Source: Methanocella arvoryzae MRE50
GTDB taxonomy: Archaea; Halobacteriota; Methanocellia; Methanocellales; Methanocellaceae
Reading direction: 5' to 3'
Length of the DNA: 64,000 nt
Assembly: GCF_000063445.1 (NCBI RefSeq)
Contig: NC_009464.1
Location: 558,001 to 622,000 of the forward strand
Positions 1 to 64,000 of this stretch are shown in pieces; the first letter of the stretch is position 1; each line of letters begins with the position of its first letter. The notes below the pieces were generated by a model, which was not told where the DNA came from, ran no database searches, and saw only the letters and a list, made by a program, of their open reading frames with translations. A program made the position numbers and the translations under genes.

Positions 1-65
1 GCGACGGCAAGCCCGACTACTTTATATTCCTCGAGAAATTCCCGGAACTCCTGAATAATACCCAT
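1..65 (-). CDS. mscL: Large-conductance mechanosensitive channel MscL, N-terminal fragment (cut by window edge)
   Basis: The minus strand from base 65 reads ATG and then MGIIQEFREFLEEYKVVGLA, which runs off the window start. This matches the amphipathic N-terminal helix and the start of the first transmembrane segment of the MscL family, in which a basic/acidic helix leads into a VxGLA stretch. MscL forms a homopentameric pore in the cytoplasmic membrane that opens on osmotic downshock. A TATA-like element lies about 35 bases upstream on the minus strand (near 97-106), so the leader would be short. Only about 21 residues are visible, so the call rests on the N-terminus alone. Confidence 0.75.
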   Translation of the reverse strand, partial: MGIIQEFREFLEEYKVVGLAV

Positions 66-263
66 ATAGACCGCGACTACTGTTTTAACCATTTGTTGAT
101 ATACTTTTAGGGGATATGCCACAAGTACCATAATAGATCATACAATGTAGCAGAGCAGCCGGATAGCCCCGCTCGTCCCCCGGACATTCGCCCAATATCT
201 ATTTATACATCTTTCAACATTAGACGGATAGACTTTAACGGAATACCACCCCAAAAAGCCTAA

Positions 264-272
264 ATTATATAT
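264..272 (+). promoter_or_regulatory. TATA box of the S8e gene
   Basis: The AT-rich block TTATATATC is the only clear archaeal TATA element before the S8e gene. A transcription start about 25 bases downstream would give a leader of roughly 35 bases before the ATG at 329. Confidence 0.5.
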
Positions 273-328
273 CCTATAAGTGCGTTACTAAGGTGGTACT
301 CTCATTACAAATCACCGAGGTTAACATT

Positions 329-706
329 ATGAAGTATCAGGGCAAATCCACCAGAAAGGCCACCGGCGGCAGGCTCAGGCTGAACCGCAGCAAGAGAAAG
401 TTCGAGCTCGGCAGGGACTTCACTATCCCCGTCATCGGTGCCCAGAAGCTTAAGGTCCTCAACGTCACCGGCAACGGCAGCAAGGTCAGAGTACTCAAGA
501 GCGATGTCGTCAATGTCACCGACCCGAAGACTGGCAAGACCCAGAAAGTCAAGATGACGACTGTGACCGAGAACCCGGCCAACAAGAACTACGTGCGCAG
601 GAACTTCCTGACCAAGGGCACATTCGTGACCACTGAGCTTGGCAAGGCCAGGATCACCAACCGCCCGGGACAGGACGGCTGCATCAACGCAGTTTTAGTT
701 GCTTAA
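329..706 (+). CDS. rps8e: 30S ribosomal protein S8e
   Basis: This 125-residue basic protein belongs to the archaeal/eukaryotic S8e family and sits in the small ribosomal subunit. The N-terminus KYQGKSTRKATGGR and the C-terminal block ITNRPGQDGCINAVLV are family hallmarks, and the length fits the archaeal form. The reading frame is open upstream to 293, but the ATG at 329 gives the family start. The gene stands alone with its own TATA box and is closed by a hairpin terminator at 722. Confidence 0.96.
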   Translation: MKYQGKSTRKATGGRLRLNRSKRKFELGRDFTIPVIGAQKLKVLNVTGNGSKVRVLKSDVVNVTDPKTGKTQKVKMTTVTENPANKNYVRRNFLTKGTFVTTELGKARITNRPGQDGCINAVLVA

Positions 707-721
707 GTTTAACGTATAAAT

Positions 722-756
722 AGGCGACTATAGGTCGCCTGATAATCCCTTTTTAG
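722..756 (+). terminator. Hairpin terminator after S8e
   Basis: An AGGCGAC / GTCGCCT inverted repeat with a short TATAG loop begins about 15 bases after the S8e stop and is followed by a T run (CCCTTTTTAG). It looks like a conventional 3' end signal. Confidence 0.65.
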
Positions 757-847
757 ATGTTATCTCTGACATGCGATAGCTATCGCCGAGCCTTCACCCT
801 CGTGATGTGGCCAACGACAGCATGTCCAGTATGTTATTCATAAAACA

Positions 848-1195
848 TTTTGGACAATTCCTTCACCGGGATATTCGCCTGTTGAACGCCTGCATTCGCA
901 GGCGTTCTCAAGGCGATTCCTGACAGCCGACTTTCCCTCTCAAATCCTCCGGCCCCTCACCTTCCTCCTCTCAGACCTCTTAGACCTCCCTGACCTCCCA
1001 GTTTGAAAAGTCTCCCGGACCTCCGGGCACTCCCCAACCTCAAATTTTCCAGGTGCGTGTGCGCAAGCCGGACAGCAGGGAGGTTTCGGAGGCCATGGAG
1101 ATCAGAGAGAACGATCTCAGGGAGAGGTCAGGGAGGTCAGGAGATCAGAGAGGAGTATGGTGAGGAACCGGAGGCCGGGGAGGACTTGATGACGA
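848..1195. repeat. Word-iterated long inverted repeat, family E copy 1 (GACCTCC / GGTCAGG)
   Basis: This fills the convergent gap between S8e and archaeosortase. One arm (about 950-1040) repeats pyrimidine-rich words such as GACCTCCC, and the other (about 1080-1185) repeats their complements GGTCAGGGAGGTCAGG. The block includes CTCCCGGACCTCCGGG and begins with a 24-base palindrome at 884-907. A second copy in opposite orientation lies at 9605-9975. The open reading frame at 1003-1296 across it is repeat-derived and looks non-coding. Confidence 0.75.
884..907. repeat. 24-base palindrome, copy 1
   Basis: GAACGCCTGC and GCAGGCGTTC flank a 4-base centre, followed by TCAAGGCGA. The same unit occurs at 9896-9919 and 50161-50184, and a variant at 10445-10468. 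All four are intergenic. Confidence 0.8.
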
Positions 1196-1315
1196 ATATC
1201 CAAAAAGTTATAGTAAAAAGTATACTTCCCGGCCTTCAGTGGCGGCCTGGCCTGCTCGAAATTGCAGTATGGCCGAGAGCGTTAGCCGGGCAGTAAAACG
1301 GGAAAAAATTAGTTT

Positions 1316-2206
1316 TTAAGCCTTCTTGATCGGCTTCACCGGCACCAGCATCGGCACTTCTTCGCCCCGGAGAGTCTTCTTTATGTTCTCCACCTTCAGC
1401 AGGCTAAGGACGTCTCTCAGGTAGTCGAGCAGCTCCGGCATCATCGACAGTACAGCGTATGAGATGACGACTAAAGCGATAAGCGAGCCGAGCTCTGCGA
1501 GCACATTGTGAGCCCAGAAGAAGCTGGTGAACTCCGCGGGCTTGCCGGACCACTGCATCACAGTCTCGGGCATGATCTGGAACCACTGGCCGCCGAACGC
1601 CGCCACGACGAATACGTCCCTGATCAGGTTTAAGATATAGATGACTGGCACTGACACAAGGAAAGCCTTGAGCATGCGCTCAGTCTCCACCCTGATGCAG
1701 AAAATTACGCCGATGAAGATCGCGATGCTCTGGATAGCAGTACAGGCGAGAATAATTTGCACGGCCTGTCCGTTGAGGTAGATTATGTCCAGCCCATCCC
1801 GTATGGCCGGGAAGCCAAGCGCTGTCAGTGACGCCATGGTCAGGGTGGTCGTGAGCCCGATCAGCCAGTTGCTCAGCCAGGGCAGGAACGCGAACGGGGC
1901 GTAGAACAGGCTACTGATCGCCACGCTACGGGTGATTACCATGAGCGATTTACGCTGGAACCTGATCATGATATATGCAGCGTAGAGAGTCAGAGGCACG
2001 GATAGCAGACACAGTACAGTGTACAGAATGTTAGCTTCCTGAAAGTAGAAGTACGGAGTCGACAGCCCCCACCGCAGGCCGAATAGCACCCAGCCTACAG
2101 CCGCTATATAATAGCCGTTTTTCTTAGGGACGATCGCCCCGGCCACGATGATCAGGAGCGATATCCACATTAACACGTCGAGTGCGTCCATGCCGAAGAG
2201 TTGCAT
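1316..2206 (-). CDS. artA: Archaeosortase A
   Basis: This 296-residue polytopic membrane protein has about eight hydrophobic segments. It carries the exosortase/archaeosortase active-site pattern: Cys155 in LACTAIQS, Arg196 in LNLIRDVF and His233 in FFWAHNVLAELG. Archaeosortases cleave PGF-CTERM tripartite tails of exported proteins and are linked to lipid attachment of their substrates. Two proteins with such tails are encoded in this window (48823-49791 and 54394-55263). The N-terminal roughly 90 residues precede the core, as in the ArtA subfamily. The basic C-terminal tail is unusual and possibly cytoplasmic. No neighbour appears co-transcribed. Confidence 0.85.
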   Translation of the reverse strand: MQLFGMDALDVLMWISLLIIVAGAIVPKKNGYYIAAVGWVLFGLRWGLSTPYFYFQEANILYTVLCLLSVPLTLYAAYIMIRFQRKSLMVITRSVAISSLFYAPFAFLPWLSNWLIGLTTTLTMASLTALGFPAIRDGLDIIYLNGQAVQIILACTAIQSIAIFIGVIFCIRVETERMLKAFLVSVPVIYILNLIRDVFVVAAFGGQWFQIMPETVMQWSGKPAEFTSFFWAHNVLAELGSLIALVVISYAVLSMMPELLDYLRDVLSLLKVENIKKTLRGEEVPMLVPVKPIKKA

Positions 2207-2261
2207 ATAACATCCACCTGTAGCTGGTAAGCATAAGGCACATGCGGATATATCCTTTTCG

Positions 2262-2900
2262 TTACTGGCGGCCCGATAGCCGGTACTGGCTGATGATGGC
2301 TTTCAGGTTCCGGGCGGCGGCAGTCACGTCTTCCTGGCTGACCACAGCGGAGATGACCGCCAGTCCATCAGCACCTGCAGCCAGCACTTCCGGCGCATTC
2401 GCCGCGTTGATGCCGCCGATGGCCACGACAGGGATCGACACCCGCCGCCTGACTTCTCTTAATAAATCGAGCCCGCATACCGGGCCGGCATCGGCTTTGG
2501 AGCCGGTAGGGAAGACCGGGCCGAAGCCGATGTAGTCAGCCCCGTCATGCTCTGCTCTCAACGCTTCCTCTACGGTGCCTGCGGAGACGCCGATGATGAA
2601 GCCTTTAGGGGCGACTCGCCGGGCGAACTTCAAAGGCATGTCTGACTGGCCGATGTGGACGCCGTCTGCCTGGCTCTGGAGAGCGACGTCCAGCCGGTCG
2701 TTGACGATGAAAGTGACGCCGGCCTTGTTACAGTCTTCCCGCATTTCCATGGCGCAGCGCAGGAGATAGTCGCAGTCGCATTTCTTATCCCTGAGCTGAA
2801 TGACGTCAGCACTGCCGGCTATGGCCCGCCGGGCCAGTTCCGGGTGAGTCAGGCCGCGGGATAGCCCTTCATCAGTCACTACGTAGAGGTCGTACTGCAT
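2262..2900 (-). CDS. thiE: Thiamine-phosphate synthase ThiE
   Basis: This 212-residue TIM-barrel protein joins hydroxymethylpyrimidine diphosphate and thiazole phosphate to give thiamine phosphate. Visible family motifs are YVVTDEGL (strand 1), VIQLRDK, FIVNDRLDVA, DGVHIGQSD, GVSAGTVEEA, YIGFGPVFPTGSK and VAIGGI. The length is normal. The ATG overlaps the thiM stop by one base (ATGA), so the two are translationally coupled in a thiM-thiE operon that serves salvage as well as synthesis. Confidence 0.95.
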   Translation of the reverse strand: MQYDLYVVTDEGLSRGLTHPELARRAIAGSADVIQLRDKKCDCDYLLRCAMEMREDCNKAGVTFIVNDRLDVALQSQADGVHIGQSDMPLKFARRVAPKGFIIGVSAGTVEEALRAEHDGADYIGFGPVFPTGSKADAGPVCGLDLLREVRRRVSIPVVAIGGINAANAPEVLAAGADGLAVISAVVSQEDVTAAARNLKAIISQYRLSGRQ

Positions 2901-3700
2901 CAGGCAAACCTTACCTTGATGTTGTGGGCGACTTCGTCTGCGGTCAGCCGGTAGATCTCATCCAGCAGCGCTATTTTGAAAGATGCCGGTCCTTCGCAGC
3001 GCTTTGCAGCTTTTTCTCCCGCTACGCCGAACGAGGCGAGCGCAGCGGCAGTCGAGGTTACATAGTCTTTCGAGGCTGCAGCAAACGCTCCAGAGATAGA
3101 CGATGCCATGCAGCCTGTGCCTGAAAGCTTACCCATCATCTCGTGGCCGTTGTCGACGTAGATTAGTCGTTTGCCGTCTGTGACAATGTCCGTGGCGCCG
3201 CTCACTGCCACGACAAGGCCGAGCTTCTCTGCCAGGCCTCTGGCGAACTCTGCCGGATCGCCGCTGACGCCAGCCGAGTCGACGCCTCTGACCTTGCCTT
3301 CGGCGCCGGCCAGAGTGGCAATCTCCCCTGCATTGCCTTTCAGTACCGAGACGTGGAGCTTGTGGAGCAGCGTTTTTGCAGTCTCTGTCCTGAGCCTGGT
3401 CGCGCCAGCACCTACCGGATCAAGAATAATGGGTATGTTGAGCTCGTTAGCCCGGTGGCCGGCCGCCAGCATCGATTCGACCTGCCGGTGGTCCAGCGTA
3501 CCGATGTTCAGCACGAGAGCGCCCGCCATCGCCACCATCTCGGCCACCTCGTCGTGGGCGTGGGCCATTACCGGCGCTGCTCCGATACATAACGTTACGT
3601 TAGCGCAGTCGTTGACGGTAACGTAGTTCGTGATGTGGTGCACGAGCGGTCGCTTTTCCCTGACCTCTGTCAGGATGCCGGAAAGGCTTCTCGCATCCAT
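2900..3700 (-). CDS. thiM: Hydroxyethylthiazole kinase ThiM
   Basis: This 266-residue ribokinase-fold enzyme phosphorylates 4-methyl-5-hydroxyethylthiazole for thiamine salvage. It shows PLVHHITNYVTVNDCAN near the N-terminus, the PVMAHAHDEVAEM segment, DPVGAGATRLR, and the anion-hole and catalytic segment KLSGTGCMAS with the GTGC cysteine. The ATG at 3700 was chosen because family members begin shortly before the VREKRPLVHH segment. The 26 codons upstream have no family match. thiE follows immediately. I saw no thiamine-box riboswitch pattern in the leader. Confidence 0.95.
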   Translation of the reverse strand: MDARSLSGILTEVREKRPLVHHITNYVTVNDCANVTLCIGAAPVMAHAHDEVAEMVAMAGALVLNIGTLDHRQVESMLAAGHRANELNIPIILDPVGAGATRLRTETAKTLLHKLHVSVLKGNAGEIATLAGAEGKVRGVDSAGVSGDPAEFARGLAEKLGLVVAVSGATDIVTDGKRLIYVDNGHEMMGKLSGTGCMASSISGAFAAASKDYVTSTAAALASFGVAGEKAAKRCEGPASFKIALLDEIYRLTADEVAHNIKVRFA

Positions 3701-3805
3701 GAAGATACTCCTTGTATTCAGTGGATAGCGGCTGAAAATAAATAGATTTTCTTGGGGGCTACAAGTGCAAAGTAACACACATGAGTGTAATTAACCCCAT
3801 AATAT

Positions 3806-5164
3806 TCACTGAAATTTGTATACAAGTACAACGCGGAGATCGCTTACATTTGTCCCCGTGGGCCCGGTGAATATCAAATCTCCCAGCGCTTCGAAGAAGT
3901 CGTATGAGGCGTTGCTGTCCAGTGCTTTCTGGATCGACAGCCCCAGCGACTCAGCCCGTGGTAGTGTGGTCTCATCCGCGATAGCACCGCAGGCGTCTGT
4001 GGCGCCGTCTATGCCGTCGGTGTCTGCCGACACAGCGGTTATTCCGGGCGTATAGTCTCGCAGCACTCCGAGGATGAACTCCTCGTTGCGCCCGCCTTTG
4101 CCCGGACCTCTGACTGTGACGGTAGTTTCCCCGCCGGATATGATAGCTGCCGGGAGAGGCGCCGGATTGCCGCTGGTGAGGCATTCTTTTGCTATGCCCG
4201 CATGGACAAGGCCAACTTCCCGGCTCTCGCCTTTGATGTGCGAGCCAAGGATGATCGGATGGTACCCGAGCCTTTGCGCTTCTCCGGCGGCGGCTTTCAG
4301 TGCCACGAGGTTGCCCGCGATGATCTCGTTGTATACCCGGCCGAAAGCAGGGTCGCCGGGCTTGAGCGTTTCGGGAACCTGGCCCCGCATGCCGGCTTCG
4401 AGATGCCGGAGGATGGAAACGGGCGCCAGATCCTTAAGCCCGTAATTATCCAGTATCGAGAGAGCGTCCGCAAAAGTGGTATTGTCCGGCGCAGTCGGCC
4501 CGGAAGCGATCGACCCGGGGTCGTCCCCGACGACGTCCGATACGATCAGGCTGAGCACAGTAGCGCCGTTCACATACCGCAGGAGTTGCCCACCCTTAAT
4601 GCAGGAGCTATGCTTGCGCACACAGTTGATCTCCGCGATCGTCGCACCGCTCTTGAGCAGCAGATCTGTCAGCCGGATCTTGTCTTCCAGAGATATGCCA
4701 GGAGCAGGACAGGGAAGTAAGGCTGAGCCGCCGCCGGAGATGAGGAAGATGACCAGGTCATCCTTACTGGCACCGGAGAGCATGTCGAGCATTTCTCTGA
4801 CTCCGCGCTGGCCGTCTTCCGTGGGCAGGGGATGCCCGGCATTGTTGACTCTGGTCCGGGTGGTCCTTGCCTGTACACCATACCGGTCGTTGACCAGCCC
4901 GGCAGTAATGCGGTCGCCGAGGAGATTTTCAAGTTCTGCAGCCATGGTCGCCGCTGCCTTGCCCCCGCCTGCGACGTAAATATGGTCGTATTGTTCCAGA
5001 TCATACTCCCGGCTGCCGACCTGAAGCCGGTTCCCTTTAAGCTTCACTGCATTTCGCACCACATTTTCAGGTAACACCGCAGATATGCCTGCCCTGACAA
5101 TAGCCAGGGCGTGCGCTCGCCGCTCGCTTCCCCGGATAAGGCTATCGGCTCCCCGTATGTTCAT
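3806..5164 (-). CDS. Glycerate 2-kinase (MOFRL family)
   Basis: This 452-residue protein has the two-part GckA/TtuD-like architecture: an N-terminal DUF4147 domain with the glycine-rich VAGGGKAA and FLISGGGSALLP motifs, and a C-terminal MOFRL domain with IISGGETTVTV, GGRNEEF and ADTDGIDGATDACG. Archaeal members phosphorylate D-glycerate to 2-phosphoglycerate. Older annotations call the family hydroxypyruvate reductase. The start is ATG 5164, directly after an in-frame GTG at 5167. Transcription is divergent from the secreted phosphatase-like gene at 5250. Confidence 0.88.
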   Translation of the reverse strand: MNIRGADSLIRGSERRAHALAIVRAGISAVLPENVVRNAVKLKGNRLQVGSREYDLEQYDHIYVAGGGKAAATMAAELENLLGDRITAGLVNDRYGVQARTTRTRVNNAGHPLPTEDGQRGVREMLDMLSGASKDDLVIFLISGGGSALLPCPAPGISLEDKIRLTDLLLKSGATIAEINCVRKHSSCIKGGQLLRYVNGATVLSLIVSDVVGDDPGSIASGPTAPDNTTFADALSILDNYGLKDLAPVSILRHLEAGMRGQVPETLKPGDPAFGRVYNEIIAGNLVALKAAAGEAQRLGYHPIILGSHIKGESREVGLVHAGIAKECLTSGNPAPLPAAIISGGETTVTVRGPGKGGRNEEFILGVLRDYTPGITAVSADTDGIDGATDACGAIADETTLPRAESLGLSIQKALDSNASYDFFEALGDLIFTGPTGTNVSDLRVVLVYKFQ

Positions 5165-5249
5165 CACAGATAAAGTATACGGCAGCGGATATATATTTCA
5201 CTGACACTGGTGATAAGGACTAAATATCGTGTATGTGTAATTTAGTATT

Positions 5250-6548
5250 ATGCGACTGCTCCATATACTGCTCGCCATCCTGCTCCTGAGCACTCTGCCG
5301 TGCACCGGCACGGCCGAAAAAAGCGCCGTACTAGTCATCGTCGATGGCATGGGGGCCTCGTACATCTACCCGGAGCTGTCCCCGGATTGTGCGGATGGTA
5401 CACCGCTGGATCAGGTAAAGCTCGACATCCTGGATGCTGCCAGCGCAAGATACACGCTCGAGGCGCCCGTGCCAAAAACGGAGTACGGGCATGCAGTACT
5501 GGTCACCGGGTACTCGGAGGCGGAAGATGAGACGCTGACTTACTACGAGGCCACGATCTTCGACTCTCTGCGGAAGCAGGGATACCTGTGCATAGCAGTG
5601 CTGGAGACCGGTGATACGGCATATATGCTGGGAGAGATGGATGCCGTAGTAAGAGATGCAAATAACTCTGTTTCCAGGCCCGATTTCCAGTACTGGGTTA
5701 ACGATGAGCGAGTTCCCGCCGGTGTCAGGGCCATCCTGGCCGACAATAGCCTCCCCGGGAAAGCCGCCGGGAAAGACAAGATCGCTGCATACAAACGATA
5801 CGATAACTGGTCACTCGGAAAAGCGATCGAGCTGGTCAAGTACATGGAGGAATCGCATCCTGAACAGCCATATCTGCTTACGATCAACGTAGCTGGCACT
5901 GATTATGCAGGGCATGAAAACGGCTTCGATGCGTATAGCGCCACGCTTGCAGGACTGGATCCACTGTTGAGGGAGCTTACAAATGTCTGCCGGGATTCGG
6001 GCACTATCATGCTGATCACTGCGGATCATGGCATGAGCTTTAAATCCGCTTCTTCAAGGGGCGCTCACGCCTCTGCTGAGGCCGCAGGAAGAAACGAGAG
6101 TCTGCTGATACCGTTGTTGATCTTCACCGATGAGCCTGCCCTCGGTAGCGATGAAATCTACGGTCAGGAGTGTGTTGCTCCGACACTTCTGTCTCTCATG
6201 GGATGTCAGCAAGGCATGACCATGTGCGATGGCGAGGCGCTGCCGTGGAATGATCGGCCGGCGCTGCAGCTTGAGTCTATGGTGCCCGTAAATGTCACAA
6301 TAGCCGGGCCGGGCTTTGGAAAAACAGTGTTAGTGAATGGGACTTTGAGGATGGGCGGGCTGGAGAAGGGGGTATACCGTATCGAGGCCGCGGGGCATGT
6401 TTATGAGGTGTTATTGACGCACGATACTGTCGTGCGGCTTGCCGCCTCTTCTCCAGGACAATCAGAGCTGCCTGCCTTTGCCATTTTCCTGGCGGCGGGT
6501 GGCCTGGCAGCTGCGGGCATTATCGCGGTAATGCTCAGACAACGGTGA
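5250..6548 (+). CDS. Exported alkaline-phosphatase-superfamily metalloenzyme, membrane-anchored
   Basis: This 432-residue protein starts with a signal peptide (about residues 1-22) and ends with one transmembrane helix and a short basic tail. Between them lies an alkaline phosphatase / phosphoglycerate-mutase-type metal core: VLVIVDGMGA near residue 30, YGHAVLVTGYS, TDYAGHENGFDAY with Asp/His ligands, LITADHGMSF, and SRGAHASA. It is therefore a predicted extracytoplasmic phospho- or sulfo-hydrolase, but the substrate cannot be read from the sequence. No downstream partner is in the same direction. Confidence 0.75.
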   Translation: MRLLHILLAILLLSTLPCTGTAEKSAVLVIVDGMGASYIYPELSPDCADGTPLDQVKLDILDAASARYTLEAPVPKTEYGHAVLVTGYSEAEDETLTYYEATIFDSLRKQGYLCIAVLETGDTAYMLGEMDAVVRDANNSVSRPDFQYWVNDERVPAGVRAILADNSLPGKAAGKDKIAAYKRYDNWSLGKAIELVKYMEESHPEQPYLLTINVAGTDYAGHENGFDAYSATLAGLDPLLRELTNVCRDSGTIMLITADHGMSFKSASSRGAHASAEAAGRNESLLIPLLIFTDEPALGSDEIYGQECVAPTLLSLMGCQQGMTMCDGEALPWNDRPALQLESMVPVNVTIAGPGFGKTVLVNGTLRMGGLEKGVYRIEAAGHVYEVLLTHDTVVRLAASSPGQSELPAFAIFLAAGGLAAAGIIAVMLRQR

Positions 6549-6575
6549 CCGACAGCCAACCTTAAGGCAACGGCA

Positions 6576-7403
6576 TTAGCGGTCAGCCGTGACTGCAGCG
6601 TGCCGGAGGACGGCCGTCTCGATCTCGCCCTTGAGGATGTCGGCGGCTTCCTGTACAGTGGCTCTCTCCACGATGATGGCGCGGAGCGCAGCCGTCATAA
6701 GGTCAGGCCGACGGTGCTGGAAGATGTTCCGCCCGAGGGAAATGCCGATGCAGCCGGCAGTCATGGCGTCGTCGACCATCTGCAGCACGTCGACGTCGCT
6801 GTCGCACCGGGGGCCTCCGGCGATGACGACAGGCACGGGGCAGGCAGCCGTGACCAGGCTCATAGACCTGATGTCGCCAGTGTAGGGACATTTCACCAGG
6901 TCTGCGCCGAGCTCTCCGCCGATTCTCGCCGCGTGGGCGATCTCGTCAGGGGAGCCGGTAATGCCCTTGCCTCTCGGGTAGGTCATCGCCAGCAGCGGCA
7001 TACCCTTCTCATCGCAGAGATCTGCGATCTCGCCGAGGTCTCCCAGCATGTCGTGCTCTGATGCGCAACCGCCCACGTTGACGTGGACAGATACGGCATC
7101 TGCTCCGAGCCGGATAGCGTTGTCCACGCAGGAAACGAGCACTTTCTTGTTCTTGTCCTCAGCGTACCTGGTGCCGCCGGAAATGTGCATGATCGTGCCG
7201 CATTTCAGAGGTGTGCTGAGCGACTTAATGAGGCCCTTATGCAGCAGAACTGCGCTGGCGCCGCCATTTTCGACCAGCGAGATCGTCCTGTTCATGTCCA
7301 CCAGGCCTTCGATAGCCCCTTCGCTTACCCCGTGGTCCATCGGTACAATGACCGCTTTGCCGGATTCCAGTATCCTGTTCATCCTGATTGTCTTGCCATC
7401 CAT
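6576..7403 (-). CDS. 2-amino-3,7-dideoxy-D-threo-hept-6-ulosonate synthase (ADH synthase)
   Basis: This 275-residue class I aldolase-like TIM barrel of the archaeal FbaB/AroA' family carries out the first step of the methanogen route to 3-dehydroquinate and so to aromatic amino acids. Motifs are KAVIVPMDHGVSEGAIEGL near the start, VSVHVNVGGC, LAMTYPRG, DLVKCPYTGD with the Schiff-base lysine, and VVIAGGP. The start MDGKTIRMNRI at 7403 matches the family; 16 extra codons upstream do not. Two TGTACA hexamers lie upstream of its presumed promoter (7635-7656). A fructose-bisphosphate aldolase of the same family is the main alternative. Confidence 0.87.
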   Translation of the reverse strand: MDGKTIRMNRILESGKAVIVPMDHGVSEGAIEGLVDMNRTISLVENGGASAVLLHKGLIKSLSTPLKCGTIMHISGGTRYAEDKNKKVLVSCVDNAIRLGADAVSVHVNVGGCASEHDMLGDLGEIADLCDEKGMPLLAMTYPRGKGITGSPDEIAHAARIGGELGADLVKCPYTGDIRSMSLVTAACPVPVVIAGGPRCDSDVDVLQMVDDAMTAGCIGISLGRNIFQHRRPDLMTAALRAIIVERATVQEAADILKGEIETAVLRHAAVTADR

Positions 7404-7634
7404 GTGAAACACCCTTTCACGACATGGCCGGCGCTGACTATCACAAAACACGCAAACGATGCTTGTCTGGCGAGAGTTAGCGCAGCCAGCATCGTCTAGT
7501 TAAACCAGAAGCAGAAGCCAAAGCTAAAGCTAAGCTCGGACTGAACAGCGTTGTTGAGCCGATAGCATATGGCCTCCATCATCATTGATAGTATGTGGGT
7601 TTTAGAATATATTAAAGATTGTGCCATTCTGGTA

Positions 7635-7656
7635 TGTACATGCACGTAGTTGTACA
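7635..7656. promoter_or_regulatory. Pair of TGTACA boxes upstream of the ADH synthase promoter
   Basis: TGTACA occurs at 7635-7640 and 7651-7656, 16 bases apart. On the minus strand a TATA-like stretch (TTTAATATATTC, about 7603-7614) sits between the boxes and the gene. The hexamer is the TRP-box core bound by the archaeal regulator TrpY, and three more copies precede trpB2 at 40875-40910. The 5' leader to the start at 7403 would be long, about 175 bases, so the assignment is tentative. Confidence 0.35.
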
Positions 7657-7723
7657 GTCAACTGAAAACGGAGTTTAAAGGGTATAGCTTGACTTCTCTC
7701 GTTCAGAATCCCATGAACGAATA

Positions 7724-7931
7724 CGAACGCTGCGCTGTGCCAATCCTCACAGATTCCACTGATTACTACAGATTCCACAGATAGATACACGATTACACAG
7801 AAACATCAGAATGCTATTGTCCTTGATTATCTGAAGTAAATTTGTGGAATCTGTTTCGATCTGTGGAATCGTTCTGTGGAATCGGTAACTATCTGTGCAA
7901 TCTGTGAGGGTCTGGCACAGCGCAGCGTTCG
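7724..7931. repeat. Word-iterated long inverted repeat, family A (CACAGATT / AATCTGTG)
   Basis: This 208-base imperfect palindrome is bounded by CGAACGCTGCGCTGTGC (7724-7740) and its exact complement at the right end. The left arm repeats CACAGATTCCA-type words and the right arm repeats TGTGGAATCTG. It lies between hisE and the ADH synthase leader. Related elements occur at 31449-31843 and 49988-50143, and a right half at 10370-10425. Confidence 0.85.
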
Positions 7932-7956
7932 TATTGCTGAGTCGCTGACCTGTACG

Positions 7957-8244
7957 CTATTTCCTGCGTCGCTCGAACTCTTCCTTGATCTTCTCGAAGG
8001 GGATATCCTTGGCCGCCAGGAGTACCATGGCGTGGAAGAACAGGTCCGCACACTCGCTGACGATCTCCTTTTCGCCGCCGTTCTTGGCAGCGATGATCAG
8101 CTCGGTGGATTCTTCTCCTATCTTCTCCAGCACTTTGTCGATACCCTTGCGGTGATTGTATAAAGAAGTCGTATAAGACCCCTCTTTGGGGTTTACCTTA
8201 CGATCCGCTATGACCGCGTATACTTCGTCCAGCACGTCTGCCAT
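7957..8244 (-). CDS. hisE: Phosphoribosyl-ATP pyrophosphatase HisE
   Basis: This 95-residue all-alpha MazG-like pyrophosphohydrolase hydrolyses phosphoribosyl-ATP to phosphoribosyl-AMP in histidine synthesis. Motifs are EGSYTTSLYNHRKGIDKVL, KIGEESTELIIAAKN with the acidic metal ligands, and SECADLFFHAMVLLA. The length is typical for the free-standing enzyme. It starts three bases after the CBS gene stops on the same strand, so the two form an operon although CBS/ParB-like proteins have no known role in histidine synthesis. Confidence 0.95.
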   Translation of the reverse strand: MADVLDEVYAVIADRKVNPKEGSYTTSLYNHRKGIDKVLEKIGEESTELIIAAKNGGEKEIVSECADLFFHAMVLLAAKDIPFEKIKEEFERRRK

Positions 8245-8247
8245 CTT

Positions 8248-9081
8248 TTACTCGCTCTCCGCGCTCTTGCGCTCAATCTCTTCGAGGCTTTTGCGGTCTC
8301 TCATCATCAGCCTTTCGGTGATCTCGATGAGCGGGTGCTTTTCGAAGTCCATGACGACGATGTCGTCCACAGTGCGTAAGCCCGATTCCCGGGCGGTCTT
8401 CTCCATGCCCAGCTTTATATCCTTCGGTATTTCGAGGATGTAGGCGTCGATTTTCTCGATGCCCAGGCGCTTGGCTGCGACCACTCTGTGGTGGCCGTCT
8501 GCCAGCATCCACCTGTCGGGCTTGTGAATGACAATGATGGGCTCGGCCAGGCCTTTCTTCAGCTCGTAGATGCGGCCTTCGAGCTCGTCTGCGAAGATCT
8601 TGGACTGGGTAGGCACGAGTTCCTGGATGTTCACGTCGCCTCTCGTAACCGTTATTTCAATGTTATGGACCGTTTCCAGCGTCTTCTTGAGCTTCCAGAC
8701 CTTCTGGGGGTCGGCTCTCTCGATCTGAGACCGTATGACGTCAGAATTAGTGATGATGCCGACCAGCCTGCCAGTATCGTCGACGACCGGCAGCTTGCTT
8801 ACCCCGAGCCTGAAGATGACTCTGGCCACTTCGTTGATCTCCATTTGCGGGTGAGCGACGATAATGTTCCGGCTCATGACCGATTTCACCTGCTCGTCAG
8901 ACTCGCACAAAAGCATGTCCAGCGAGGAAATATAGCCTTCGACTTTCCCGTCGCTGGTCACGGGAAAACCGTCATGGCCTGTCTGCCGGGTGAGCTTGAT
9001 CACGTCCATCACCGTATCCTCTGGGGAGACGGTAACGACCTTGCCAGTCATGTAATCGCCGACTCGGAGCTTATCCTTCAT
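8248..9081 (-). CDS. Tandem CBS-domain protein with C-terminal ParB-like domain
   Basis: This 277-residue protein has two CBS motifs in its first about 125 residues (VGDYMTGKVVTVSPEDTV; VMSRNIIVAHPQMEINEV), a nucleotide-sensing module. A ParB/sulfiredoxin-like nuclease fold follows at about 175-250, with KPDRWMLADGHHRVVAAKRLG. CBS plus ParB-like fusions are common in euryarchaea, where the function is unknown. Regulation by an adenosine nucleotide is plausible from the CBS pair. It is the first gene of the unit that ends with hisE. Confidence 0.85.
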   Translation of the reverse strand: MKDKLRVGDYMTGKVVTVSPEDTVMDVIKLTRQTGHDGFPVTSDGKVEGYISSLDMLLCESDEQVKSVMSRNIIVAHPQMEINEVARVIFRLGVSKLPVVDDTGRLVGIITNSDVIRSQIERADPQKVWKLKKTLETVHNIEITVTRGDVNIQELVPTQSKIFADELEGRIYELKKGLAEPIIVIHKPDRWMLADGHHRVVAAKRLGIEKIDAYILEIPKDIKLGMEKTARESGLRTVDDIVVMDFEKHPLIEITERLMMRDRKSLEEIERKSAESE

Positions 9082-9290
9082 GAATAACCAGCACGATATT
9101 GTATCTTATATGAGATAATCTTATTGACCGGAGAACGCGGCAGGGAAGACCCTAATGCTGGAAATACCGATCGACTGGCAAGAGCCGACAAGAGGCCGCC
9201 CATATGCCGGGTCCGACTTCTTCTTCATCCTGTGCCGTCAGGTACCGTAAATGCTATTAGCCTGCCGCAGTATCTTGTACGTGATAGAGA

Positions 9291-9554
9291 ATGGACACGA
9301 AGAAGATATTAGAGCTGCGTGGCATGGCTGCCCGTATGGAAGCCTCCACTCACATTGGTAAGAACGGCGTGACCCCGTCCCTCATTGAAGAGGTCAGCCG
9401 GCAGCTGAAAGACAACAAGCTGGTTAAAGTCAAGGTTCTCAAGAGCGCCTTCGAAGAGATGCCCAAAGAGGAGATCGCTAAGCTCCTGGCCGAAAAGACC
9501 GGGTCTGAGCTGATCGAGGTCAAGGGCAACACGATAGTGCTGTTCAAGCGTTGA
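9291..9554 (+). CDS. YhbY/CRM-domain RNA-binding protein
   Basis: This 87-residue protein consists of one CRM (YhbY) domain. It shows LRGMAARMEASTHIGKNGVT with the GxxG-type loop (HIGKNG), then LVKVKVLKSA and EKTGSELIEVKGNTIVLFKR. The family binds structured RNA and is associated with ribosome assembly. The ATG at 9291 gives the family N-terminus. The preceding 9124-9290 region is open in one frame but has no recognisable protein. The gene is followed by a kilobase of repeats. Confidence 0.9.
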   Translation: MDTKKILELRGMAARMEASTHIGKNGVTPSLIEEVSRQLKDNKLVKVKVLKSAFEEMPKEEIAKLLAEKTGSELIEVKGNTIVLFKR

Positions 9555-9604
9555 TTACAGCACATCCATTATCATTTTTTACAATACAACTTACCTAACC
9601 AGAT

Positions 9605-9975
9605 CGGTATGTAAAAGGTCCTCTGAGTCCTCTGGCTCCTCACTGTACTACTCTCTGATCTCCTGACCTCTCTGATCTCTCCCTGAGATCGTTCTCTCTG
9701 ATCTCCAGGGCCTCCGAAACCTCCCGGTTGTCTGGCTTGCACACACGTACCCGGCAAAAAAGGAGGTTGGGGAGTGCCCGGAGGTCCGGGAGACTTTTCA
9801 AACTGGGAGGTCAGAGAGGTCAGGAGGTCAGAGAGGAGGAATGTGAGTACCCGGAGGATTGGAGAGGGAAAATCATCTGTCATGAATCGCCTTTTGAACG
9901 CCTGCCATGGCAGGCGTTCTCAAGGCGAATATCCTGGCAAAGGAACTGTCCAAAAATTTTTGGACAGTCAGGTAC
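9605..9975. repeat. Word-iterated long inverted repeat, family E copy 2 (inverted relative to copy 1)
   Basis: This carries the same words as 848-1195 on the opposite strand: CTGATCTCCTGACCTCTCTG on one side and GGTCAGAGAGGTCAGGAGG on the other, with GCCCGGAGGTCCGGGAG in between. It ends with a palindrome (9896-9919) and a CCAAAAATTTTTGG palindrome. It lies between convergent yhbY and the cyclase gene. Confidence 0.75.
9896..9919. repeat. 24-base palindrome, copy 2
   Basis: GAACGCCTGC, CATG, GCAGGCGTTC; identical arms to 884-907 and 50161-50184. It is followed by TCAAGGCGA, as at copy 1. Confidence 0.8.
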
Positions 9976-10110
9976 CGTTTACGCGAAGTACGCGAAGTTT
10001 TACGATAGGATCATTTCCCAGCATGCCGTTTTTACCATACTTCGAGTACTTTGTGTACTTCGCGTAAACGGTACGGGCACTCGTACAAAACGTTTCACGA
10101 ATGACTCGTG
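9971..10110. repeat. Word-iterated inverted repeat, family C copy 1 (CGAAGTAC / GTACTTCG)
   Basis: GGTACCGTTTACGCGAAGTA on the left is answered by TACTTCGCGTAAACGGTAC on the right (to about 10073), with a TTTTACGATAGGATCAT centre. A trailing CTCGTACAAAACGTTTCA is shared with the copy at 49857-50375. No gene is apparent. Confidence 0.75.
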
Positions 10111-10139
10111 GATGAAATGGATATTTTCAAGCAGGGGTA

Positions 10140-10612
10140 TGAAAAATTTAATGTTTGCCCTGAGATGGTTGAAACACCGCCAAGAGAGAGGTGATGATCG
10201 GAGCCTTGATCAGGCAAAGTGATGAAAAACTGGCAGTTTCCAGTTTCTCGCTGGTAAAGCCGCCAAGCTCGCCAAGGTGCCAAGCTCGCCAAGCAATAAT
10301 TACAGATTGCATATAGGCCCAATAGATAAAACAGGTAATGACAGTCTTTACCGGCATGATTCGACGACCATCTGCGCAATCTGTATAATCTGTTAAATCT
10401 GTGTCCAGGCACAGCGCAGCGATCGTCATCGGATCGCCGGCATCGGACGCCTGCCATGGCAGACGTCCTGGCGGGCGAACTTAAAGTATAAGATCGTACC
10501 ATTTTCTAATAAGGATAATTGGCTCATTATTGTATAACGATTCGAATTATGGGACAGCCTGCTCTGCGCCTTTGCGAATTAAAAACAAGGCGGCCTGGCG
10601 ACGATTATAAGT
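10140..10612. repeat. Family B repeat copy (GCCAAGCTCGCCAAG) with embedded family A half-element
   Basis: Segments here match the 29195-29800 element on the opposite strand. The GTGATGATCGG...GATCAGGCAAAGTGATGAAA block and GCCGCCAAGCTCGCCAAG words match its right side, and 10564-10606 (TTTGCGAATTAAAAACAAGG) matches 29197-29241. In the middle, 10370-10425 is the right half of a family A element (AATCTGT words ending GGCACAGCGCAGCGATCG), followed by a diverged palindrome at 10445-10468. The 9555-10625 gap therefore holds only repeats. Confidence 0.7.
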
Positions 10613-10625
10613 ATTTCCAGCCATG

Positions 10626-11246
10626 TTATTCTTTAACCAGTATAGCCCTGGCTGGTGAGCCGTCGCCGTCCTTGATTTTCAGCGGCAGGCAGACGAACGT
10701 ATATTTTCCGGGCTCGATTCCGGTGAGATCCACGCCTTCGACCACAGTGACGCCTGCGTTCAATAACATTTTATGGACTGCTTCGGCGTCTTTGAAGCTG
10801 CCGATGGACAGGTAATCGATTGCGATCGTCTTGATGCCATTTTTCACTACCCAGTCAGCCCCGCTCTCGTTCAGGTAAACGAAGTCGCTGCGGAACCCGG
10901 TGTACTGCCATAGCCGGGAGTTCCGGGTCTTGAACAGCAGCATCTTCTCCCCCTGGCTCGCTTTTTCCAGGTCTTCTGCCGATATCTCGTTCTCGACGCC
11001 GGTCAGATCGAGCACCTCTGCACTGCCATACAGGTGATCCAGCGGGATCCGATCGATCGGCATCCCGTTTTCCACGAAATGTAGCGGCGGGTCGACGTGG
11101 GTTCCGGTATGGGAGCCCATGCATAAAAAGGAGACATTGGCAGCGTCTTTAGGCATGTTCAGGACACGCTTGATGTCCGGGGCCGGGTCGCCGGGGAAGA
11201 CAGGCATGCCATTGTGCAGGCTGACGGAAATATCGAAGATCTTCAT
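10626..11246 (-). CDS. Cyclase family protein (kynurenine-formamidase-like hydrolase)
   Basis: This 206-residue member of the metal-dependent cyclase/KynB fold has the metal-binding signature SHTGTHVDPPLHF at about residue 48, plus the early DISVSLHNGMPVFPGDP segment. The substrate is unknown, because the family includes formamidases, cyclases and isatin hydrolases. The ATG overlaps the stop of the upstream PfkB kinase gene (TAATG), indicating a two-gene operon. Kynurenine breakdown is unlikely in a methanogen. Confidence 0.82.
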   Translation of the reverse strand: MKIFDISVSLHNGMPVFPGDPAPDIKRVLNMPKDAANVSFLCMGSHTGTHVDPPLHFVENGMPIDRIPLDHLYGSAEVLDLTGVENEISAEDLEKASQGEKMLLFKTRNSRLWQYTGFRSDFVYLNESGADWVVKNGIKTIAIDYLSIGSFKDAEAVHKMLLNAGVTVVEGVDLTGIEPGKYTFVCLPLKIKDGDGSPARAILVKE

Positions 11247-12187
11247 TATAGGCCTTTATAGCCGTTGTCCTCAAGAAACTTATTCACGTTCTGCCGGGTC
11301 GGGTACTTCGTCCAGCCTACCCCGCCGACCTTCAGGCCTGCAGTAGCCGCCCCTATCCGTGCGCAGTCACTCAGGGACCTTCCGTAGGAGTAAGCACTGA
11401 TAAAGCCCGCGTTGAACGTGTCGCCGGCGCCGGTAGTGTCGACTACAGGTACTTTGAACGACGGGATGAACTCTGCATAGCTACCACTGGCCACATAGCA
11501 GCCGTCCTTGCCCATCTTGATCGCTGCGACCTTGACTCCCATGTCTAAAAAGATCTTCGCGGCTTCCTCCGGAGACAGCTTGTCGTTTCCGAGAATTTTT
11601 CTGGACTCGTCTATATTAGGTAGAAAGACGTCTACCTTCGGTAATATGTCGAAGATCGGGTCCACCGTCTCTTTCGGGAATCCCCTCGGGTCCCACCCTG
11701 TGTCGAACGAGACCTTGATGCCCGCGCCGTGGAGCAGGTCGATGAGGCTGGCGTAGTCATACCTGAGGCCGTCCAGCAGGAAGTAGGACGGAAGGTGTAC
11801 AATGTCCGCATCGATCTTCGCCAGGTCTATGTCCCCAATGTTATAGCTGGCATTTTCGCCCCTGAAGGTCACGAACGACCGCTCGATTCCCTGGACCAGC
11901 GCCACAGTAACGCCCGTCTTATTCTCGGTCAGGCGGACGTTCTTCGTATTAACATTATTATCGTCCAGCTCAACGAGGACGTAAGTGCCGAATACGTCGT
12001 CGCCCACTTTGCCGAACAGCTGAATATCCATTCCCAGCCGGGCGCACTGCAGGGCGAAGTTAGCCGAGCAGCCTCCGCCGTGCACTTGAAAGTCTTTCGT
12101 GATGACCTGCTTCCCTATGTCGGGCATCCTGTCGATACGGGCTATGAGATCCACATTCACGTCGCCGATAGTCGCTATCTTGGGCAT
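11246..12187 (-). CDS. PfkB-family carbohydrate/nucleoside kinase
   Basis: This 313-residue ribokinase-fold protein has KIATIGDVNVDLIARID at the N-terminus, the glycine motif VHGGGCSANFALQCARLG, and the C-terminal signature VVDTTGAGDTFNAGF with the catalytic Asp. The ATG at 12187 was preferred over the in-frame GTG two codons earlier. The substrate cannot be fixed: archaeal members act on fructose, nucleosides or ADP-ribose-type sugars. It is the first gene of the operon with the cyclase. Confidence 0.88.
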   Translation of the reverse strand: MPKIATIGDVNVDLIARIDRMPDIGKQVITKDFQVHGGGCSANFALQCARLGMDIQLFGKVGDDVFGTYVLVELDDNNVNTKNVRLTENKTGVTVALVQGIERSFVTFRGENASYNIGDIDLAKIDADIVHLPSYFLLDGLRYDYASLIDLLHGAGIKVSFDTGWDPRGFPKETVDPIFDILPKVDVFLPNIDESRKILGNDKLSPEEAAKIFLDMGVKVAAIKMGKDGCYVASGSYAEFIPSFKVPVVDTTGAGDTFNAGFISAYSYGRSLSDCARIGAATAGLKVGGVGWTKYPTRQNVNKFLEDNGYKGL

Positions 12188-12401
12188 TGCCACACCTGTT
12201 TAATATATATCGATATCTGATAAATCTAACCGCCGCCTTCCACAGAGGCGACGTCAGGCTACATGATTTTGTATCGATGAAATACCTGTGCATGCCGGAC
12301 ATGCGGCCAGAGTTTTGCGGGCACGGGGGTCATACCCTCATCTTCTGGTTGTCGATTGCCTAATATAGGATTAGCGCCCATGATGTAGCCGAGGTAATGG
12401 T

Positions 12402-13019
12402 ATGGACGTGAAGTTCATTGAAGTGGTCGCCATCGGTTTCATCGGGATTCTGATGATCTACCTGACCAGGCACGTGATCAAGGGCAAAACCAGCACCGCG
12501 CTGCGGCTGTGGTTCGTCTCGTTCTGTATGTACGTTGTCTACTACTGGCTTGCCGGCGGTATCTATCTCCTCTCCGAGGTCGAGGTAATATTCTACGCGC
12601 TATTGTGGTCGATACCCGCTATCCTGAGCTACTGGATAGTAGTAAAGATGGCCGAAAAGGAAGGCGCGATGCCCTTCTTCAGGTGGTGGACTCCGTTCCT
12701 CATCGCCCTCGTCTTCGCAGTCATACTGGACAGCATTGCCGGAACTGCGGGCTGGTACACGTATAACCTGACCGCCATCAGCACGGGCACCTTCGTCAGC
12801 CCGATAGGTGGCGTCACTATACCTGCATTACTGGTCCTCATGCTGGGAGTGATGATGCTGGGCGTCATCTTCCTCAGCGAAGTCGTCTTCTACGAGCTGA
12901 AGAAAAAATTCGGCGGCACCACGGCAACCTACATCCTCATCGGCCTGTCCTTCATCGCCGGAGGCCTCATCTGGATCCTGACGCAGGCGTTCGTAGGCCT
13001 GATATCCAGGTATGCTTAA
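12402..13019 (+). CDS. Polytopic membrane protein of unknown function
   Basis: This 205-residue protein has about six hydrophobic helices, beginning VVAIGFIGILMIYLTRHVI, with few charged residues between them. I recognise no catalytic motif or family. GAGGTAATGGT gives a plausible start region at 12402. Its last four bases overlap the end of the convergent metallo-hydrolase gene. Confidence 0.75.
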   Translation: MDVKFIEVVAIGFIGILMIYLTRHVIKGKTSTALRLWFVSFCMYVVYYWLAGGIYLLSEVEVIFYALLWSIPAILSYWIVVKMAEKEGAMPFFRWWTPFLIALVFAVILDSIAGTAGWYTYNLTAISTGTFVSPIGGVTIPALLVLMLGVMMLGVIFLSEVVFYELKKKFGGTTATYILIGLSFIAGGLIWILTQAFVGLISRYA

Positions 13020-13756
13020 TCCTTTTTTCCGGCCTGCGGCTTCTTCACGTTACGGAAGAGGTCGCCGTGGCCGGGGATAATGTAGTCTGCCTCACCTACG
13101 ATCTTGCCAAGGCTGGCGGCAGCGGCCTCTTTTGAAGTGAAGTCCTTGTTCTGGGTCCAGATCGTGTCGGTGGCGTAGAAGGCAGGCGTGAGGATTACGT
13201 CGCCTGCTGCAGCTACAGTGACTTCCCCGATGCCGATGATGCGGCCGCCGGCACTGGTCTGGATGGACTGCCGGAGCCTGTCTGTCTTAAAGACAAGGGA
13301 AGCGTGGTCTGCGGTGTGCCCGGGAGTGTGGACGACCCTGACGCCGTCGGCGATCTGCTCGCCGTCCCTGGCGCCGGTAACGTCGATCTTCACTCTCGAC
13401 ACGGCTGCTTCGGACGTCATGATGGTGCTGTCCTTGAACATTTTCACGTTGCCGAAGTGGTCGAGGTGCCAGTGGGTGATGAAGAGGATGTCGATGTCGG
13501 ATGGCTTGAGGCCGTGCGCTTTCAGCGCGTGGGTCAGCCGCTTCTTGTTGGCTTTCACGATATCGTCCGTGAGCGCGTTCTCGAAGTCGAAGCCGGTGTC
13601 CACGAGAATACGGGCATCTGACTCGATGTATGTGACAGTCGATCCGCAGCCCAGGCCAGAGATGTTTTTTAAGGCCATCGCTCTGGAGTCCACGGGCTCG
13701 AAGGCATCGAAGGGAACGCTTCCCTGTTTTATAATCTTGAAGGAACGTACAGGCAT
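13016..13756 (-). CDS. Metallo-beta-lactamase-fold hydrolase
   Basis: This 246-residue MBL-fold protein has the canonical zinc motif FITHWHLDHFGNV (HxHxDH), a later VVHTPGHTADHASLVF histidine, AGDVILTPAFYATD, and a C-terminal YIIPGHGDLF. It is thus a probable hydrolase with an intact dinuclear zinc site and unknown substrate. I chose the ATG at 13756 (MPVRSFKIIKQGS), since the longer frame only adds a basic stretch that overlaps the upstream VWA gene. Confidence 0.9.
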   Translation of the reverse strand: MPVRSFKIIKQGSVPFDAFEPVDSRAMALKNISGLGCGSTVTYIESDARILVDTGFDFENALTDDIVKANKKRLTHALKAHGLKPSDIDILFITHWHLDHFGNVKMFKDSTIMTSEAAVSRVKIDVTGARDGEQIADGVRVVHTPGHTADHASLVFKTDRLRQSIQTSAGGRIIGIGEVTVAAAGDVILTPAFYATDTIWTQNKDFTSKEAAAASLGKIVGEADYIIPGHGDLFRNVKKPQAGKKD

Positions 13757-13809
13757 CGAAGAAAAAGAGGAGCTACGCCTTAAAATATGTTGCCATGGCT
13801 GCCAGTAGC

Positions 13810-15243
13810 TCATATCTGGAAGCGCTTCCCGCCAAGGATATAGACTCTGTCGGAGATGTCTTCCAGACCCCCGGCCTGGTCGTTGCCGACGATGACGGTG
13901 AAGATCTGGCTGCCGCTGGCTTCTTTCAGGCGGCGCCAGTCCTCGATCAGGGCTTCGTCAGTGATCCGGGACATGCCGTCAGTCACGAACATGATGTCCG
14001 CACTGGCATACTGTCGGGCTTTCAGCGCCCCTAAACCGGCTTTTAGCGCCGTGTTGAAGTCGGTGCCTCCGCCGAAAGAGGAGCGGAGGAACTCCAGGAA
14101 GCCGGGCGTCGAGCCTTCGGGAAGATCGATTTCGTCAAGCTGCCCCACTGAGGAGAACAATACCACCCTGATCTTCCTGCCGCGCTGTAAAAACATGCGG
14201 ACGGTCGCCAGCGTGACAGCCCTGGCCAGTATCCCGGGGATGCCGTCCATAGATCCCGACGTGTCGACCAGGGCTATCACCGGCCCTTTTCGCTTGCAGT
14301 CCCCCGTATCAGACTTTCCGGGGTCGGTCAGATGGTAGGTGAGCAGCTTGCCCTCGATCCACCGGGCGAAGAAGAGGTACTGGAGAATGCTGTCCTGCAG
14401 CTTGATCAGCTCGGATGGCAGCAGGTAGTACAGATCGCTGGAAGTGACGATGGAGTGAACTTCAAGCCGGCCGCTGTGCAGTACTTTGCCGCTGCCGGTG
14501 TCCAGGCCTTCAGAGGATCTGCCAAGGTCTTCGATCAGCTTCATCAGGTCGGGGTTGCGCCGGACGATGTCGGAATACCGCTTGATGTTGTAGAGGTCAT
14601 CCTTATGCTGTTCGATCATGGCATAATCCCATCCCCTGCCGCCGGCGAGAAGAGACATTAGTTCAAGAGGATCTGCACTGTCTGCAAGCTCTTCGACAGC
14701 GTCGTCGAGGCGAGGCACCAGCCGCCGGTACAAAATATCGTTAACGGCCCGGGCTTTTGAGTCTTCGCTCCTGAGGTCGGCATGAGAAGTCCCTTCTTTC
14801 CGGGATGCCCCGGGCTTTCTGCCGTATAGCCCGGACAGCTCAACCAGCATCATACGGTACTCCAGGAGCGCCTTCTGGACATCTGACGGAGTCCGGCCAT
14901 CATAAATCTCGTCGAAAGTTTCCAGAATAGCCTCGAGCACTGCTTTCATGGCCAGCAGCCCGATCACCCGGCTCTTTGCGGACAGCGACTTCAGCCTCAC
15001 CCATGCTTCGGTATACCTCGCGGCGTTCAGCAGCCTGAGTGCAGGCCCGGCGGAAAGGCCTGCACTGCCGGGATCAAGGGTTTCGTACGTTTCGCCGAGC
15101 ACCAGTTCCCGGGCCAGAAGGATGGCCAGCGCTTCCCGGGCTTCCCTTGAGATTGCGTGAGGCATTGCCAGGGTCTCGCGTATGCCAGGCATCGCCAGCA
15201 CTTCCCTGATTTCAGGCTCCGCGTACTTGTTTACAATGGCCAC
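13810..15243 (-). CDS. VWA-domain protein, ViaA-like partner of the RavA-like ATPase
   Basis: This 477-residue protein has a helical N-terminal two-thirds and a C-terminal von Willebrand A domain with the metal-ion site IALVDTSGSMDGIP (DxSxS), then GGGTDFNTAL and DIMFVTDGMS. Length and order match bacterial ViaA (about 480 residues). It lies 55 bases downstream of the RavA-like MoxR ATPase, the usual ravA-viaA arrangement. Bacterial RavA-ViaA is tied to respiratory-complex and metal-stress functions; the archaeal role is not established. Confidence 0.82.
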   Translation of the reverse strand: MAIVNKYAEPEIREVLAMPGIRETLAMPHAISREAREALAILLARELVLGETYETLDPGSAGLSAGPALRLLNAARYTEAWVRLKSLSAKSRVIGLLAMKAVLEAILETFDEIYDGRTPSDVQKALLEYRMMLVELSGLYGRKPGASRKEGTSHADLRSEDSKARAVNDILYRRLVPRLDDAVEELADSADPLELMSLLAGGRGWDYAMIEQHKDDLYNIKRYSDIVRRNPDLMKLIEDLGRSSEGLDTGSGKVLHSGRLEVHSIVTSSDLYYLLPSELIKLQDSILQYLFFARWIEGKLLTYHLTDPGKSDTGDCKRKGPVIALVDTSGSMDGIPGILARAVTLATVRMFLQRGRKIRVVLFSSVGQLDEIDLPEGSTPGFLEFLRSSFGGGTDFNTALKAGLGALKARQYASADIMFVTDGMSRITDEALIEDWRRLKEASGSQIFTVIVGNDQAGGLEDISDRVYILGGKRFQI

Positions 15244-15298
15244 ACCGTTCCATGCGAGGCTGTCTCAATCACGTTCTCCCACGGATAGAGCGTCAGAC

Positions 15299-16696
15299 TC
15301 ACTCGTTTCCAGACTCGCTCAGCAACTTTATCATCGCACCGGCGGCCTCTAACGTTTTCCCCGCTTTTTCTATAAACCGGGCCTGAGCCTCGCTTCGGTC
15401 GAGCAGATCGACAATATCCCGATCATCGATCCATACGTTGTCGCGCAATTGCCTTTTCAGCACTGCCCTGCCTGAGACAACCTGAAGGCAGACGTCCCGG
15501 TATCGTCTTTGCAGGCGGGCATACTCTGCCTGCGATCTCTGTATTTGCTCGGGCTGGATTTCTGCGCAGTTCCAGCCGTAATCTTCGCTAAGGATGCTGA
15601 GGAGGTCATGAAAGCTCAGAATGCGCATATGAAGGCTGGTACGGTACGGGTCGTAGTACTTGTGCTGGGGGAATAGTTTCCTGTGGTCGGAAAGCCGCTC
15701 GAAGGAAGTGATACGCTCGTCGCAGTCGTAGCACCGGATGGTATTCGGGAAGACCCCGCACCCGGATTTCGACAGGTAGGCGTGCAGATCCTCGATTTCT
15801 GCGATGAGCTTTTCCACGCTCTCCCCGCCGGTGATGGCCAGGCTGATGACCAGGTCTCGCACATCAGCCCGCTGTTCGGGCCTGTCCCAGGCCATGTGCT
15901 GGAGCAGCAGGACCATAGAGCGATCTACGGAAGCCCTGCCGGATGCTGCTGCGGCAACTTTGAGCACGCCGAGTATCTTCTTCCACCTGCGATCTGATAC
16001 AGTGATTTGCTTAGCTGCCAGCTCCCTTCTGGCCCGGAGAATGATGGCTTCTACGTCTGTATCGACGGGCATACCGGCCGCTTTTTCCTGGAGCAGCCGG
16101 ATGTCCGCGAGGGAGATCCGGTGATGACTACCGGCATCCTGTGCTGACCCGAACAGCATCTGCCGGAAACTGGCCTCTTCCCTCACCGGCGAGACCACGC
16201 ACCTGAAAAGAAACCGGTCGTACAGCGCCTCCAGGCTTTCGTCCTCGGGAAGCTCGTTGGAGGCGCCGAACAGGGAGACGAGAGGTACGTCGATCACATC
16301 CCGGCCGTTGTGGAACTTGCGCTCGTTCAGCACAGTCAGGAAGCTGTTAAGGATGGAGCTGTTGGCTTTGAAGATCTCGTCCAGAAAGGCGATGTGAGCG
16401 TCGGGGAGGAAACCATCTGTCTTACGGGAGAAACTATCCGCCTGCAGGGCTTTCAGCGATAGCGGGCCGAATACCTCCTCCGGCGTGGTGAACCGGGTGA
16501 GCAGGTAATAAAAGTAATTTCCGTCGATAATCTCGCACAGGCTACGGGCAAGCATGGACTTGGCAGTGCCCGGCGGGCCGAGAAACAGTGCGTGTTCGCC
16601 CGAGAGTAAGGCCAGAAGAGAACAGGTGATTTCCGTCGACCGCTCCACGAAACGCTGCTCAAAGTCAGACCTGATCGCAGCGACGTCGATAGCCAT
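15299..16696 (-). CDS. MoxR-family AAA+ ATPase, RavA-like
   Basis: This 465-residue protein has Walker A LFLGPPGTAKSMLARSL, Walker B IAFLDEIFKANS, and sensor/arginine-finger regions LFGASNELPEDESLEALYDRFLFR typical of RavA. Helical sequence and a cysteine pair (CYDCDERI near residue 355) follow in the region corresponding to the RavA C-terminal extension. The ATG at 16696 (MAIDVAAIRSDF) was chosen over 16726. It is co-directional with the VWA gene. Confidence 0.85.
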   Translation of the reverse strand: MAIDVAAIRSDFEQRFVERSTEITCSLLALLSGEHALFLGPPGTAKSMLARSLCEIIDGNYFYYLLTRFTTPEEVFGPLSLKALQADSFSRKTDGFLPDAHIAFLDEIFKANSSILNSFLTVLNERKFHNGRDVIDVPLVSLFGASNELPEDESLEALYDRFLFRCVVSPVREEASFRQMLFGSAQDAGSHHRISLADIRLLQEKAAGMPVDTDVEAIILRARRELAAKQITVSDRRWKKILGVLKVAAAASGRASVDRSMVLLLQHMAWDRPEQRADVRDLVISLAITGGESVEKLIAEIEDLHAYLSKSGCGVFPNTIRCYDCDERITSFERLSDHRKLFPQHKYYDPYRTSLHMRILSFHDLLSILSEDYGWNCAEIQPEQIQRSQAEYARLQRRYRDVCLQVVSGRAVLKRQLRDNVWIDDRDIVDLLDRSEAQARFIEKAGKTLEAAGAMIKLLSESGNE

Positions 16697-16838
16697 CCGC
16701 ACCCTCCCGCATAACTCGACCGACAATCTGAGGAATCACCCCTGTCAGCCGGATTCGAATTGTAGATGGTTCAGGCCGGTATTTAAATCAGACCGAAGTT
16801 ATCACCAGCGCGGTTTCCCGATCGGCAGAGGTAACAGA

Positions 16839-18302
16839 CTACACCTTATCCTGGCTTTCGATCAGCCGGATAATCGCATCCAGGTCTATCGCCGATTCCA
16901 CGATATCTGCCAGCTCGTCATACGGGTCCCTGACGCCCTCCGGACGGACGTACCTGAGGCCTTTTCTCTCGCAGGCATACTTGAGAACTGCGTCGGTAAA
17001 GGATGCGTTATTGAATATGCCGTGGAGGTAGGTACCGAGGATCGTGCCTGAATCGCTGACACAACCGTCGTCGCCGAACGCGGGGCTGTCAGTTCTGGTT
17101 TGCCCCATGTGGATCTCGTAGCCGGTTACAGCCGACCCCCTGATGCCTGCGAGTAGCGGTCCCGCCCCGGTCACGGTTTTCGTGCTCTGGCAGGTGCATT
17201 TCTCGTAACGATCGAATACAGTGGTAACCGGCAGTAAGCCCAGGCCATCGATGGTCTCCGGCATTCCGCCTTCGATGCCGCTGTCGACCACCTGCCGGCC
17301 CAGCATCTGGTAGCCCCCGCAGATACCGATCACAGGTACGCCATCGCTCGCCAGGCTGCAGATTTCCGAGGCTAACGGCGAATTTTTAAGCATCTTGAGA
17401 TCGCTGACAGTGTTCTTGGACCCCGGCAAAATAACGATATCCGGCCGTCCCAGGCTGTCATCCAGCGATACGTACCTGACCCGGGCGATCCGCTCCAGCG
17501 CTTCGAAGTCGGTGAAGTTAGAGATGAGGGGGAAGCGCACGACGGCGATATCGACGTCGAGGAGACCCTCCGGCTTTTTGTCGCCGAGGGATACCGAATC
17601 CTCGGAGGGAATCCGTAATCCCGAATATGGGACAATGCCCATCACTGGTACCCCCGTCAGCTTTTCCAGCTCCCCTACGCCGGAGCCCAGCAGAGACGGG
17701 TCGCCGCAGAACTTGTTGATGATCAGGCCTTTGACGAGCTCCCGATCGCCGGGCGGCAACAGTGCGATAGTCCCGTAGAGGCTGGCGAATACGCCTCCCC
17801 TCTCGATATCCCCGACAAGCAGCACAGGAGAATGAATAGCCCTGGCCAGGGGGATGTTGGCAATATCACGGTCGTACAGGTTGATTTCCGCAGCGCCGCC
17901 CGCCCCTTCCACGACGATCACGTCGTAGTCTTCAGATAGCTTATACAGCGCGTTCAGGGCGATGGCCATCATCGATTCGATCGACTCGTAGTACTGCCCT
18001 ACCACCCGGTCTCCCAGAGGCTTGCCCAGAACTACGACCTGAGAGGTCATGTTACCTTTAGGCTTGAGCAGCACAGGGTTCATCTCAGCCCGGGGTTCTG
18101 CTCCTGCGGCGAAAGCCTGAATGGCCTGAGCGATGCCGATCTCGCTGCCGTCGGCAGTGATCCACGAGTTGTTGCTCATGTTCTGCGCCTTGAACGGCGC
18201 GACACGATACCCTCTGCGCTTTAGTATGCGGCACAGGGCGGTAACAAGAATGCTTTTGCCGACGTGGGACTGAGTGCCGAGAACGGTGAGATAGCGGGCC
18301 AT
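16839..18302 (-). CDS. cobQ: Adenosylcobyric acid synthase CbiP/CobQ
   Basis: This 487-residue glutamine-dependent amidotransferase adds four amides to adenosylcobyrinate a,c-diamide. The N-terminal dethiobiotin-synthetase-like domain has the P-loop variant GTQSHVGKSILVTALCR and KAQNMSNNS. The C-terminal triad GATase domain has IGICGGYQMLG (nucleophile Cys) and GTYLHGIF with the catalytic His. The length is standard. It lies a few kilobases from the B12 import and lower-loop genes but in its own transcription unit. Confidence 0.96.
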   Translation of the reverse strand: MARYLTVLGTQSHVGKSILVTALCRILKRRGYRVAPFKAQNMSNNSWITADGSEIGIAQAIQAFAAGAEPRAEMNPVLLKPKGNMTSQVVVLGKPLGDRVVGQYYESIESMMAIALNALYKLSEDYDVIVVEGAGGAAEINLYDRDIANIPLARAIHSPVLLVGDIERGGVFASLYGTIALLPPGDRELVKGLIINKFCGDPSLLGSGVGELEKLTGVPVMGIVPYSGLRIPSEDSVSLGDKKPEGLLDVDIAVVRFPLISNFTDFEALERIARVRYVSLDDSLGRPDIVILPGSKNTVSDLKMLKNSPLASEICSLASDGVPVIGICGGYQMLGRQVVDSGIEGGMPETIDGLGLLPVTTVFDRYEKCTCQSTKTVTGAGPLLAGIRGSAVTGYEIHMGQTRTDSPAFGDDGCVSDSGTILGTYLHGIFNNASFTDAVLKYACERKGLRYVRPEGVRDPYDELADIVESAIDLDAIIRLIESQDKV

Positions 18303-18373
18303 AGTTGATCAATTTAAATTGACTATAGTAAAATATAGTTGCCGGGTGAACATGCGGGGTGAACCGTAAAAAT

Positions 18374-19189
18374 ATGTCAGATGGACGTATAGTTACTCGT
18401 ATGTCTCAACAATCAGCCCGTTTTGTGGGTGAGCGTCTGGAGAAGGCCGGACGTCTTCACCTCAAGCCCCTGTGCATCTACAGCCCGGCAGAAATGCCCC
18501 ATGGCATCGCCCGTGTTTCCGATCTGGTCAAAGAAGGTGACCGTTGCCTGGCTAAAGCCGTGCTGCTGGTCGCGGCAGGAGAGGCGGCTGCCGTAGGCTA
18601 CACGGCAGGTGAAAAAGGAATATGCTTTGGAGCGCTAACCTTCCTGGGCCTGGCGGAGATGTCCGACCAGATGATGATCGACGTCGCGGTGAGCGGCGAG
18701 GACGCTGCATACATGAAGGCATCACCGGAAGTTTGCAGGGAAACAGTCCGGAGTATCGGGAAGATCACTCCACCGGGCAGGCACCTGGTTATCAGCACCT
18801 GTGAGGCTGCGGGCGACGTGCGGCCGCTCTCTTACCTGTGCTTCGGCAACGCTGAGCAGATCAGGAACCTCTGCGGCCTTATCCACTTCGGCAGCGGCCC
18901 GGCTTTCGGGCAGATCGATTCACCCTGGGGCTCAAACTGTTCGCTGTTTATCACGTACCCTGCCGGCATGGCTGCAGGAGCCCCAAAGGGTCATGCCTTC
19001 ATCGGCCCGACGGCGATCGACGGGAATCCGTGGTTCCCTGCGGACCTGATGTCGCTGGGCATACCTGCTGCAATGGCTGAGAGAATGGCTGGAGACGTGG
19101 AGAAATCATTCGTCACCATGCGGCCTGAGATGGCATACCCGGCAGAGCATGATTCCCAGGTTTCGAATGCCTTAAGCAGAAGGCATTAA
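18374..19189 (+). CDS. DUF169 family protein
   Basis: This protein of about 271 residues belongs to the DUF169 family. Recognisable parts are LKPLCIYSPAEMP, CHARACTER-rich ICFGALTFLGL, and SCSLF-like NCSLFITYPAGMAAGAPKG near the C-terminus. The function is unknown; family members often sit beside corrinoid or metal transport genes, as here just before btuF. A GGGGTGA ribosome-site-like stretch precedes the ATG at 18374; GTG 18359 and ATG 18401 are alternatives. Confidence 0.75.
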   Translation: MSDGRIVTRMSQQSARFVGERLEKAGRLHLKPLCIYSPAEMPHGIARVSDLVKEGDRCLAKAVLLVAAGEAAAVGYTAGEKGICFGALTFLGLAEMSDQMMIDVAVSGEDAAYMKASPEVCRETVRSIGKITPPGRHLVISTCEAAGDVRPLSYLCFGNAEQIRNLCGLIHFGSGPAFGQIDSPWGSNCSLFITYPAGMAAGAPKGHAFIGPTAIDGNPWFPADLMSLGIPAAMAERMAGDVEKSFVTMRPEMAYPAEHDSQVSNALSRRH

Positions 19190-19287
19190 TGCTATTTTTT
19201 CTATTCATATTCGCATTTAGTATGAAAAATTGATAAACTATTAATACTATACCTCGAATACGCTCTTTATTCGCTTATACCACAAAC

Positions 19288-19303
19288 GGGAGGAATACGT
19301 ATC
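19288..19303 (+). promoter_or_regulatory. Strong ribosome-binding site leading to an apparent AUC start (btuF)
   Basis: GGGAGG at 19288-19293 is followed after seven bases by ATC (19301), which is in frame with the signal peptide of the next gene. There is no ATG, GTG or TTG in this frame between the stop at 19223 and GTG 19349, which lies inside the signal peptide. Confidence 0.55.
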
Positions 19304-20368
19304 AGACAGACAACACTAATAATTACAGCCTGCGTTCTACTGCTGGCGGTGCTGCTCTCCGGCTGCACCCAGCCTGCAACCCCGACGCCGGCTCCCGGTG
19401 ACAATACTTCTTCTACAGGAGTCACGATTACGGACACTAACGGCAACGTGATCACCCTGCCCTCGACGGCAGACAGAATAGTGGTGTCCAACTCGGACGC
19501 CGCAGAGGTGCTGATCGCAATCGGCGCTAAAGACAGGATAGTGGGCGTGGCCAGCATCGTCAAGAAGAACCCGACAGTGGGCCCGCTGGTAGCAGACATG
19601 GCCGACGTGGGCGACTGGCAGAACCCCAACCTGGAGCAGATTGCACAACTGCAGCCGGACGTGATCGTCACTTACGCCAGCTCTAAGCCTAAGAACGCTG
19701 ATCAGCTCGCCCTGATCAACGTCTCGATCGTCCAGCTTGACTGCGGCAACCTGAACACCCTGGCAAATGACATCCGGACGATGGGAACGCTGACTGGCAA
19801 CAGCCAGCAGGCAGAGGACTTCGCCAGGTTCGTCGATGAAAACGTAGACCTGGTGAAGAACAGGACTGCAAACGTGACCGAGGACCAGAAGCCGAAGGTG
19901 TACTGGGAGAACAACAAGCCGTTCACCACAGCGGGATACCTCTCGGGCGGCGACGTGCTGATCACCACGGCCGGCGGCCGGAACCTCGCCCACGACATGA
20001 GCAACGCTTCAGGCGGATACGTGTACATGAGCGCGGAGAACATCCTGCCGAACAACCCGGACGTCATCATCAAGTACAACGGCTACACGGTCGGCGGCGA
20101 CACCGTTCAGAATTACACGGCCATCCGTGACGAGGTCATGAACAGGACGGGCATAGCAGGCGTCAAGGCAGTGAACGACAACCAGGTATACGTGCTCTCG
20201 TCTACCATTACCTATGGTGCCAAGAGCCCGATCGGCCTGCTGTATGTGGCTAAGATCCTGTACCCCGAGACCTTTGCAGACATCGACCCGGCGGTAAAGC
20301 TGGACGAGTACGCAGAGAGGTTCGTGCCTGGCACCAACCAGACGCTCGTAATTTACCCGACACCGTAG
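19301..20368 (+). CDS. btuF: Cobalamin ABC transporter substrate-binding lipoprotein BtuF-like
   Basis: This is a cluster A-type periplasmic-binding-protein-fold lipoprotein of about 355 residues. Its signal peptide (RQTTLIITACVLLLAVLLSGC) ends in a lipobox cysteine. ITLPSTADRIVVSNSDAAEVL, LEQIAQLQPDVIVTY and PNNPDVIIKYN are typical of BtuF/FhuD-type proteins. Corrinoid is the likely ligand from the btuCD and cobalamin neighbours; iron-siderophore is the alternative. The signal peptide requires initiation at about 19301, where the codon is ATC. The shorter GTG 19349 start would lose export. A stem-loop separates it from btuC. Confidence 0.82.
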   Translation: MRQTTLIITACVLLLAVLLSGCTQPATPTPAPGDNTSSTGVTITDTNGNVITLPSTADRIVVSNSDAAEVLIAIGAKDRIVGVASIVKKNPTVGPLVADMADVGDWQNPNLEQIAQLQPDVIVTYASSKPKNADQLALINVSIVQLDCGNLNTLANDIRTMGTLTGNSQQAEDFARFVDENVDLVKNRTANVTEDQKPKVYWENNKPFTTAGYLSGGDVLITTAGGRNLAHDMSNASGGYVYMSAENILPNNPDVIIKYNGYTVGGDTVQNYTAIRDEVMNRTGIAGVKAVNDNQVYVLSSTITYGAKSPIGLLYVAKILYPETFADIDPAVKLDEYAERFVPGTNQTLVIYPTP

Positions 20369-20395
20369 CCGGGCCTGAGAGGAGAGGAGGCGTAG

Positions 20396-20425
20396 CCCCA
20401 CGCCAAACAAACCTGTGGCGTGGGG
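20396..20425 (+). promoter_or_regulatory. Perfect 10-bp stem-loop between btuF and btuC
   Basis: CCCCACGCCA and TGGCGTGGGG pair around a 10-base loop, with no T run after the stem. This resembles an intra-operon hairpin that stabilises the upstream btuF message rather than a full terminator. A TATA-like TTTTATATG at 20472-20480 could give btuC a second promoter. Confidence 0.6.
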
Positions 20426-20556
20426 ACCGCCCCGTTCTATGGATGGAAGTGAGACAGGTCTTCTTCCATACTTTTATATGAGATCAGCGGGAATACTTCT
20501 TGCACACTAACAGATAGCCGCAGTAGTACGAAAATTGCGTAAAACGAGGGGTTCGG

Positions 20557-21693
20557 GTGAAAGGTCAGGCACAGACGGCAACGGGAGACGTAGATCAGCT
20601 CTATCGAAAAAGCTACATGCGTAGAGTGAGCCTCCTGATAATCGTCTTCGGCCTCCTCGTGGGTGCATCGCTGGTGGCGGCCTCGGTGGGCACTGCGAAA
20701 ATCACCATTCCCGACGTATTTTTATCGATCATGCATGCGGCGGCCGAAAAGACTGCCGGCATCCCGGTACTGGGATCTGTCTTTGCGCTCTTCGGCCCTC
20801 CGGAAAACGGCATTGCCCAGGTCATCGTCGTCAACATGCGGCTGCCGAGAATACTGCTGGCCATGCTCGCCGGAATCAGCCTGGCAGTGGCAGGCACGGT
20901 CATGCAAGGGACGCTTCGCAATCCCCTGGTGAGTCCGTTCACTCTCGGCCTGGCCTCTGCCGCATCTTTCGGAGCCGCCATCACCATCGTAACAGGTGCG
21001 GGCATCCTCGGGCTCATCATCCCGGGAGGCTCATACTACGACGTGATCGTCAACGCTTTCCTGTTCGGCCTGACCAGCATGATCCTCATCTACGGCATAG
21101 CGAGGATGAGGGGCACGAGTCAGGCAACCCTGATCCTGTCGGGCGTCGTCATCGGGTACATCTTTCAGGCAGGGGTGCTGATCCTCAAGTACTGGTCGAA
21201 CAACGACAGGCTTAAAGACCTGGAGATCTGGCTTATGGGCGGCATGTGGGGCGCCAACTGGGACGCCATCACCATACTGCTTCCCATCACCGCAGTATGC
21301 GTCATCCTCCTGTGCCTGAAGGCATGGGATCTGAACGCCTTATCCGCCGGGGACGACATCGCGAAGAACCTCGGTATCAGGGTCGAGCGGCTGCGGATCT
21401 ACTGCCTGCTGATCGCCACAGTGGCCGCTTCGAGCTGCCTCGCGTTCACGGGCGTCATCGGGTTCATCGGGCTGATGGCCCCGCACATCTGCAGGATGCT
21501 CATAGGCAACGATCACAGGTACCTGATACCCTGCTCCGCGCTCATGGGCGGCCTGATCCTGCTGGTATCGGACACTTTCGCCCGGACCATCCTTAGCCCT
21601 ATCGAAATACCGGTGGGTATCATCATGTACATCGCCGGAGGCATCTTCTTCATGTACCTGATCCTGAGAGGCAAGGACAACCACATCTACTGA
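20557..21693 (+). CDS. btuC: Cobalamin ABC transporter permease BtuC-like
   Basis: This 378-residue FecCD-family permease has about ten transmembrane helices. LPRILLAMLAGISLAVAGTV and MQGTLRNPLVSPFTLGLASA are the family signature. GIRVERLRIYCLLIATVAAS and FIGLMAPHICRMLIGNDHRY contain the coupling region that contacts the ATPase. The start is GTG 20557 after GAGGGGTTCGG. The N-terminal about 25 residues are soluble and slightly longer than usual. It lies 11 bases before btuD. Confidence 0.92.
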   Translation: MKGQAQTATGDVDQLYRKSYMRRVSLLIIVFGLLVGASLVAASVGTAKITIPDVFLSIMHAAAEKTAGIPVLGSVFALFGPPENGIAQVIVVNMRLPRILLAMLAGISLAVAGTVMQGTLRNPLVSPFTLGLASAASFGAAITIVTGAGILGLIIPGGSYYDVIVNAFLFGLTSMILIYGIARMRGTSQATLILSGVVIGYIFQAGVLILKYWSNNDRLKDLEIWLMGGMWGANWDAITILLPITAVCVILLCLKAWDLNALSAGDDIAKNLGIRVERLRIYCLLIATVAASSCLAFTGVIGFIGLMAPHICRMLIGNDHRYLIPCSALMGGLILLVSDTFARTILSPIEIPVGIIMYIAGGIFFMYLILRGKDNHIY

Positions 21694-21704
21694 GGTATCA
21701 CACC

Positions 21705-22475
21705 ATGGAGCTGAAAATCGACGGCCTGGAAGTAAAATACGGGAGCCACAAGGCGCTGGACGGAGTCAGCTTCACTGTGGGCGAGGGCGAAGTAGTGGGC
21801 GTCGTCGGGCCGAACGGATCGGGCAAAAGCACGCTCATCAGATGTATAGCGCAAATTCATAAGCCGAGCCATGGAACGGTATTACTGAACGGCCGGGACG
21901 CGCTGAAGATGGAGCCCGGAGAGATAGCCCGGGTGATCGGCTACGTGCCCCAGAACTTCCACTACCTGTTCTTCTCGACAGTGATGGAAACAGTCATGCT
22001 CGGCCGCAAGCCCCACATCAAGTGGAGGGTCACACCCCACGACCTGGCCATAGTGCAGCAGTCCCTGGAAGCCATGAACATCCGGCACCTCGCGGACAAG
22101 TTCATGGATCAGCTCAGCGGAGGAGAAAAGCAGAAGGTCTACATTGCCCGGGCGCTGGCACAGGAGCCGGAACTGTTCTTATTCGACGAGCCCACCAGCA
22201 ACCTGGACCTGAAGCACCAGATCGATGTGCTGGAGATCACCAGATCGCTGACCCGAACAGGGAAGAAGTCGATGATCGTAGCGCTCCACGATCTCAACCT
22301 CGCGGTCACATACTGCGACAAGATCCTCGTCCTCACCAGGGGTAAGATCTATGCCGCAGGAAAGCCCGAAGAAATTCTCACCCCGCAGACTATCAAAGAC
22401 GTCTACGGCGTGGACGTCTTTATAGTGGAAAGCGCGTACGGGCGGCACATTCTGCCCATCAAGGCAAAAGCCTGA
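21705..22475 (+). CDS. btuD: Cobalamin ABC transporter ATP-binding protein BtuD-like
   Basis: This 256-residue ABC ATPase has an intact Walker A (VGPNGSGKSTLI), Q-loop (VPQNFHYLF), signature (QLSGGEKQKVYIARAL), Walker B with catalytic Glu (LFLFDEPTSNLDL) and switch His (VALHDLNLA). It belongs to the FepC/BtuD branch that energises import by BtuC with BtuF. It ends close to the convergent UbiA-type gene. Confidence 0.93.
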   Translation: MELKIDGLEVKYGSHKALDGVSFTVGEGEVVGVVGPNGSGKSTLIRCIAQIHKPSHGTVLLNGRDALKMEPGEIARVIGYVPQNFHYLFFSTVMETVMLGRKPHIKWRVTPHDLAIVQQSLEAMNIRHLADKFMDQLSGGEKQKVYIARALAQEPELFLFDEPTSNLDLKHQIDVLEITRSLTRTGKKSMIVALHDLNLAVTYCDKILVLTRGKIYAAGKPEEILTPQTIKDVYGVDVFIVESAYGRHILPIKAKA

Positions 22476-22488
22476 AGTACCGGCTCGC

Positions 22489-23406
22489 TTACCGTAAGAA
22501 GGCTGCTATCGATACATCCATGGCTACCAGGAATACCATAAAGCAGCCTACGCTCATTTTGGCGAATCCGGCAGCCGCCACACCTGCGGTCGGCCGGCGG
22601 GCGATCCCGAGTAGTCCCGCTACTAGTAGCAGCACCGAAACGAGGCTTGCTACAAGATAGAGCGCCTGCGCTGTGATCAACCACAGGAACAGAAGATAGA
22701 TGGTCGCCAGCAAATTGGCACCGGCGATCAATACAAGTCCTGCAGAACGGCCCTTTCTCGCGATAAAAGTACGCTTGCCTGCGGCTCTGTCCGCTTCCAT
22801 GTCCGGCAGCTCCACGCTGAGGATAAAAGAGGTGGAGTAAAGCACCAGGACCGGAAGAAAGACAAGAAAAGCCGGTGGCACAGAACCTGCTATTGTGAGA
22901 GCGCCTGCAGCTGGCATCAGTACCCCGACGCCCAGCACAGTGGCGATCTCGCCCAGCCCCCGGTAGGACAGCCTGACGGGAGGCGCTGCGTAATACCAGC
23001 CCAGCAGGTTGGAAAAGATCACGAGGCCGATGTAGGCCGGCGGGTATGAGTAGTACCAGGTGAAGACCGCCCCTGTCACGATGGAAAACGCTGCCAGGCA
23101 GAGCGCAATATAGAGTGCTGCCAGCCTCAGATGAGGATAGTCCCGCAAGATGCCGCTACCGCCCGAAACAGCGTTCGGGTTCGTGTGCAGGTCTGCCTCG
23201 TAGTCGAAAAGGTCGTTGCTGTAATGCATGGACAGGTGACCGGTCACCAGGATCAGGTAACCGATAGCGAGCTTGCCAGTGTGCAATGGACAGCCTGAGC
23301 AGGCGGCGAGAAGAGCCCCAAGCAGATAGAGGACAAGGCCCAGCAGAAGAAACCTAAACCGGCCGAGGCGTATGATAGGGATAATATCGCTACAGCCTGC
23401 CGACAT
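22489..23406 (-). CDS. UbiA-family prenyltransferase
   Basis: This integral membrane protein of about 305 residues has eight to nine helices. It carries the two Asp-rich prenyl-diphosphate/Mg sites NDLFDYEAD (first, near residue 75) and DMEADRAAGKRT (second, near residue 195). The acceptor is unknown; in archaea UbiA proteins make lipid ethers, quinone-like carriers or modified hemes. The start at 23406 (MSAGCSDII) was chosen because 16 further upstream codons lack family character. Confidence 0.85.
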   Translation of the reverse strand: MSAGCSDIIPIIRLGRFRFLLLGLVLYLLGALLAACSGCPLHTGKLAIGYLILVTGHLSMHYSNDLFDYEADLHTNPNAVSGGSGILRDYPHLRLAALYIALCLAAFSIVTGAVFTWYYSYPPAYIGLVIFSNLLGWYYAAPPVRLSYRGLGEIATVLGVGVLMPAAGALTIAGSVPPAFLVFLPVLVLYSTSFILSVELPDMEADRAAGKRTFIARKGRSAGLVLIAGANLLATIYLLFLWLITAQALYLVASLVSVLLLVAGLLGIARRPTAGVAAAGFAKMSVGCFMVFLVAMDVSIAAFLR

Positions 23407-23486
23407 AGTTTGCTCAAGCAGATTTTTAAATGCAGACGTATAAACTATTGTCACGGTAAAAGTAAAACAACCCCAGGGGAAGCTCC

Positions 23487-23870
23487 ATGTCAGACGTAAA
23501 AAAGATCAAGGCGTTTGTCCAGAATGTGCTGGGCTGTGGGTGCTCGGAAGAAGTGTTCAGGATCATCGAAGAGACGCCCGCCGAATACAAAGGCGTCGGC
23601 TACTCGCGGATCAACGTAGGTAATCGTTTACTGGTATACGTGTTCAGGACTGACGATGAGGCTTTCGCCCTTGAACAAATGGAGGAAATCATCCGTGCAG
23701 GCCTGGCAGACAGGGACCGGCATAGCTTCAACAGGTTCCGCCTCGTTTATGCCATGAGGCGGCACGAGGAATTGAGAGACATTGTAGAAAAAGCGTTCGG
23801 CAGCCTTAAAACTGACGATAGGACTCATATACACGTCGTAGACGCAGGAACGGCCGATTTCGGACGTTAA
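23487..23870 (+). CDS. Conserved-looking hypothetical protein with N-terminal cysteine pair
   Basis: This 127-residue soluble protein begins with a VLGCGCSEEVF motif, followed by an alpha/beta pattern (NVGNRLLVYVFRTDDE) and ending in HIHVVDAG. I do not recognise the family. The CGCS pair could bind metal. The ATG follows an AGGGGAAGC ribosome-site stretch. It is divergent from the UbiA gene. Confidence 0.7.
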   Translation: MSDVKKIKAFVQNVLGCGCSEEVFRIIEETPAEYKGVGYSRINVGNRLLVYVFRTDDEAFALEQMEEIIRAGLADRDRHSFNRFRLVYAMRRHEELRDIVEKAFGSLKTDDRTHIHVVDAGTADFGR

Positions 23871-23961
23871 CCGGCCATCAGACCAGGTTTATGGCAGAAC
23901 TGGAGCAGAGCAGGATTGCACGCTTACACTTCGATCGGTTTTTATCGTCTCTAAACCCTCA

Positions 23962-23976
23962 GGATATAGCATATCC
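23962..23976. promoter_or_regulatory. Palindrome upstream of the CxxC-protein array
   Basis: GGATAT-AGC-ATATCC sits about ten bases before a TATA-like GTTTTTATAG (23986-23993), which itself precedes the first ATG (24050) by about 60 bases. It could be an operator for the array. Confidence 0.4.
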
Positions 23977-24049
23977 GAAAGATATGTTTTTATAGTAGTC
24001 CGCTCTTGAATACTATTTGCGGACACAAGCCCGCAAAGAGAGTAATCAA

Positions 24050-24229
24050 ATGATAGAAAATAGAAACAGGGGCCCCAGAAGCTTCGACGGCCCGAGAGAG
24101 ATGCACAAGGCAACTTGTTCTGACTGCGGCAAAGAATGTGAAGTACCCTTCAAACCCGCAGAGGGAAGACCAGTATACTGCCGCGACTGCCTGCCCAAGC
24201 ACAGAAAGCCCAGGGACAGCAGGTTCTAA
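24050..24229 (+). CDS. CxxC-x17-CxxC zinc-binding small protein, copy 1
   Basis: This 59-residue protein has a low-complexity N-terminus rich in Arg/Gly/Pro (NRGPRSFDGPRE), then the four-cysteine module ATCSDCGKE with a second pair YCRDCL exactly 17 residues later, and a basic tail. The spacing matches the CxxC-x17-CxxC small-protein family, presumed to bind zinc and possibly nucleic acid. It is the first of three tandem copies. The start at 24050 was taken over 24017 because the TATA box lies at 23986 and the other copies start at the matching point. Confidence 0.85.
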   Translation: MIENRNRGPRSFDGPREMHKATCSDCGKECEVPFKPAEGRPVYCRDCLPKHRKPRDSRF

Positions 24230-24241
24230 GGAGTGTCAACA

Positions 24242-24430
24242 ATGCGTGACAGTGGATTTAGAGGCCCCAGGAATTTTGGAGGCCCCAGGAACTTCGACGG
24301 CCCGAGAGAGATGCACAAAGCAACCTGCTCTGACTGCGGCAAAGAATGCGAAGTACCCTTCAAACCCGCAGAGGGAAGACCAGTATACTGCCGGGACTGC
24401 CTGCCCAAACACAGGAAGCCCAGGTTCTAA
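24242..24430 (+). CDS. CxxC-x17-CxxC zinc-binding small protein, copy 2
   Basis: This 62-residue paralogue has the same four-cysteine core and basic tail (KHRKPRF). Its N-terminus carries an internal repeat (FRGPRNFGGPRNFDGPRE), so the Arg/Gly/Pro region is expanding by duplication. A TAAGGAG ribosome site overlaps the stop of copy 1, and its ATG lies 12 bases after that stop. Confidence 0.85.
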   Translation: MRDSGFRGPRNFGGPRNFDGPREMHKATCSDCGKECEVPFKPAEGRPVYCRDCLPKHRKPRF

Positions 24431-24442
24431 GGAGTGCCAATA

Positions 24443-24622
24443 ATGCGCGACGGTGGATTCAGGCCCAGGAGCGGCCCCAGGAACTTCGACGGCCCGAGAG
24501 AGATGCACAAAGCAACCTGCTCTGACTGCGGCAAAGAATGCGAAGTACCCTTCAAACCCGCAGAGGGAAGACCAGTATACTGCCGGGACTGCCTGCCCAA
24601 ACACAGGAAGCCCAGGTTCTAA
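24443..24622 (+). CDS. CxxC-x17-CxxC zinc-binding small protein, copy 3
   Basis: This 59-residue paralogue is nearly identical to copy 2 over the cysteine module and differs mainly at the N-terminus (DGGFRPRSGPRN). The same TAAGGAG element is reused between copies. A hairpin terminator follows at 24635, so the three genes make one short transcript. Confidence 0.85.
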   Translation: MRDGGFRPRSGPRNFDGPREMHKATCSDCGKECEVPFKPAEGRPVYCRDCLPKHRKPRF

Positions 24623-24634
24623 ACACAAGAAAGT

Positions 24635-24677
24635 CCGGGGTGAAAACCCCCAAGCTTTCATGTTCTTTTTCTTTAGT
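24635..24677 (+). terminator. Terminator after the CxxC array
   Basis: CCGGGG / CCCC form a short stem around TGAAAA, followed by a T-rich stretch (GTTCTTTTTCTTTAG). Confidence 0.5.
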
Positions 24678-24772
24678 ATTGCACTTGCAGTGGATATTAT
24701 TGCTTGCTGCAACAATTCCACAATATTTAATAATGTTCAAGTTTAATTGATTCCCCAGCGGATGGCTGCCCT

Positions 24773-25870
24773 GTGTTTGTCCGAAAAGAGCTACAGCAAC
24801 TGATGCCTTGTGCCCACGGTGGCCGGCTTCGCGAGATCGCGGAGCAGAAAGGCCTGAAAGAGAAGGAGATACTGGACTTTAGTGTCAACGTGAACCCGTA
24901 CCTGCCATTGGACCCTAAGGAGATCGTCTCCGACGCCCTTTCCCGGGTGGCGGAGTACCCCGATAACAGGTACAATCAGTTCCGGGAGAGCGCGGCCAGG
25001 TTTACCGGCGTCAAAAAGGAAAACATCGTCCCGGGCAATGGCTCCACAGAAATCATCCGGCTTTTCGCCGAAGCGGCCATCACTAAGGGGGACATCATAG
25101 CTGTGCCGTGCCCCACCTTCGGGGAATATGAGCAGCAGTGCAGGCTCTTTGGCGCACACATGCGCTACGTGAAATTTTCATATCTGCTCGACAGGGAATA
25201 CTGGCACCTGAACGGCAGTAAAGCGGTCTTCATCTGCAATCCCAACAACCCTGACGGCAGGCTCCTGAGTAAAGAGCACGTCCTGGAAATTGTCGACTAC
25301 TGCAAGGGGAAGGGCATATTAACTGTAGTCGACGAGGCGTTCATCGACTTAGCTGATCCATGCCAGAGCGTTTCAAGGCTGGTCGAAAAATACGAAAACC
25401 TGCTGGTCATGCGGTCGCTGACCAAGTGTTTTGCCATACCGGGGTTCAGGCTGGGCTTCGGCATCGTCAACAGCAAAGACGCAGAGTTGCTGAACATGGT
25501 GCGGCTCACCTGGAACGTGGACAGCGTGGCGGCTGAGGTCGGCGCTCACTACATGGATGTGGCCGGGCCGTACCTGGACGTGTCCCGGGCATACATGCGG
25601 CGGGAACGGGAGCGGCTATTCGAAGGCATTTCTGCGATCAAAGGGCTGCGGGCTCTGCCTGCCAGCGCCAACTATTTCCTGCTGGACGTGGGCGGCCTCG
25701 GGATGACGGCTACGGAGTTCACCGGGAAGATGCTCGACCAGAAAATTCTGGTGCGGGACTGCGCTTCCTTCAAGATGCTGGGTGACACTTACGTACGCCT
25801 GGCGGTCAGGACTCACGAGGAAAACGAGCAGCTGCTTAAAGCCCTTAAAACGGTGGCGGAGTCATCTTGA
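24773..25870 (+). CDS. cobD: L-threonine-O-3-phosphate decarboxylase CobD
   Basis: This 365-residue fold-type I PLP enzyme of the CobD/HisC group makes (R)-1-amino-2-propanol phosphate for the B12 nucleotide loop. Signs are HGGRLREIAEQKG and DFSVNVNPYLP (CobD-type N-terminus), PGNGSTEIIRLFAEA, ICNPNNPDGR, VVDEAFIDLA, and SLTKCFAIPGFRLGFG with the PLP lysine. Histidinol-phosphate aminotransferase is the homologous alternative. The head-to-tail cluster with cbiB, cobS and cobY decides for CobD. It starts with GTG. Confidence 0.9.
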   Translation: MFVRKELQQLMPCAHGGRLREIAEQKGLKEKEILDFSVNVNPYLPLDPKEIVSDALSRVAEYPDNRYNQFRESAARFTGVKKENIVPGNGSTEIIRLFAEAAITKGDIIAVPCPTFGEYEQQCRLFGAHMRYVKFSYLLDREYWHLNGSKAVFICNPNNPDGRLLSKEHVLEIVDYCKGKGILTVVDEAFIDLADPCQSVSRLVEKYENLLVMRSLTKCFAIPGFRLGFGIVNSKDAELLNMVRLTWNVDSVAAEVGAHYMDVAGPYLDVSRAYMRRERERLFEGISAIKGLRALPASANYFLLDVGGLGMTATEFTGKMLDQKILVRDCASFKMLGDTYVRLAVRTHEENEQLLKALKTVAESS

Positions 25871-26829
25871 TCATATCGTTCATGCTGGAAGCGTTCATCC
25901 TCGCGCTGCTCATAGACCTCTTCATAGGGGAGCCCCGGACTTACGCGCACCCGGTGGTGTGGATCGGGACGCTGATCGGCTACCTGAAAGAGCGGGCTCC
26001 TAAACGTTTCCGGTTCGCCTTCGGTTTTTTCCTGATGGCGTTTTCCGTCACGCTATTCGTAGTAGCAGGCTGCGCCCTGAGCATTCTATCGTACATGATC
26101 TCGCCAGTCCTCGGGCTGCTGGTGACCGGTTACCTGCTCAAGTCGACTTTTTCGCTCTCGTTCCTGTGGGGCATCTCCCGGGAGATCTACGAGGACCTGA
26201 AATACGGGCGGTTCGACCTGGCAAAGGCTAAACTGCCGGCGCTGGTCGGAAGAGACGTGAGCAAGCTTAACGAAGGCCAGATGTCCTCCTGCGTGGTCGA
26301 ATCGCTGGGAGAGAGTTTCGTGGACGGCATCATGGCGCCGCTGCTCTACTTTACGCTGTTCGGGCTGCCGGGGGCGCTGGCGTACAGGGCGATCAACACC
26401 CTCGACTCCATGGTAGGCTACAAAGATGAAAAGCACCGGGAAATGGGCTTCGCCTCCGCAAAGATGGACGACCTGGTGAACTACATACCTGCCAGGCTGT
26501 CGTTATTATTGATCTCGGTCGCTGCAATTGCTACCGGGCATCCGCTCCGGGCAGTAAAAATCGGGCTCCGCGATGCCAGGAAACCGCCCAGTACGAACTC
26601 AGGCTTCCCCATGGCCACTTTCGCAGGCGGCCTCGGCGTCCGGCTGGAAAAGCTGAACTACTACGTGCTGGGAGAAGGTCTGAAGCCGTGTGCCGTAAGC
26701 GACATACCGAGGGCGATCTGGTTTAACCGGATTATTTCTGCGCTGCTACTTGTCATCATACTTGCTATTATGGTAATGACGGGACTGCCATTCGACTGGG
26801 GGGTTTTCACGTGGCCGGCAATCTACTGA
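25867..26829 (+). CDS. cbiB: Adenosylcobinamide-phosphate synthase CbiB
   Basis: This 320-residue membrane protein attaches the aminopropanol phosphate to adenosylcobyric acid. DLFIGEPRTYAHPVVWIG is the family N-terminal motif. GRDVSKLNEGQMSSCVVESLGESFVDGIMAPLLY and DARKPPSTNSGFPMATFAGGLGVRLEK segments are also diagnostic. The TTG start overlaps the cobD stop by four bases; ATG 25882 is possible but trims the first helix. Confidence 0.95.
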   Translation: MIISFMLEAFILALLIDLFIGEPRTYAHPVVWIGTLIGYLKERAPKRFRFAFGFFLMAFSVTLFVVAGCALSILSYMISPVLGLLVTGYLLKSTFSLSFLWGISREIYEDLKYGRFDLAKAKLPALVGRDVSKLNEGQMSSCVVESLGESFVDGIMAPLLYFTLFGLPGALAYRAINTLDSMVGYKDEKHREMGFASAKMDDLVNYIPARLSLLLISVAAIATGHPLRAVKIGLRDARKPPSTNSGFPMATFAGGLGVRLEKLNYYVLGEGLKPCAVSDIPRAIWFNRIISALLLVIILAIMVMTGLPFDWGVFTWPAIY

Positions 26830-27617
26830 ACGGCCTGCGGGCGGCTATCGCCTTTCTGACTACCCTGCCGGTGAGAATCGTCGACGGGGACTACGATGCT
26901 TTCGCTGATCGACAGTACCTCTTCATCCCCGTGGCGATCGTAACAGGCCTGCTCCTCGGCGTTGCGGGTACTCTCTTCCAGTGTATACTGCCAGCGCCGT
27001 TTGCAGCAGTGCTAACTGTGGCCTGCATCTTTCTGTTGACCGGCATCAACCACCTTGACGGCCTCTCCGACTTCGGGGACGGGCTGATAGCCTCCGGCCC
27101 GAGAGAGAAGAAGGTCAGGGCAATGAAAGACGTGCACGCCGGCGCCGGCGGCCTGCTCTTCATGGCCATGGACCTCCTGTTCTTGTTCGCTCTGGCCATG
27201 ACGTTCGCAGGCTCGCCCACATGGCTGTTCGTGCCGCTGCTGGTGGCGGAGGGCTGCGCTAAAGTAGCTCAGATTACTATTATTGCGTTCGGTAAAAGCG
27301 CCCACGAGGGAATGGGCTCGTACATGATCGCCCGGATGAAGAAAGAGCACTACCTGGCTGCAGTGATCGGCGCATGGATAGCCATCGGCATTGCAATAAT
27401 CGGCGCAGCCATCATCCCGGGCGGAGGCAATCCGCTGCGTGTCATTATGGCTGGAGGGCTGGCCATGCTGTCACCGCTGGCTGTCGCACTGATCATCCTT
27501 ATTATATCCGATCGCAACTTCGGCGGAGTCAACGGCGACGTGATCGGCGCCGCCAACGAGATAGCCAGAATTGCTGCTCTGGGCGTAATGGGGGCGGTGC
27601 TCTGGATGCGCTTTTAA
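26811..27617 (+). CDS. cobS: Adenosylcobinamide-GDP ribazoletransferase CobS
   Basis: This 268-residue membrane enzyme joins alpha-ribazole (phosphate) to adenosylcobinamide-GDP, the last step of cobalamin assembly. Motifs are FLTTLPVRI, GINHLDGLSDFGDGL with the acidic metal site, and RAMKDVHAGAGG. The GTG start lies inside the end of cbiB, and the stop overlaps the cobY region, indicating tight translational coupling. Confidence 0.95.
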   Translation: MAGNLLNGLRAAIAFLTTLPVRIVDGDYDAFADRQYLFIPVAIVTGLLLGVAGTLFQCILPAPFAAVLTVACIFLLTGINHLDGLSDFGDGLIASGPREKKVRAMKDVHAGAGGLLFMAMDLLFLFALAMTFAGSPTWLFVPLLVAEGCAKVAQITIIAFGKSAHEGMGSYMIARMKKEHYLAAVIGAWIAIGIAIIGAAIIPGGGNPLRVIMAGGLAMLSPLAVALIILIISDRNFGGVNGDVIGAANEIARIAALGVMGAVLWMRF

Positions 27618-28234
27618 TGGCGGGCGGCAGAGGAGTACGGCTGAACAGCGGTGAAAAGCCGCTGGCAGAGCTGAAAGGTAAGCCGCTCATCGCTTACGTG
27701 ATAGACGCATTATTGAAGTCCCGGGAAATTGGCCATGTATACGTGGCAGTATCACAGTGGACTCCCTGCACTTGCGTGCTGGTGAAAGAACGATACCGGG
27801 ATGAAAAACGTGTATCCGTACACATGACTCCCGGGGCAGGCTACATCGACGACACAGTCCACGCGGTTAAGACGCTGGAGCTTTTCAGGCCGTTCCTGAT
27901 CATCTCGTCTGACATACCCCTGGTGAAACCCGAAACGATCGACGCCGTCGTGCGGGAATATGAAAAGGCCGGGGCAGAGGCATTATCCGTCAGAGTCGCC
28001 AGATCGAGCATTCCACCCGGAGTCAGTACCGATACTATACTTATCGATAATGGCGTCGAAAACGTCCCAGCAGCGATCAACGTCATCGACGGCCGGTACA
28101 TGGACAGGTACCAGCAAGAAGCCCTGCTCATACTCGAAGACCCGCTGCTGGCTGCCAATGTCAACTATATACCAGACATATCAGTCTGCGAGAGGCTACT
28201 GACCGAAAGCAGTATAAATCGACAGGTACCTTAG
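27602..28234 (+). CDS. cobY: Adenosylcobinamide-phosphate guanylyltransferase CobY
   Basis: This nucleotidyltransferase of about 210 residues makes adenosylcobinamide-GDP; CobY is the archaeal replacement for bacterial CobU. DALLMAGGRGVRLNSGEKPL is the nucleotide-binding loop, and ELKGKPLIAYVIDALL and FLIISSDIPLVKPE follow. The first beta strand (DALL) needs initiation at CTG 27602, which overlaps the end of cobS. The only ATG (27617) would remove that strand. Either the start is CTG or the protein is N-terminally trimmed. Confidence 0.82.
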   Translation: MDALLMAGGRGVRLNSGEKPLAELKGKPLIAYVIDALLKSREIGHVYVAVSQWTPCTCVLVKERYRDEKRVSVHMTPGAGYIDDTVHAVKTLELFRPFLIISSDIPLVKPETIDAVVREYEKAGAEALSVRVARSSIPPGVSTDTILIDNGVENVPAAINVIDGRYMDRYQQEALLILEDPLLAANVNYIPDISVCERLLTESSINRQVP

Positions 28235-28250
28235 GTTTTAATGAGTTACT

Positions 28251-28265
28251 GCCGAAATTTTCGGC
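28251..28265. promoter_or_regulatory. Palindrome before marker protein 11
   Basis: GCCGAAATTTTCGGC is a perfect 7-bp-arm palindrome, 18 bases before the likely ATG (28283) and downstream of a TATA-like AGTATAAAT at 28211-28219. The same core (CGAAATTTTCG) occurs in the aksA-aksD divergent region at 33900-33910. Confidence 0.45.
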
Positions 28266-28282
28266 GACAAGATGACCGGTGG

Positions 28283-29200
28283 ATGTCGCTTATGGAGAAG
28301 GACAAAGCTTTTGCTCAGAAAAAGTGGGTACTGCCCTATAAGAATATCGTGGCCATCGCAGACGGCCACGGCCTCGTCGACATCGTCGAGCAGTCCAACT
28401 GCTGGGGCGGCGCCTGCTGGGCCGAATACCATTATAAACAGGCCAGCCCCCTGATCCAGAGCGTGTGCAGCTACGGCAACACCATGCGCTACCGGGTAAA
28501 AGAAGGTCATTCTGAGCTGAACCTTATTGCCTCGTACGCCGCGGCAGGCATCGAGTCGGCGATCGTGAAAGATAATACCGTTGAGATCACGTACGCAGGC
28601 CTCGGAGGCGGCGGCGTCGGCGCCACTATGAGCCGGGCGCAGGCCGAAGACGTGATCGAGTACGACATCACAGAGGCAGGCGGCAGTAAAAAGAGCAGGG
28701 GCACCATCGTGCTTCCCCGGAGAAGCAGAGTCCTCATCGGCGTAGACGATACGGACACGAAAGAAGAGGGCGCCACCTGGTCGCTGATCCATAATATAGC
28801 TACGGACCTGGACTCCAGAAACGCCCGGTACATATCCCATGCCCTGGTCCAGCTGTTCCCCGTGCCGCAAAAGACGCAGAATTGCGTCTCCACGGTCGTA
28901 GAATTCGCCTGCATCGACCCGGCCCCGCTGATCAAGGACTTCGAGCAGCTGCTAAGAAAGTACACTTTATCCGAGAATACGGGCATGGTGGTCCTGCAGC
29001 GCTTCCATGCTGATGAGGTAAAGGAATACGCCACGCTGGCCAAGAGCAAAATGGTCACTTACGAGATCGCCGAGACAGCCGCAAAGAAAGCCGGGGTAGA
29101 GATCGTCATACCCGGCAGAGGCATCATCGGAGCCTTAGCATCGCTGCCATATTTCGCACAGCCCTGCCAGTCGGTGAAACTCGACTTAAATAACCAGTAA
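28283..29200 (+). CDS. Methanogenesis marker protein 11
   Basis: This protein of about 305 residues is found in methanogens and close relatives; its function is unknown. I recognise WVLPYKNIVAIADGHGLVDI, NCWGGACWAEYHY with two cysteines, ITYAGLGGGGVGATMSR, and VLIGVDDTDTKEEGATW. The last segment resembles the DDTD nucleotide-binding motif of TiaS-type tRNA-modifying enzymes, so an ATP-dependent modification role is possible. The ATG 28283 follows GGTGG; 28241 and 28292 are alternatives. Confidence 0.88.
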   Translation: MSLMEKDKAFAQKKWVLPYKNIVAIADGHGLVDIVEQSNCWGGACWAEYHYKQASPLIQSVCSYGNTMRYRVKEGHSELNLIASYAAAGIESAIVKDNTVEITYAGLGGGGVGATMSRAQAEDVIEYDITEAGGSKKSRGTIVLPRRSRVLIGVDDTDTKEEGATWSLIHNIATDLDSRNARYISHALVQLFPVPQKTQNCVSTVVEFACIDPAPLIKDFEQLLRKYTLSENTGMVVLQRFHADEVKEYATLAKSKMVTYEIAETAAKKAGVEIVIPGRGIIGALASLPYFAQPCQSVKLDLNNQ

Positions 29201-29800
29201 GATATTGTCGGCGCCAGGGCGCCTTGTTTTTAGTTCGCAATGGCGCAAAGAGGTAAAGGGATCTCGGAAAAACCTTTGCGCCTTAGCGCCCATGCGTCGT
29301 ATGATAAACTTGTTGTTTCGGATAGGGTTGCATGGCCGCCAAGCACTCGCCTTATGAAAGATGAGATATTCAGGTAGATGCAATAAAAATTGAAAGTTGG
29401 CCATGTATGAGTCGAAAATACCGCCAAGCTCGCCAAGGAGCCAAGCTCGCCAAGAGCTAATTATTCATGGAACGCCAAGAAGCCGGGCACGCCAGGGACT
29501 TTTTCGATCGGAACCTCGTCGATCACTAATTATTGCTTGGCGTTCCATGAAAAATCTGGGTCTTGGCGAGCTTGGCTCCTTGGCGGCCTTGGCGGTATTT
29601 TAGACTCACACAGGGCCAACTTTCAATTTTTCATAGCCTCTACCTGAATATCCCATTTCTCATAAGGCGAGTGCTTGGCCTCTTGGCGAGCTTGGCGGCT
29701 TTACAAGCGGGGAAACTGAGAACTGCCAGTATTTCATCACTTATGCCTGATCAAGGCTCAGATCATCACCTTACTCTTTGCGTCTTTGCGATTTAATATC
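29195..29800. repeat. 600-base near-complete inverted repeat, family B (CTTGGCG / CGCCAAG)
   Basis: Matched arms share one centre near 29507. 29334-29402 (GCCAAGCACTCGCCTTATGA...) pairs with 29614-29680, 29418-29455 (CCGCCAAGCTCGCCAAGGAG) pairs with 29571-29600, and ATTCATGGAACGCCAAG pairs with CTTGGCGTTCCATGAA. The outer parts (TTTGCG words) also correspond. It fills the gap between marker protein 11 and the TPP enzyme. A rearranged copy lies at 10140-10612. The small frames across it look non-coding. Confidence 0.85.
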
Positions 29801-29888
29801 GAGACTTCCAGAAGCCGAGAGAATGTTTTTAGTTTTAACCATTTATACGATAACAACTTTATTATCCCTTAAACTCTTATTTTCAAGT

Positions 29889-31421
29889 ATGGCTCCTGTT
29901 TCTCTCAATGGTGTGGAAGCCGTCCGCGCTGCGGCGGAGGATGCCGGCGTGCGCATGGCGACCGGCGTGCCTGGCTATCCGATTAATGCTGTGTTTTCCG
30001 CACTGCAGGAGGCGAAGGCCGACCCTGGATCGGCCGACAAGATGCCTGTCGCACAGTGGCAGTTCAACGAGAAGATAGCCTACGAGATGGCTCTGGGAGC
30101 GTCTGCCTGCGGGGATCGGGCGCTGGTACTGTCGAAGCACGTGGGCATCAACGTCATGGCCGACCCGGTGATCATTTCTGCCACCCACGGCATCGGGGCG
30201 GGTATCGTGGTCATCGCAGGGGATGACGTCGGAGCGATGTTGTCCCAGAACGAGCAGGACTCCCGGTGGTACGGGAAGCTGGGAGAAATTCCGGTGCTCG
30301 ATCCCCAGGGGCCGGGGGAGCTCTATGATGCAATACTGGAAGGTTTTCTGCTGTCGGAGCAGATCAGCGCCCCGGTGCTGGTACGGGTGACTGAGCCGGT
30401 TCTCGTGAACACGGGCCCTGTAAACAGGCGGAAGATCCCTGAGGCGCAGAAAAAGATCGACCGGCATACCTGGAATTATACCATGCTCGGCAAGCACCAG
30501 AAATATATGAAGGATGGCTGGAGCCTGGCGCTGCACAGGGCGCTGTCCTCGCCCCTGAACAGGATCACCCGCAAGACCCGGATCGGCCTCATATCGTCGG
30601 GCAGCGCAAGCCAGCCCGCTGCAGAAGCGGCCGACGCGATGCGCCTGTCACATTTGTCCCTGGGCTTCGTAAACCCCTTCCCTAAAAGAAAGGTGGAGGA
30701 CTTTGTCAACGAAAATGAGGCAATCCTGATCTGCGAGGAGCCGTCGCCCTACATCGAGTCCCACCTGTCCTCCCCGAAGGTGAAGGGCCGGTTTACCGGC
30801 CACCTCCCGCTGGCCGGAGGGCTGGACGTACAGATGATCATGGATGCTGCAGAGCACATCATGGAGCCGAAGATGTCCATCTCCGTCAAGCCCGAGACGA
30901 TGGAAGCCAGGGGCTTCTTCAAGAAAGCCTGCGACGGCTGCCCGTTCCAGCCCGTATATGAGGCGATCAAAGCCCTGAACGTCAACGTCGCCAGCGACGT
31001 CGGGTGCTCAATCCTGACCTCCGGGCCGCCGTTCAACATGGTAGACGTTGCCTGCTCTCTCGGCTCGCCCGTCAGCGTGGCCGCAGGCTTCCGGCAGAAA
31101 GGCGTCGCCATGCTCGGCGACTTCGGACTGCTCCACACCGGCATGCAGGCGCTGCTCAACGCTAAATATAACGACCAGAACGTGCTGACAGTGATCTTCG
31201 TCAATCAGCGCGCAGCCATGACCGGCGGGCAGACAGTGCCCGACATCACAGGCATAGTCCAGTCTACCTTCGCCGACGTCACCATAGTAACAGAGGCCGC
31301 CGGGCTGACGACGGAGAAAGTGAAAGCAGATCTTGAAGGACTGCTAAAGCAGCCGGGGTTGAGTATATATCTGGTCAGAGGGCAGTGCCCTGAAGGTGCC
31401 ATGCATCAGAAAGCAGCTTGA
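29889..31421 (+). CDS. Thiamine-diphosphate enzyme, indolepyruvate:ferredoxin oxidoreductase alpha-like, without ferredoxin domain
   Basis: This 510-residue protein is homologous to IorA. An N-terminal pyrimidine-binding domain (GVEAVRAAAEDAGVRMATG, GYPINAV) is followed by a transketolase-C-like middle. The C-terminal TPP domain begins after KKACDGCPFQPVYEA, with GDFGLLHTGMQALLNA and NQRAAMTGGQT. IorA proteins are about 100 residues longer and end in 4Fe-4S motifs, which are absent here. No beta subunit is adjacent. The substrate may be another 2-oxoacid. The start is ATG 29889; the upstream extension is repeat-derived. Confidence 0.8.
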   Translation: MAPVSLNGVEAVRAAAEDAGVRMATGVPGYPINAVFSALQEAKADPGSADKMPVAQWQFNEKIAYEMALGASACGDRALVLSKHVGINVMADPVIISATHGIGAGIVVIAGDDVGAMLSQNEQDSRWYGKLGEIPVLDPQGPGELYDAILEGFLLSEQISAPVLVRVTEPVLVNTGPVNRRKIPEAQKKIDRHTWNYTMLGKHQKYMKDGWSLALHRALSSPLNRITRKTRIGLISSGSASQPAAEAADAMRLSHLSLGFVNPFPKRKVEDFVNENEAILICEEPSPYIESHLSSPKVKGRFTGHLPLAGGLDVQMIMDAAEHIMEPKMSISVKPETMEARGFFKKACDGCPFQPVYEAIKALNVNVASDVGCSILTSGPPFNMVDVACSLGSPVSVAAGFRQKGVAMLGDFGLLHTGMQALLNAKYNDQNVLTVIFVNQRAAMTGGQTVPDITGIVQSTFADVTIVTEAAGLTTEKVKADLEGLLKQPGLSIYLVRGQCPEGAMHQKAA

Positions 31422-31448
31422 TTGCTCGTGTGAGGTGAGACAGCAAGA

Positions 31449-31843
31449 CGAACGCTGCGCTGTGCTATACTGGTTGCATACGTATGGAGAGACAGCAAGA
31501 CGAACGCTGCGCTGTGCAAAGCCTCACAGATTTCACAGATTGAAACAGAATCCACAGATTTCTACTCGATTGCACAGATGATGACGGATTCGATTCCACA
31601 GATAACTAAAAAAACTGATCGACTGTCTTAAAACTGATATCTGTGATCGAATAATAATGCGTATTCCTTCTGTGATATCGAGTAGTAATCTGTGGTTTCT
31701 GCAGAGAAATCTGTGGAATCAATCAGAATCTGTGGCATCTGTGAGGAGTAGCACAGCGCAGCGTTCGACAACGTTCACCCACACAGAGATAACAGTTAGA
31801 GAGTAGCCTTGTAATAGTGATGGCCGGCACAGCGCAGCGTTCG
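31449..31843. repeat. Nested family A inverted repeats
   Basis: Two copies of the left terminus CGAACGCTGCGCTGTGC (31449-31465, 31501-31517) face two copies of its complement (31751-31767, 31827-31843). CACAGATT words lie on the left and AATCTGTGG words on the right. It looks like one element inside another, or an end duplication. It occupies the gap between the TPP enzyme and the next gene. Confidence 0.8.
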
Positions 31844-31931
31844 ACAACGTTCACGAACTCAGGGGCAGCGATACATCGTGCCGCCCAAAACGCTGGAACA
31901 CCCTTTTTCCCCGCCCGGCACACTTTAAGCC

Positions 31932-32600
31932 GTGGACAAAAAGCTGGACTCAAGTTACACGACATACCCCTGGGGCTGGCATAACAAGTACGTCGGGCGC
32001 TGGACAATCGAGGTGCCGCTGAGCAGGGAGAAGATCGGCGTGTTCGGGCATGGTTGCCTGCTGGACATCATTATGGATCTGATGGGCATCACCGGAGATC
32101 TATTCTTCCCGACGCAGATCGAGTGCCCCTTCCGGCATACCCTTTTCGAGCGTCCGGTGCCGCTGCCGCCCGGCATCGTCCGGGAAGCGCTGGACAGGCA
32201 GTGGTCCCTCCGCAGCATGGCAGATGAGAGTTTCGCGCCCCAATGTGAGCTGTACGGGCTTTCCCACATCTACGTCAACAACCCGGGAGGCATTGTCAGG
32301 GCCCTGGTGCCTCATGCGCTCTGTTTCCGGCTGGAAAGCACTTTGACCGGCAGCAATCCTGTAGCCCGGCTGTCGGTCTACACCAAATGCGATGCCTGGC
32401 TTGAGAAGACCATCGACGGGCTGGATAACACGAAGGTCGGGCAAAAGAACGCTGCCATCCTGACCGGGGCACTGGCCGAGATAGAAGAGCGGCTGGCGGG
32501 GAAGATCATTGAGTTCCAGACGGAGTTTGAGAATGTCGAGATAGAGAAATATTCTGTAAAAAACAAATTGAAAGCAACTCTCAGCACAGAGAATTACTGA
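31932..32600 (+). CDS. Hypothetical protein
   Basis: This 222-residue soluble protein starts at GTG 31932. It is rich in aromatics at the N-terminus (YTTYPWGWHNKYVGRWTI), contains VFGHGCLLDIIMDLMGITGDLFFP, and ends with a long amphipathic helix (ALAEIEERLAGKIIEFQTEF). I do not recognise a family or catalytic motif. Codon use resembles its neighbours. It converges on aksA. Confidence 0.65.
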   Translation: MDKKLDSSYTTYPWGWHNKYVGRWTIEVPLSREKIGVFGHGCLLDIIMDLMGITGDLFFPTQIECPFRHTLFERPVPLPPGIVREALDRQWSLRSMADESFAPQCELYGLSHIYVNNPGGIVRALVPHALCFRLESTLTGSNPVARLSVYTKCDAWLEKTIDGLDNTKVGQKNAAILTGALAEIEERLAGKIIEFQTEFENVEIEKYSVKNKLKATLSTENY

Positions 32601-32626
32601 GTGTTGCTTGTTATATTTTAAAAATC

Positions 32627-33823
32627 TCAGGGCGCAGAAGCCTCTGGTGTATTAAATTTCTGGCCCACCACGTGGTCGATGAGGTCTTTGAGCTCGTTCC
32701 TGCGGATGGATTTCTTGAGCTCGCTGAGCCGCTTGATCTCGCACAGCACCTGCGTTGTCTCGGCTTCGCTCAGGGTGTAGCCCATCTGCCTGGCCATGTA
32801 GCAGAGGGCCTTGCTGCCGCTGTGCTTGCCGAGGATGAACTCCCGTTTGCCGCCGACGAGTTCGGGGCTGAAGACCTCATACGTGCGGTCGTTTTCGAGC
32901 AGGGCGGCGATGTGGATGCCGGACTCGTGGGCAAAGGCGTGATCGCCGACGATGGCCTTATTCTTAGCCATGCAGATGCCGGAATACTTCTGGACCATCC
33001 TCGACAGATCGGTGATCCTCGTAGTGTCGTACTTGTCGACACCGTACTGGATGCGCAGGTTCATGAGGACTTCTTCGAGTGCGGCATTGCCGGCACGTTC
33101 CCCGATGCCGTTGGTCGTGGTGTGCAGCTGTTTTGCGCCTGCCTCGGCAGCGGCGAGGGTGTTGGCGACTGCCATGCCGAGGTCGTTGTGGCAGTGGACG
33201 GCGATCGGGAGCTTGACGGTCTTGAGGATCTCGCCTACCATGAACCTCATTGTGGCGGGAGTCATGATGCCGACGGTGTCGATCGCTCCGACGTAGTCGG
33301 CTCCCGCCTCTTCGCCTGCCCGGTAGAACCGCTTCAGGAAATCGAGCCCGGTCCTGCTGCCGTCTTCTGGAGAGAATCGCACGATGAGCCCGTGCCTCTT
33401 CGCATACTCCAGCGCCTCTACCGCGCAGTCGATGATCTCGTCCTGGGTTTTCTTGTGCTTGTACTTTAGATGAAGATCGGAGGTTCCGACGAACATGCCG
33501 ACCATGTCGGCACCGCAGTCGATGACCGCATCGATGTCGCTCTTGATGGCCCGGGATAAACAGCAGATCTTAGCGTTCAGCCCCAGCGAGGCGATCGCTT
33601 TCACTGACTCTTTTTCGCCCTGAGAGGTAGCCGGGAAGCCGGCCTCGATGATCTCGATGCCGATCTCGTCGAGCATGCGGGCGATATCGATCTTCTCCTC
33701 TCTCGTAAACGCCACGCCGGGCGTCTGCTCGCCGTCCCTGAGTGTGACGTCGCAGATCTCGATCTCGCCCATCTCCAGAGAGATGTATTTGGTCCACTCG
33801 TTGGTAGAGTATCCGGGCATCAT
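32627..33823 (-). CDS. aksA: Homocitrate synthase family protein, probable AksA
   Basis: This 398-residue member of the isopropylmalate/homocitrate/citramalate synthase family has ICDVTLRDGEQTPGVAFT with the catalytic Arg-Asp, EAGFPATSQGE, GAIDTVGIMTPA, AVHCHNDLGMAVANTLAA with metal-binding HxH, and NGIGERAGNAALEE. There is no C-terminal LeuA allosteric domain, as in AksA. It would catalyse the repeated condensations of acetyl-CoA with 2-oxoglutarate and homologues towards 2-oxosuberate for coenzyme B. The divergent aksDEF operon supports this over citramalate synthase. Confidence 0.83.
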   Translation of the reverse strand: MMPGYSTNEWTKYISLEMGEIEICDVTLRDGEQTPGVAFTREEKIDIARMLDEIGIEIIEAGFPATSQGEKESVKAIASLGLNAKICCLSRAIKSDIDAVIDCGADMVGMFVGTSDLHLKYKHKKTQDEIIDCAVEALEYAKRHGLIVRFSPEDGSRTGLDFLKRFYRAGEEAGADYVGAIDTVGIMTPATMRFMVGEILKTVKLPIAVHCHNDLGMAVANTLAAAEAGAKQLHTTTNGIGERAGNAALEEVLMNLRIQYGVDKYDTTRITDLSRMVQKYSGICMAKNKAIVGDHAFAHESGIHIAALLENDRTYEVFSPELVGGKREFILGKHSGSKALCYMARQMGYTLSEAETTQVLCEIKRLSELKKSIRRNELKDLIDHVVGQKFNTPEASAP

Positions 33824-33884
33824 GTGGTCAAGCTCCAGGTGCTTATAGAGTCATCGGTATTGCCATGAGAATTACAATTGCTAA

Positions 33885-33910
33885 CGAGAATTTCGCTACC
33901 GAAATTTTCG
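33885..33910. promoter_or_regulatory. Inverted repeat in the aksA-aksD divergent region
   Basis: CGAGAATTTCG and CGAAATTTTCG flank CTAC, with one mismatch between arms. It lies 15-40 bases upstream of the aksD TATA box (GATTTATATCC, about 33926-33934) and about 60-90 bases upstream of aksA. Its core is shared with 28251-28265. Confidence 0.45.
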
Positions 33911-33982
33911 CTCACAACGATAATGATTTATATCCTGTATACTAATAATTTTCCATCTTGAATCGCGAAGGTGTGAAGATAC

Positions 33983-35227
33983 GTGGGAACTATCAGTGAG
34001 GAGATATTAAGCGCCGCCTCGGGAAAAAAGGCTGATGCCGGCGACTTTGTGGTCGCCAGGGTAGACTATGCCATGAGCCACGACGGCACGTCCGTGCTCG
34101 CTGTCAAAGCGTTCAGAGAGATGAAGAGCGAGAGAGTGTGGGACCCCTCGAGGATCATCATACCGTTCGACCACCTGGCGCCTGCTAACACTGAGAACAC
34201 AGCGTTACTCCAGAGGGAGATCCGGCAGTGGGCGGCTGAGCAGGGAATAAAGAACCTTTACGATGTCGGGGAGGGCATCTGCCACCAGCTGTTGCCTGAA
34301 AACGGATTCGCAATGCCCGGCAAGGTCATAGTAGGCGCAGACTCGCATTCCTGCACGTATGGCGCTTTCGGCGCCTTCGCCACCGGAGTGGGCGCCACGG
34401 ACATGGCCGAGATATACACCTCGGGCAAGCTGTGGTTCAGGGTGCCGGAGACGATTAAGCTGACCGTGGACGGCAAGCTGCCGGCTGCTGTGACACCTAA
34501 AGACGTGATCCTGCGCATCGCTAAGGAAGTCGGGTCTGACGGCGCTACATACAAGGCCATGGAATTTTACGGGCCGGTAATTGATCATATGTCCATCGCA
34601 GGCCGTATGACCTTATGTAACATGGCCATCGAGATGGGCGGAAAAGCAGGGATAGTGCCGCCCGACGAGAAAACTTTCGCGTTCCTGAAAGGCAGGGCAG
34701 TGGAGGAGTACCGCCCGGTCTACGCTTCCCGGGACGCAGTATACTGCGACGAACTCCATTTAGATGTATCTAAGCTTCACCCCCAGGTTTCATGTCCCCC
34801 CGACGTAGATAACGTGAAGGACGTAGGAGAGGTAGAGGGCACGCACGTTGACCAGGTGCTTATCGGCTCGTGCACCAACGGCAGGTACGAGGACCTGGCC
34901 GGTGCCGCGGCCATACTAAAAGGCAGGAAGGTCAGGTGCCGCACGCTCATCATCCCCGCATCCAGAAGTGTCATGCTAGACGCAGTGCAGACTGGCGTAG
35001 CAGCCGATCTTCTGGCCGCCGGCGCCACGATCTGTAACCCGGGCTGCGGTCCGTGCCTCGGCGGCCACATGGGCGTCCTCGCCGAAGGAGAGGCATGCCT
35101 GGCAACGACGAACAGGAACTTCAGGGGCCGGATGGGCAAGGGCGCCGACGTGTACCTCGGCTCGCCGCTGACTGCCGCTGCCACTGCGATAAATGGCAAG
35201 ATCACCGACCCGAGGAGATACATATGA
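33983..35227 (+). CDS. aksD: Methanogen homoaconitase large subunit, AksD
   Basis: This 414-residue aconitase-family large subunit (short archaeal LeuC type) has [20 protein letters not shown] and the three 4Fe-4S cysteines, one in [11 protein letters not shown] and two in [10 protein letters not shown]. It isomerises homocitrate-type intermediates during 2-oxoacid elongation. The sequence alone does not separate it from isopropylmalate isomerase; the paired small subunit does (Arg26). GTG start. Its stop overlaps the aksE start (ATGA). Confidence 0.85.
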
Positions 35228-35697
35228 AGTTCAAGGGCAACGTCTGGAAATACGGTGACAACGTAGATACAGATGTCATCATCCCGGGCAAATACTTGAG
35301 GAGCACGGACTTCAACGTCTTCGGACAGCACGCCATGGAAGGTATAGACCCGGCGTTCAGGCCGAACAAGGGCGACATTATCGTGGCGGGGGAGAACTTC
35401 GGCTGCGGCTCCTCAAGAGAGCAGGCACCGCTGGCGATCAAGTATGCAGGCATCGACTGTGTGATTGCGAAGTCCTTCGCCCGTATCTTTTTCCGGAACG
35501 CGATCAACGTCGGGCTGCCGATTGTCGAGGCGGACGTGTTCGACGCAGTCGCCAAAGGTGACATAATAGAAGTGGACTTAGATCAGGGCTACGTGACGGC
35601 CAACGGTGCCAGGTATGTGAGCACCAGGCTTCCGGACTTCCTGCAGGAGATCCTCTACGCAGGCGGGCTGGTCGCCTACCGGAGGAGTAAGCGGTGA
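35224..35697 (+). CDS. aksE: Methanogen homoaconitase small subunit, AksE
   Basis: This 157-residue small subunit has [14 protein letters not shown] near residue 24 and the swivel-domain loop [17 protein letters not shown]. The loop reads YLR with Arg at position 26. In Methanocaldococcus, the homoaconitase small subunit has Arg there (YLRT), while the isopropylmalate isomerase paralogue has YLVY. That points to homoaconitase. ATGA overlap with aksD and GTGA overlap with aksF show a coupled operon. Confidence 0.87.
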
Positions 35698-36668
35698 AGA
35701 TAGCGGTCCTGCCCGGAGACGGTATCGGCAGGGAAGTTGTTCCGGTCGCGCACGAAGTGTTAAAAGTAGCGCTGCCGGACGCAGAATTCCTGCACGTGGA
35801 AGTCGGTAACGAGCGCTACGTCAGGGAAGGCGTCTCCATGTCGCCGGCCGATCTGGAGACCGTCAAGGCCTGCGACTGCGTCCTCTTCGGGGCGATCACC
35901 TCCCCGCCCGGAAAGCCGTACAGGAGCATCATCCTGACGCTGCGGAAAGAACTTGATTTGTACGCAAACATCAGGCCTTTCCGCTCGTGCCCGATATCGC
36001 CCCGCAAAGTGAACTTCACTATATACAGGGAAAACTCCGAAGATCTGTACATGGGGATCGAGGAGATCACCGGAGATGAGGCCCGGTCCGTGCGGGTGAT
36101 CACCCGCAAGGCCAGCGAGCGGATTGCCCGGGCTGCCTGCAGCAAGCCCGGCATTGGCAAGCTCACTATAGTCCACAAATCCAACGTGCTGAAGGCGGAC
36201 GAGCTGTTCAAGGACGCCTGCGCACAGGTCGCTAAATCGATGAACGTGCCCTTTGAGGACATGCTGGTCGATACTACCGCCTATAACCTCGTCAGGGCCC
36301 CGGAAAAGTTCGACACGATCGTCACGACCAACATGTTCGGCGACATACTGTCGGACGAAGCGGCGGCTCTGATCGGAAGCCTCGGACTGTCGCCCAGTGC
36401 CAACGTAGGCGACCGTTACGCGCTTTTCGAGCCAGTCCACGGCAGCGCCCCGGACATCGCCGGCAAAGGCATCGCCAACCCGTTCGCCGCTGTGCTGAGC
36501 GCCGGCATGCTGCTTGACTGGGCCGGCAGGCCAGAGATGGCCCGGGCAGTCCAGACCGCGGTCGACCGGACTATCGACGAGGGAGTGCTTACGCCGGACC
36601 TCGGGGGACGTAATACGACCTTGCAGGTCCAGTCTGCCATACTGAAAAATCTGGAGAGCATCATATGA
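35694..36668 (+). CDS. aksF: Homoisocitrate-type dehydrogenase, AksF
   Basis: This 324-residue NAD-dependent beta-decarboxylating dehydrogenase has [42 protein letters not shown] with the catalytic Lys, [16 protein letters not shown] and [18 protein letters not shown]. In this operon it would oxidise threo-homo-n-isocitrates. Isopropylmalate dehydrogenase is the homologous alternative. GTG start; it overlaps the next gene by four bases. Confidence 0.87.
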
Positions 36669-37528
36669 TCTTTCCCAGCCACTGCAAATTCATCGGTGTG
36701 ATCAACAGGCACATCAGGCCGGGCTACCGGCCGGATGATGCGATATATTTCTCATCACAGTACGTTTTAGTCTTTGATGCCCCGGACAGGTGCGAAGTAT
36801 TTGAAGTGGAATCGACCGGAGAGGGCTTCATCAGGAGGAAAAACGACGCCCGCAGAATATCGAGCGCGGCGGAGACGCTCGTATATCCGGGGCTGGTGGA
36901 CATATCGAACCGTGCCGATCTGCTTCGCAGGGCCGTGCCTCTGTGCACAGGAGGCATTAACACAGTGGTATTCCAGGGCATCGACCGGCACTACATGTTT
37001 GTCAAAGATCCGGCAGCGGAAGCACTCACGACGATAGAGGTGCACGATGTTGCCCCGCCGGACCCCGCCTGGCTGGCCTACAACGTAAAAAAGCTTGTCG
37101 AGGCAGGCATGTTCGGAGAGCTGATGCTGGCTTTTGAGTACCACGTGCTGAACCTGAAGGACTACGAAGATTCCCGGCGCACCACAATATTCCCCTGCCA
37201 CGCGTCCGGGCTCAACGGCCTGTTTCTGGACTCGCTGGACGAAGAGCCGCAGGGCGACGTCAGGCTGGTCGGATGCAACACGTCAAAGCTTGTCTTCGAA
37301 GCACGGTATCCGCTCAAGAGGTATGAGCACGTGAACATCTGCCCTCTGTCGACCCGCAAGCCCTCGAAGCCGTTTATCCTGCGGTGCTGTCAGTCGGATA
37401 AGCTGGGCATGACGGAGCTTAACGGAGTGCCGGGAGTCGTCGTGCACTGGGGTGCCAACCCCCGGGAAATCTATGAGGCTGTCAGAACGCTGGCCGCGAC
37501 GATAAGAAAGCCTGAAAAGGGCGAGTGA
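36665..37528 (+). CDS. Unknown protein translationally coupled to aksF
   Basis: This 287-residue soluble protein starts at the ATGA overlap with the aksF stop, so it belongs to the coenzyme B operon. It has no transmembrane segments and several cysteines and histidines (PLCTGGINTVVF, FPCHASGLNG, LVGCNTSKLVFEARYP, LRCCQSDKLG, VVHWGANPREIYEAV). I cannot name a family with certainty. Context suggests a role in coenzyme B chain synthesis, where decarboxylation of 2-oxosuberate, thiol insertion and phosphothreonine coupling are poorly assigned. Confidence 0.8.
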   Translation: MIFPSHCKFIGVINRHIRPGYRPDDAIYFSSQYVLVFDAPDRCEVFEVESTGEGFIRRKNDARRISSAAETLVYPGLVDISNRADLLRRAVPLCTGGINTVVFQGIDRHYMFVKDPAAEALTTIEVHDVAPPDPAWLAYNVKKLVEAGMFGELMLAFEYHVLNLKDYEDSRRTTIFPCHASGLNGLFLDSLDEEPQGDVRLVGCNTSKLVFEARYPLKRYEHVNICPLSTRKPSKPFILRCCQSDKLGMTELNGVPGVVVHWGANPREIYEAVRTLAATIRKPEKGE

Positions 37529-37605
37529 GATCAGGATCTGGCACGCCAGATAAGCCTGATAGTTATTTATACGCAGGTCACCCTACCTTAATATACGGAG
37601 GCTAT

Positions 37606-38559
37606 ATGATGGCCGGGTTAGCGGAGCGTTTTCCTAACTTCTACATGTTGTTTAAAGTCATCCTGCTGCTTGTAGTGGTATTGATCGCTCTTGTGGGAAT
37701 GAGTCTTCTGCTACTGGTCGCCATCGCGGGCTATGTTGCCTTTACAGGAGGCGATTTAGCCACTGCCGCAGAGACTGCGCTGTCGTTGCTGATGAGTAAC
37801 GTGATAGTCAGCGCTTCGTATATGGTAGTCCAGAACATTGCCCTGGTACTCGTCGCCGTCTTTTTCATGGCTGTGATCGAAGGCCGGCGCCCGGCATTGA
37901 AAGCCCTTGGCCTCGGGACGGAGAGGGAGGATAAGCCTGTAAATGGCTTTGCAGCCGGTGTGGGACTGAACGTACTTTTCATGCTGACAGTCCTCATAAT
38001 CATACTTCTTGTCGGCGTTTCGGCATATGATGGGACCGGATTCGAAGTCTACGGGATTTCCGGGGTAGCCATATCGCTGGTTGCCATGGCGATCGGCACG
38101 CTGTTCGTCGGCCTTGGAGAAGAGGTGGTCTTCAGGGGATATCTGCAGCGGATCCTGGCAGATAAATACGGGGTTGCCGCAGGGCTGATCGTGACGTCGG
38201 GGATTTTCGCCCTGTTCCACTCGCTGACGCCGTTCGCTAAGTTAGGGCCGCTATACCTTGTCGGTGTTTTTACTTTATCTATGTTATTGGGGTACCTGTT
38301 CGTCATCACTAAGTCTCTTTATGCCAGCATAGGCTTCCACTTCTTCCAGGATTTCCTCGCGCTCCAGATCTTTAGCTTTACGGGCGAACAGACGCTGGGA
38401 GCAGCTCCGGTGCTCATGTTCGCCAGACCGGAAGAGATCTATGTCTCGGGCATCTTCCTGGGGTCCTGGGATGACCTGATCAGCATATTGGTGGCTGCGC
38501 TAATCATCGTGGGCCTCTATGCTTATCGCAGGAGCATCATGAAGAAAAAAGAAATTTAG
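37606..38559 (+). CDS. CPBP-family intramembrane metalloprotease
   Basis: This 317-residue protein has about eight transmembrane helices and an intact CPBP (Abi/Rce1-type) active site: GLGEEVVFRGYLQR near residue 170 (EExxxR), FALFHSLTPF near 200 (FxxxH) and IGFHFFQDFLAL near 240 (HxxxD/N-like). The substrate is unknown. The ATG at 37606 follows a GGAGG ribosome site eight bases earlier, so the open frame back to 37525 is not used. Confidence 0.85.
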   Translation: MMAGLAERFPNFYMLFKVILLLVVVLIALVGMSLLLLVAIAGYVAFTGGDLATAAETALSLLMSNVIVSASYMVVQNIALVLVAVFFMAVIEGRRPALKALGLGTEREDKPVNGFAAGVGLNVLFMLTVLIIILLVGVSAYDGTGFEVYGISGVAISLVAMAIGTLFVGLGEEVVFRGYLQRILADKYGVAAGLIVTSGIFALFHSLTPFAKLGPLYLVGVFTLSMLLGYLFVITKSLYASIGFHFFQDFLALQIFSFTGEQTLGAAPVLMFARPEEIYVSGIFLGSWDDLISILVAALIIVGLYAYRRSIMKKKEI

Positions 38560-38564
38560 CAGGG

Positions 38565-39368
38565 TTAGCGCGGGACAAAAGTGTACCTCATCGAGACGCT
38601 GGCTTCCACCTTTATCTCGCCTGTAGAGACTGGCGTAGGAGCGGCAGCGGCTCTTGCCATCATAGCCCCGCCAGCACCTTCGTAGGAGTAGACAGGGTAT
38701 CCGGGTCCTGACTCTGAGACAGACTTCAGCTTATAGTCTGTAATGCCTGCGGCCGAGGAGATATTCTTAGCTTTTGCAGCCCCATCCATAATCGCCTTCT
38801 GCAATGCCTCCTGGTATACCCGGGACTGCCGCTCGTCCGAGAGCATGAACGTCACGCCCTGGATCTCATTAGACCCCGCACTGGTCGCGGCATCGATGAC
38901 TCCGCCGACCTTAGACAGGTCCCTCACGGTAACAGTGACTGTATTGGTGGCCTTGTAGCCCGTGATATTCTGCTTCGCTGGAGGCGGGTAGATCATGGCG
39001 GAGTTAGACGGGTTTTCGCTTGCGTACTCTGGCTCGACAGAGATGGTTGCAGTCTGGATGTCCCGGTCAGGGATACCCACGCTTTTGATCCCGGCCACAA
39101 CACTGCTCATCTTGTTGGCGTTGTCAGCCATAGCCTGAGTTGAAGTGGCGGCCTCGGTAATTACCCCGATGGTGACTTTAGCGACGTCGGGTTCTGAATA
39201 TACTGTGCCATGGCCATTGACGTTGATCGTGCCGGCTTTCTCCGAAAGGTTGCCATCAGTATCATCGTCAGTACCGTCCGCCGCATATGCGCTGCCTGCC
39301 GTGAGCGATATCAAAAAAAGCGCACAGAGCACACTGCAGCCGAATAAGAGTCCATATTTATACTTCAT
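38565..39368 (-). CDS. SIMPL-domain (DUF541) exported protein
   Basis: This 267-residue protein has a signal peptide (LFGCSVLCALFLISLTAGSA, cleaved before about residue 30) and then a SIMPL domain. INVNGHGTVYSEPDVAKVTIG is the family start and YKATNTVTVTVRDLSKVGGV and DGAAKAKNISSAAG are typical. The function is unknown; it is probably an extracytoplasmic soluble protein. It ends six bases from the convergent CPBP gene. Confidence 0.88.
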   Translation of the reverse strand: MKYKYGLLFGCSVLCALFLISLTAGSAYAADGTDDDTDGNLSEKAGTINVNGHGTVYSEPDVAKVTIGVITEAATSTQAMADNANKMSSVVAGIKSVGIPDRDIQTATISVEPEYASENPSNSAMIYPPPAKQNITGYKATNTVTVTVRDLSKVGGVIDAATSAGSNEIQGVTFMLSDERQSRVYQEALQKAIMDGAAKAKNISSAAGITDYKLKSVSESGPGYPVYSYEGAGGAMMARAAAAPTPVSTGEIKVEASVSMRYTFVPR

Positions 39369-39472
39369 TTTCCCCTACCTGATCAATTTCGGGCTCGCTA
39401 TGTATATAGGCGTTGACAAAAACTTAGACAGGCTCGGAGCTATCCGTTTTACTGCGGGCGGCAATGGGTTTT

Positions 39473-39769
39473 TCACTGTGGAGGACGCCGGATCATCTTC
39501 AGGTCCAGCACCCGGCTCTCAGGACTGTAGAAGATGACTGCCCCGTCAGTGGTGCGGATAATGTCGACTATGTAGAAGAGCAAGTCCAGGTCGATGAAGC
39601 CGCCCTCGAACTTCAGGGCAAAGTGAATAAGGCATGACTGCGCACCCATGTTGATCAGGTTTTCTGAAAACTGCTCCCTGGTGCCCGGGTACGACAGCAC
39701 GTTCACTCCGGCCTGATCAGTAATATACGGCTGGAGCAGAGCCAGCGCCGACCGGTACTGTTCGTCCAT
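39473..39769 (-). CDS. Small hypothetical protein
   Basis: This 98-residue acidic soluble protein starts MDEQYRSALALLQPYI and contains FEGGFIDLDLLFYIVDIIRTTDG. No family is recognised. It is transcribed divergently from the equally small gene at 39849, with a CCATATATAAC TATA-like element between them. Confidence 0.6.
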   Translation of the reverse strand: MDEQYRSALALLQPYITDQAGVNVLSYPGTREQFSENLINMGAQSCLIHFALKFEGGFIDLDLLFYIVDIIRTTDGAVIFYSPESRVLDLKMIRRPPQ

Positions 39770-39848
39770 GTTTTTAGCTATTCCCGGTGCCCATATATAA
39801 CTTCATTCCGAAAAAGATATGTGAGACCTGTTTGAAATGAGGGTTCGT

Positions 39849-40157
39849 ATGAAAGTGCTTTTCATGGTCAAGCAAAAAGACAGAAATGATATCCCCTGTG
39901 CATATGAGTTCGAACAGCAGGTGTTCAACATCAAAAAGGGAATGAAAGCAGCCCTGGGCACGGGTAATTACGACATCCAGACCAGCTTTGACCAGGCATC
40001 GGTCCTGTATCCGAAGCGGTTCATGTTCGACTACATTTCCGAAGACCACACCATCCACAAGCCCCGGGCCGTCATCGACGCCTTCTTCGACACGATCGAA
40101 AAGACCGGCATCTGCCTGTCTAAGTTTGACGTCCATATCACAATAGAGTGGATGTAA
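39849..40157 (+). CDS. Small hypothetical protein
   Basis: This 102-residue protein begins MKVLFMVKQKDRNDIP and ends LSKFDVHITIEWM. It is rich in Phe/Lys/Asp, with an alpha/beta pattern and no transmembrane segment. The ATG at 39849 follows GAGGG better than ATG 39837 does. No function can be given. Confidence 0.65.
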   Translation: MKVLFMVKQKDRNDIPCAYEFEQQVFNIKKGMKAALGTGNYDIQTSFDQASVLYPKRFMFDYISEDHTIHKPRAVIDAFFDTIEKTGICLSKFDVHITIEWM

Positions 40158-40347
40158 ATCTCCTGTTATAACAACACCTGCCAGACAGGCAGTATTGTCC
40201 CCTTTTTATCATTTTCATGTTACACATATACAGCAAGCTACTGCCTTTTAAGCGCTTTCTATATTTTTTACTAATGGCCGGTTATCTATAACTTTTCTTC
40301 ACCATTATCAACTAAATAATCAAAATAATATTATCATAAGCAGCAAA

Positions 40348-40355
40348 TTTATATA
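40348..40355 (+). promoter_or_regulatory. TATA box placing the start at the ATG (leaderless transcript)
   Basis: TTTATATA lies about 25-32 bases before the ATG at 40380. Initiation at the usual archaeal distance would fall on or next to the ATG, and no ribosome site is visible. Confidence 0.5.
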
Positions 40356-40379
40356 CTTAAAGCGTGACACATAGTATCA

Positions 40380-40730
40380 ATGAAGGTGCTGGATAGTACA
40401 ATCAGAGCCTACAGGCTTAGTGGGAATACAATCTCGGAGGCTTCCATGGAAGCTGTGCTCAACGCAGCCTATGCCATGCTGGCCAATAACGATGAGATAG
40501 TCCCCCCGTTCGACGAGTGGAGCGAGGAGGAAGTAGACGACGGCACTGATCGGGTGTTAAGCTATTTCACCACCACGGATACTGGCAAGGAGCTCCGCAT
40601 CACATTCTCCTTCAAAGAGAGGGTTGCGAAGATCATGCTCCTGTCCGGCGAAGACGAGTGCTACGTCGGAGACCAGCTCTTGTGCACCTTAAGATCTCAG
40701 AAGAAGTACGCCATGGAAGAGTGGCTGTAA
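40380..40730 (+). CDS. Small hypothetical protein, probably leaderless
   Basis: This 116-residue acidic protein begins MKVLDSTIRAYRLSGNTIS, contains PPFDEWSEEEVDDG and ends KKYAMEEWL. No recognised domain. It is preceded by over 200 bases of AT-rich non-coding sequence with a good TATA box, and is unlinked to neighbours. Confidence 0.65.
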   Translation: MKVLDSTIRAYRLSGNTISEASMEAVLNAAYAMLANNDEIVPPFDEWSEEEVDDGTDRVLSYFTTTDTGKELRITFSFKERVAKIMLLSGEDECYVGDQLLCTLRSQKKYAMEEWL

Positions 40731-40874
40731 TCCAGCAGGATTATCGCTATCTTCCACGATTACCTTTTTAGCCGTAACTACTCCTCAATCGCCCGATTTT
40801 TTAACGTCAGTTCCTACGTTCAAAGTTCAGCCCAATCTATCGATCTTGGGCTGTCGAAGGTATGTTTATATACA

Positions 40875-40910
40875 TGTACACCTATGTACATCATAGTATT
40901 TCATTGTACA
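40875..40910. promoter_or_regulatory. Three TGTACA TRP-box-like sites over the trpB2 promoter
   Basis: TGTACA occurs at 40875-40880, 40885-40890 and 40905-40910, at 10- and 20-base intervals, so all lie on one helix face. A TATA box (TTTATATA, 40865-40872) abuts the first site. The archaeal repressor TrpY of Methanothermobacter binds TGTACA TRP boxes and controls the trp operon and trpB2, so these are likely operators for a TrpY-like regulator. Confidence 0.75.
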
Positions 40911-40930
40911 TGTTTATACAAGGTGATTAT

Positions 40931-42244
40931 ATGGTAACCGATGTGATAAGAGTCAACCTCGACTCCGACGAAGTCCCCGACCGCTGGTATAACATAGTCC
41001 CGGACCTCCCTGAAAAGCTCCCGCCCGCCATCCACCCGGGCACCAGGGAGCCGCTAAAGCCGGAAGAGTGGGAAGGCCTGTTCCCTAAGGCACTGGTCAG
41101 GCAGGAGCTGTCAGAGGAGCGCTACATCCGGATACCTGAAGAAGTCAGAGAAGCCTTGATCACCATCGGCAGGCCGTCGCCCCTGTACCGGGCCCGCAGG
41201 CTCGAGAAGGCGCTGGGCACCCCGGCCAGGATCTACTTCAAGAGGGAAGACCTGTCCCCGGCAGGCTCGCACAAGCCCAACACAGCCATCGCCCAGGCTT
41301 ACTACAACATGGCAGAAGGCGTGGAGAACCTGACTACGGAGACTGGCGCAGGCCAGTGGGGCTCTGCCCTGAGCTCCGCTTGCGCCCTCTACGGGCTGAA
41401 GTGCACAGTTTTCATGGTCCGCTCCAGCTACGACAGCAAGCCTTACCGCAAGTTCGTCATGAAGATGTTCGGCGCCGACGTATACGCGTCTCCGAGCAAC
41501 GTCACCGAGTTCGGCCGGAAAGTCAATCGGGAAGACCCGACTTGCAGCGGGAGTCTGGGCATCGCCATCAGCGAAGCCGTCGAGATGGCGGTGAAAGGCG
41601 AGAAGACGAAGTACGCGCTGGGCAGCGTGCTCAACCACGTCATGCTCCACCAGACAGTCATCGGCCTGGAAGCCCAGAAGCAGCTGGAAAAGATCGGGGA
41701 GAAGCCGGACACTTTGATAGCCTGCGTGGGCGGCGGCAGCAACTTCGCCGGATTTACATTCCCGTTCATCCACGATAAGCAGAAAGGCAAGAACGACGCG
41801 AAGTTCATCGCTGTCGAGCCGCAGAGCGTTCCATCGCTCACAGGGATGAAGAGCGGCGAGTCGAAGTACGACTACGATTTCGGCGATACCGCAGGCATGA
41901 CCCCGATGCTCAAGATGCACAGCCTCGGCCACGACTTCATGCCCAGAGTCATCCATGCGGGCGGCCTCAGGTACCATGGCATGTCCCCTCTCGTATCCCT
42001 GCTGTACAAGAACAATGTCATCGAAGCCGAAGCCCTGCACCAGGCCGAGACATTCGCCGCCGGCAAGCTGTTCGCGGAGACAGAAGGCATCATCGCCGCA
42101 CCGGAGTCCTGCCATGCCATCGCCTCCGCCATCAACCACGCGAGAGCGGCGAAGAAGGCCAACGAGGAGAAGGTCATAGTATTCAACCTCAGCGGCCACG
42201 GGCTGCTGGACCTGCAGAACTATGCGGACATGCTGAAGTTTTAG
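40931..42244 (+). CDS. trpB2: Tryptophan synthase beta chain, type 2 (TrpB2)
   Basis: This 437-residue PLP enzyme has [32 protein letters not shown] with the PLP lysine, [26 protein letters not shown], and a C-terminal [10 protein letters not shown]. The extended N-terminus (about 80 residues before RPSPL) is typical of TrpB2 rather than TrpB1. It condenses indole with serine, perhaps scavenging free indole. ATG 40931 follows AAGGTGAT, and the open frame upstream runs through the operator. Confidence 0.95.
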
Positions 42245-42392
42245 ATTAAAGGCTGACACTTCGGCCTCTTCTCTTTTATTTTTTAAACGCACTGCCTGTA
42301 ACCGGTTTTTCTACAGTCACGTCGTGAGATTTAACAAGTAACTGCGGAACTCATTTTTCTCCGCACTGCACCCATATTGTCGTGGAGATAAC

Positions 42393-43367
42393 ATGGTAGC
42401 GATACAGGCAGAGCAACCCCTATCTCGCGCGATCACTATGAAAGCGATCAGGTACCACTCGTTCGGCGGGCCGGAGGTACTACGCTACGAAGATGTCCCC
42501 AAGCCCGAAGCGAGGTCAGGCGAAGTTTTAATCAGAGTAAAAGCAACGGGAGTGAATCCAATAGACTGGAAAATCCGGGCAGGATACATGAAAGAGTTTT
42601 TCCAGAAGATGCTCCCGCTGATCCCCGGGGGCGACGTAGCGGGAGTCGTCGAGGCTGCAGGCCCCGGAGTCACGGATTTCAAGGAAGGCGACGAAGTATA
42701 CGGGTGGCTGGGAACAGGGAAGAATGGCACTTACGCAGAATATGTGGCAGCTGATGCGCAAGCCATATCCCTCAAGCCTAAATCCCTGGACTTCGTCCAG
42801 GCTGCCGGCATCCCTCTCGCTGCTCTGGTAGCGTGGCAGACGCTCTTCGATACTGCTGACCTGAAGTTCGGCCAGACGGTGCTCGTGCACGGCGCCTCCG
42901 GCGGGATAGGGCACTTAGCAGTACAGCTGGCCAAGTGGAAAGGAGCTAAAGTTATCGGAACTGCATCGACACGCAACCAGGACTTCCTGAGAGAGATAGG
43001 CACGGACATGGTGATCGACTACCAGAAAGCCAGATTCGAGGATATGGTACGTAATATCGACGTCGTACTCGATACCCAGGCAGGCGATACCCAGCGAAGG
43101 TCGTACAGAGTCCTCAAGAAAGGTGGCATCCTGGTCTCCACGCTTGGCATAGAAAATCCCGACGAGGCGGCGAAGTACGGCGTCAGGGCAGTCGGTTTCA
43201 TAAACCACCCCGACGGGGGAGAGCTAAAGCAGATAGCAGATCTGATCGACGAAGGAAAGCTAAAGCCCACAATAAGTACCGTAATGCCCCTGAAAGACGC
43301 GGCCAGAGCTCATGAACTGAGCCAGACAGGACACTCCCGGGGCAAGATCGTGCTGAAAGTTGACTGA
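42393..43367 (+). CDS. MDR-family NADP-dependent oxidoreductase, copy 1
   Basis: This 324-residue medium-chain dehydrogenase/reductase of the zinc-independent quinone-reductase branch has FGGPEVLRYEDVPKPE, GVNPIDWKIRAGYM and GGDVAGVVE, then the Rossmann motif VLVHGASGGIGHLAVQLA. No structural-zinc cysteines are seen. It is likely an NADPH-dependent quinone or enone reductase, possibly in oxidative or electrophile defence. It is very similar to the next gene, so it is a tandem duplicate. Confidence 0.85.
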   Translation: MVAIQAEQPLSRAITMKAIRYHSFGGPEVLRYEDVPKPEARSGEVLIRVKATGVNPIDWKIRAGYMKEFFQKMLPLIPGGDVAGVVEAAGPGVTDFKEGDEVYGWLGTGKNGTYAEYVAADAQAISLKPKSLDFVQAAGIPLAALVAWQTLFDTADLKFGQTVLVHGASGGIGHLAVQLAKWKGAKVIGTASTRNQDFLREIGTDMVIDYQKARFEDMVRNIDVVLDTQAGDTQRRSYRVLKKGGILVSTLGIENPDEAAKYGVRAVGFINHPDGGELKQIADLIDEGKLKPTISTVMPLKDAARAHELSQTGHSRGKIVLKVD

Positions 43368-43437
43368 AGATTATCAGCCGGTATAAATGTGGAATTCCCT
43401 TTTGCGCATCCGGCCCTCACGCGAAATGGGAGATATT

Positions 43438-44418
43438 ATGGCAGCGATGCAGGCAGAGGAAAAGAGATCTCAGGCCAGGACGATGAAGGCGGTGAGGTTT
43501 CACACTTTCGGCGGTCCTGAGGTGTTGCGCTACGAAGACGTGCCCCGTCCCGAAGCAGGCGCCGGAGAGGTTCTGGTCCGCATCAGGGCCGCAGGCGTAA
43601 ATCCTGTCGACTGGAAGATCCGGGCGGGCTACATGAGGGAGATGTTCCGGGACAGGCTCCCGATGATCCCGGGAGTGGACATGGCCGGAGTAGTGGAAGA
43701 AGTGGGCGGCGACATCACCGGCTTCAAGGCCGGCGATAAAGTCTACGGCTTTTTGGGCGTCGCCCAGAGCGGCGGCACTTACGCAGAATATTGTAAAGCA
43801 GGATATTTCACCCTTGCACCTATGCCAGAATCGCTGGACTTTACAGAGGCGGCAGCTCTGCCGCTGGTCTCGCTCGTGGGATGGCAGACGCTCTTCGATA
43901 TCGCACACCTGGACAAAGGCCAGACAGTCCTCATCCACGGCGCCTCAGGCGGAGTAGGCCACATGGCAGTCCAGCTAGCAAAATGGCGAGGCGCCACCGT
44001 CATCGGCACGGCATCCGCCAGAAATGCGGACTTTTTAAGCAGCCTGGGCGCCGATGAGGTGATCGATTACCATAAGGTCCGTTTTGAGGACGTTGCCCGT
44101 GACGTCGACGTAGTGCTGGACACCCAGGCCGGCGACACCCAGCAGCGTTCTTACCATGTCTTGAAGAAAGGAGGCATTCTGGTTTCCACGCTGGGCATCG
44201 AGAACCCTGACGAGGCGGCGAAATGCGGGGTGAGAGCGACGGGCTTTTTGGCCCAGCCTAACGGCACTGAGCTGAGGCATATCGCCAGGCTGATCGACGA
44301 AGGAAAGCTGAAGCCAGCGGTGAGCACGGTGATGCCGCTCAGGGATGCGGCAAGAGCGCATGAGCAAAGCCAGACAGGGCACGTCCGGGGAAAAATTGTG
44401 CTGAAGGTAGGCGATTAG
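43438..44418 (+). CDS. MDR-family NADP-dependent oxidoreductase, copy 2
   Basis: This 326-residue paralogue of the preceding gene shares FGGPEVLRYEDVP, NPVDWKIRAGYMRE, GVDMAGVVEE, VLIHGASGGVGHMAVQLAKW and a near-identical C-terminal HEQSQTGHVRGKIVLKV. The duplicates remain alike over the whole length, including the GGILVSTLGIENPDEAAK segment. The ATG at 43438 follows GGGAGATATT, and the shorter upstream frame is not used. Confidence 0.85.
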   Translation: MAAMQAEEKRSQARTMKAVRFHTFGGPEVLRYEDVPRPEAGAGEVLVRIRAAGVNPVDWKIRAGYMREMFRDRLPMIPGVDMAGVVEEVGGDITGFKAGDKVYGFLGVAQSGGTYAEYCKAGYFTLAPMPESLDFTEAAALPLVSLVGWQTLFDIAHLDKGQTVLIHGASGGVGHMAVQLAKWRGATVIGTASARNADFLSSLGADEVIDYHKVRFEDVARDVDVVLDTQAGDTQQRSYHVLKKGGILVSTLGIENPDEAAKCGVRATGFLAQPNGTELRHIARLIDEGKLKPAVSTVMPLRDAARAHEQSQTGHVRGKIVLKVGD

Positions 44419-44429
44419 GGGTATCCCGC

Positions 44430-45465
44430 CTATATTACGCCCATCTTCTTCAGGTGCTCGACCGCTGCAGGCGTAGCCATGCGACCCCGAGGCGTACGAT
44501 TAATGAACCCGATCTGGATCAGGTACGGCTCATATACGTCCTCGATAGTGTCCGTTTCCTCGCTCACGCTGACTGCCAGCGTCTCGGCGCCGACCGGGCC
44601 GCCACCATAGTCCTTGATGATCGTTTTGAGAATCCTGCGATCCATGGCATCCAGACCGAGGAAATCGACGTCGAGCTTATCGAGCGATTTTCGGGCGATC
44701 CCGGTATCGATCACGGTCTTCTTTTCCACGTGGGCGAAGTCTCGTACCCTGCGGAGCAGCCTGTTGGCAATCCTGGGCGTGCCCCTCGAGCGGGCTGCGA
44801 TCTCCATGGAGCCGTCAGGGGTGATTTCCATGTTCAGGATCTTGGCAGACCGGTCGATAATGGTCTTTAAATCCTCAGGAGTGTAGAACTCAAACCGCAG
44901 CGACATACCGAACCTGTCACGGAGCGGTGGGGATAGCATACCGGCTCTTGTGGTAGCGCCGACTAATGTAAATCTCGGCAATTCTAATCGAATAGAGCGG
45001 GCGCTCGGGCCTTTGCCGATGATGATGTCGATCTCGAAGTCTTCCATGGCCGAGTACAGGATTTCCTCTACCACGTGGCTCAGCCGGTGGATCTCGTCGA
45101 TGAAGAGGACATCGCCCTCTTTTAGGTTGGTGAGAATTGCAGCCAGGTCGCCGGCACGCTCGATGGCGGGCCCCTGAGGTGATGCGAATGTTCGCGCCCA
45201 TCTCTCTGGCGATGATGTTGGCCAGCGTGGTCTTGCCGAGGCCGGGAGGGCCGTAGAGCAGGACGTGATCGAGGGACTCGTTGCGCATCTTCGCGGCGTC
45301 GATGAAGACCCGCAGGTTCTCCTTGATCTTCTTCTGGCCGATGAAGTCCTCAAGGCTCTTCGGGCGCAGGCCTTCGAAGACCCGCTCCTCCCGATCGCCC
45401 TCGATCTCCTCAGGCGATACGATGCGCTCTTCTCTGGCCTCATTCTCTTCGTCAACATTGATCAT
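44430..45465 (-). pseudogene. ruvB: Holliday junction helicase RuvB, interrupted by a one-base frameshift
   Basis: The gene is complete but split between two frames. From ATG 45465 the first frame gives [12 protein letters not shown] and Walker [15 protein letters not shown], up to NIRITSG. From there the second frame gives [16 protein letters not shown], Walker [34 protein letters not shown] and the C-terminal winged helix RTPRGR. The switch falls in a CCCC run at 45171-45174; removing one base yields a normal RuvB of about 344 residues. It may be a sequencing error, a real mutation or a phase-variable run. The rest looks under selection. Confidence 0.9.
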
Positions 45466-45510
45466 ATGTACAGTGTCCTCAAATGTTATTATTCACGGCT
45501 ATTTAGCCGC

Positions 45511-46116
45511 CTATTTAGCCGCGTACCGCAGCGAGGCTACGACCAGCTCATTTACCAGCGGCGGCGCCGTGAAGTTGTCTCTTGCCCTGGCCACCGCGTC
45601 AGAGGCGACCTGTCTGCTATAGCCCAGCGCCACAAGGGCATCCACTGCATCAGCGGAGGCAGTGTCGCCCTTCACCTGCTTCTTGGCATGGTGCATGATG
45701 CGCAACTTAGCCACCTTATCCTTCAATTCGAGGACCAGCCTCTGAGCGGTCTTCTTGCCTACGCCGTTCATGCGGGTCAGCGTCTTCAGGTCTTCGGTCA
45801 CGATGGCTTCGGCGATCTCTTCAACGGTGGCGCCGGACATGATGCCCAGGCCGACTTTGGGCCCGATGCCTGATACGGTGAGCAGCAGCCGGAAGAAATC
45901 CCGGTCCTGTATAGTAGCGAAGCCGTACAGGGTAGTGCCGTCTTCTTCCCGGAAGTTGGTGTGAATATAAAGCTTGCAGTCCTCTCCTTCCTGCGGTAGC
46001 TGATCTAGTACTGGTGTCGGCACGTGTACTTCGTAGCCGATGCCCCCGGCTTCGATGACGACGACCTCTTCGGATTCGGACTTAGCGTCGATTTTGCCTT
46101 CGATATGTGCTATCAT
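45511..46116 (-). CDS. ruvA: Holliday junction DNA helicase subunit RuvA
   Basis: This 201-residue RuvA is a tetrameric four-way-junction-binding protein that loads RuvB. The OB-fold domain (IAHIEGKIDAKSE, VIEAGGIGYEVHVP, LYGFATIQDRDFF) is followed by helix-hairpin-helix pairs (LLLTVSGIGPKVGLGIMSG, LTRMNGVGKKTAQRLVLEL) and the C-terminal RuvB-binding domain (DAVDALVALGYSR). ATG 46116 (MIAHIEG) has a GGAGA site and fits the bacterial family better than TTG 46122. It overlaps the end of ruvC. Archaea generally lack RuvA. Confidence 0.95.
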   Translation of the reverse strand: MIAHIEGKIDAKSESEEVVVIEAGGIGYEVHVPTPVLDQLPQEGEDCKLYIHTNFREEDGTTLYGFATIQDRDFFRLLLTVSGIGPKVGLGIMSGATVEEIAEAIVTEDLKTLTRMNGVGKKTAQRLVLELKDKVAKLRIMHHAKKQVKGDTASADAVDALVALGYSRQVASDAVARARDNFTAPPLVNELVVASLRYAAK

Positions 46117-46600
46117 GTCCAATGTTCTCCATCTTCGCGGAGTTAGCGTGGCATATGGCCACGGCCAGTGCGTCGGCAGTATCGTCCGGCTTCGGGACCT
46201 CCTTCAGCGCCAGCAGCCTGGTCACCATCAGCTGTACCTGCTGCTTGGTCGCCCTGCCGTACCCTACTACAGCCTGCTTTACCTGCAGGGGCGTATATTC
46301 TGCCACTTCCAGCCCCGCGTTCACCGCGGCCAGGACAAGCACGCCCCGGGCGTGGCTGGCAACGATGGCAGTCTTGACGTTCTTGTTGAAAAATAACTCC
46401 TCGACTGCGACGACGTCGGGCTTGTACTCTGCTATGACTGTACTCATGTCATCGTATAAAATCTTTAGGCGATCAGGGACTGGAAGGCCACTTTCCGTAG
46501 AGATGTGCCCGTATTTGCCCGCTTTCAGGCCGTTTTTTCCGGCTTCGACTATGCCAAAGCCTACAAGTGCAAAGCCAGGGTCAATTCCAAGTATTCTCAT
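46082..46600 (-). CDS. ruvC: Holliday junction resolvase RuvC
   Basis: This 172-residue RNase-H-fold endonuclease has MRILGIDPGFALVGFGI with catalytic Asp7, VAVEELFF (Glu67), and PKPDDTADALAVAICH with the C-terminal Asp140/Asp143 pair, so the acidic tetrad is intact. It cleaves Holliday junctions symmetrically. It is first in a ruvC-ruvA-ruvB operon of bacterial order. Archaea normally use Hjc instead, so the operon was probably acquired from bacteria. Confidence 0.95.
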   Translation of the reverse strand: MRILGIDPGFALVGFGIVEAGKNGLKAGKYGHISTESGLPVPDRLKILYDDMSTVIAEYKPDVVAVEELFFNKNVKTAIVASHARGVLVLAAVNAGLEVAEYTPLQVKQAVVGYGRATKQQVQLMVTRLLALKEVPKPDDTADALAVAICHANSAKMENIGHDSTYRRQNRR

Positions 46601-46776
46601 ATTTATCGAAAAGCATCAAACAATGCTCATATTTATCATAAACAGGCCCTCTACCGGCAAATATATTATCGTATTGCACAATAATGATATCTATATCCGG
46701 ATATGACAGTCCAGAATTGTGGTTCATCTTAATCGATGATAACGTTTGCTATCAGACTGGAAAATCGTGATCATAT

Positions 46777-48813
46777 ATGAGGTTCTACCCCAGGAAGGCT
46801 CGCAAGAAAACTGATGTTCTTGTCGACAAAATCGCTTCAGGCAAGTGCGACGACATGGCAATCAGCGAGCTGAAGGCCGCCGTCGCGGAGATATCCGACC
46901 CGGAAGAGCTGCAGCGGGTTTCATGGGCGGTTCTCGACATAGCGATGAACTCTGCCAACCTGACTGCGGCAGGATATGCCCTCAAAGCTCTATTGCTGTT
47001 CATGCCGATGAAGGAGGACATTGAGAATGCCCTCGATAACAGAGTCCTCATGCTGGTGGAAGATAAGGCTGCCGTCTCTAACAAAGTCCTGATCGAAGCC
47101 ATGGCAGGCTATATACGGGAGAGAGTTTCGGGCAACATCGACCGATCACTATCATTTATCCCTGCGATGCTCCTGTTTCTCGAGGAAGCTAACGGCGGAG
47201 CAGCGGCCATATCTTACGAAGTGCTCATGAAAGCGGCACACCACCACCCGGAGTATTTCGAGTCATACGCGCCGCTCCTGACCAGAGAGCTGGGCAGCAT
47301 CAACAACTCAACCAGAATCTACGCAGCAAAGCTCATCACGAAGCTCGCCACTACTCACCCGGAATATATGGCTGAAGCGGAGAAGACTCTGCTGCACATA
47401 TCTACGTTCCATCCCGACGCCGAAGTAAAAAGCGCTGCGGCGGAGGCTTACCAGACCATCACGCAGAGCCAGCTGCCTCCCCTGCCAGAGCCGAGCATGC
47501 CGGCGCAGCCGAAACACGATTCGACCGGCGGCCTGGCAGAGATCATAAGGAAGAAAGCCTCGGCCAGGGAGAGGAGCGAGAGCGGCGACGGCCGTATCGA
47601 TAATCGCCTGCTGTCGCTGGCAGCCAACTTTGCGAGGAAGTCGGACCTGCGAAACGGGAAAGGTGAAGCCGGCTTGAAATCCCATGACGACAGCGAAGCA
47701 ATGGAGAAGATCATAGACGACTTCTCAGAGATCGCCGGCGTCATCACCGGAAGCGCTGATACGGATCGCAAGACAGGTTCCGCAGGGGAGACGATCTCCA
47801 AAGAAGAGGCAGAGCTGCGAGACATGGTTGCCAAGGTGCAGATGGACTTCTCTGTGTCCGCAGAAAGCCTGCTGGACTCGATAGGCATGAAACACCTGCA
47901 CAAGGACCTGCAGACCGAACGCCAGGACGACAATAGCAGCACAGGCACTACTGAGACGGTTACCACCACGTCAGCAACAACAATGGATACTGCAATGGAA
48001 ACGCTGGCAGCAGCCATAAATTCTGACCCGGTGCAGATGCCGGAAACTGATGTAATGACTGCAGGCGCTGAAATGTCCGAGACAGCGCCGACGGCGTCCG
48101 GCGTTATAGATCAGCCAGAAATGACAGAGATGCAGGAGACAAACATGTCGGCGACAGAAACGTCGTCAACAGTGCCGGCATCAGCCCCGGAAGTGATGCC
48201 AGAAGCTCCGGTTACTGCGGCGGTTCCAGAAACCCCCGCCGAAGCAGCTCCGTCTCCAGCCGGAAGCAGCACGGAGATAGCTTCCGCTGCTCCGGAGAAG
48301 GCGCCGGTGATCATTTCGAAGGCTATCAGATCCCCGATCATCCCTGAAGGCGTGCGTATATCGCCGCTCAAGTCCAGGACGCCGGACCAGGCCAGGAAAC
48401 AGCAGCCGCCCGCCAAAATTTTTATCAAGCCTCATATAAAGCCCCTCAACCGCACTCCGAGAGACGTCAGTAAAATAATGCAACAGCAGCCTCAGACACC
48501 TGATGGATCTCAGCAGACTGAGCAGTCATTAGTAAAGGATCCCGTAGATGGGAACGGTGCGAGCGCAGCTGCAGCGGATGCTCAGCAAAGTGTCGAGAGT
48601 ACTCCAGTAGAGCCGACAGTATGTCCTTCCTGTGGCGAGATAATTGCCGGGGACCAGCAGTACTGCCTCAAATGCGGGACGGACCTGAAGTCGCTAAAAG
48701 TCAGATGTCCGCGCTGCAGCCAGATCAATGCCAAAGACACCGGCACGTGCGTCAGGTGCGGCGCTAAACTGGTGAAAGGCCCGGCCGCGGCGAAGCAGCC
48801 GGAGATACTATAG
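46777..48813 (+). CDS. HEAT-like repeat protein with disordered linker and double zinc ribbon
   Basis: This 678-residue protein has three parts. Residues about 1-230 are helical repeats of HEAT/armadillo type (AISELKAAVAEISDPEELQR, YAAKLITKLATTHPEYM). Residues about 230-610 are low-complexity, Ala/Pro/Thr/Glu-rich and probably disordered. The C-terminus has two zinc-ribbon halves, CPSCGEIIAGDQQYCLKCG and CPRCSQINAKDTGTCVRCG. No signal peptide. The function is unknown; a scaffold or adaptor is suggested. ATG 46777 lies after divergent AT-rich promoter sequence shared with ruvC. Confidence 0.8.
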   Translation: MRFYPRKARKKTDVLVDKIASGKCDDMAISELKAAVAEISDPEELQRVSWAVLDIAMNSANLTAAGYALKALLLFMPMKEDIENALDNRVLMLVEDKAAVSNKVLIEAMAGYIRERVSGNIDRSLSFIPAMLLFLEEANGGAAAISYEVLMKAAHHHPEYFESYAPLLTRELGSINNSTRIYAAKLITKLATTHPEYMAEAEKTLLHISTFHPDAEVKSAAAEAYQTITQSQLPPLPEPSMPAQPKHDSTGGLAEIIRKKASARERSESGDGRIDNRLLSLAANFARKSDLRNGKGEAGLKSHDDSEAMEKIIDDFSEIAGVITGSADTDRKTGSAGETISKEEAELRDMVAKVQMDFSVSAESLLDSIGMKHLHKDLQTERQDDNSSTGTTETVTTTSATTMDTAMETLAAAINSDPVQMPETDVMTAGAEMSETAPTASGVIDQPEMTEMQETNMSATETSSTVPASAPEVMPEAPVTAAVPETPAEAAPSPAGSSTEIASAAPEKAPVIISKAIRSPIIPEGVRISPLKSRTPDQARKQQPPAKIFIKPHIKPLNRTPRDVSKIMQQQPQTPDGSQQTEQSLVKDPVDGNGASAAAADAQQSVESTPVEPTVCPSCGEIIAGDQQYCLKCGTDLKSLKVRCPRCSQINAKDTGTCVRCGAKLVKGPAAAKQPEIL

Positions 48814-48822
48814 AGTAAAAAT

Positions 48823-49791
48823 CTATTTTTTCCGCGCCAGCACTGCCATTCCAGCCGATGCCACTACTGCAAGGACTGAAAGGACAGCTCCCATGCCCGG
48901 GACAGGCAGGCCGTCTACAGGAGGTGCCGCCGTGGGAGACGATACCGGCGTAGGAGTAACCACTGGCTCGGGGGTCGGCGTCGGGGTGATCAGCGCCGGG
49001 TATACGTAGTCCGGGAATGCCACGTTAGCCGTGTAGGTGCCAACGTTCATGTATACCATTGCATAGTAAACGTGGCCGTCCCTCTCCGCGGTGAGGTTAT
49101 AGGTACCCCTCGGCACTCTTGAGAACGTGTAAGTGCCGATGGCGGCGGTTCTGCCATCGCTGGTCAGCTGGGGATTATCAGGAGCGCGGAGGACGCCGAC
49201 GTTATCGGTGCCATTCCACACCCACAGGGTGACTTTAGCGTAGGGTACGCCGTTCTTATTCTTGTCCGTGACAACGCCCGAGACTGTGCCCCAGCCCACG
49301 ACGTGTACGGTGCAGGTATCCTTAATCTCGTGGCTGTAGGAGATCCGTGAGCTGGCGGTGATGTTCACTATGCCCACGGTATTGTTGGAGATGAGCAGTA
49401 TTTTCGCCTGCCCGTGCTCGTCGCTGGGCCGAGTCCGGTCCATGGGCTCCAGGACTGCGACCGAGTCGTTGTCAGAGGTGAAGGTAATGGGAATGTTCGA
49501 CTGGTTGTAGGGCTTGCCATTCAGGTACAGCTGCGCGGTGATGACCGATACGTGAGGCGAGGTGCCGTATATCTCAGAATATGCCGAGTAGTCGATATCC
49601 GGGGCGTCCTCGATGGAAATGCCGGCGCTGTATGAGACAGGGTTTACAGGAGAAACGTTGACCAGAACTGCGCCGGGCTCCACAAGGTGGTTCACAGGAG
49701 TCGCGTTCTGGGCCATACCGCCCGTCACCGGGATCGCCAGCACTGCCAGGAAGATGGCCAGCAGGATAGTAAATGGATAGTATCGGGACAT
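48823..49791 (-). CDS. Cell-surface protein with Ig-like and carboxypeptidase-regulatory-like domains and PGF-CTERM-type tail
   Basis: This exported protein of about 322 residues has a signal peptide (about 1-30). An Ig-like domain of Big1 type (ITAQLYLNGKPYNQSNIPIT, DEHGQAKILLISNNTVGIVN) is followed by a beta-sandwich regulatory domain (GTVSGVVTDKNKNGVPYAKV), a Thr/Pro linker, and the C-terminal tail PVPGMGAVLSVLAVVASAGM followed by RKK. That tail is a variant of PGF-CTERM, the archaeosortase A substrate signal. ATG 49791 is preferred over TTG 49800. Confidence 0.82.
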   Translation of the reverse strand: MSRYYPFTILLAIFLAVLAIPVTGGMAQNATPVNHLVEPGAVLVNVSPVNPVSYSAGISIEDAPDIDYSAYSEIYGTSPHVSVITAQLYLNGKPYNQSNIPITFTSDNDSVAVLEPMDRTRPSDEHGQAKILLISNNTVGIVNITASSRISYSHEIKDTCTVHVVGWGTVSGVVTDKNKNGVPYAKVTLWVWNGTDNVGVLRAPDNPQLTSDGRTAAIGTYTFSRVPRGTYNLTAERDGHVYYAMVYMNVGTYTANVAFPDYVYPALITPTPTPEPVVTPTPVSSPTAAPPVDGLPVPGMGAVLSVLAVVASAGMAVLARKK

Positions 49792-49856
49792 ACAATGCAA
49801 TGGATAGAGTACCGTGCCTAAATATTTTCCTCTGTATAGTTATTCTTAAAACTTTT

Positions 49857-50375
49857 AGGACAGTCAGGTACCGTTTACACGAAGTACACAAGGTACACAA
49901 GGTATAGTCATTTCTGAAACTTTTTGGATGTCTGTCCGATCAGATCGTGGGGCGTATAGCCCTTGCTTATTCACGTGTGAACGATGACGAACGCTGCGCT
50001 GTGCTTGGACACAGATTGGACAGATGATACAGATTGGACAGATGCGATAAGGAAAAGTTGGTTAGACGATATCCTATTTCAGGTAGTATCTGTATAATCT
50101 GTCAAATCTGTACAATCTGTGTCCCGGCACAGCGCAGCGATCGTTCACGCATCGCCTCGAGAACGCCTGCGAATGCAGGCGTTCAAAAGGCGAACATCCA
50201 GGCACAGGAATGTCCAAAAAGTTTCAAGTAAAACTATACACGAGGTTTTACGATAAGATTATCTTACAGAATGCCGTTATTATCGAACTTTGTGTACCTC
50301 GTGTACTTCGGGTACTTCGTGTAAATGGTACGGGCGCTCGTACAAAACGTTTCAGTAACGACTATACACTTTGCG
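49857..50375. repeat. Family C inverted repeat split by a family A element
   Basis: The left arm GGTACCGTTTACACGAAGTA (49870 on) and the right arm GTACTTCGTGTAAATGGTAC (about 50308-50330) match the 9971-10110 element, including CTCGTACAAAACGTTTCA at the right end. Between them lie a family A element (49988-50143) with CGAACGCTGCGCTGTGC termini and a 24-base palindrome (50161-50184). The simplest reading is insertion of A into C. The 49792-50536 gap contains no convincing gene. Confidence 0.75.
50161..50184. repeat. 24-base palindrome, copy 3
   Basis: GAACGCCTGC and GCAGGCGTTC arms around GAAT, again followed by an AAGGCGA-type tail. Confidence 0.8.
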
Positions 50376-50536
50376 CGGCGTTGCGCATTCCACGAGGATA
50401 AGTGTAAGCGGACGCGATTTTTTTCAGCACGATATTTATACCGCCCTGCCAGATAGTGAATGGCCAGGGCATAACCAGCCGTGGTACGAGCCTTAATAGC
50501 AGTACGGTGATGCGCATGATGAGAGCGGAACCCGGA

Positions 50537-50899
50537 ATGACGGAAGACCTTTTCAAGCAGATCAACTACCCCAAGAACCCGGAGAGCATGAGCGACCTGG
50601 AGAAGAAGCACTGGCCGAGGATCGAGTGCCCGGACGTGGTGGAGGCAGGAAAGCCCTTCGACGTGACGGTCAACATAGGCGTAGGAATCGATCACCCCAG
50701 CGAGCTGGCGCACTTTATCGAGTGGATCGACCTGAACCGGGGCGACTTAGGCACGACAAGGGCATACCTGCAGCCCAAATACTCGTTCCCGAGAGTCACC
50801 TTCAGGATATCCCTTGATCAGGACACGATGCTGGTAGCGAGAGAGTCCTGCAATCTGCATGGCATCTGGGAGAACAAGAAGCAGGTGAGGGTAAAATAA
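50537..50899 (+). CDS. Superoxide reductase (class II desulfoferrodoxin/neelaredoxin)
   Basis: This protein of about 120 residues has the non-heme iron centre of superoxide reductase: His in EKKHWPRIECP, two His in GVGIDHPSELAHFIEWIDL, and the Cys and last His in ESCNLHGIWENKK. There is no N-terminal desulforedoxin domain, so it is the one-iron form that reduces superoxide to peroxide in anaerobes. The start is uncertain: ATG 50537 gives normal length, while a TATA box at about 50432-50440 leaves room for starts at 50510 or 50516. Confidence 0.9.
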   Translation: MTEDLFKQINYPKNPESMSDLEKKHWPRIECPDVVEAGKPFDVTVNIGVGIDHPSELAHFIEWIDLNRGDLGTTRAYLQPKYSFPRVTFRISLDQDTMLVARESCNLHGIWENKKQVRVK

Positions 50900-50918
50900 G
50901 CTGTCGAAAAAGCATATA

Positions 50919-50938
50919 GCGGGGGCGATAACCCCCGC
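50919..50938. terminator. Bidirectional hairpin terminator
   Basis: GCGGGGG and CCCCCGC pair around a six-base loop between the convergent superoxide reductase and YchF-type GTPase genes. Confidence 0.65.
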
Positions 50939-50955
50939 ATCAGAGTTATCTAATT

Positions 50956-52149
50956 TTATCTGGTCGACACGATCTTGATGATGTCGTTGTCCGCCAGCTC
51001 GTGCTTTTCTCCCAGCCTCATCTTGGTCCTCGCGTTGACCGCGAACAGGAACGAGTCGCCGATCTGAGTGTGGACCCGGTAAGCCAGGTCTTTCGCGGTC
51101 GAGCCTTTCTTGATCAGGAACGCATCCGGGAAGGCCACGCCGTCCTTGTTGGTGAAGTGAGTCTCGTCCTCGACAGGGTAGACGGTGATAAAGCCCAGCA
51201 GTTCGTAGACGACGGTGTTCAGGCACTGCTGGATGCCGGTGCCGCCATTTTTCACGATGAACTCCCGCATCTTCTCCAGTGCCGCCTTCTGGGGAGCGCT
51301 CAGCTTTGCCGGGTCCTTGATCGTGAAGTCCTTATCTCCGGGCATGTACTCGATATAGTTATTCTTGGCCGCCGTCCGCAATGCCAGCTCGATGCCGGCG
51401 CTGCACGGGATTACCTTGTAGCCCTGCTTTTCCAGGCTTTTCAGCTTCTCGATATTGGCGGCAGGCGCTACGTCTGCCTTGTTTGCGGCGATGATCATGG
51501 GCTTGCTCACCTTGCGGAGCGACTCGGACAGCGCGATCATGTCCTGCTCATCCCAGTTGACGATCGCTTTGCTATCGAGCCCGATCTCGTGGATGGCCTG
51601 CCGGGCCATGAGGTCGGTGATGCCCAGTCCGGCAAACTGCTCGGCCACAACTTCCTCGACTCTGGCACCGCCGGAGCCGGACTTCTTTGCCAGCTTCATC
51701 CAGTTGTTGCTGAGGATGCCATACATCCACATGGTGATCTCGTTTTCCAGAAACTTGACGTCCTCCATGGGGTCATGAGAGCCTATCGGTACAGTATTGC
51801 CTTCTATGTCAGTGCCGCCCGAAGCGTCGATCACGTGGATGACTGCCTCGGCCTGGCGCATGTCGTCGAGGAACTTGTTCCCGAGGCCTTTGCCCTTGTA
51901 CGCGTCGGGCACCAGGCCGGCTACGTCCAGCAGCTCTACGGCGATGAATCTCTCCCCGTCCTGACATTTGGTACACTCGACTTTCAGCTCTACAGACGGG
52001 CATCTGGTCCTCACGTAAGACACGCCATGGTTAGGCTTGATAGTGGTAAAGGGGTAATTGGCGATCTCCACGTCTGCCAGCGTGGCAGACTTGAAGAACG
52101 ACGACTTCCCCGCGTTAGGCTTTCCGGCCAGCGCGATGAGTATGGTCAT
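50956..52149 (-). CDS. YchF/Obg-family GTP-binding protein with TGS domain
   Basis: This 397-residue TRAFAC GTPase has P-loop [17 protein letters not shown], switch [23 protein letters not shown], base motif AANKAD, and a C-terminal TGS domain ([20 protein letters not shown]). Archaeal relatives of YchF are linked to ribosome function. The P-loop GKPNAGKSS and the 160-residue helical insertion follow the archaeal form. ATG 52149 was chosen over TTG 52158. Confidence 0.92.
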
Positions 52150-52340
52150 AGTAAACAACTTCTTTTAGTTCAGTTTATGGAATAAGGTATGCGGCCTGAA
52201 GCCTATTTATCATTTCGGTTCTGCGCTATCCAGAAAGTAGCGTAAGGCCATGGCAGAGCTCGATCAGGCCAGAGAGTTAGCTTGAGTAGCAAGCGGTTGT
52301 AATATGGTTAGATAAAGGATATAAAGAGTCAGCACTTATA

Positions 52341-53591
52341 ATGAACGCGATTCCTGTGAAAGCCGCCCGACTGGTATTTATTTGTGCAATATTATTGTTA
52401 TTGACCGGAATAGCCGCTGCAGGGTCTACTCTGCCCCCGGTGCCCGGACATATGACCACCCTGACTACGGATCATTTTTACATCAAATATAACCCTGAGG
52501 GCAAGGTACCGCTGACGACAACCCTGGATGAATCGCTGGCGGCATACGCCATAGTAGACACATTTTTCATGGGATTCCACAACAAGACTACCCTCATAGT
52601 GGCGGACAGCTATAACGAATTCCGCCTGATCACTGGCATCGGGGACATCCCCGAAGATACCACAGGCCTGAACTTTAACGAAGGGTCCAGGGGCACCGTG
52701 GCAATCAAGTCACCCCACCTGGTCCCTAACTACAGGCAGGTCCTGACATACCACCTGGCGAGGATCATGGAGCGGACGCTCATGCAGGAATACCACAACC
52801 CGCCCGAATGGTTCCAGGACGGCCTGGCAGCTTACGTAGCCTCGGACATCACGGACGAACAAAGGGAGACGGCCGCGGAGAAAGCGAGGACCGGAAACTG
52901 GATGACCCTGGCGGAAATTGAAAAGGTCTACGCCAACCGGACCGTCTACAACGAAAACTCGCCGGAGACGCTGGCAGCCAGAGGACAGGCTTTTCTGCTG
53001 ATGGAGTACGTGGGGCAAACATACGGCAACCGCACGCTGGTAAACATTCTCACGGACTTTGGCTATTCCGGTAACATCAGCCAGTCGTTCAAGAACAGCA
53101 CAGGCCATACGCCTGAAAAGTTCAACGAAGACCTGAGAAAGGTCATGTTCGGCCCGGTGGCTACCCCTGTACCCACCCCGCCGGTCATTGTCAAGGAGTA
53201 CATTTCGGGCTACGTAAGGGACGGAGCCGGCAATCCGGTAGCAGGGCATGAAGTCACCATCACGGGTGACAAAGTCAACACCACAGTTACCACCAACGAG
53301 TCAGGATACTATGCGGCAGAGGTCACTTTCGGCCTCCTGAAAGTCAACATGCAAGTAAACGGTTACGAGTACAACAATACTGTACCAGTAAACCCGGGCG
53401 AAAACAAGGTGTACGACATCACGATAAACGACCTGGACCTGAACGAAGAAGCCAGGTCGATACTGCCGGCGCTCAGGCTCCCCGATATGCCCGAGATAAG
53501 TGTCAACAGCACACTGGCAGGAGCGACAGTAGGGCTGGTCAACCTCCTTGCCCTTGTATGGATTGTCTCAGTATTGAGGCGCAATCTCTGA
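52341..53591 (+). CDS. Exported protein: degenerate peptidase-MA-like domain plus carboxypeptidase regulatory-like domain
   Basis: This 416-residue protein has a signal peptide (LVFICAILLLLTGIAAAGS), a gluzincin-like region with the third-ligand motif PPEWFQDGLAAYVA, an extracellular beta-sandwich (ISGYVRDGAGNPVAGHEVTI, about residues 290-365) and a C-terminal transmembrane helix. Where family members have HExxH, the sequence reads YHLARIMER, so the catalytic Glu and second His are missing. It is probably a non-catalytic surface protein. N-glycosylation sequons are frequent. Confidence 0.72.
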   Translation: MNAIPVKAARLVFICAILLLLTGIAAAGSTLPPVPGHMTTLTTDHFYIKYNPEGKVPLTTTLDESLAAYAIVDTFFMGFHNKTTLIVADSYNEFRLITGIGDIPEDTTGLNFNEGSRGTVAIKSPHLVPNYRQVLTYHLARIMERTLMQEYHNPPEWFQDGLAAYVASDITDEQRETAAEKARTGNWMTLAEIEKVYANRTVYNENSPETLAARGQAFLLMEYVGQTYGNRTLVNILTDFGYSGNISQSFKNSTGHTPEKFNEDLRKVMFGPVATPVPTPPVIVKEYISGYVRDGAGNPVAGHEVTITGDKVNTTVTTNESGYYAAEVTFGLLKVNMQVNGYEYNNTVPVNPGENKVYDITINDLDLNEEARSILPALRLPDMPEISVNSTLAGATVGLVNLLALVWIVSVLRRNL

Positions 53592-53686
53592 GATTCTGGA
53601 GGGGCCCAAAAAAGTATAAATACTATGTACTGCGTATAAGGCTACGCTGTGACAATGCAGATTCGTGCAATGTCTAAGCATCGTTT

Positions 53687-53771
53687 GCAGGGGTTGCCAA
53701 GTCAGGTCAAAGGCGCAGGATTCAGGGTCCTGTCTCGAAGGGGTTCGCCGGTTCGAATCCGGCCCCCTGCA
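53687..53771 (+). tRNA. tRNA-Leu (CAG)
   Basis: The 7-bp acceptor GCAGGGG/CCCCTGC, discriminator A, D-arm region, anticodon stem CAGGA/TCCTG with loop TTCAGGG (anticodon CAG), a long variable arm typical of leucine tRNA, and T-arm CCGGTTCGAATCCGG are all present in 85 bases. CCA is not encoded. A TATA-like GTATAAGG at 53634-53641 and an AGTATAAATA at 53613-53622 lie upstream. A T run follows at 53779. Confidence 0.96.
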
Positions 53772-53796
53772 CTAACAAGTTTTTTGTAAGCCTTTC

Positions 53797-53915
53797 AGAG
53801 AACTTTTTTTGAAAAAAAGTTTTCTTGAATCTCGACACCCGATCAAGCCCGAAGGGCATTTTAAAAAGGTTGTTTTTGAGGGGGCGCATGGGGAATTTTA
53901 ATAAAAAAATTCCCC
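53797..53915. terminator. Two AT-rich hairpins downstream of tRNA-Leu
   Basis: GAACTTTTTTTGAAAAAAAGTTTTC (53799-53824; 13-bp near-perfect arms) and GGGGAATTTT / AAAATTCCCC (53890-53915) are both strong stem-loops. The rest of 53772-54071 shows no gene. Confidence 0.5.
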
Positions 53916-54071
53916 CGTACACCCTTATAATACTACACCTACTCACCTCAGCTCTGGCTTCAGCCCGGAATTCCGACATCCGATAACTTACCGGGACCTA
54001 TGCCTTACAACGCCAGGGCTCCGAGGAAAAGCCTTTTCCACTTAACCACCATACTATCACAAAGTGATAAA

Positions 54072-54380
54072 ATGGTAGATGCAGAGACTGTCGAAGATAT
54101 CACCGGCTTTATCAGCGGTAACGTGAAGCGAAAGCAAATCCTCGACGTGCTCGATAAAAACGGCAGCGCGACTCAGGAGTATCTCGGCAAGCTCACCAGG
54201 ATGCCGAGGCTCATGCTGGAGAAAGTGCTCAAGGACATGGCAGAGAGGGACGTCATTGCGCTGAAGGATGGCAAGTATTCGTTGACTGAGAGCGGCAAAG
54301 TTGCAGCGCAGGTCTTACCAAAAGGTTCTGCAAAAGGCGGCAGCCAGAAGTACGACGCGAACATTCAGCGTGAAATATAG
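54072..54380 (+). CDS. Small winged-helix-like protein, paralogue of 62924-63178
   Basis: This 102-residue protein has VEDITGFISGNVKRKQILDVL, LGKLTRMPRLMLEKVLKDMAE and IALKDGKYSLTESGKVAA, a helix-helix-wing pattern like ArsR/MarR-type domains. Another copy at 62924-63178 has the same layout (ISGNVRRKQIVEAL; LTRIPRLSLDKMMEEMA). It is probably a DNA- or RNA-binding regulator. The ATG 54072 aligns with the paralogue's start; the longer frame does not. Confidence 0.78.
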   Translation: MVDAETVEDITGFISGNVKRKQILDVLDKNGSATQEYLGKLTRMPRLMLEKVLKDMAERDVIALKDGKYSLTESGKVAAQVLPKGSAKGGSQKYDANIQREI

Positions 54381-54393
54381 AAAATAAAAAAAG

Positions 54394-55263
54394 TTACTCT
54401 TTTTTCCTGCCCGCTATCGCTACTCCGATAGCCGAAGCCAGTATAGCTATAGCCACTCCAAAGCCAGGCGAAGGCTCCGGTGTAGGGCTTGTCTGTGAGC
54501 CATCTGTAGTAGGATCACGGGTCGGGAACGGCGTGATTTCCGGTGGCTTGAGATCCATGGCTACGCTCAGGTCCGTGGTGACTCCTGGCTCGACCTGGAA
54601 GATTAAGGAATATCCGTCTTTGAAACCGTCTTGAGATACCCTGATCTGGTACGGCGTCTCGAAGTCTGTGAGGTCTGTGAACCTGAATACGCCGTTCTGA
54701 TCAGTGGTGGTCGTTTCGTACACGATGTCGGCGTTCGTCGGGCTGACCAGGCAGACGGTTGCCCCGTACAGCGGAGCGCCTGTGCCGATCTGGGTTACCC
54801 TGCCGCTGGCCGTACCGGGGGCCTGTGATGGGTCAGGGGTAGGCTGATAGTTCTCCTTAGGAAGAATCTGGACGTCGACGAAGACCTTGGTTCCGGAAGG
54901 GATGCCGAACGGCTCCGTCTGGCCATCGGTGTAAGCAGGATCTTTAGCGATGATCCGGTAAGCGCTGCCGCTCGTGGAGCTGATGCCGATGAACCGGTAG
55001 CGGCCGGTTTCATCTGAAGTGGTTGTCATATAAATCATACTGGTATTACTGGCGTTAACCAGGGCTACGTAGATGAACGGCACCGCATCGGTTGTGACTG
55101 TCTTATACACCTTGCCGGTCACGCTGCCCGGGCTGTATCCGTCGGGCATGGGGGGAAGACCCGTGTTTGGGCCCGGGTAGGCGGCAGACGCCGGGATCGA
55201 AGAGATTAGCAGGCTGGCCAGTAAGATAATGGTTGGTATGAGTATCAGCCGGGGAAATGACAT
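54394..55263 (-). CDS. PGF-CTERM surface protein with two carboxypeptidase-regulatory-like domains
   Basis: This 289-residue exported protein has a signal peptide (about 1-28). Two beta-sandwich domains of CarboxypepD_reg type follow (GSVTGKVYKTVTTDAVPFIY; ASGRVTQIGTGAPLYGATVC). A Thr/Pro linker and the tripartite tail SPGFGVAIAILASAIGVAIA plus GRKKE complete it. The PGF, hydrophobic helix and basic end are the archaeosortase A recognition signal. The enzyme is encoded at 1316-2206. Confidence 0.88.
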   Translation of the reverse strand: MSFPRLILIPTIILLASLLISSIPASAAYPGPNTGLPPMPDGYSPGSVTGKVYKTVTTDAVPFIYVALVNASNTSMIYMTTTSDETGRYRFIGISSTSGSAYRIIAKDPAYTDGQTEPFGIPSGTKVFVDVQILPKENYQPTPDPSQAPGTASGRVTQIGTGAPLYGATVCLVSPTNADIVYETTTTDQNGVFRFTDLTDFETPYQIRVSQDGFKDGYSLIFQVEPGVTTDLSVAMDLKPPEITPFPTRDPTTDGSQTSPTPEPSPGFGVAIAILASAIGVAIAGRKKE

Positions 55264-55342
55264 GAGTAGTAGTACACAAATACTCTATTTAAGCTTTATA
55301 TCACAATCGTTTGATCGATGCCTGAAAAGTAAGAAGGTAACA

Positions 55343-55975
55343 TCAATTGTCAGGGCTGGTCAAGAGAGACCGATATACCGGGTCCCTGCAGTTTTTCACG
55401 AAATCCTCGCATCGCATACCGCACCTGTCGAGCACTGGAAGATGCACAGGTGGCAGGCACCGGGCATCGTGTAAGGCCATGCTGAAAAACTGGCCTGTGG
55501 CCAGCGGATCGATACCGGCTATGAAAGCCCCCTCTCCCCCGCCATCTTTTACTGCCTGAGCCAGCGTCATCTGGTTTGCCCGGACGAGCCGGATCAGTTC
55601 CTGAGCGTTTTTGTCGCCGGGGTCAGCCACCTGAAGAGACCGAAGCTTTTGCAGCACGGCCATTTTTTCAGGATTAGCCTGCCAGAACAGCTCCACGGCA
55701 AGGCAGGAGGCGCGCACATTCCTGAAGCCCCGGGTGCCGAAAATACGGTTCTCTATAGCCTTGTTCAGCGAGCTGACTATCCTCACGGCCACAGCAGCAT
55801 ACAGCGTTTCCCTGCTGGAGAAATGCTGATACAGGATGGCCCTGGAGATGCCCGCTTTTCTGGCCACACTCTCCATGGCAACGCCCTCCGGTGCCTGCGA
55901 ATAGAGCAGACGTTCAGTAACATCCAGGATCCTGCCACGCGTGTAGTTGTCTTGTCCTTCCGCCCATCTGCTCAT
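55343..55975 (-). CDS. TetR/AcrR-family transcriptional regulator
   Basis: This 210-residue protein has an N-terminal TetR helix-turn-helix (RGRILDVTERLLYSQAPEGV, ARKAGISRAILYQHFSSRETLY) and a divergent all-helical ligand/dimer domain. It lies 80 bases upstream of the PGF-CTERM gene in the same direction and is divergent from the DNA methylase gene 135 bases away, so either could be a target. No clear palindromic operator was seen in the divergent gap. Confidence 0.9.
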   Translation of the reverse strand: MSRWAEGQDNYTRGRILDVTERLLYSQAPEGVAMESVARKAGISRAILYQHFSSRETLYAAVAVRIVSSLNKAIENRIFGTRGFRNVRASCLAVELFWQANPEKMAVLQKLRSLQVADPGDKNAQELIRLVRANQMTLAQAVKDGGGEGAFIAGIDPLATGQFFSMALHDARCLPPVHLPVLDRCGMRCEDFVKNCRDPVYRSLLTSPDN

Positions 55976-56109
55976 CTATGATCAGCCTCGCATCACAAGA
56001 GTCGTATTGTTCCTGATGATGGCATCGTTTATCAACTTTAACGTGTCAACCATCTGCTCTTCCTGCACAATTATTATGCCTGTTACCGACTAGTATCATT
56101 GAGATCAGG

Positions 56110-57033
56110 ATGGGCAGACGAAAAGGCGCAGCCGGGCAGACGAGCAGCAAAGGATTGCAGCAGCAACAAGGCACCGAGACCAGCGCTTTCGGGTCTCCGG
56201 GCAGGATCTGCCATGACTCGTCGAAGTTCTATGGAAGCAGGCTGTACGAAGGGCTCGTCCAGAAGAAGAGCGCCGGCTATGTCGAGAACAGCGTGCCCGC
56301 CGATCGGATGGATCAGATATTCGCCTGTTCCAGCGAGCAAATGGAAGAGCTGCCGGATTGTTCTGTTCACCTGATGGTAACGTCGCCGCCGTATAACGTG
56401 GGCAAGGAGTACGATGAGGACCTCACGCTGCAGGAGTACAGGGATTTTCTGTCACGTGTCTGGAAAGAGACTTACCGGGTGCTTGTGCCGGGAGGCAGGG
56501 CCTGCGTTAACGTGGCGAACCTCGGCCGTAAACCGTACCTGTCGCTCAGCTCGCTACTCACGGCCGACTTGCTCGAGGCCGGTTTCCTGATGAGGGGCGA
56601 GATCATCTGGAACAAGGCTGCTACGGCCAGCCCATCGACAGCCTGGGGCAGCTGGCAGTCGGCAAGTAACCCCACGCTCAGGGATGTACACGAGTATATC
56701 CTGGTTTTCTCCAAAGACACCTTTTCCAGGGCGGGCAAGGGCAGGACATCCACCATCACCAGGGACGAGTTTCTGGAGTACACGAAAAGCGTCTGGACCT
56801 TCGGCGCCGAGTCCGCCAGAAAGATCGGCCATCCCGCGCCGTTCCCTGTCGAGCTTCCGGCGAGGTGTATCAAGCTATACACATTCGAGGGAGACGTGGT
56901 CCTCGACCCATTCATGGGCAGCGGCACCACGGCCGTGGCAGCCCTGCAAAACGGCAGGCACTTCGTGGGCTATGAGATCGATCCTGAGTATGTAGAAAAG
57001 GCGGAGGCCAGGATCAGGGCTTGCCAGAAATAG
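56110..57033 (+). CDS. Beta-class DNA methyltransferase (probable N4-cytosine), orphan
   Basis: This 307-residue methylase has the catalytic motif IV LMVTSPPYNVGKEYDEDL near residue 95 and, later, motif I DPFMGSGTTAVAALQNGRHF with VGYEIDPEY. Motif IV before motif I, and TSPPY rather than NPPY, indicate the beta class, often m4C. No restriction endonuclease is adjacent. The following minus-strand genes have no nuclease motif. It may therefore be a housekeeping or defence-evasion methylase. The N-terminal 50 residues are low-complexity. Confidence 0.88.
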   Translation: MGRRKGAAGQTSSKGLQQQQGTETSAFGSPGRICHDSSKFYGSRLYEGLVQKKSAGYVENSVPADRMDQIFACSSEQMEELPDCSVHLMVTSPPYNVGKEYDEDLTLQEYRDFLSRVWKETYRVLVPGGRACVNVANLGRKPYLSLSSLLTADLLEAGFLMRGEIIWNKAATASPSTAWGSWQSASNPTLRDVHEYILVFSKDTFSRAGKGRTSTITRDEFLEYTKSVWTFGAESARKIGHPAPFPVELPARCIKLYTFEGDVVLDPFMGSGTTAVAALQNGRHFVGYEIDPEYVEKAEARIRACQK

Positions 57034-57043
57034 CTATGCGCAT

Positions 57044-57355
57044 CTATCGTAGCTGAGAATACTTTCCTTTGATCTCGGCGATGACTAAGAAATTCGAGGC
57101 CCCTGAGGCATCGAGGATCTCCTGCCCGAGGTATTCGGGCCATGCTGCGCAGACTTCGCTGCAGTTCAGGCCTTTTCTCACCGCCAGTTCCCGGATTGAC
57201 ATGACGGCCTCTTCTATGCCTTCAGCTTCCGGAATCACTACAATCTCCCGGTCGCCGCGGTAATATGCGCCTATATCAGGATACCTGTGACGGATATAGT
57301 TGAAGATCTGTACCGCGGTCATGGGGCTGTCGTCGTACAGCAGGTGGCAGGCCAT
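57044..57355 (-). CDS. Small hypothetical protein
   Basis: This 103-residue alpha/beta protein contains VQIFNYIRHRYPDIGAYYRG and GIEEAVMSIRELAVRKGL. No family is recognised. It starts just after the stop of the next upstream gene (TGACATG), so the two are one unit. ATG 57322 is an alternative start. Confidence 0.65.
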   Translation of the reverse strand: MACHLLYDDSPMTAVQIFNYIRHRYPDIGAYYRGDREIVVIPEAEGIEEAVMSIRELAVRKGLNCSEVCAAWPEYLGQEILDASGASNFLVIAEIKGKYSQLR

Positions 57356-57356
57356 G

Positions 57357-57854
57357 TCAGTCCTCCGAGCTCTTCAGCTCCAGGGAATACAAAAAATCCT
57401 CGGATCGCAGGTATTTGATCGCTATCGTAACGGGGTTTTTACCTTCCCCATACTCGTAGTTCGGATAGATCTTGCCATCCTTCATCCTGAACATTCCTGA
57501 GGAGAGCATTTCGTCAAGGGCTCCGCCTTCAAGGCAGTCCTTATGGAAGCCCCAGCTGACGAAGGGGAAGTGCTTTTCCCGGTAGAAAGGCACGAGGTCG
57601 TCCCGGCTGACCGCCCTGTCACAGATCAGGCACCGCACCTTCGGGAGATACCGGTCGCTGTTGAGCATGACGCTATCCAAGACAATCGAGATCTCGCCGT
57701 CTTCGGCGATCGCATCGAGCAGTGTACGGGCCCGCTCGCGGTCGCCGCCAATGAGATCGAGGACCTCATCCAGGTCTGCAATATGCCCTTTTTTACCGGA
57801 GATGAACTCCAGTACCTGCTGCTTCAGCACCTCTTTGTCGATATCGTCAGCCAT
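57357..57854 (-). CDS. Hypothetical protein with a possible metal site
   Basis: This 165-residue soluble protein has a helical N-terminus (DKEVLKQQVLEFISGKKGHI) resembling a small winged-helix, then RCLICDRAVSRDD and a downstream GFHKDCL, giving C-x2-C plus H/C as a potential zinc site. No family could be named. It is co-directional with the following small gene. Confidence 0.7.
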   Translation of the reverse strand: MADDIDKEVLKQQVLEFISGKKGHIADLDEVLDLIGGDRERARTLLDAIAEDGEISIVLDSVMLNSDRYLPKVRCLICDRAVSRDDLVPFYREKHFPFVSWGFHKDCLEGGALDEMLSSGMFRMKDGKIYPNYEYGEGKNPVTIAIKYLRSEDFLYSLELKSSED

Positions 57855-58127
57855 GCTGCCACATCCGTATGCCCTTACGCCAGACTCCCGGGTTATGGCC
57901 GTCGCAGCCGCCGATACAGTCGATTGTGCCTCCGGTCCGGAACTTCCGGACGATGTCGGTCAACATAGCAAACAGGATATTAGCCGCTCATGACTAAAGG
58001 GTTTTCTCCGCCGCTTCGGGGCGAGACGGGAAAATAGCTATAGAGGTGGCACTACAATATGACAGGCGGACTTGCAGTAAAATTCAAGTACCTGTAGCTG
58101 TATCGTATACCCGGGAGGCACCAGAAG

Positions 58128-58355
58128 TTGAAGATCAGGTTTTCTAATCGGTTAGGGCTGCTGACATTGATCGGCGTAGTCGCAGGCGCAGTTCTCGCAG
58201 GCCTGGCGTACCCGATGAACCCGTATCTCGCCATCCCGTTCGTTTTGCTGGCCATAGTGTCGTTTATACTGTTTTGCATCTACCTCTACAAGTTCGTCTT
58301 CTACAGCCCGGAACTGGACCTTCCGGACGAAGAGCAGGCTGAGGAAAAAGAATAG
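58128..58355 (+). CDS. Small two-helix membrane protein
   Basis: This 75-residue protein has two transmembrane segments (LLTLIGVVAGAVLAGLAYPM; IPFVLLAIVSFILFCIYLYK) and a strongly acidic C-terminal tail. It starts with TTG. No function is known. It converges on the membrane-protease-like gene. Confidence 0.65.
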   Translation: MKIRFSNRLGLLTLIGVVAGAVLAGLAYPMNPYLAIPFVLLAIVSFILFCIYLYKFVFYSPELDLPDEEQAEEKE

Positions 58356-58371
58356 GCAGTTTTTAGATCCC

Positions 58372-59310
58372 TCAGGCCACGATAAATGCGGCGAACAGCG
58401 GCAGGGCAAGGACCATGCTGGCACCTATACCTGAGAGCGCTGCTGCCACGATACTGTTCTCTTTAACCGTCACGTAGGCGAGAGCATAGCCAAGGACAGC
58501 CGAGGCCACAAGGACTCCTCCGGCGTAGAGCAGGTTTGAGGTGAGCAGGTAGTACAGTCCGCCATTGAAGAACGCAAAGAGGACCGCCTGGATGACGAGG
58601 CCCGCCTGCTTTCCGGCCATCGGCAGCAGCCTGGAGAGGAACAGCCCCCGGAACAGGATTTCGCCGGCCAGGCCTGCGGCAATCGAGAACAGCGCCAGCA
58701 TAGAGAACACGGTGAGCAGCTTTGACGGTTCCGCGCTGCCGACGTTGAAGAACAGGTAAGCCAGTGCGGCTGTGAGAAGCAGCCCTGCGAGCAGGGCAGG
58801 CACTCCGATCGTCAGCCCGGAGGTAAGTTGTCCGGCCTTTATGAAGAGTGTAGATGGCCGGTCTTTCTCGATGAAGAGCAGTACGGCGATCAGCACGGCT
58901 GTCGCAACTATGTTCAACAAGGCGATGAACACGAGGGAAGCTGCTGTTGCTGCAGACGGATCGTACAGGTGCAGGTATTCGGCGCCGCTCCAGAGCAGCG
59001 TGATGGTGAAGAGTACCGCGAACGCGTCTATCAGCCGGGCGTATATGCCCATCACTTTTAGGCCAGAGCGCACCCCGTATGCGAGGCCTGCGAACAGGAC
59101 GAAGCCGGTGAGGCGCAGTACAAGAGCGTCGAAGCCTTTCTCGAAGGCGGCCGCTACGGCAATAATGATGAAGAGAAGACCCATCAACGCCGGTATTGCG
59201 ATGTTAGAAGGAAGCAGGTACTTCCCCATCTTTATGGCTGCCGGCTTTGATACACGTGATTTCCTTCGCCCTTTCACATGGCTGTCGCTCATATGATGCA
59301 ATGGAGGCAT
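58372..59310 (-). CDS. CPBP-like membrane protein with an eroded active site
   Basis: This 312-residue protein has about eight membrane helices after a basic N-terminal tail. It contains GLAGEILFRGLFLSRLL at the position of the CPBP EExxxR motif, but the first Glu is Gly. The FxxxH motif corresponds to FAFFNGGLYYLL without His. The fold is probably CPBP and catalysis is doubtful. Compare the intact homologue at 37606-38559. ATG 59292 is an alternative start. Confidence 0.7.
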   Translation of the reverse strand: MPPLHHMSDSHVKGRRKSRVSKPAAIKMGKYLLPSNIAIPALMGLLFIIIAVAAAFEKGFDALVLRLTGFVLFAGLAYGVRSGLKVMGIYARLIDAFAVLFTITLLWSGAEYLHLYDPSAATAASLVFIALLNIVATAVLIAVLLFIEKDRPSTLFIKAGQLTSGLTIGVPALLAGLLLTAALAYLFFNVGSAEPSKLLTVFSMLALFSIAAGLAGEILFRGLFLSRLLPMAGKQAGLVIQAVLFAFFNGGLYYLLTSNLLYAGGVLVASAVLGYALAYVTVKENSIVAAALSGIGASMVLALPLFAAFIVA

Positions 59311-59404
59311 ATACCCTAAAAAGGCTTACGATCGGCGTAGCCTGATCCCGCCCTTAAACCGAAAAGTATATTGATCTCCCTGCTCGATCGATCAACAGTT
59401 GCCT

Positions 59405-60073
59405 ATGTCTGAAATCAAAGGCCTCATTTTCGACCTGGACGGGACCATCATTGACAATTATGACAGGTACTTAGAGCACATGCTCACCTGCGTCGGAAAC
59501 GATCTCGGGTTCTGCTTCACGCTCGGCCACGCGAAGGACCTGTGGTACTCCATCGGCGCCGAATCCAGGGACCAGGTAATCCATAGCTGGGGCCTCGACC
59601 CGGACAGGTTCTGGACTGCGTTCAACAGGCACGAGAGCCTCGAGAAAAAGATCGAGAACACTTACCTCTACAAAGACGCGCTATTCCTCGCAAGCCTTAA
59701 GATCCCCAAAGGCATCGTGACCCACACCTCGCTGGAGCACACCACCAGACTGCTGGAGCACGTCGGCATGCGGGAGCACTTCGACCCCATCATCGCCTGC
59801 ACCGAGGAAACCGGCTTCAAGCCATCCCCGCTGCCACTGATCTATTGCCTGATGGAAATGCAGATCAAGCCCGAAGAGGCGGTCTACGTCGGCGACACCT
59901 GGTCAGACATGATGGCGGCCAGAAATGCGGGGATCAAGTCTGTGTACGTCAACCGGTTCAACAGGCCGATAGACTTCGTGCCGGACTACGAGATCGACAG
60001 CTTAGAGAAGATTGCGGGGATCGTCGAAGCTTGCTGCCCAGAGCTGCTCACCACAACCGCGGGAAGACAATAG
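59405..60073 (+). CDS. HAD-superfamily hydrolase (phosphoglycolate-phosphatase-like)
   Basis: This 222-residue HAD subfamily IA phosphatase has motif I GLIFDLDGTIIDNYDRYL, motif II GIVTHTS, a Lys in ETGFKPSPLPL, and motif IV VYVGDTWSDMMAARNAG. The cap domain lies at about residues 20-95. The substrate is unknown; phosphoglycolate is a common annotation. ATG 59405 was chosen over TTG 59399. Confidence 0.88.
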   Translation: MSEIKGLIFDLDGTIIDNYDRYLEHMLTCVGNDLGFCFTLGHAKDLWYSIGAESRDQVIHSWGLDPDRFWTAFNRHESLEKKIENTYLYKDALFLASLKIPKGIVTHTSLEHTTRLLEHVGMREHFDPIIACTEETGFKPSPLPLIYCLMEMQIKPEEAVYVGDTWSDMMAARNAGIKSVYVNRFNRPIDFVPDYEIDSLEKIAGIVEACCPELLTTTAGRQ

Positions 60074-60107
60074 ATTCTAACCTCGGAGACGCGTGCAGTA
60101 CTGGTTT

Positions 60108-60345
60108 TACCACAGAGACACAGAGGTGCACAGAGGTGCACAGAGTGGCTGTTTGACCACAGAGGCACGAGGTCACAGAGACGCACAGAGCCTTTTTAGA
60201 TAATGGTTAGGCGACAAATATTCTATTAATATATCTGTGCGTCTCTGTGTTTCTCTGTGCCTCTGTGGTAAACCGTTTCTCTGTGCGCCTCTGTGCCTCT
60301 GTGGTAAACCGTTTCTCTGTGCGTCTCTGTGGTGAATAGCAGACA
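60108..60345. repeat. Word-iterated inverted repeat, family D (CACAGAG / CTCTGTG)
   Basis: The left arm repeats CACAGAGGTGCACAGAG and CACAGAGACGCACAGAG, and the right arm repeats CTCTGTGCCTCTGTGGT and CTCTGTGCGTCTCTGTG. An AT-rich centre lies near 60210. It lies between convergent HAD and cupin genes, and no other copy is in this window. Confidence 0.85.
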
Positions 60346-60369
60346 AGCAGTTGCGGTAATGTCTAAGCC

Positions 60370-60711
60370 TCAGCTCTTTTTGACCCCGTAGCGGTCGGGC
60401 TGGTCGAAGTGGTCCATGACCATGAGGCCGGCGTAGATGCGGCCGGTGTGCTTGACGCCTTCGGGGATGAAGTAATAGTCACCTTTGCGGTAGGTCCTGA
60501 GTTCGGCGTCGCCGATCTTGAAGTCCAGCCGGCCCTCGATGACGAAGCCCCACTGGGCTTTGTGGGCATGCTCAGGCAGGTCGATCTCCTCGGCGAACTC
60601 CATGAAGATGATCTGCTGGTCCTTGCCCTGGGAGAGATAAGCGGTGACGCCTTGCAGCGGAATATCGGCTTGCGGCAATCGGGTTACTACTGGCGGAAAT
60701 TTACTGCTCAT
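60370..60711 (-). CDS. Cupin-domain protein
   Basis: This 113-residue single-domain cupin has motif 1 LPEHAHKAQWGFVIEGRLDF (His pair and Glu-like position) and motif 2 YYFIPEGVKHTGRI. A metal-binding barrel is likely and the substrate unknown. It is a stand-alone gene next to the family D repeat. Confidence 0.82.
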   Translation of the reverse strand: MSSKFPPVVTRLPQADIPLQGVTAYLSQGKDQQIIFMEFAEEIDLPEHAHKAQWGFVIEGRLDFKIGDAELRTYRKGDYYFIPEGVKHTGRIYAGLMVMDHFDQPDRYGVKKS

Positions 60712-60930
60712 GTCCTCAACATACCATGCCTGCAGATATAAGCCTTTCCAGAGACAGAACTGCTGACGGTGGCGACAGCTGCAGGCTGGAAAACCGGTTC
60801 GTTGTCAGACTGTCAGCTGCCGGATCCGGCGAAAGCACAGAATAGCACCGGCCCGGATAATCAAGCTACTGCTCACCCTAAAATATTATTTATACAATTA
60901 ATAAAAATAAATTATTGGATTGTGGCAGTT

Positions 60931-61482
60931 ATGGGTGGGCGAGAGAAATCGATAACTAGAATAGTTGCATCGCTAACAGCCATCTTTCTGATAGGATTGC
61001 TGGCAGGACAGTTTGCGGAAGCCCAGGAAATTTCCAAAACACAGCCTGTAAGTAATGTGATCCCGGCAAACCCGGCAAACGTGAAGTATAACACGATCAC
61101 CGACCGGGCGGATACTCTCGACAGGCATCCGGTACTGATGGACAACCCTTCTGCGCATAACCCGTCATACCAGGAGCTCATGGCTTTTTTAAAGAGCGAT
61201 GACACGGTGAATAACAAGTACGACTATCCAAATTATACCTGTGCCAATTTCGTGGTGGATCTGCAGCATAAAGCCGAGAGCAAGGGCATTAACTGTGGCT
61301 ACGCGGGCATCAACTTCAGGGGAAAAGAAACCGGCCACGCGATCAACGTTTTTCCGACTACAGACGCTGGGTTAGTCTACGTAGACCTGACCGGCGGCAA
61401 AATGATCATTTCGAAGAACCTCAGGAAAGGCATGAAGTACTTTAACATGGGAGTTATCGAGAGTGTGAAGATTTACTGGTGA
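60931..61482 (+). CDS. Exported protein with a Cys/His pair resembling a papain-like peptidase
   Basis: This 183-residue protein has a signal peptide (RIVASLTAIFLIGLLAGQF) and then a mature domain with YTCANFVVDLQHKAESKG, KETGHAINVFPTTDAG and YVDLTGGKM. The Cys early and the GHA-His later with a following Asp resemble transglutaminase/CHAP-like folds, but the family is not certain. ATG 60931 starts the signal peptide. A TATA-like run lies at 60880-60900. Confidence 0.65.
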   Translation: MGGREKSITRIVASLTAIFLIGLLAGQFAEAQEISKTQPVSNVIPANPANVKYNTITDRADTLDRHPVLMDNPSAHNPSYQELMAFLKSDDTVNNKYDYPNYTCANFVVDLQHKAESKGINCGYAGINFRGKETGHAINVFPTTDAGLVYVDLTGGKMIISKNLRKGMKYFNMGVIESVKIYW

Positions 61483-61582
61483 CAGCCAAAAGACTGGCTG
61501 ATAGGTATGCAGGTGTATCTCTGGCGGCCGGGCAAAATCCGAAAAAGTGGCTTCCAGAGCGATACAATCTCATGGTACCTGA

Positions 61583-62242
61583 CTACTGGTCATATCTATG
61601 CTTTCCGACTATCAGATTCGCCTGTTCTTTTTCACGTTCAGCCAGTGCATAAGGCACGAGAATTAAGATAGCTGCCGCTATTTTGAAGAGAATATTGCTC
61701 TCAGAAAGATCGTCCGGGATACTGATGAGGGTCATGCCGACGAAGATGATGACTCCGGCCATGTAGAGCGTATAGCGGTGCAGATGCACCTGTAAACCCA
61801 GCTCAAAAAACAGGTCTCTCAGCCTATTACCGGCCTTGACCCATTCGTTGATCAGTGTCGCCAGATCCCAGATGACGACCAGGATAAGGGCGATGACGAG
61901 TAAGTTCCCCAGAGAATTGCCGCTTACCGGGGATAGCGGCAGGCACATAGACCCGATACCGATGATCAAAGTTATCGCCAGTACCGCAAACATCGCCGCT
62001 ACGAGGATATGAAAAATATGCCTGTTTTCCACGAAGAGCTGAGCACTAAAGATAAACACTGCCATGATGATGAACAAGACCATGATAGAAGATAGCCAGA
62101 TCCAGACCTCTTCGACCACATCTTCAGGAAGTACAATAAATAAAAAGAGAGTTAACAGGATAATTACCAGCAACAGGATGACAAGTTTTAGAGAAACTTG
62201 CCTGAATCGCTCGACATTATCAATTTCTTCAAAGCCGAACAT
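61583..62242 (-). CDS. Polytopic membrane protein of unknown function
   Basis: This 219-residue protein has about six transmembrane helices (for instance KLVILLLVIILLTLFLFIVL and LLVIALILVVIWDLATLINE) with short charged loops and a basic C-terminal tail. It contains no motif I can name. Confidence 0.68.
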   Translation of the reverse strand: MFGFEEIDNVERFRQVSLKLVILLLVIILLTLFLFIVLPEDVVEEVWIWLSSIMVLFIIMAVFIFSAQLFVENRHIFHILVAAMFAVLAITLIIGIGSMCLPLSPVSGNSLGNLLVIALILVVIWDLATLINEWVKAGNRLRDLFFELGLQVHLHRYTLYMAGVIIFVGMTLISIPDDLSESNILFKIAAAILILVPYALAEREKEQANLIVGKHRYDQ

Positions 62243-62534
62243 GGGGAAACCTTTGCATGACTATATTGTATACATTGAGCGCTACACCAGCCGTATAAGC
62301 TGTAGCTGGCTAAGCTTACCCCAGTTTCTCCATACATACGGGTAAGCACCAAAAGCCCTACCCAGCGTGGTGCAGATGCTTATAGTACAATTATATGTAA
62401 CCCGATAATATATAAATTATACGATTATTATAAAAACATAACAAGTGTTTTCAGACTGTAGTCTTCAGAAACCTCGATAGCTTCATGTAGTCGATAGTAT
62501 CGTCGGCAAAGAAGAGTTTATAATAAGTTATAGT

Positions 62535-62840
62535 AGCGAGCGCGCCTTAGGTCGTCGTTACCGCACATGATAGGTTGTCTTGCCCCTTTCCTCCAACCCG
62601 TGCCCCTGCAAGCGTCAGTTGTCCACGGTTAGCATGCTCCCTTCCGGGCCTGTGCCGGTCCCCGCAATCAAGGCAGTCGACGTGCTCTCCAGCACGGCGA
62701 TTTACCACCGCTAACCCAGCAGGACGGATCTTCAACGTAGAGAAAGCAAGGCCTTCATGCGTCAGAAAACGCCTTCCACGGGCTTCGTCCTCCGCATGCC
62801 GACGATTTCGGATTACAGGTGACGCCGAATCACCCGGACT
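62535..62840 (-). ncRNA. Signal recognition particle RNA (7S RNA)
   Basis: On the minus strand the conserved helix 8 segment reads GGGGACCGGCACAGGCCCGG then AAGGGAGCA, the SRP54-binding GNAR/asymmetric-loop signature (near 62640-62670). The 5' Alu-type segment GGTGATTCGGCGTCACCTGT lies at its other end (62834-62815). A TATA box (AAATATAC) at 62863-62855 sits 20-25 bases before the predicted 5' end. The ends are approximate; the length of about 305 is normal for archaea. Short reading frames here are shadows. Confidence 0.9.
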
Positions 62841-62923
62841 AGCTCGCCAAACTGGTATATTTGCACGCGCGCGGCAATAAACTTTTTGCCTGATCAGGCA
62901 GTAATAATTGTTATGGTGATCAT

Positions 62924-63178
62924 ATGGCAGATGAGAACGTAGAGGCCATGGTCGGCTACATCAGCGGCAACGTGAGGCGAAAGCAGATCGTCGAGGCGCT
63001 GAGCAGAGGGGCCGAAAGCATCGAAGCCCTGGGAAAACTGACCCGCATCCCGAGGCTCTCCCTTGATAAAATGATGGAAGAAATGGCCGGAAAGAACATC
63101 GTGAAGAAAGAAAAGAACGTCTACAAGCTCACCGAAGCCGGAGAGCAGGCTACCACCGTCCTCAAGGCGATGCGCTGA
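62924..63178 (+). CDS. Small winged-helix-like protein, paralogue of 54072-54380
   Basis: This 84-residue protein has VEAMVGYISGNVRRKQIVEAL, LGKLTRIPRLSLDKMMEEMA and VYKLTEAGEQATTVL. It is alignable over its length with 54072-54380 except for the shorter C-terminus. It is probably a nucleic-acid-binding regulator. It is transcribed divergently from the SRP RNA, 240 bases before cheW. Confidence 0.8.
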   Translation: MADENVEAMVGYISGNVRRKQIVEALSRGAESIEALGKLTRIPRLSLDKMMEEMAGKNIVKKEKNVYKLTEAGEQATTVLKAMR

Positions 63179-63419
63179 AACTATCGCCGGGCGGGACAAC
63201 GATATAATTTTTTTACAGACGGGACACTGCACCCGGGGCTTCTGCTCCCTGGCGACCGGGTCCCGTTCAGAAGATCCACAATCGGCAGCAGCCGATCTTT
63301 TAATTCAGTAATTATACTATTGGCTCAAAAAAACTATAATAAAGGCCGGTGGTTTTACTTTTAGCGAGTTAGCGGTGTTCCCGACCGCATTAAGGCGGGC
63401 TGGTTGAGGGATTATAGAT

Positions 63420-64000
63420 ATGGCGAGTGACGAGGAGATGCAAGTAGTCGTATTCCGCGCAGGCGAATCGGATTATTGTGCGGACATCCGGGACGTCAGA
63501 GAGATCATCAGGCTGGATAACATCACCAGCATACCGGGCTCGGGAGAGCACTTAGAGGGCATCATCAACGTCCGCGGAGAAATAGTGCCGCTCATATCCC
63601 TCCGCAGCCTGACGGGCATGCCCCGCCAGGAGACTGACAGGGAAACCAGAGTGCTGATCATCGATCACAAGCCCGCTTTCGGGCTCATCGTGGATACGGT
63701 AGGCGAGGTGAAAAAAGTGCCCCGGGAGACTGTCGTGCCCCTGCCACCGATGATCAGGAACAGAATCGACAACCACCTCTTTACGGGCATCGTCAAGCTG
63801 CCTGACCGCATCCTGATCATCATCGACCTTAAGAAGGTCGTGGACAGGAAGGCCCCGGAGCAGGAATGCCTGGCTATCGATACTGAGCCTGCCGGAGTCG
63901 AGGAAACGCTGCAGGTGTCCGATAACAGCGATCAGGCGCTGGCACCGGCAACGCCTGCTCTCACAGCAGTTGCCGCCCCGGAAGCCACACAGCAGCAGCC
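63420..64000 (+). CDS. cheW: Chemotaxis coupling protein CheW (runs off window end)
   Basis: The visible about 193 residues form a CheW domain (about 8-145) with VVVFRAGESDYCADIRDVRE, NITSIPGSGEHLEGIINVRG, VPLISLRSLTGMP, FGLIVDTVGEV and FTGIVKLPDRILIIIDLKKV. An Ala/Pro-rich extension follows and continues beyond the window. CheW links receptors to the CheA kinase. The ATG 63420 follows GAGGGATTATAG. No CheA or receptor is visible here; they may lie downstream. Confidence 0.92.
   Translation, partial: MASDEEMQVVVFRAGESDYCADIRDVREIIRLDNITSIPGSGEHLEGIINVRGEIVPLISLRSLTGMPRQETDRETRVLIIDHKPAFGLIVDTVGEVKKVPRETVVPLPPMIRNRIDNHLFTGIVKLPDRILIIIDLKKVVDRKAPEQECLAIDTEPAGVEETLQVSDNSDQALAPATPALTAVAAPEATQQQ

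Follow-up and report, generated by a model that had tools for sequence, protein, structure and literature searches.

Phased TGTACA boxes upstream of trpB2 in Methanocella arvoryzae: a probable tryptophan operator of the TrpY/TRP-box kind

Introduction

In Enterobacteria, tryptophan-responsive repression at trp promoters is exerted by TrpR via tandem palindromic sites. The TrpR protein family and its operator are unrelated to TrpY and the TRP box, so that the likeness is one of function alone. In work on Methanothermobacter TrpY, the TRP-box consensus is reportedly TGTACA. According to PMC6737238, TrpY is a tryptophan-responsive repressor whose TRP boxes lie between trpY and trpE, and the TrpY homologue of Thermococcus neither binds its trp promoter nor regulates trp. 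Regulation of trpB2 by TrpY is the topic of a paper cited by title in PMC3729527. Another archaeal regulator, Tar (TK0271, Thermococcales), resembles this system in that aromatic biosynthesis operons are controlled by aromatic amino acids. It differs in being an activator, with the Thermococcus TrpY homologue uninvolved (PMC6737238).

The locus described here lies in a window of 64,000 nucleotides from the M. arvoryzae genome, a single contig of 3,179,916 bp. Methanocella and M. thermautotrophicus share TGTACA boxes at the promoters of the trp operon (trpEGCFBAD in M. thermautotrophicus) and of trpB2, as well as a TrpY-family wHTH protein, probably ACT-like in its C-terminal part, in which residue 2 is tryptophan. 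Also shared with the TrpY system is the 10-bp spacing, which is seen in box pairs next to trpY in Methanobacteriaceae relatives. Unlike in M. thermautotrophicus, trpY in Methanocella is unlinked to trp and is without boxes of its own, trpC heads the trp operon, the arrays are longer (4-5 slots), and the regulon adds paaK and an ECF transporter, or an LctP-like permease in M. arvoryzae.

The array upstream of trpB2

The product of trpB2 scores 651.8 bits against TIGR01415 (cut-off 518.85), with its ATG at 40931. The gene and the elements before it are, in window positions:

40865..40872, + strand: TATA-like element TTTATATA, identified from the sequence and from its place relative to the boxes and the start codon
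40875..40880, + strand: TRP-box 1, TGTACA, exact match; slot kept in relatives
40885..40890, + strand: TRP-box 2, TGTACA, exact match; slot kept in relatives
40895..40900, + strand: degenerate box AGTATT in the 10-bp register, near the transcription start expected from the TATA position
40905..40910, + strand: TRP-box 4, TGTACA, exact match
40915..40920, + strand: TRP-box 5, TATACA, one mismatch, in the 10-bp register (pattern search)
40931..42244, + strand: trpB2 coding sequence (TrpB-like PLP enzyme), over the cut-off for TIGR01415/PRK12391

The array has five slots of one helical turn (10 bp) each, with exact TGTACA in slots 1, 2 and 4, and spans from 2 bp past the TATA-like element to 10 bp short of the ATG. 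The initial annotation had described three TGTACA boxes near a TATA box, at intervals of 10 and 20 bp. Exact matches at 40875, 40885 and 40905 bear this out, but the description understated the array, in which two more register slots, at 40895 and 40915, hold degenerate boxes. In genome coordinates, the pattern search matched the trpB2 boxes at 598885-598920, allowing for a single mismatch. TGTACA occurs 16 times in the window, where 7.6 occurrences are expected. Three copies within 36 bp were seen in none of 100 dinucleotide-preserving shuffles of the whole 64 kb, and three copies in the 200 bp upstream of the trpB2 start in none of 5000. The three TGTACA boxes before trpB2 are real and are probably part of a tryptophan operator.

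Conservation of the array

Each genome pattern search was paired with a reversed-pattern control. With up to three mismatches allowed, the pattern TGTACA-N4-TGTACA-N4-TGTACA has 6, 8, 4 and 8 forward matches in four Methanocellales genomes (G000-G003), where its reverse has 0, 1, 1 and 0; the first of each series (6 against 0) is the whole M. arvoryzae genome. Based on this N4-spaced pattern, a 0-10-30 pattern and the neighbouring genes, the arrays could be assigned to the genes that they precede. These are trpB2 and a trpC-led operon in all four genomes, and paaK, an ECF-type S component and an ECF-type ATPase in three of the four each. The boxes of the fourth genome (G003:C10:61005-61040) were located with the 0-10-30 pattern.

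The same arrangement was sought, as four TGTACA-like boxes at spacings of 7 to 16, in genomes outside those that had defined the pattern. In the DNA upstream of trpB2 in 40 genomes of other families of the phylum, spacing 10 has a mean z of 3.50, with 31 of the 40 above 2, though genomes within one family are related and such counts are not independent events. All other spacings from 7 to 16 reach a mean z of at most 1.19. Spacing 10 also stands out upstream of the S component gene (mean z 4.70; 15/15 genomes) and of trpE (mean z 3.48; 10/16 genomes). In control DNA the value is 0.78 for the stretches before trpY and 0.49 for DNA from elsewhere in these genomes. In G006, G130 and G073, trpE follows immediately after trpB2 on the same strand and lacks its own array, as expected if the two genes form one operon served by a single array. 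In some genomes the central box is the TATA-like TGTATATAT itself, as in TGTACAATAATGTATATATATGTACA of G100. The operator is not universal, since phased boxes were not found in one large family (f5; trpB2 loci L032-L061) in which trpB2 and TrpY-family proteins are both present; the TrpY of this family probably has another target or operator. The 10-bp-spaced operator recurs at genes for tryptophan biosynthesis, salvage and transport across several methanogen families.

Other arrays and TGTACA sites in M. arvoryzae

Phased arrays in this genome also precede the trpC operon, paaK and an LctP-like permease gene. The pattern search places the first of these at 2039337-2039372, in front of trpC-trpE-trpGD-trpF-trpB-trpA, where the sequence is TGTACA ACAT ATATCG TTAA TGTATA ACAT TGTACA. 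The array at 44616 stands before paaK, a phenylacetate-CoA-ligase-like gene, and the array at 1254429 before a gene for an LctP-like permease that has a tandem paralogue. Of these two paralogues (L016:1673-5136), the second alone has a TGTACA array; the first, which has none, is divergent from a TrmB-type regulator gene.

A pair of boxes also lies near a gene whose product starts aromatic amino acid synthesis in archaea (window positions):

6576..7451, - strand: 2-amino-3,7-dideoxy-D-threo-hept-6-ulosonate (ADH) synthase gene; open frame, start codon uncertain
7635..7640, no strand assigned: TGTACA before aroA' (ADH synthase), paired with 7651 at a spacing of 16 bp
7651..7656, no strand assigned: second TGTACA of the pair, exact match

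The ADH synthase product scores 307.9 bits against TIGR01949 (cut-off 299.45). The pair at 7635 and 7651 makes this gene a possible further member of the aromatic regulon, but its membership is uncertain, and the spacing of 16 bp puts the pair outside the 10-bp register.

Upstream of an aldehyde dehydrogenase gene there are four TGTACA with 11-bp spacing that form an inverted repeat, TGTACAGAGTTTGTACATAGTTTGTACAAACTCTGTACA (G000:C1:2636612-2636650; L018). A TrmB-like gene lies downstream of the aldehyde dehydrogenase gene, convergent with it. With its other period and its place before aldehyde dehydrogenase, this cluster was not counted among the sites of the trp regulon, and it looks like a different operator made of the same hexamer. 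Two further kinds of repeat were observed. Repeated AATGTATTACATTGTA palindromes, perhaps a controller site, lie upstream of a gene like those of DNA cytosine methyltransferases (L026; G000:C1:668033). Repeats of the CACAGATT/ACAGATTCCACAGAT type, flanked by the motif GCGCTGTGC, occupy intergenic DNA at two unrelated genome places (window 7690-7930, and about 1600-1800 of L024) and are possibly an intergenic repeat family.

The TrpY-family protein

The reference trpY sequences were taken from Methanobacteriaceae and a few other MAGs. TrpY of Methanobacteriaceae has 167 residues (MWEKI...DRR...ISIRQ...) and matches the NCBIfam TrpY family; its gene is divergent from trpE, and the intergenic region between them contains box pairs at 10 bp, for example TGTACA-TTAT-TATACA. 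M. arvoryzae has a single TrpY homologue (G000:C1:3003630-3004127), which scores 223 bits against NF053754 (cut-off 180; match at 3003633-3004121) and is 38% identical to the Methanobacteriaceae protein, collinear over the full length. It begins MWSEIVDKF... and keeps both W2 and the DRR that is invariant in the HTH region. Its C-terminal part scores 15.7 bits against Pfam ACT, below the cut-off of 27. Its gene is not adjacent to trp genes but has tRNA-modification-like neighbours, and no TGTACA boxes were found upstream of it; M. arvoryzae thus differs from the autoregulated arrangement of the Methanothermobacter type, a divergent trpY-trpE cassette with shared boxes. The initial annotation had supposed that the operator code is shared with a distant methanogen order, and had proposed as checks a search for a TrpY homologue, a search for further TGTACA clusters and a comparison of trpB2 upstream regions across Methanocellales. 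Neither of the two outcomes that it had named as refuting, a genome with no TrpY homologue and orthologous trpB2 genes with no conserved hexamers before them, was observed. The sharing of the code is supported by the encoded TrpY-family protein together with the boxes conserved upstream of trpB2 in Methanocellales and well outside this order.

TrpY is single copy in Methanocellales, and W2 is present in all four of their proteins, as it is in each non-haloarchaeal member of the family with a readable start. Haloarchaeal-like members with a readable start have F2 in place of W2 (L087-L116; f9, f13, f18, f20, f27, f29), and several genomes with such proteins are without trpB2. The two features hint at an altered role of TrpY in these organisms. 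Since 231 of 247 genomes from the phylum encode a member of the TrpY family, and since the Thermococcus homologue is not a trp regulator, the presence of the family is in itself weak evidence. Co-occurrence of TrpY and arrays was tried as a test of the regulator and was uninformative, given the near-ubiquitous family and the fact that the genomes lacking TrpY are mostly incomplete; one genome, G030, is consistent with it.

The ECF transporter and paaK

The small membrane protein whose gene is preceded by an array in three of the four Methanocellales genomes (MKSKDIVIVGILL...) has no match in NCBIfam, in Pfam (above cut-off) or in PDB. In G100 and G222 a single open frame encodes it together with a double ECF-type ATPase, and in G138 its gene is directly upstream of a two-domain ATPase gene; the ECF-type ATPase itself scores 330 bits against TIGR04520 (cut-off 315). 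Based on this fusion and adjacency, the protein is an ECF S component. Since it matches no described family, its substrate is suggested by its regulation, and a role in taking up tryptophan or a precursor would fit the ECF system. No S component was found in the M. arvoryzae genome, where the LctP-like permease is under an array instead. Aryl-acetate salvage is known methanogen chemistry, and paaK fits such a role. Phased TRP-box arrays precede this so far unnamed transporter, whose S component stands with or is fused to a double ATPase, both in Methanocellales and in at least four other families of the phylum. There is about an even chance that it is the archaeal importer of tryptophan or its aromatic precursors and that, together with paaK, it extends a TrpY regulon that is conserved in several methanogen families and spans synthesis as well as salvage and uptake.

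Proposed mechanism and alternatives

The same box, in the same 10-bp register and at conserved positions, stands before trpB2, the trp operon, trpE, paaK and the ECF transporter genes, and a TrpY-family protein is encoded. The trpB2 boxes probably serve as an operator in a tryptophan regulon of TrpY/TRP-box type. TrpY is most likely the protein that binds the arrays, a link made for Methanocella because operator and targets are shared, not because of gene linkage or the presence of the family. The effect would be repression and the signal tryptophan. TrpY-family dimers would bind the palindromic TGTACA hexamers, one dimer per palindrome, and the one-turn spacing of the hexamers would align several dimers on one face of the DNA, with the ACT-like C-terminal part sensing tryptophan as the co-repressor. 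Since the Methanocella array extends from behind the TATA, over the expected start site and into the leader, occupied boxes would stop recruitment of RNA polymerase. Where the TATA element is itself the central box, as in some other genomes, binding of TBP would be blocked.

It is unlikely that the arrays, as a real tryptophan or aromatic operator, are read by a factor other than the TrpY homologue. In favour of such a factor are the Methanocella trpY, which is neither trp-linked nor box-bearing, the f5 TrpY-family proteins without arrays, and the different role of the Thermococcus homologue (PMC6737238). Against it, the same box and spacing occur between trpY and trpE in Methanobacteriaceae, and in the related Methanothermobacter it is TrpY that has been proven to bind. 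The single copy of TrpY in Methanocellales and the W2 kept outside the haloarchaeal-like members count against it as well, and the only array-linked regulator candidate is the TrmB-type gene beside the LctP-like permease pair. It is improbable that the array-bound regulator activates. Archaeal activator sites are normally upstream of TATA/BRE; the boxes here overlap the TATA element or come straight after it and extend over the expected start, which is the position of a repressor. The model for activation would be Tar, with the positive control of Thermococcus aromatic genes (PMC6737238).

A 10-bp phasing could also arise with no specific operator, from bending of the DNA or from the way archaeal histones are positioned on AT-rich promoters. 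The TA step at each box centre does recur every 10 bp, a pattern that favours histones too, but the whole hexamer repeats and not just the TA, the arrays stand before one functionally related set of genes, and trpY promoters and other DNA of the same genomes are without arrays; this origin is therefore very improbable. Chance clustering of a palindromic hexamer, for which the somewhat high frequency of TGTACA in the window might speak, has a negligible probability given the shuffles, which never reproduced the cluster, and the arrays kept in held-out genomes; it was rejected on the conservation found in relatives.

Significance

Tryptophan operators bound by TrpY are a known kind of regulation, of which the present arrays are probably a further, broad occurrence. 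What is likely to be new is the breadth of the array, whose spacing stays fixed over much of the phylum, together with a regulator unlinked to trp and the prediction of an ECF importer for tryptophan or aromatic compounds; a literature search that covered few subscription papers returned no report of such a spacing, regulator or importer. The regulation of amino acid metabolism in archaea rests on very few cases. TrpY has been shown in one genus, and the Thermococcus homologue proved to act otherwise. With a fixed 10-bp operator at the trp genes of much of the phylum, it can now be tested directly which TrpY homologues act on trp, including in the genetically tractable Methanosarcina. From the arrays, functions can also be predicted for a transporter family that lacks annotation and for a CoA ligase of salvage.
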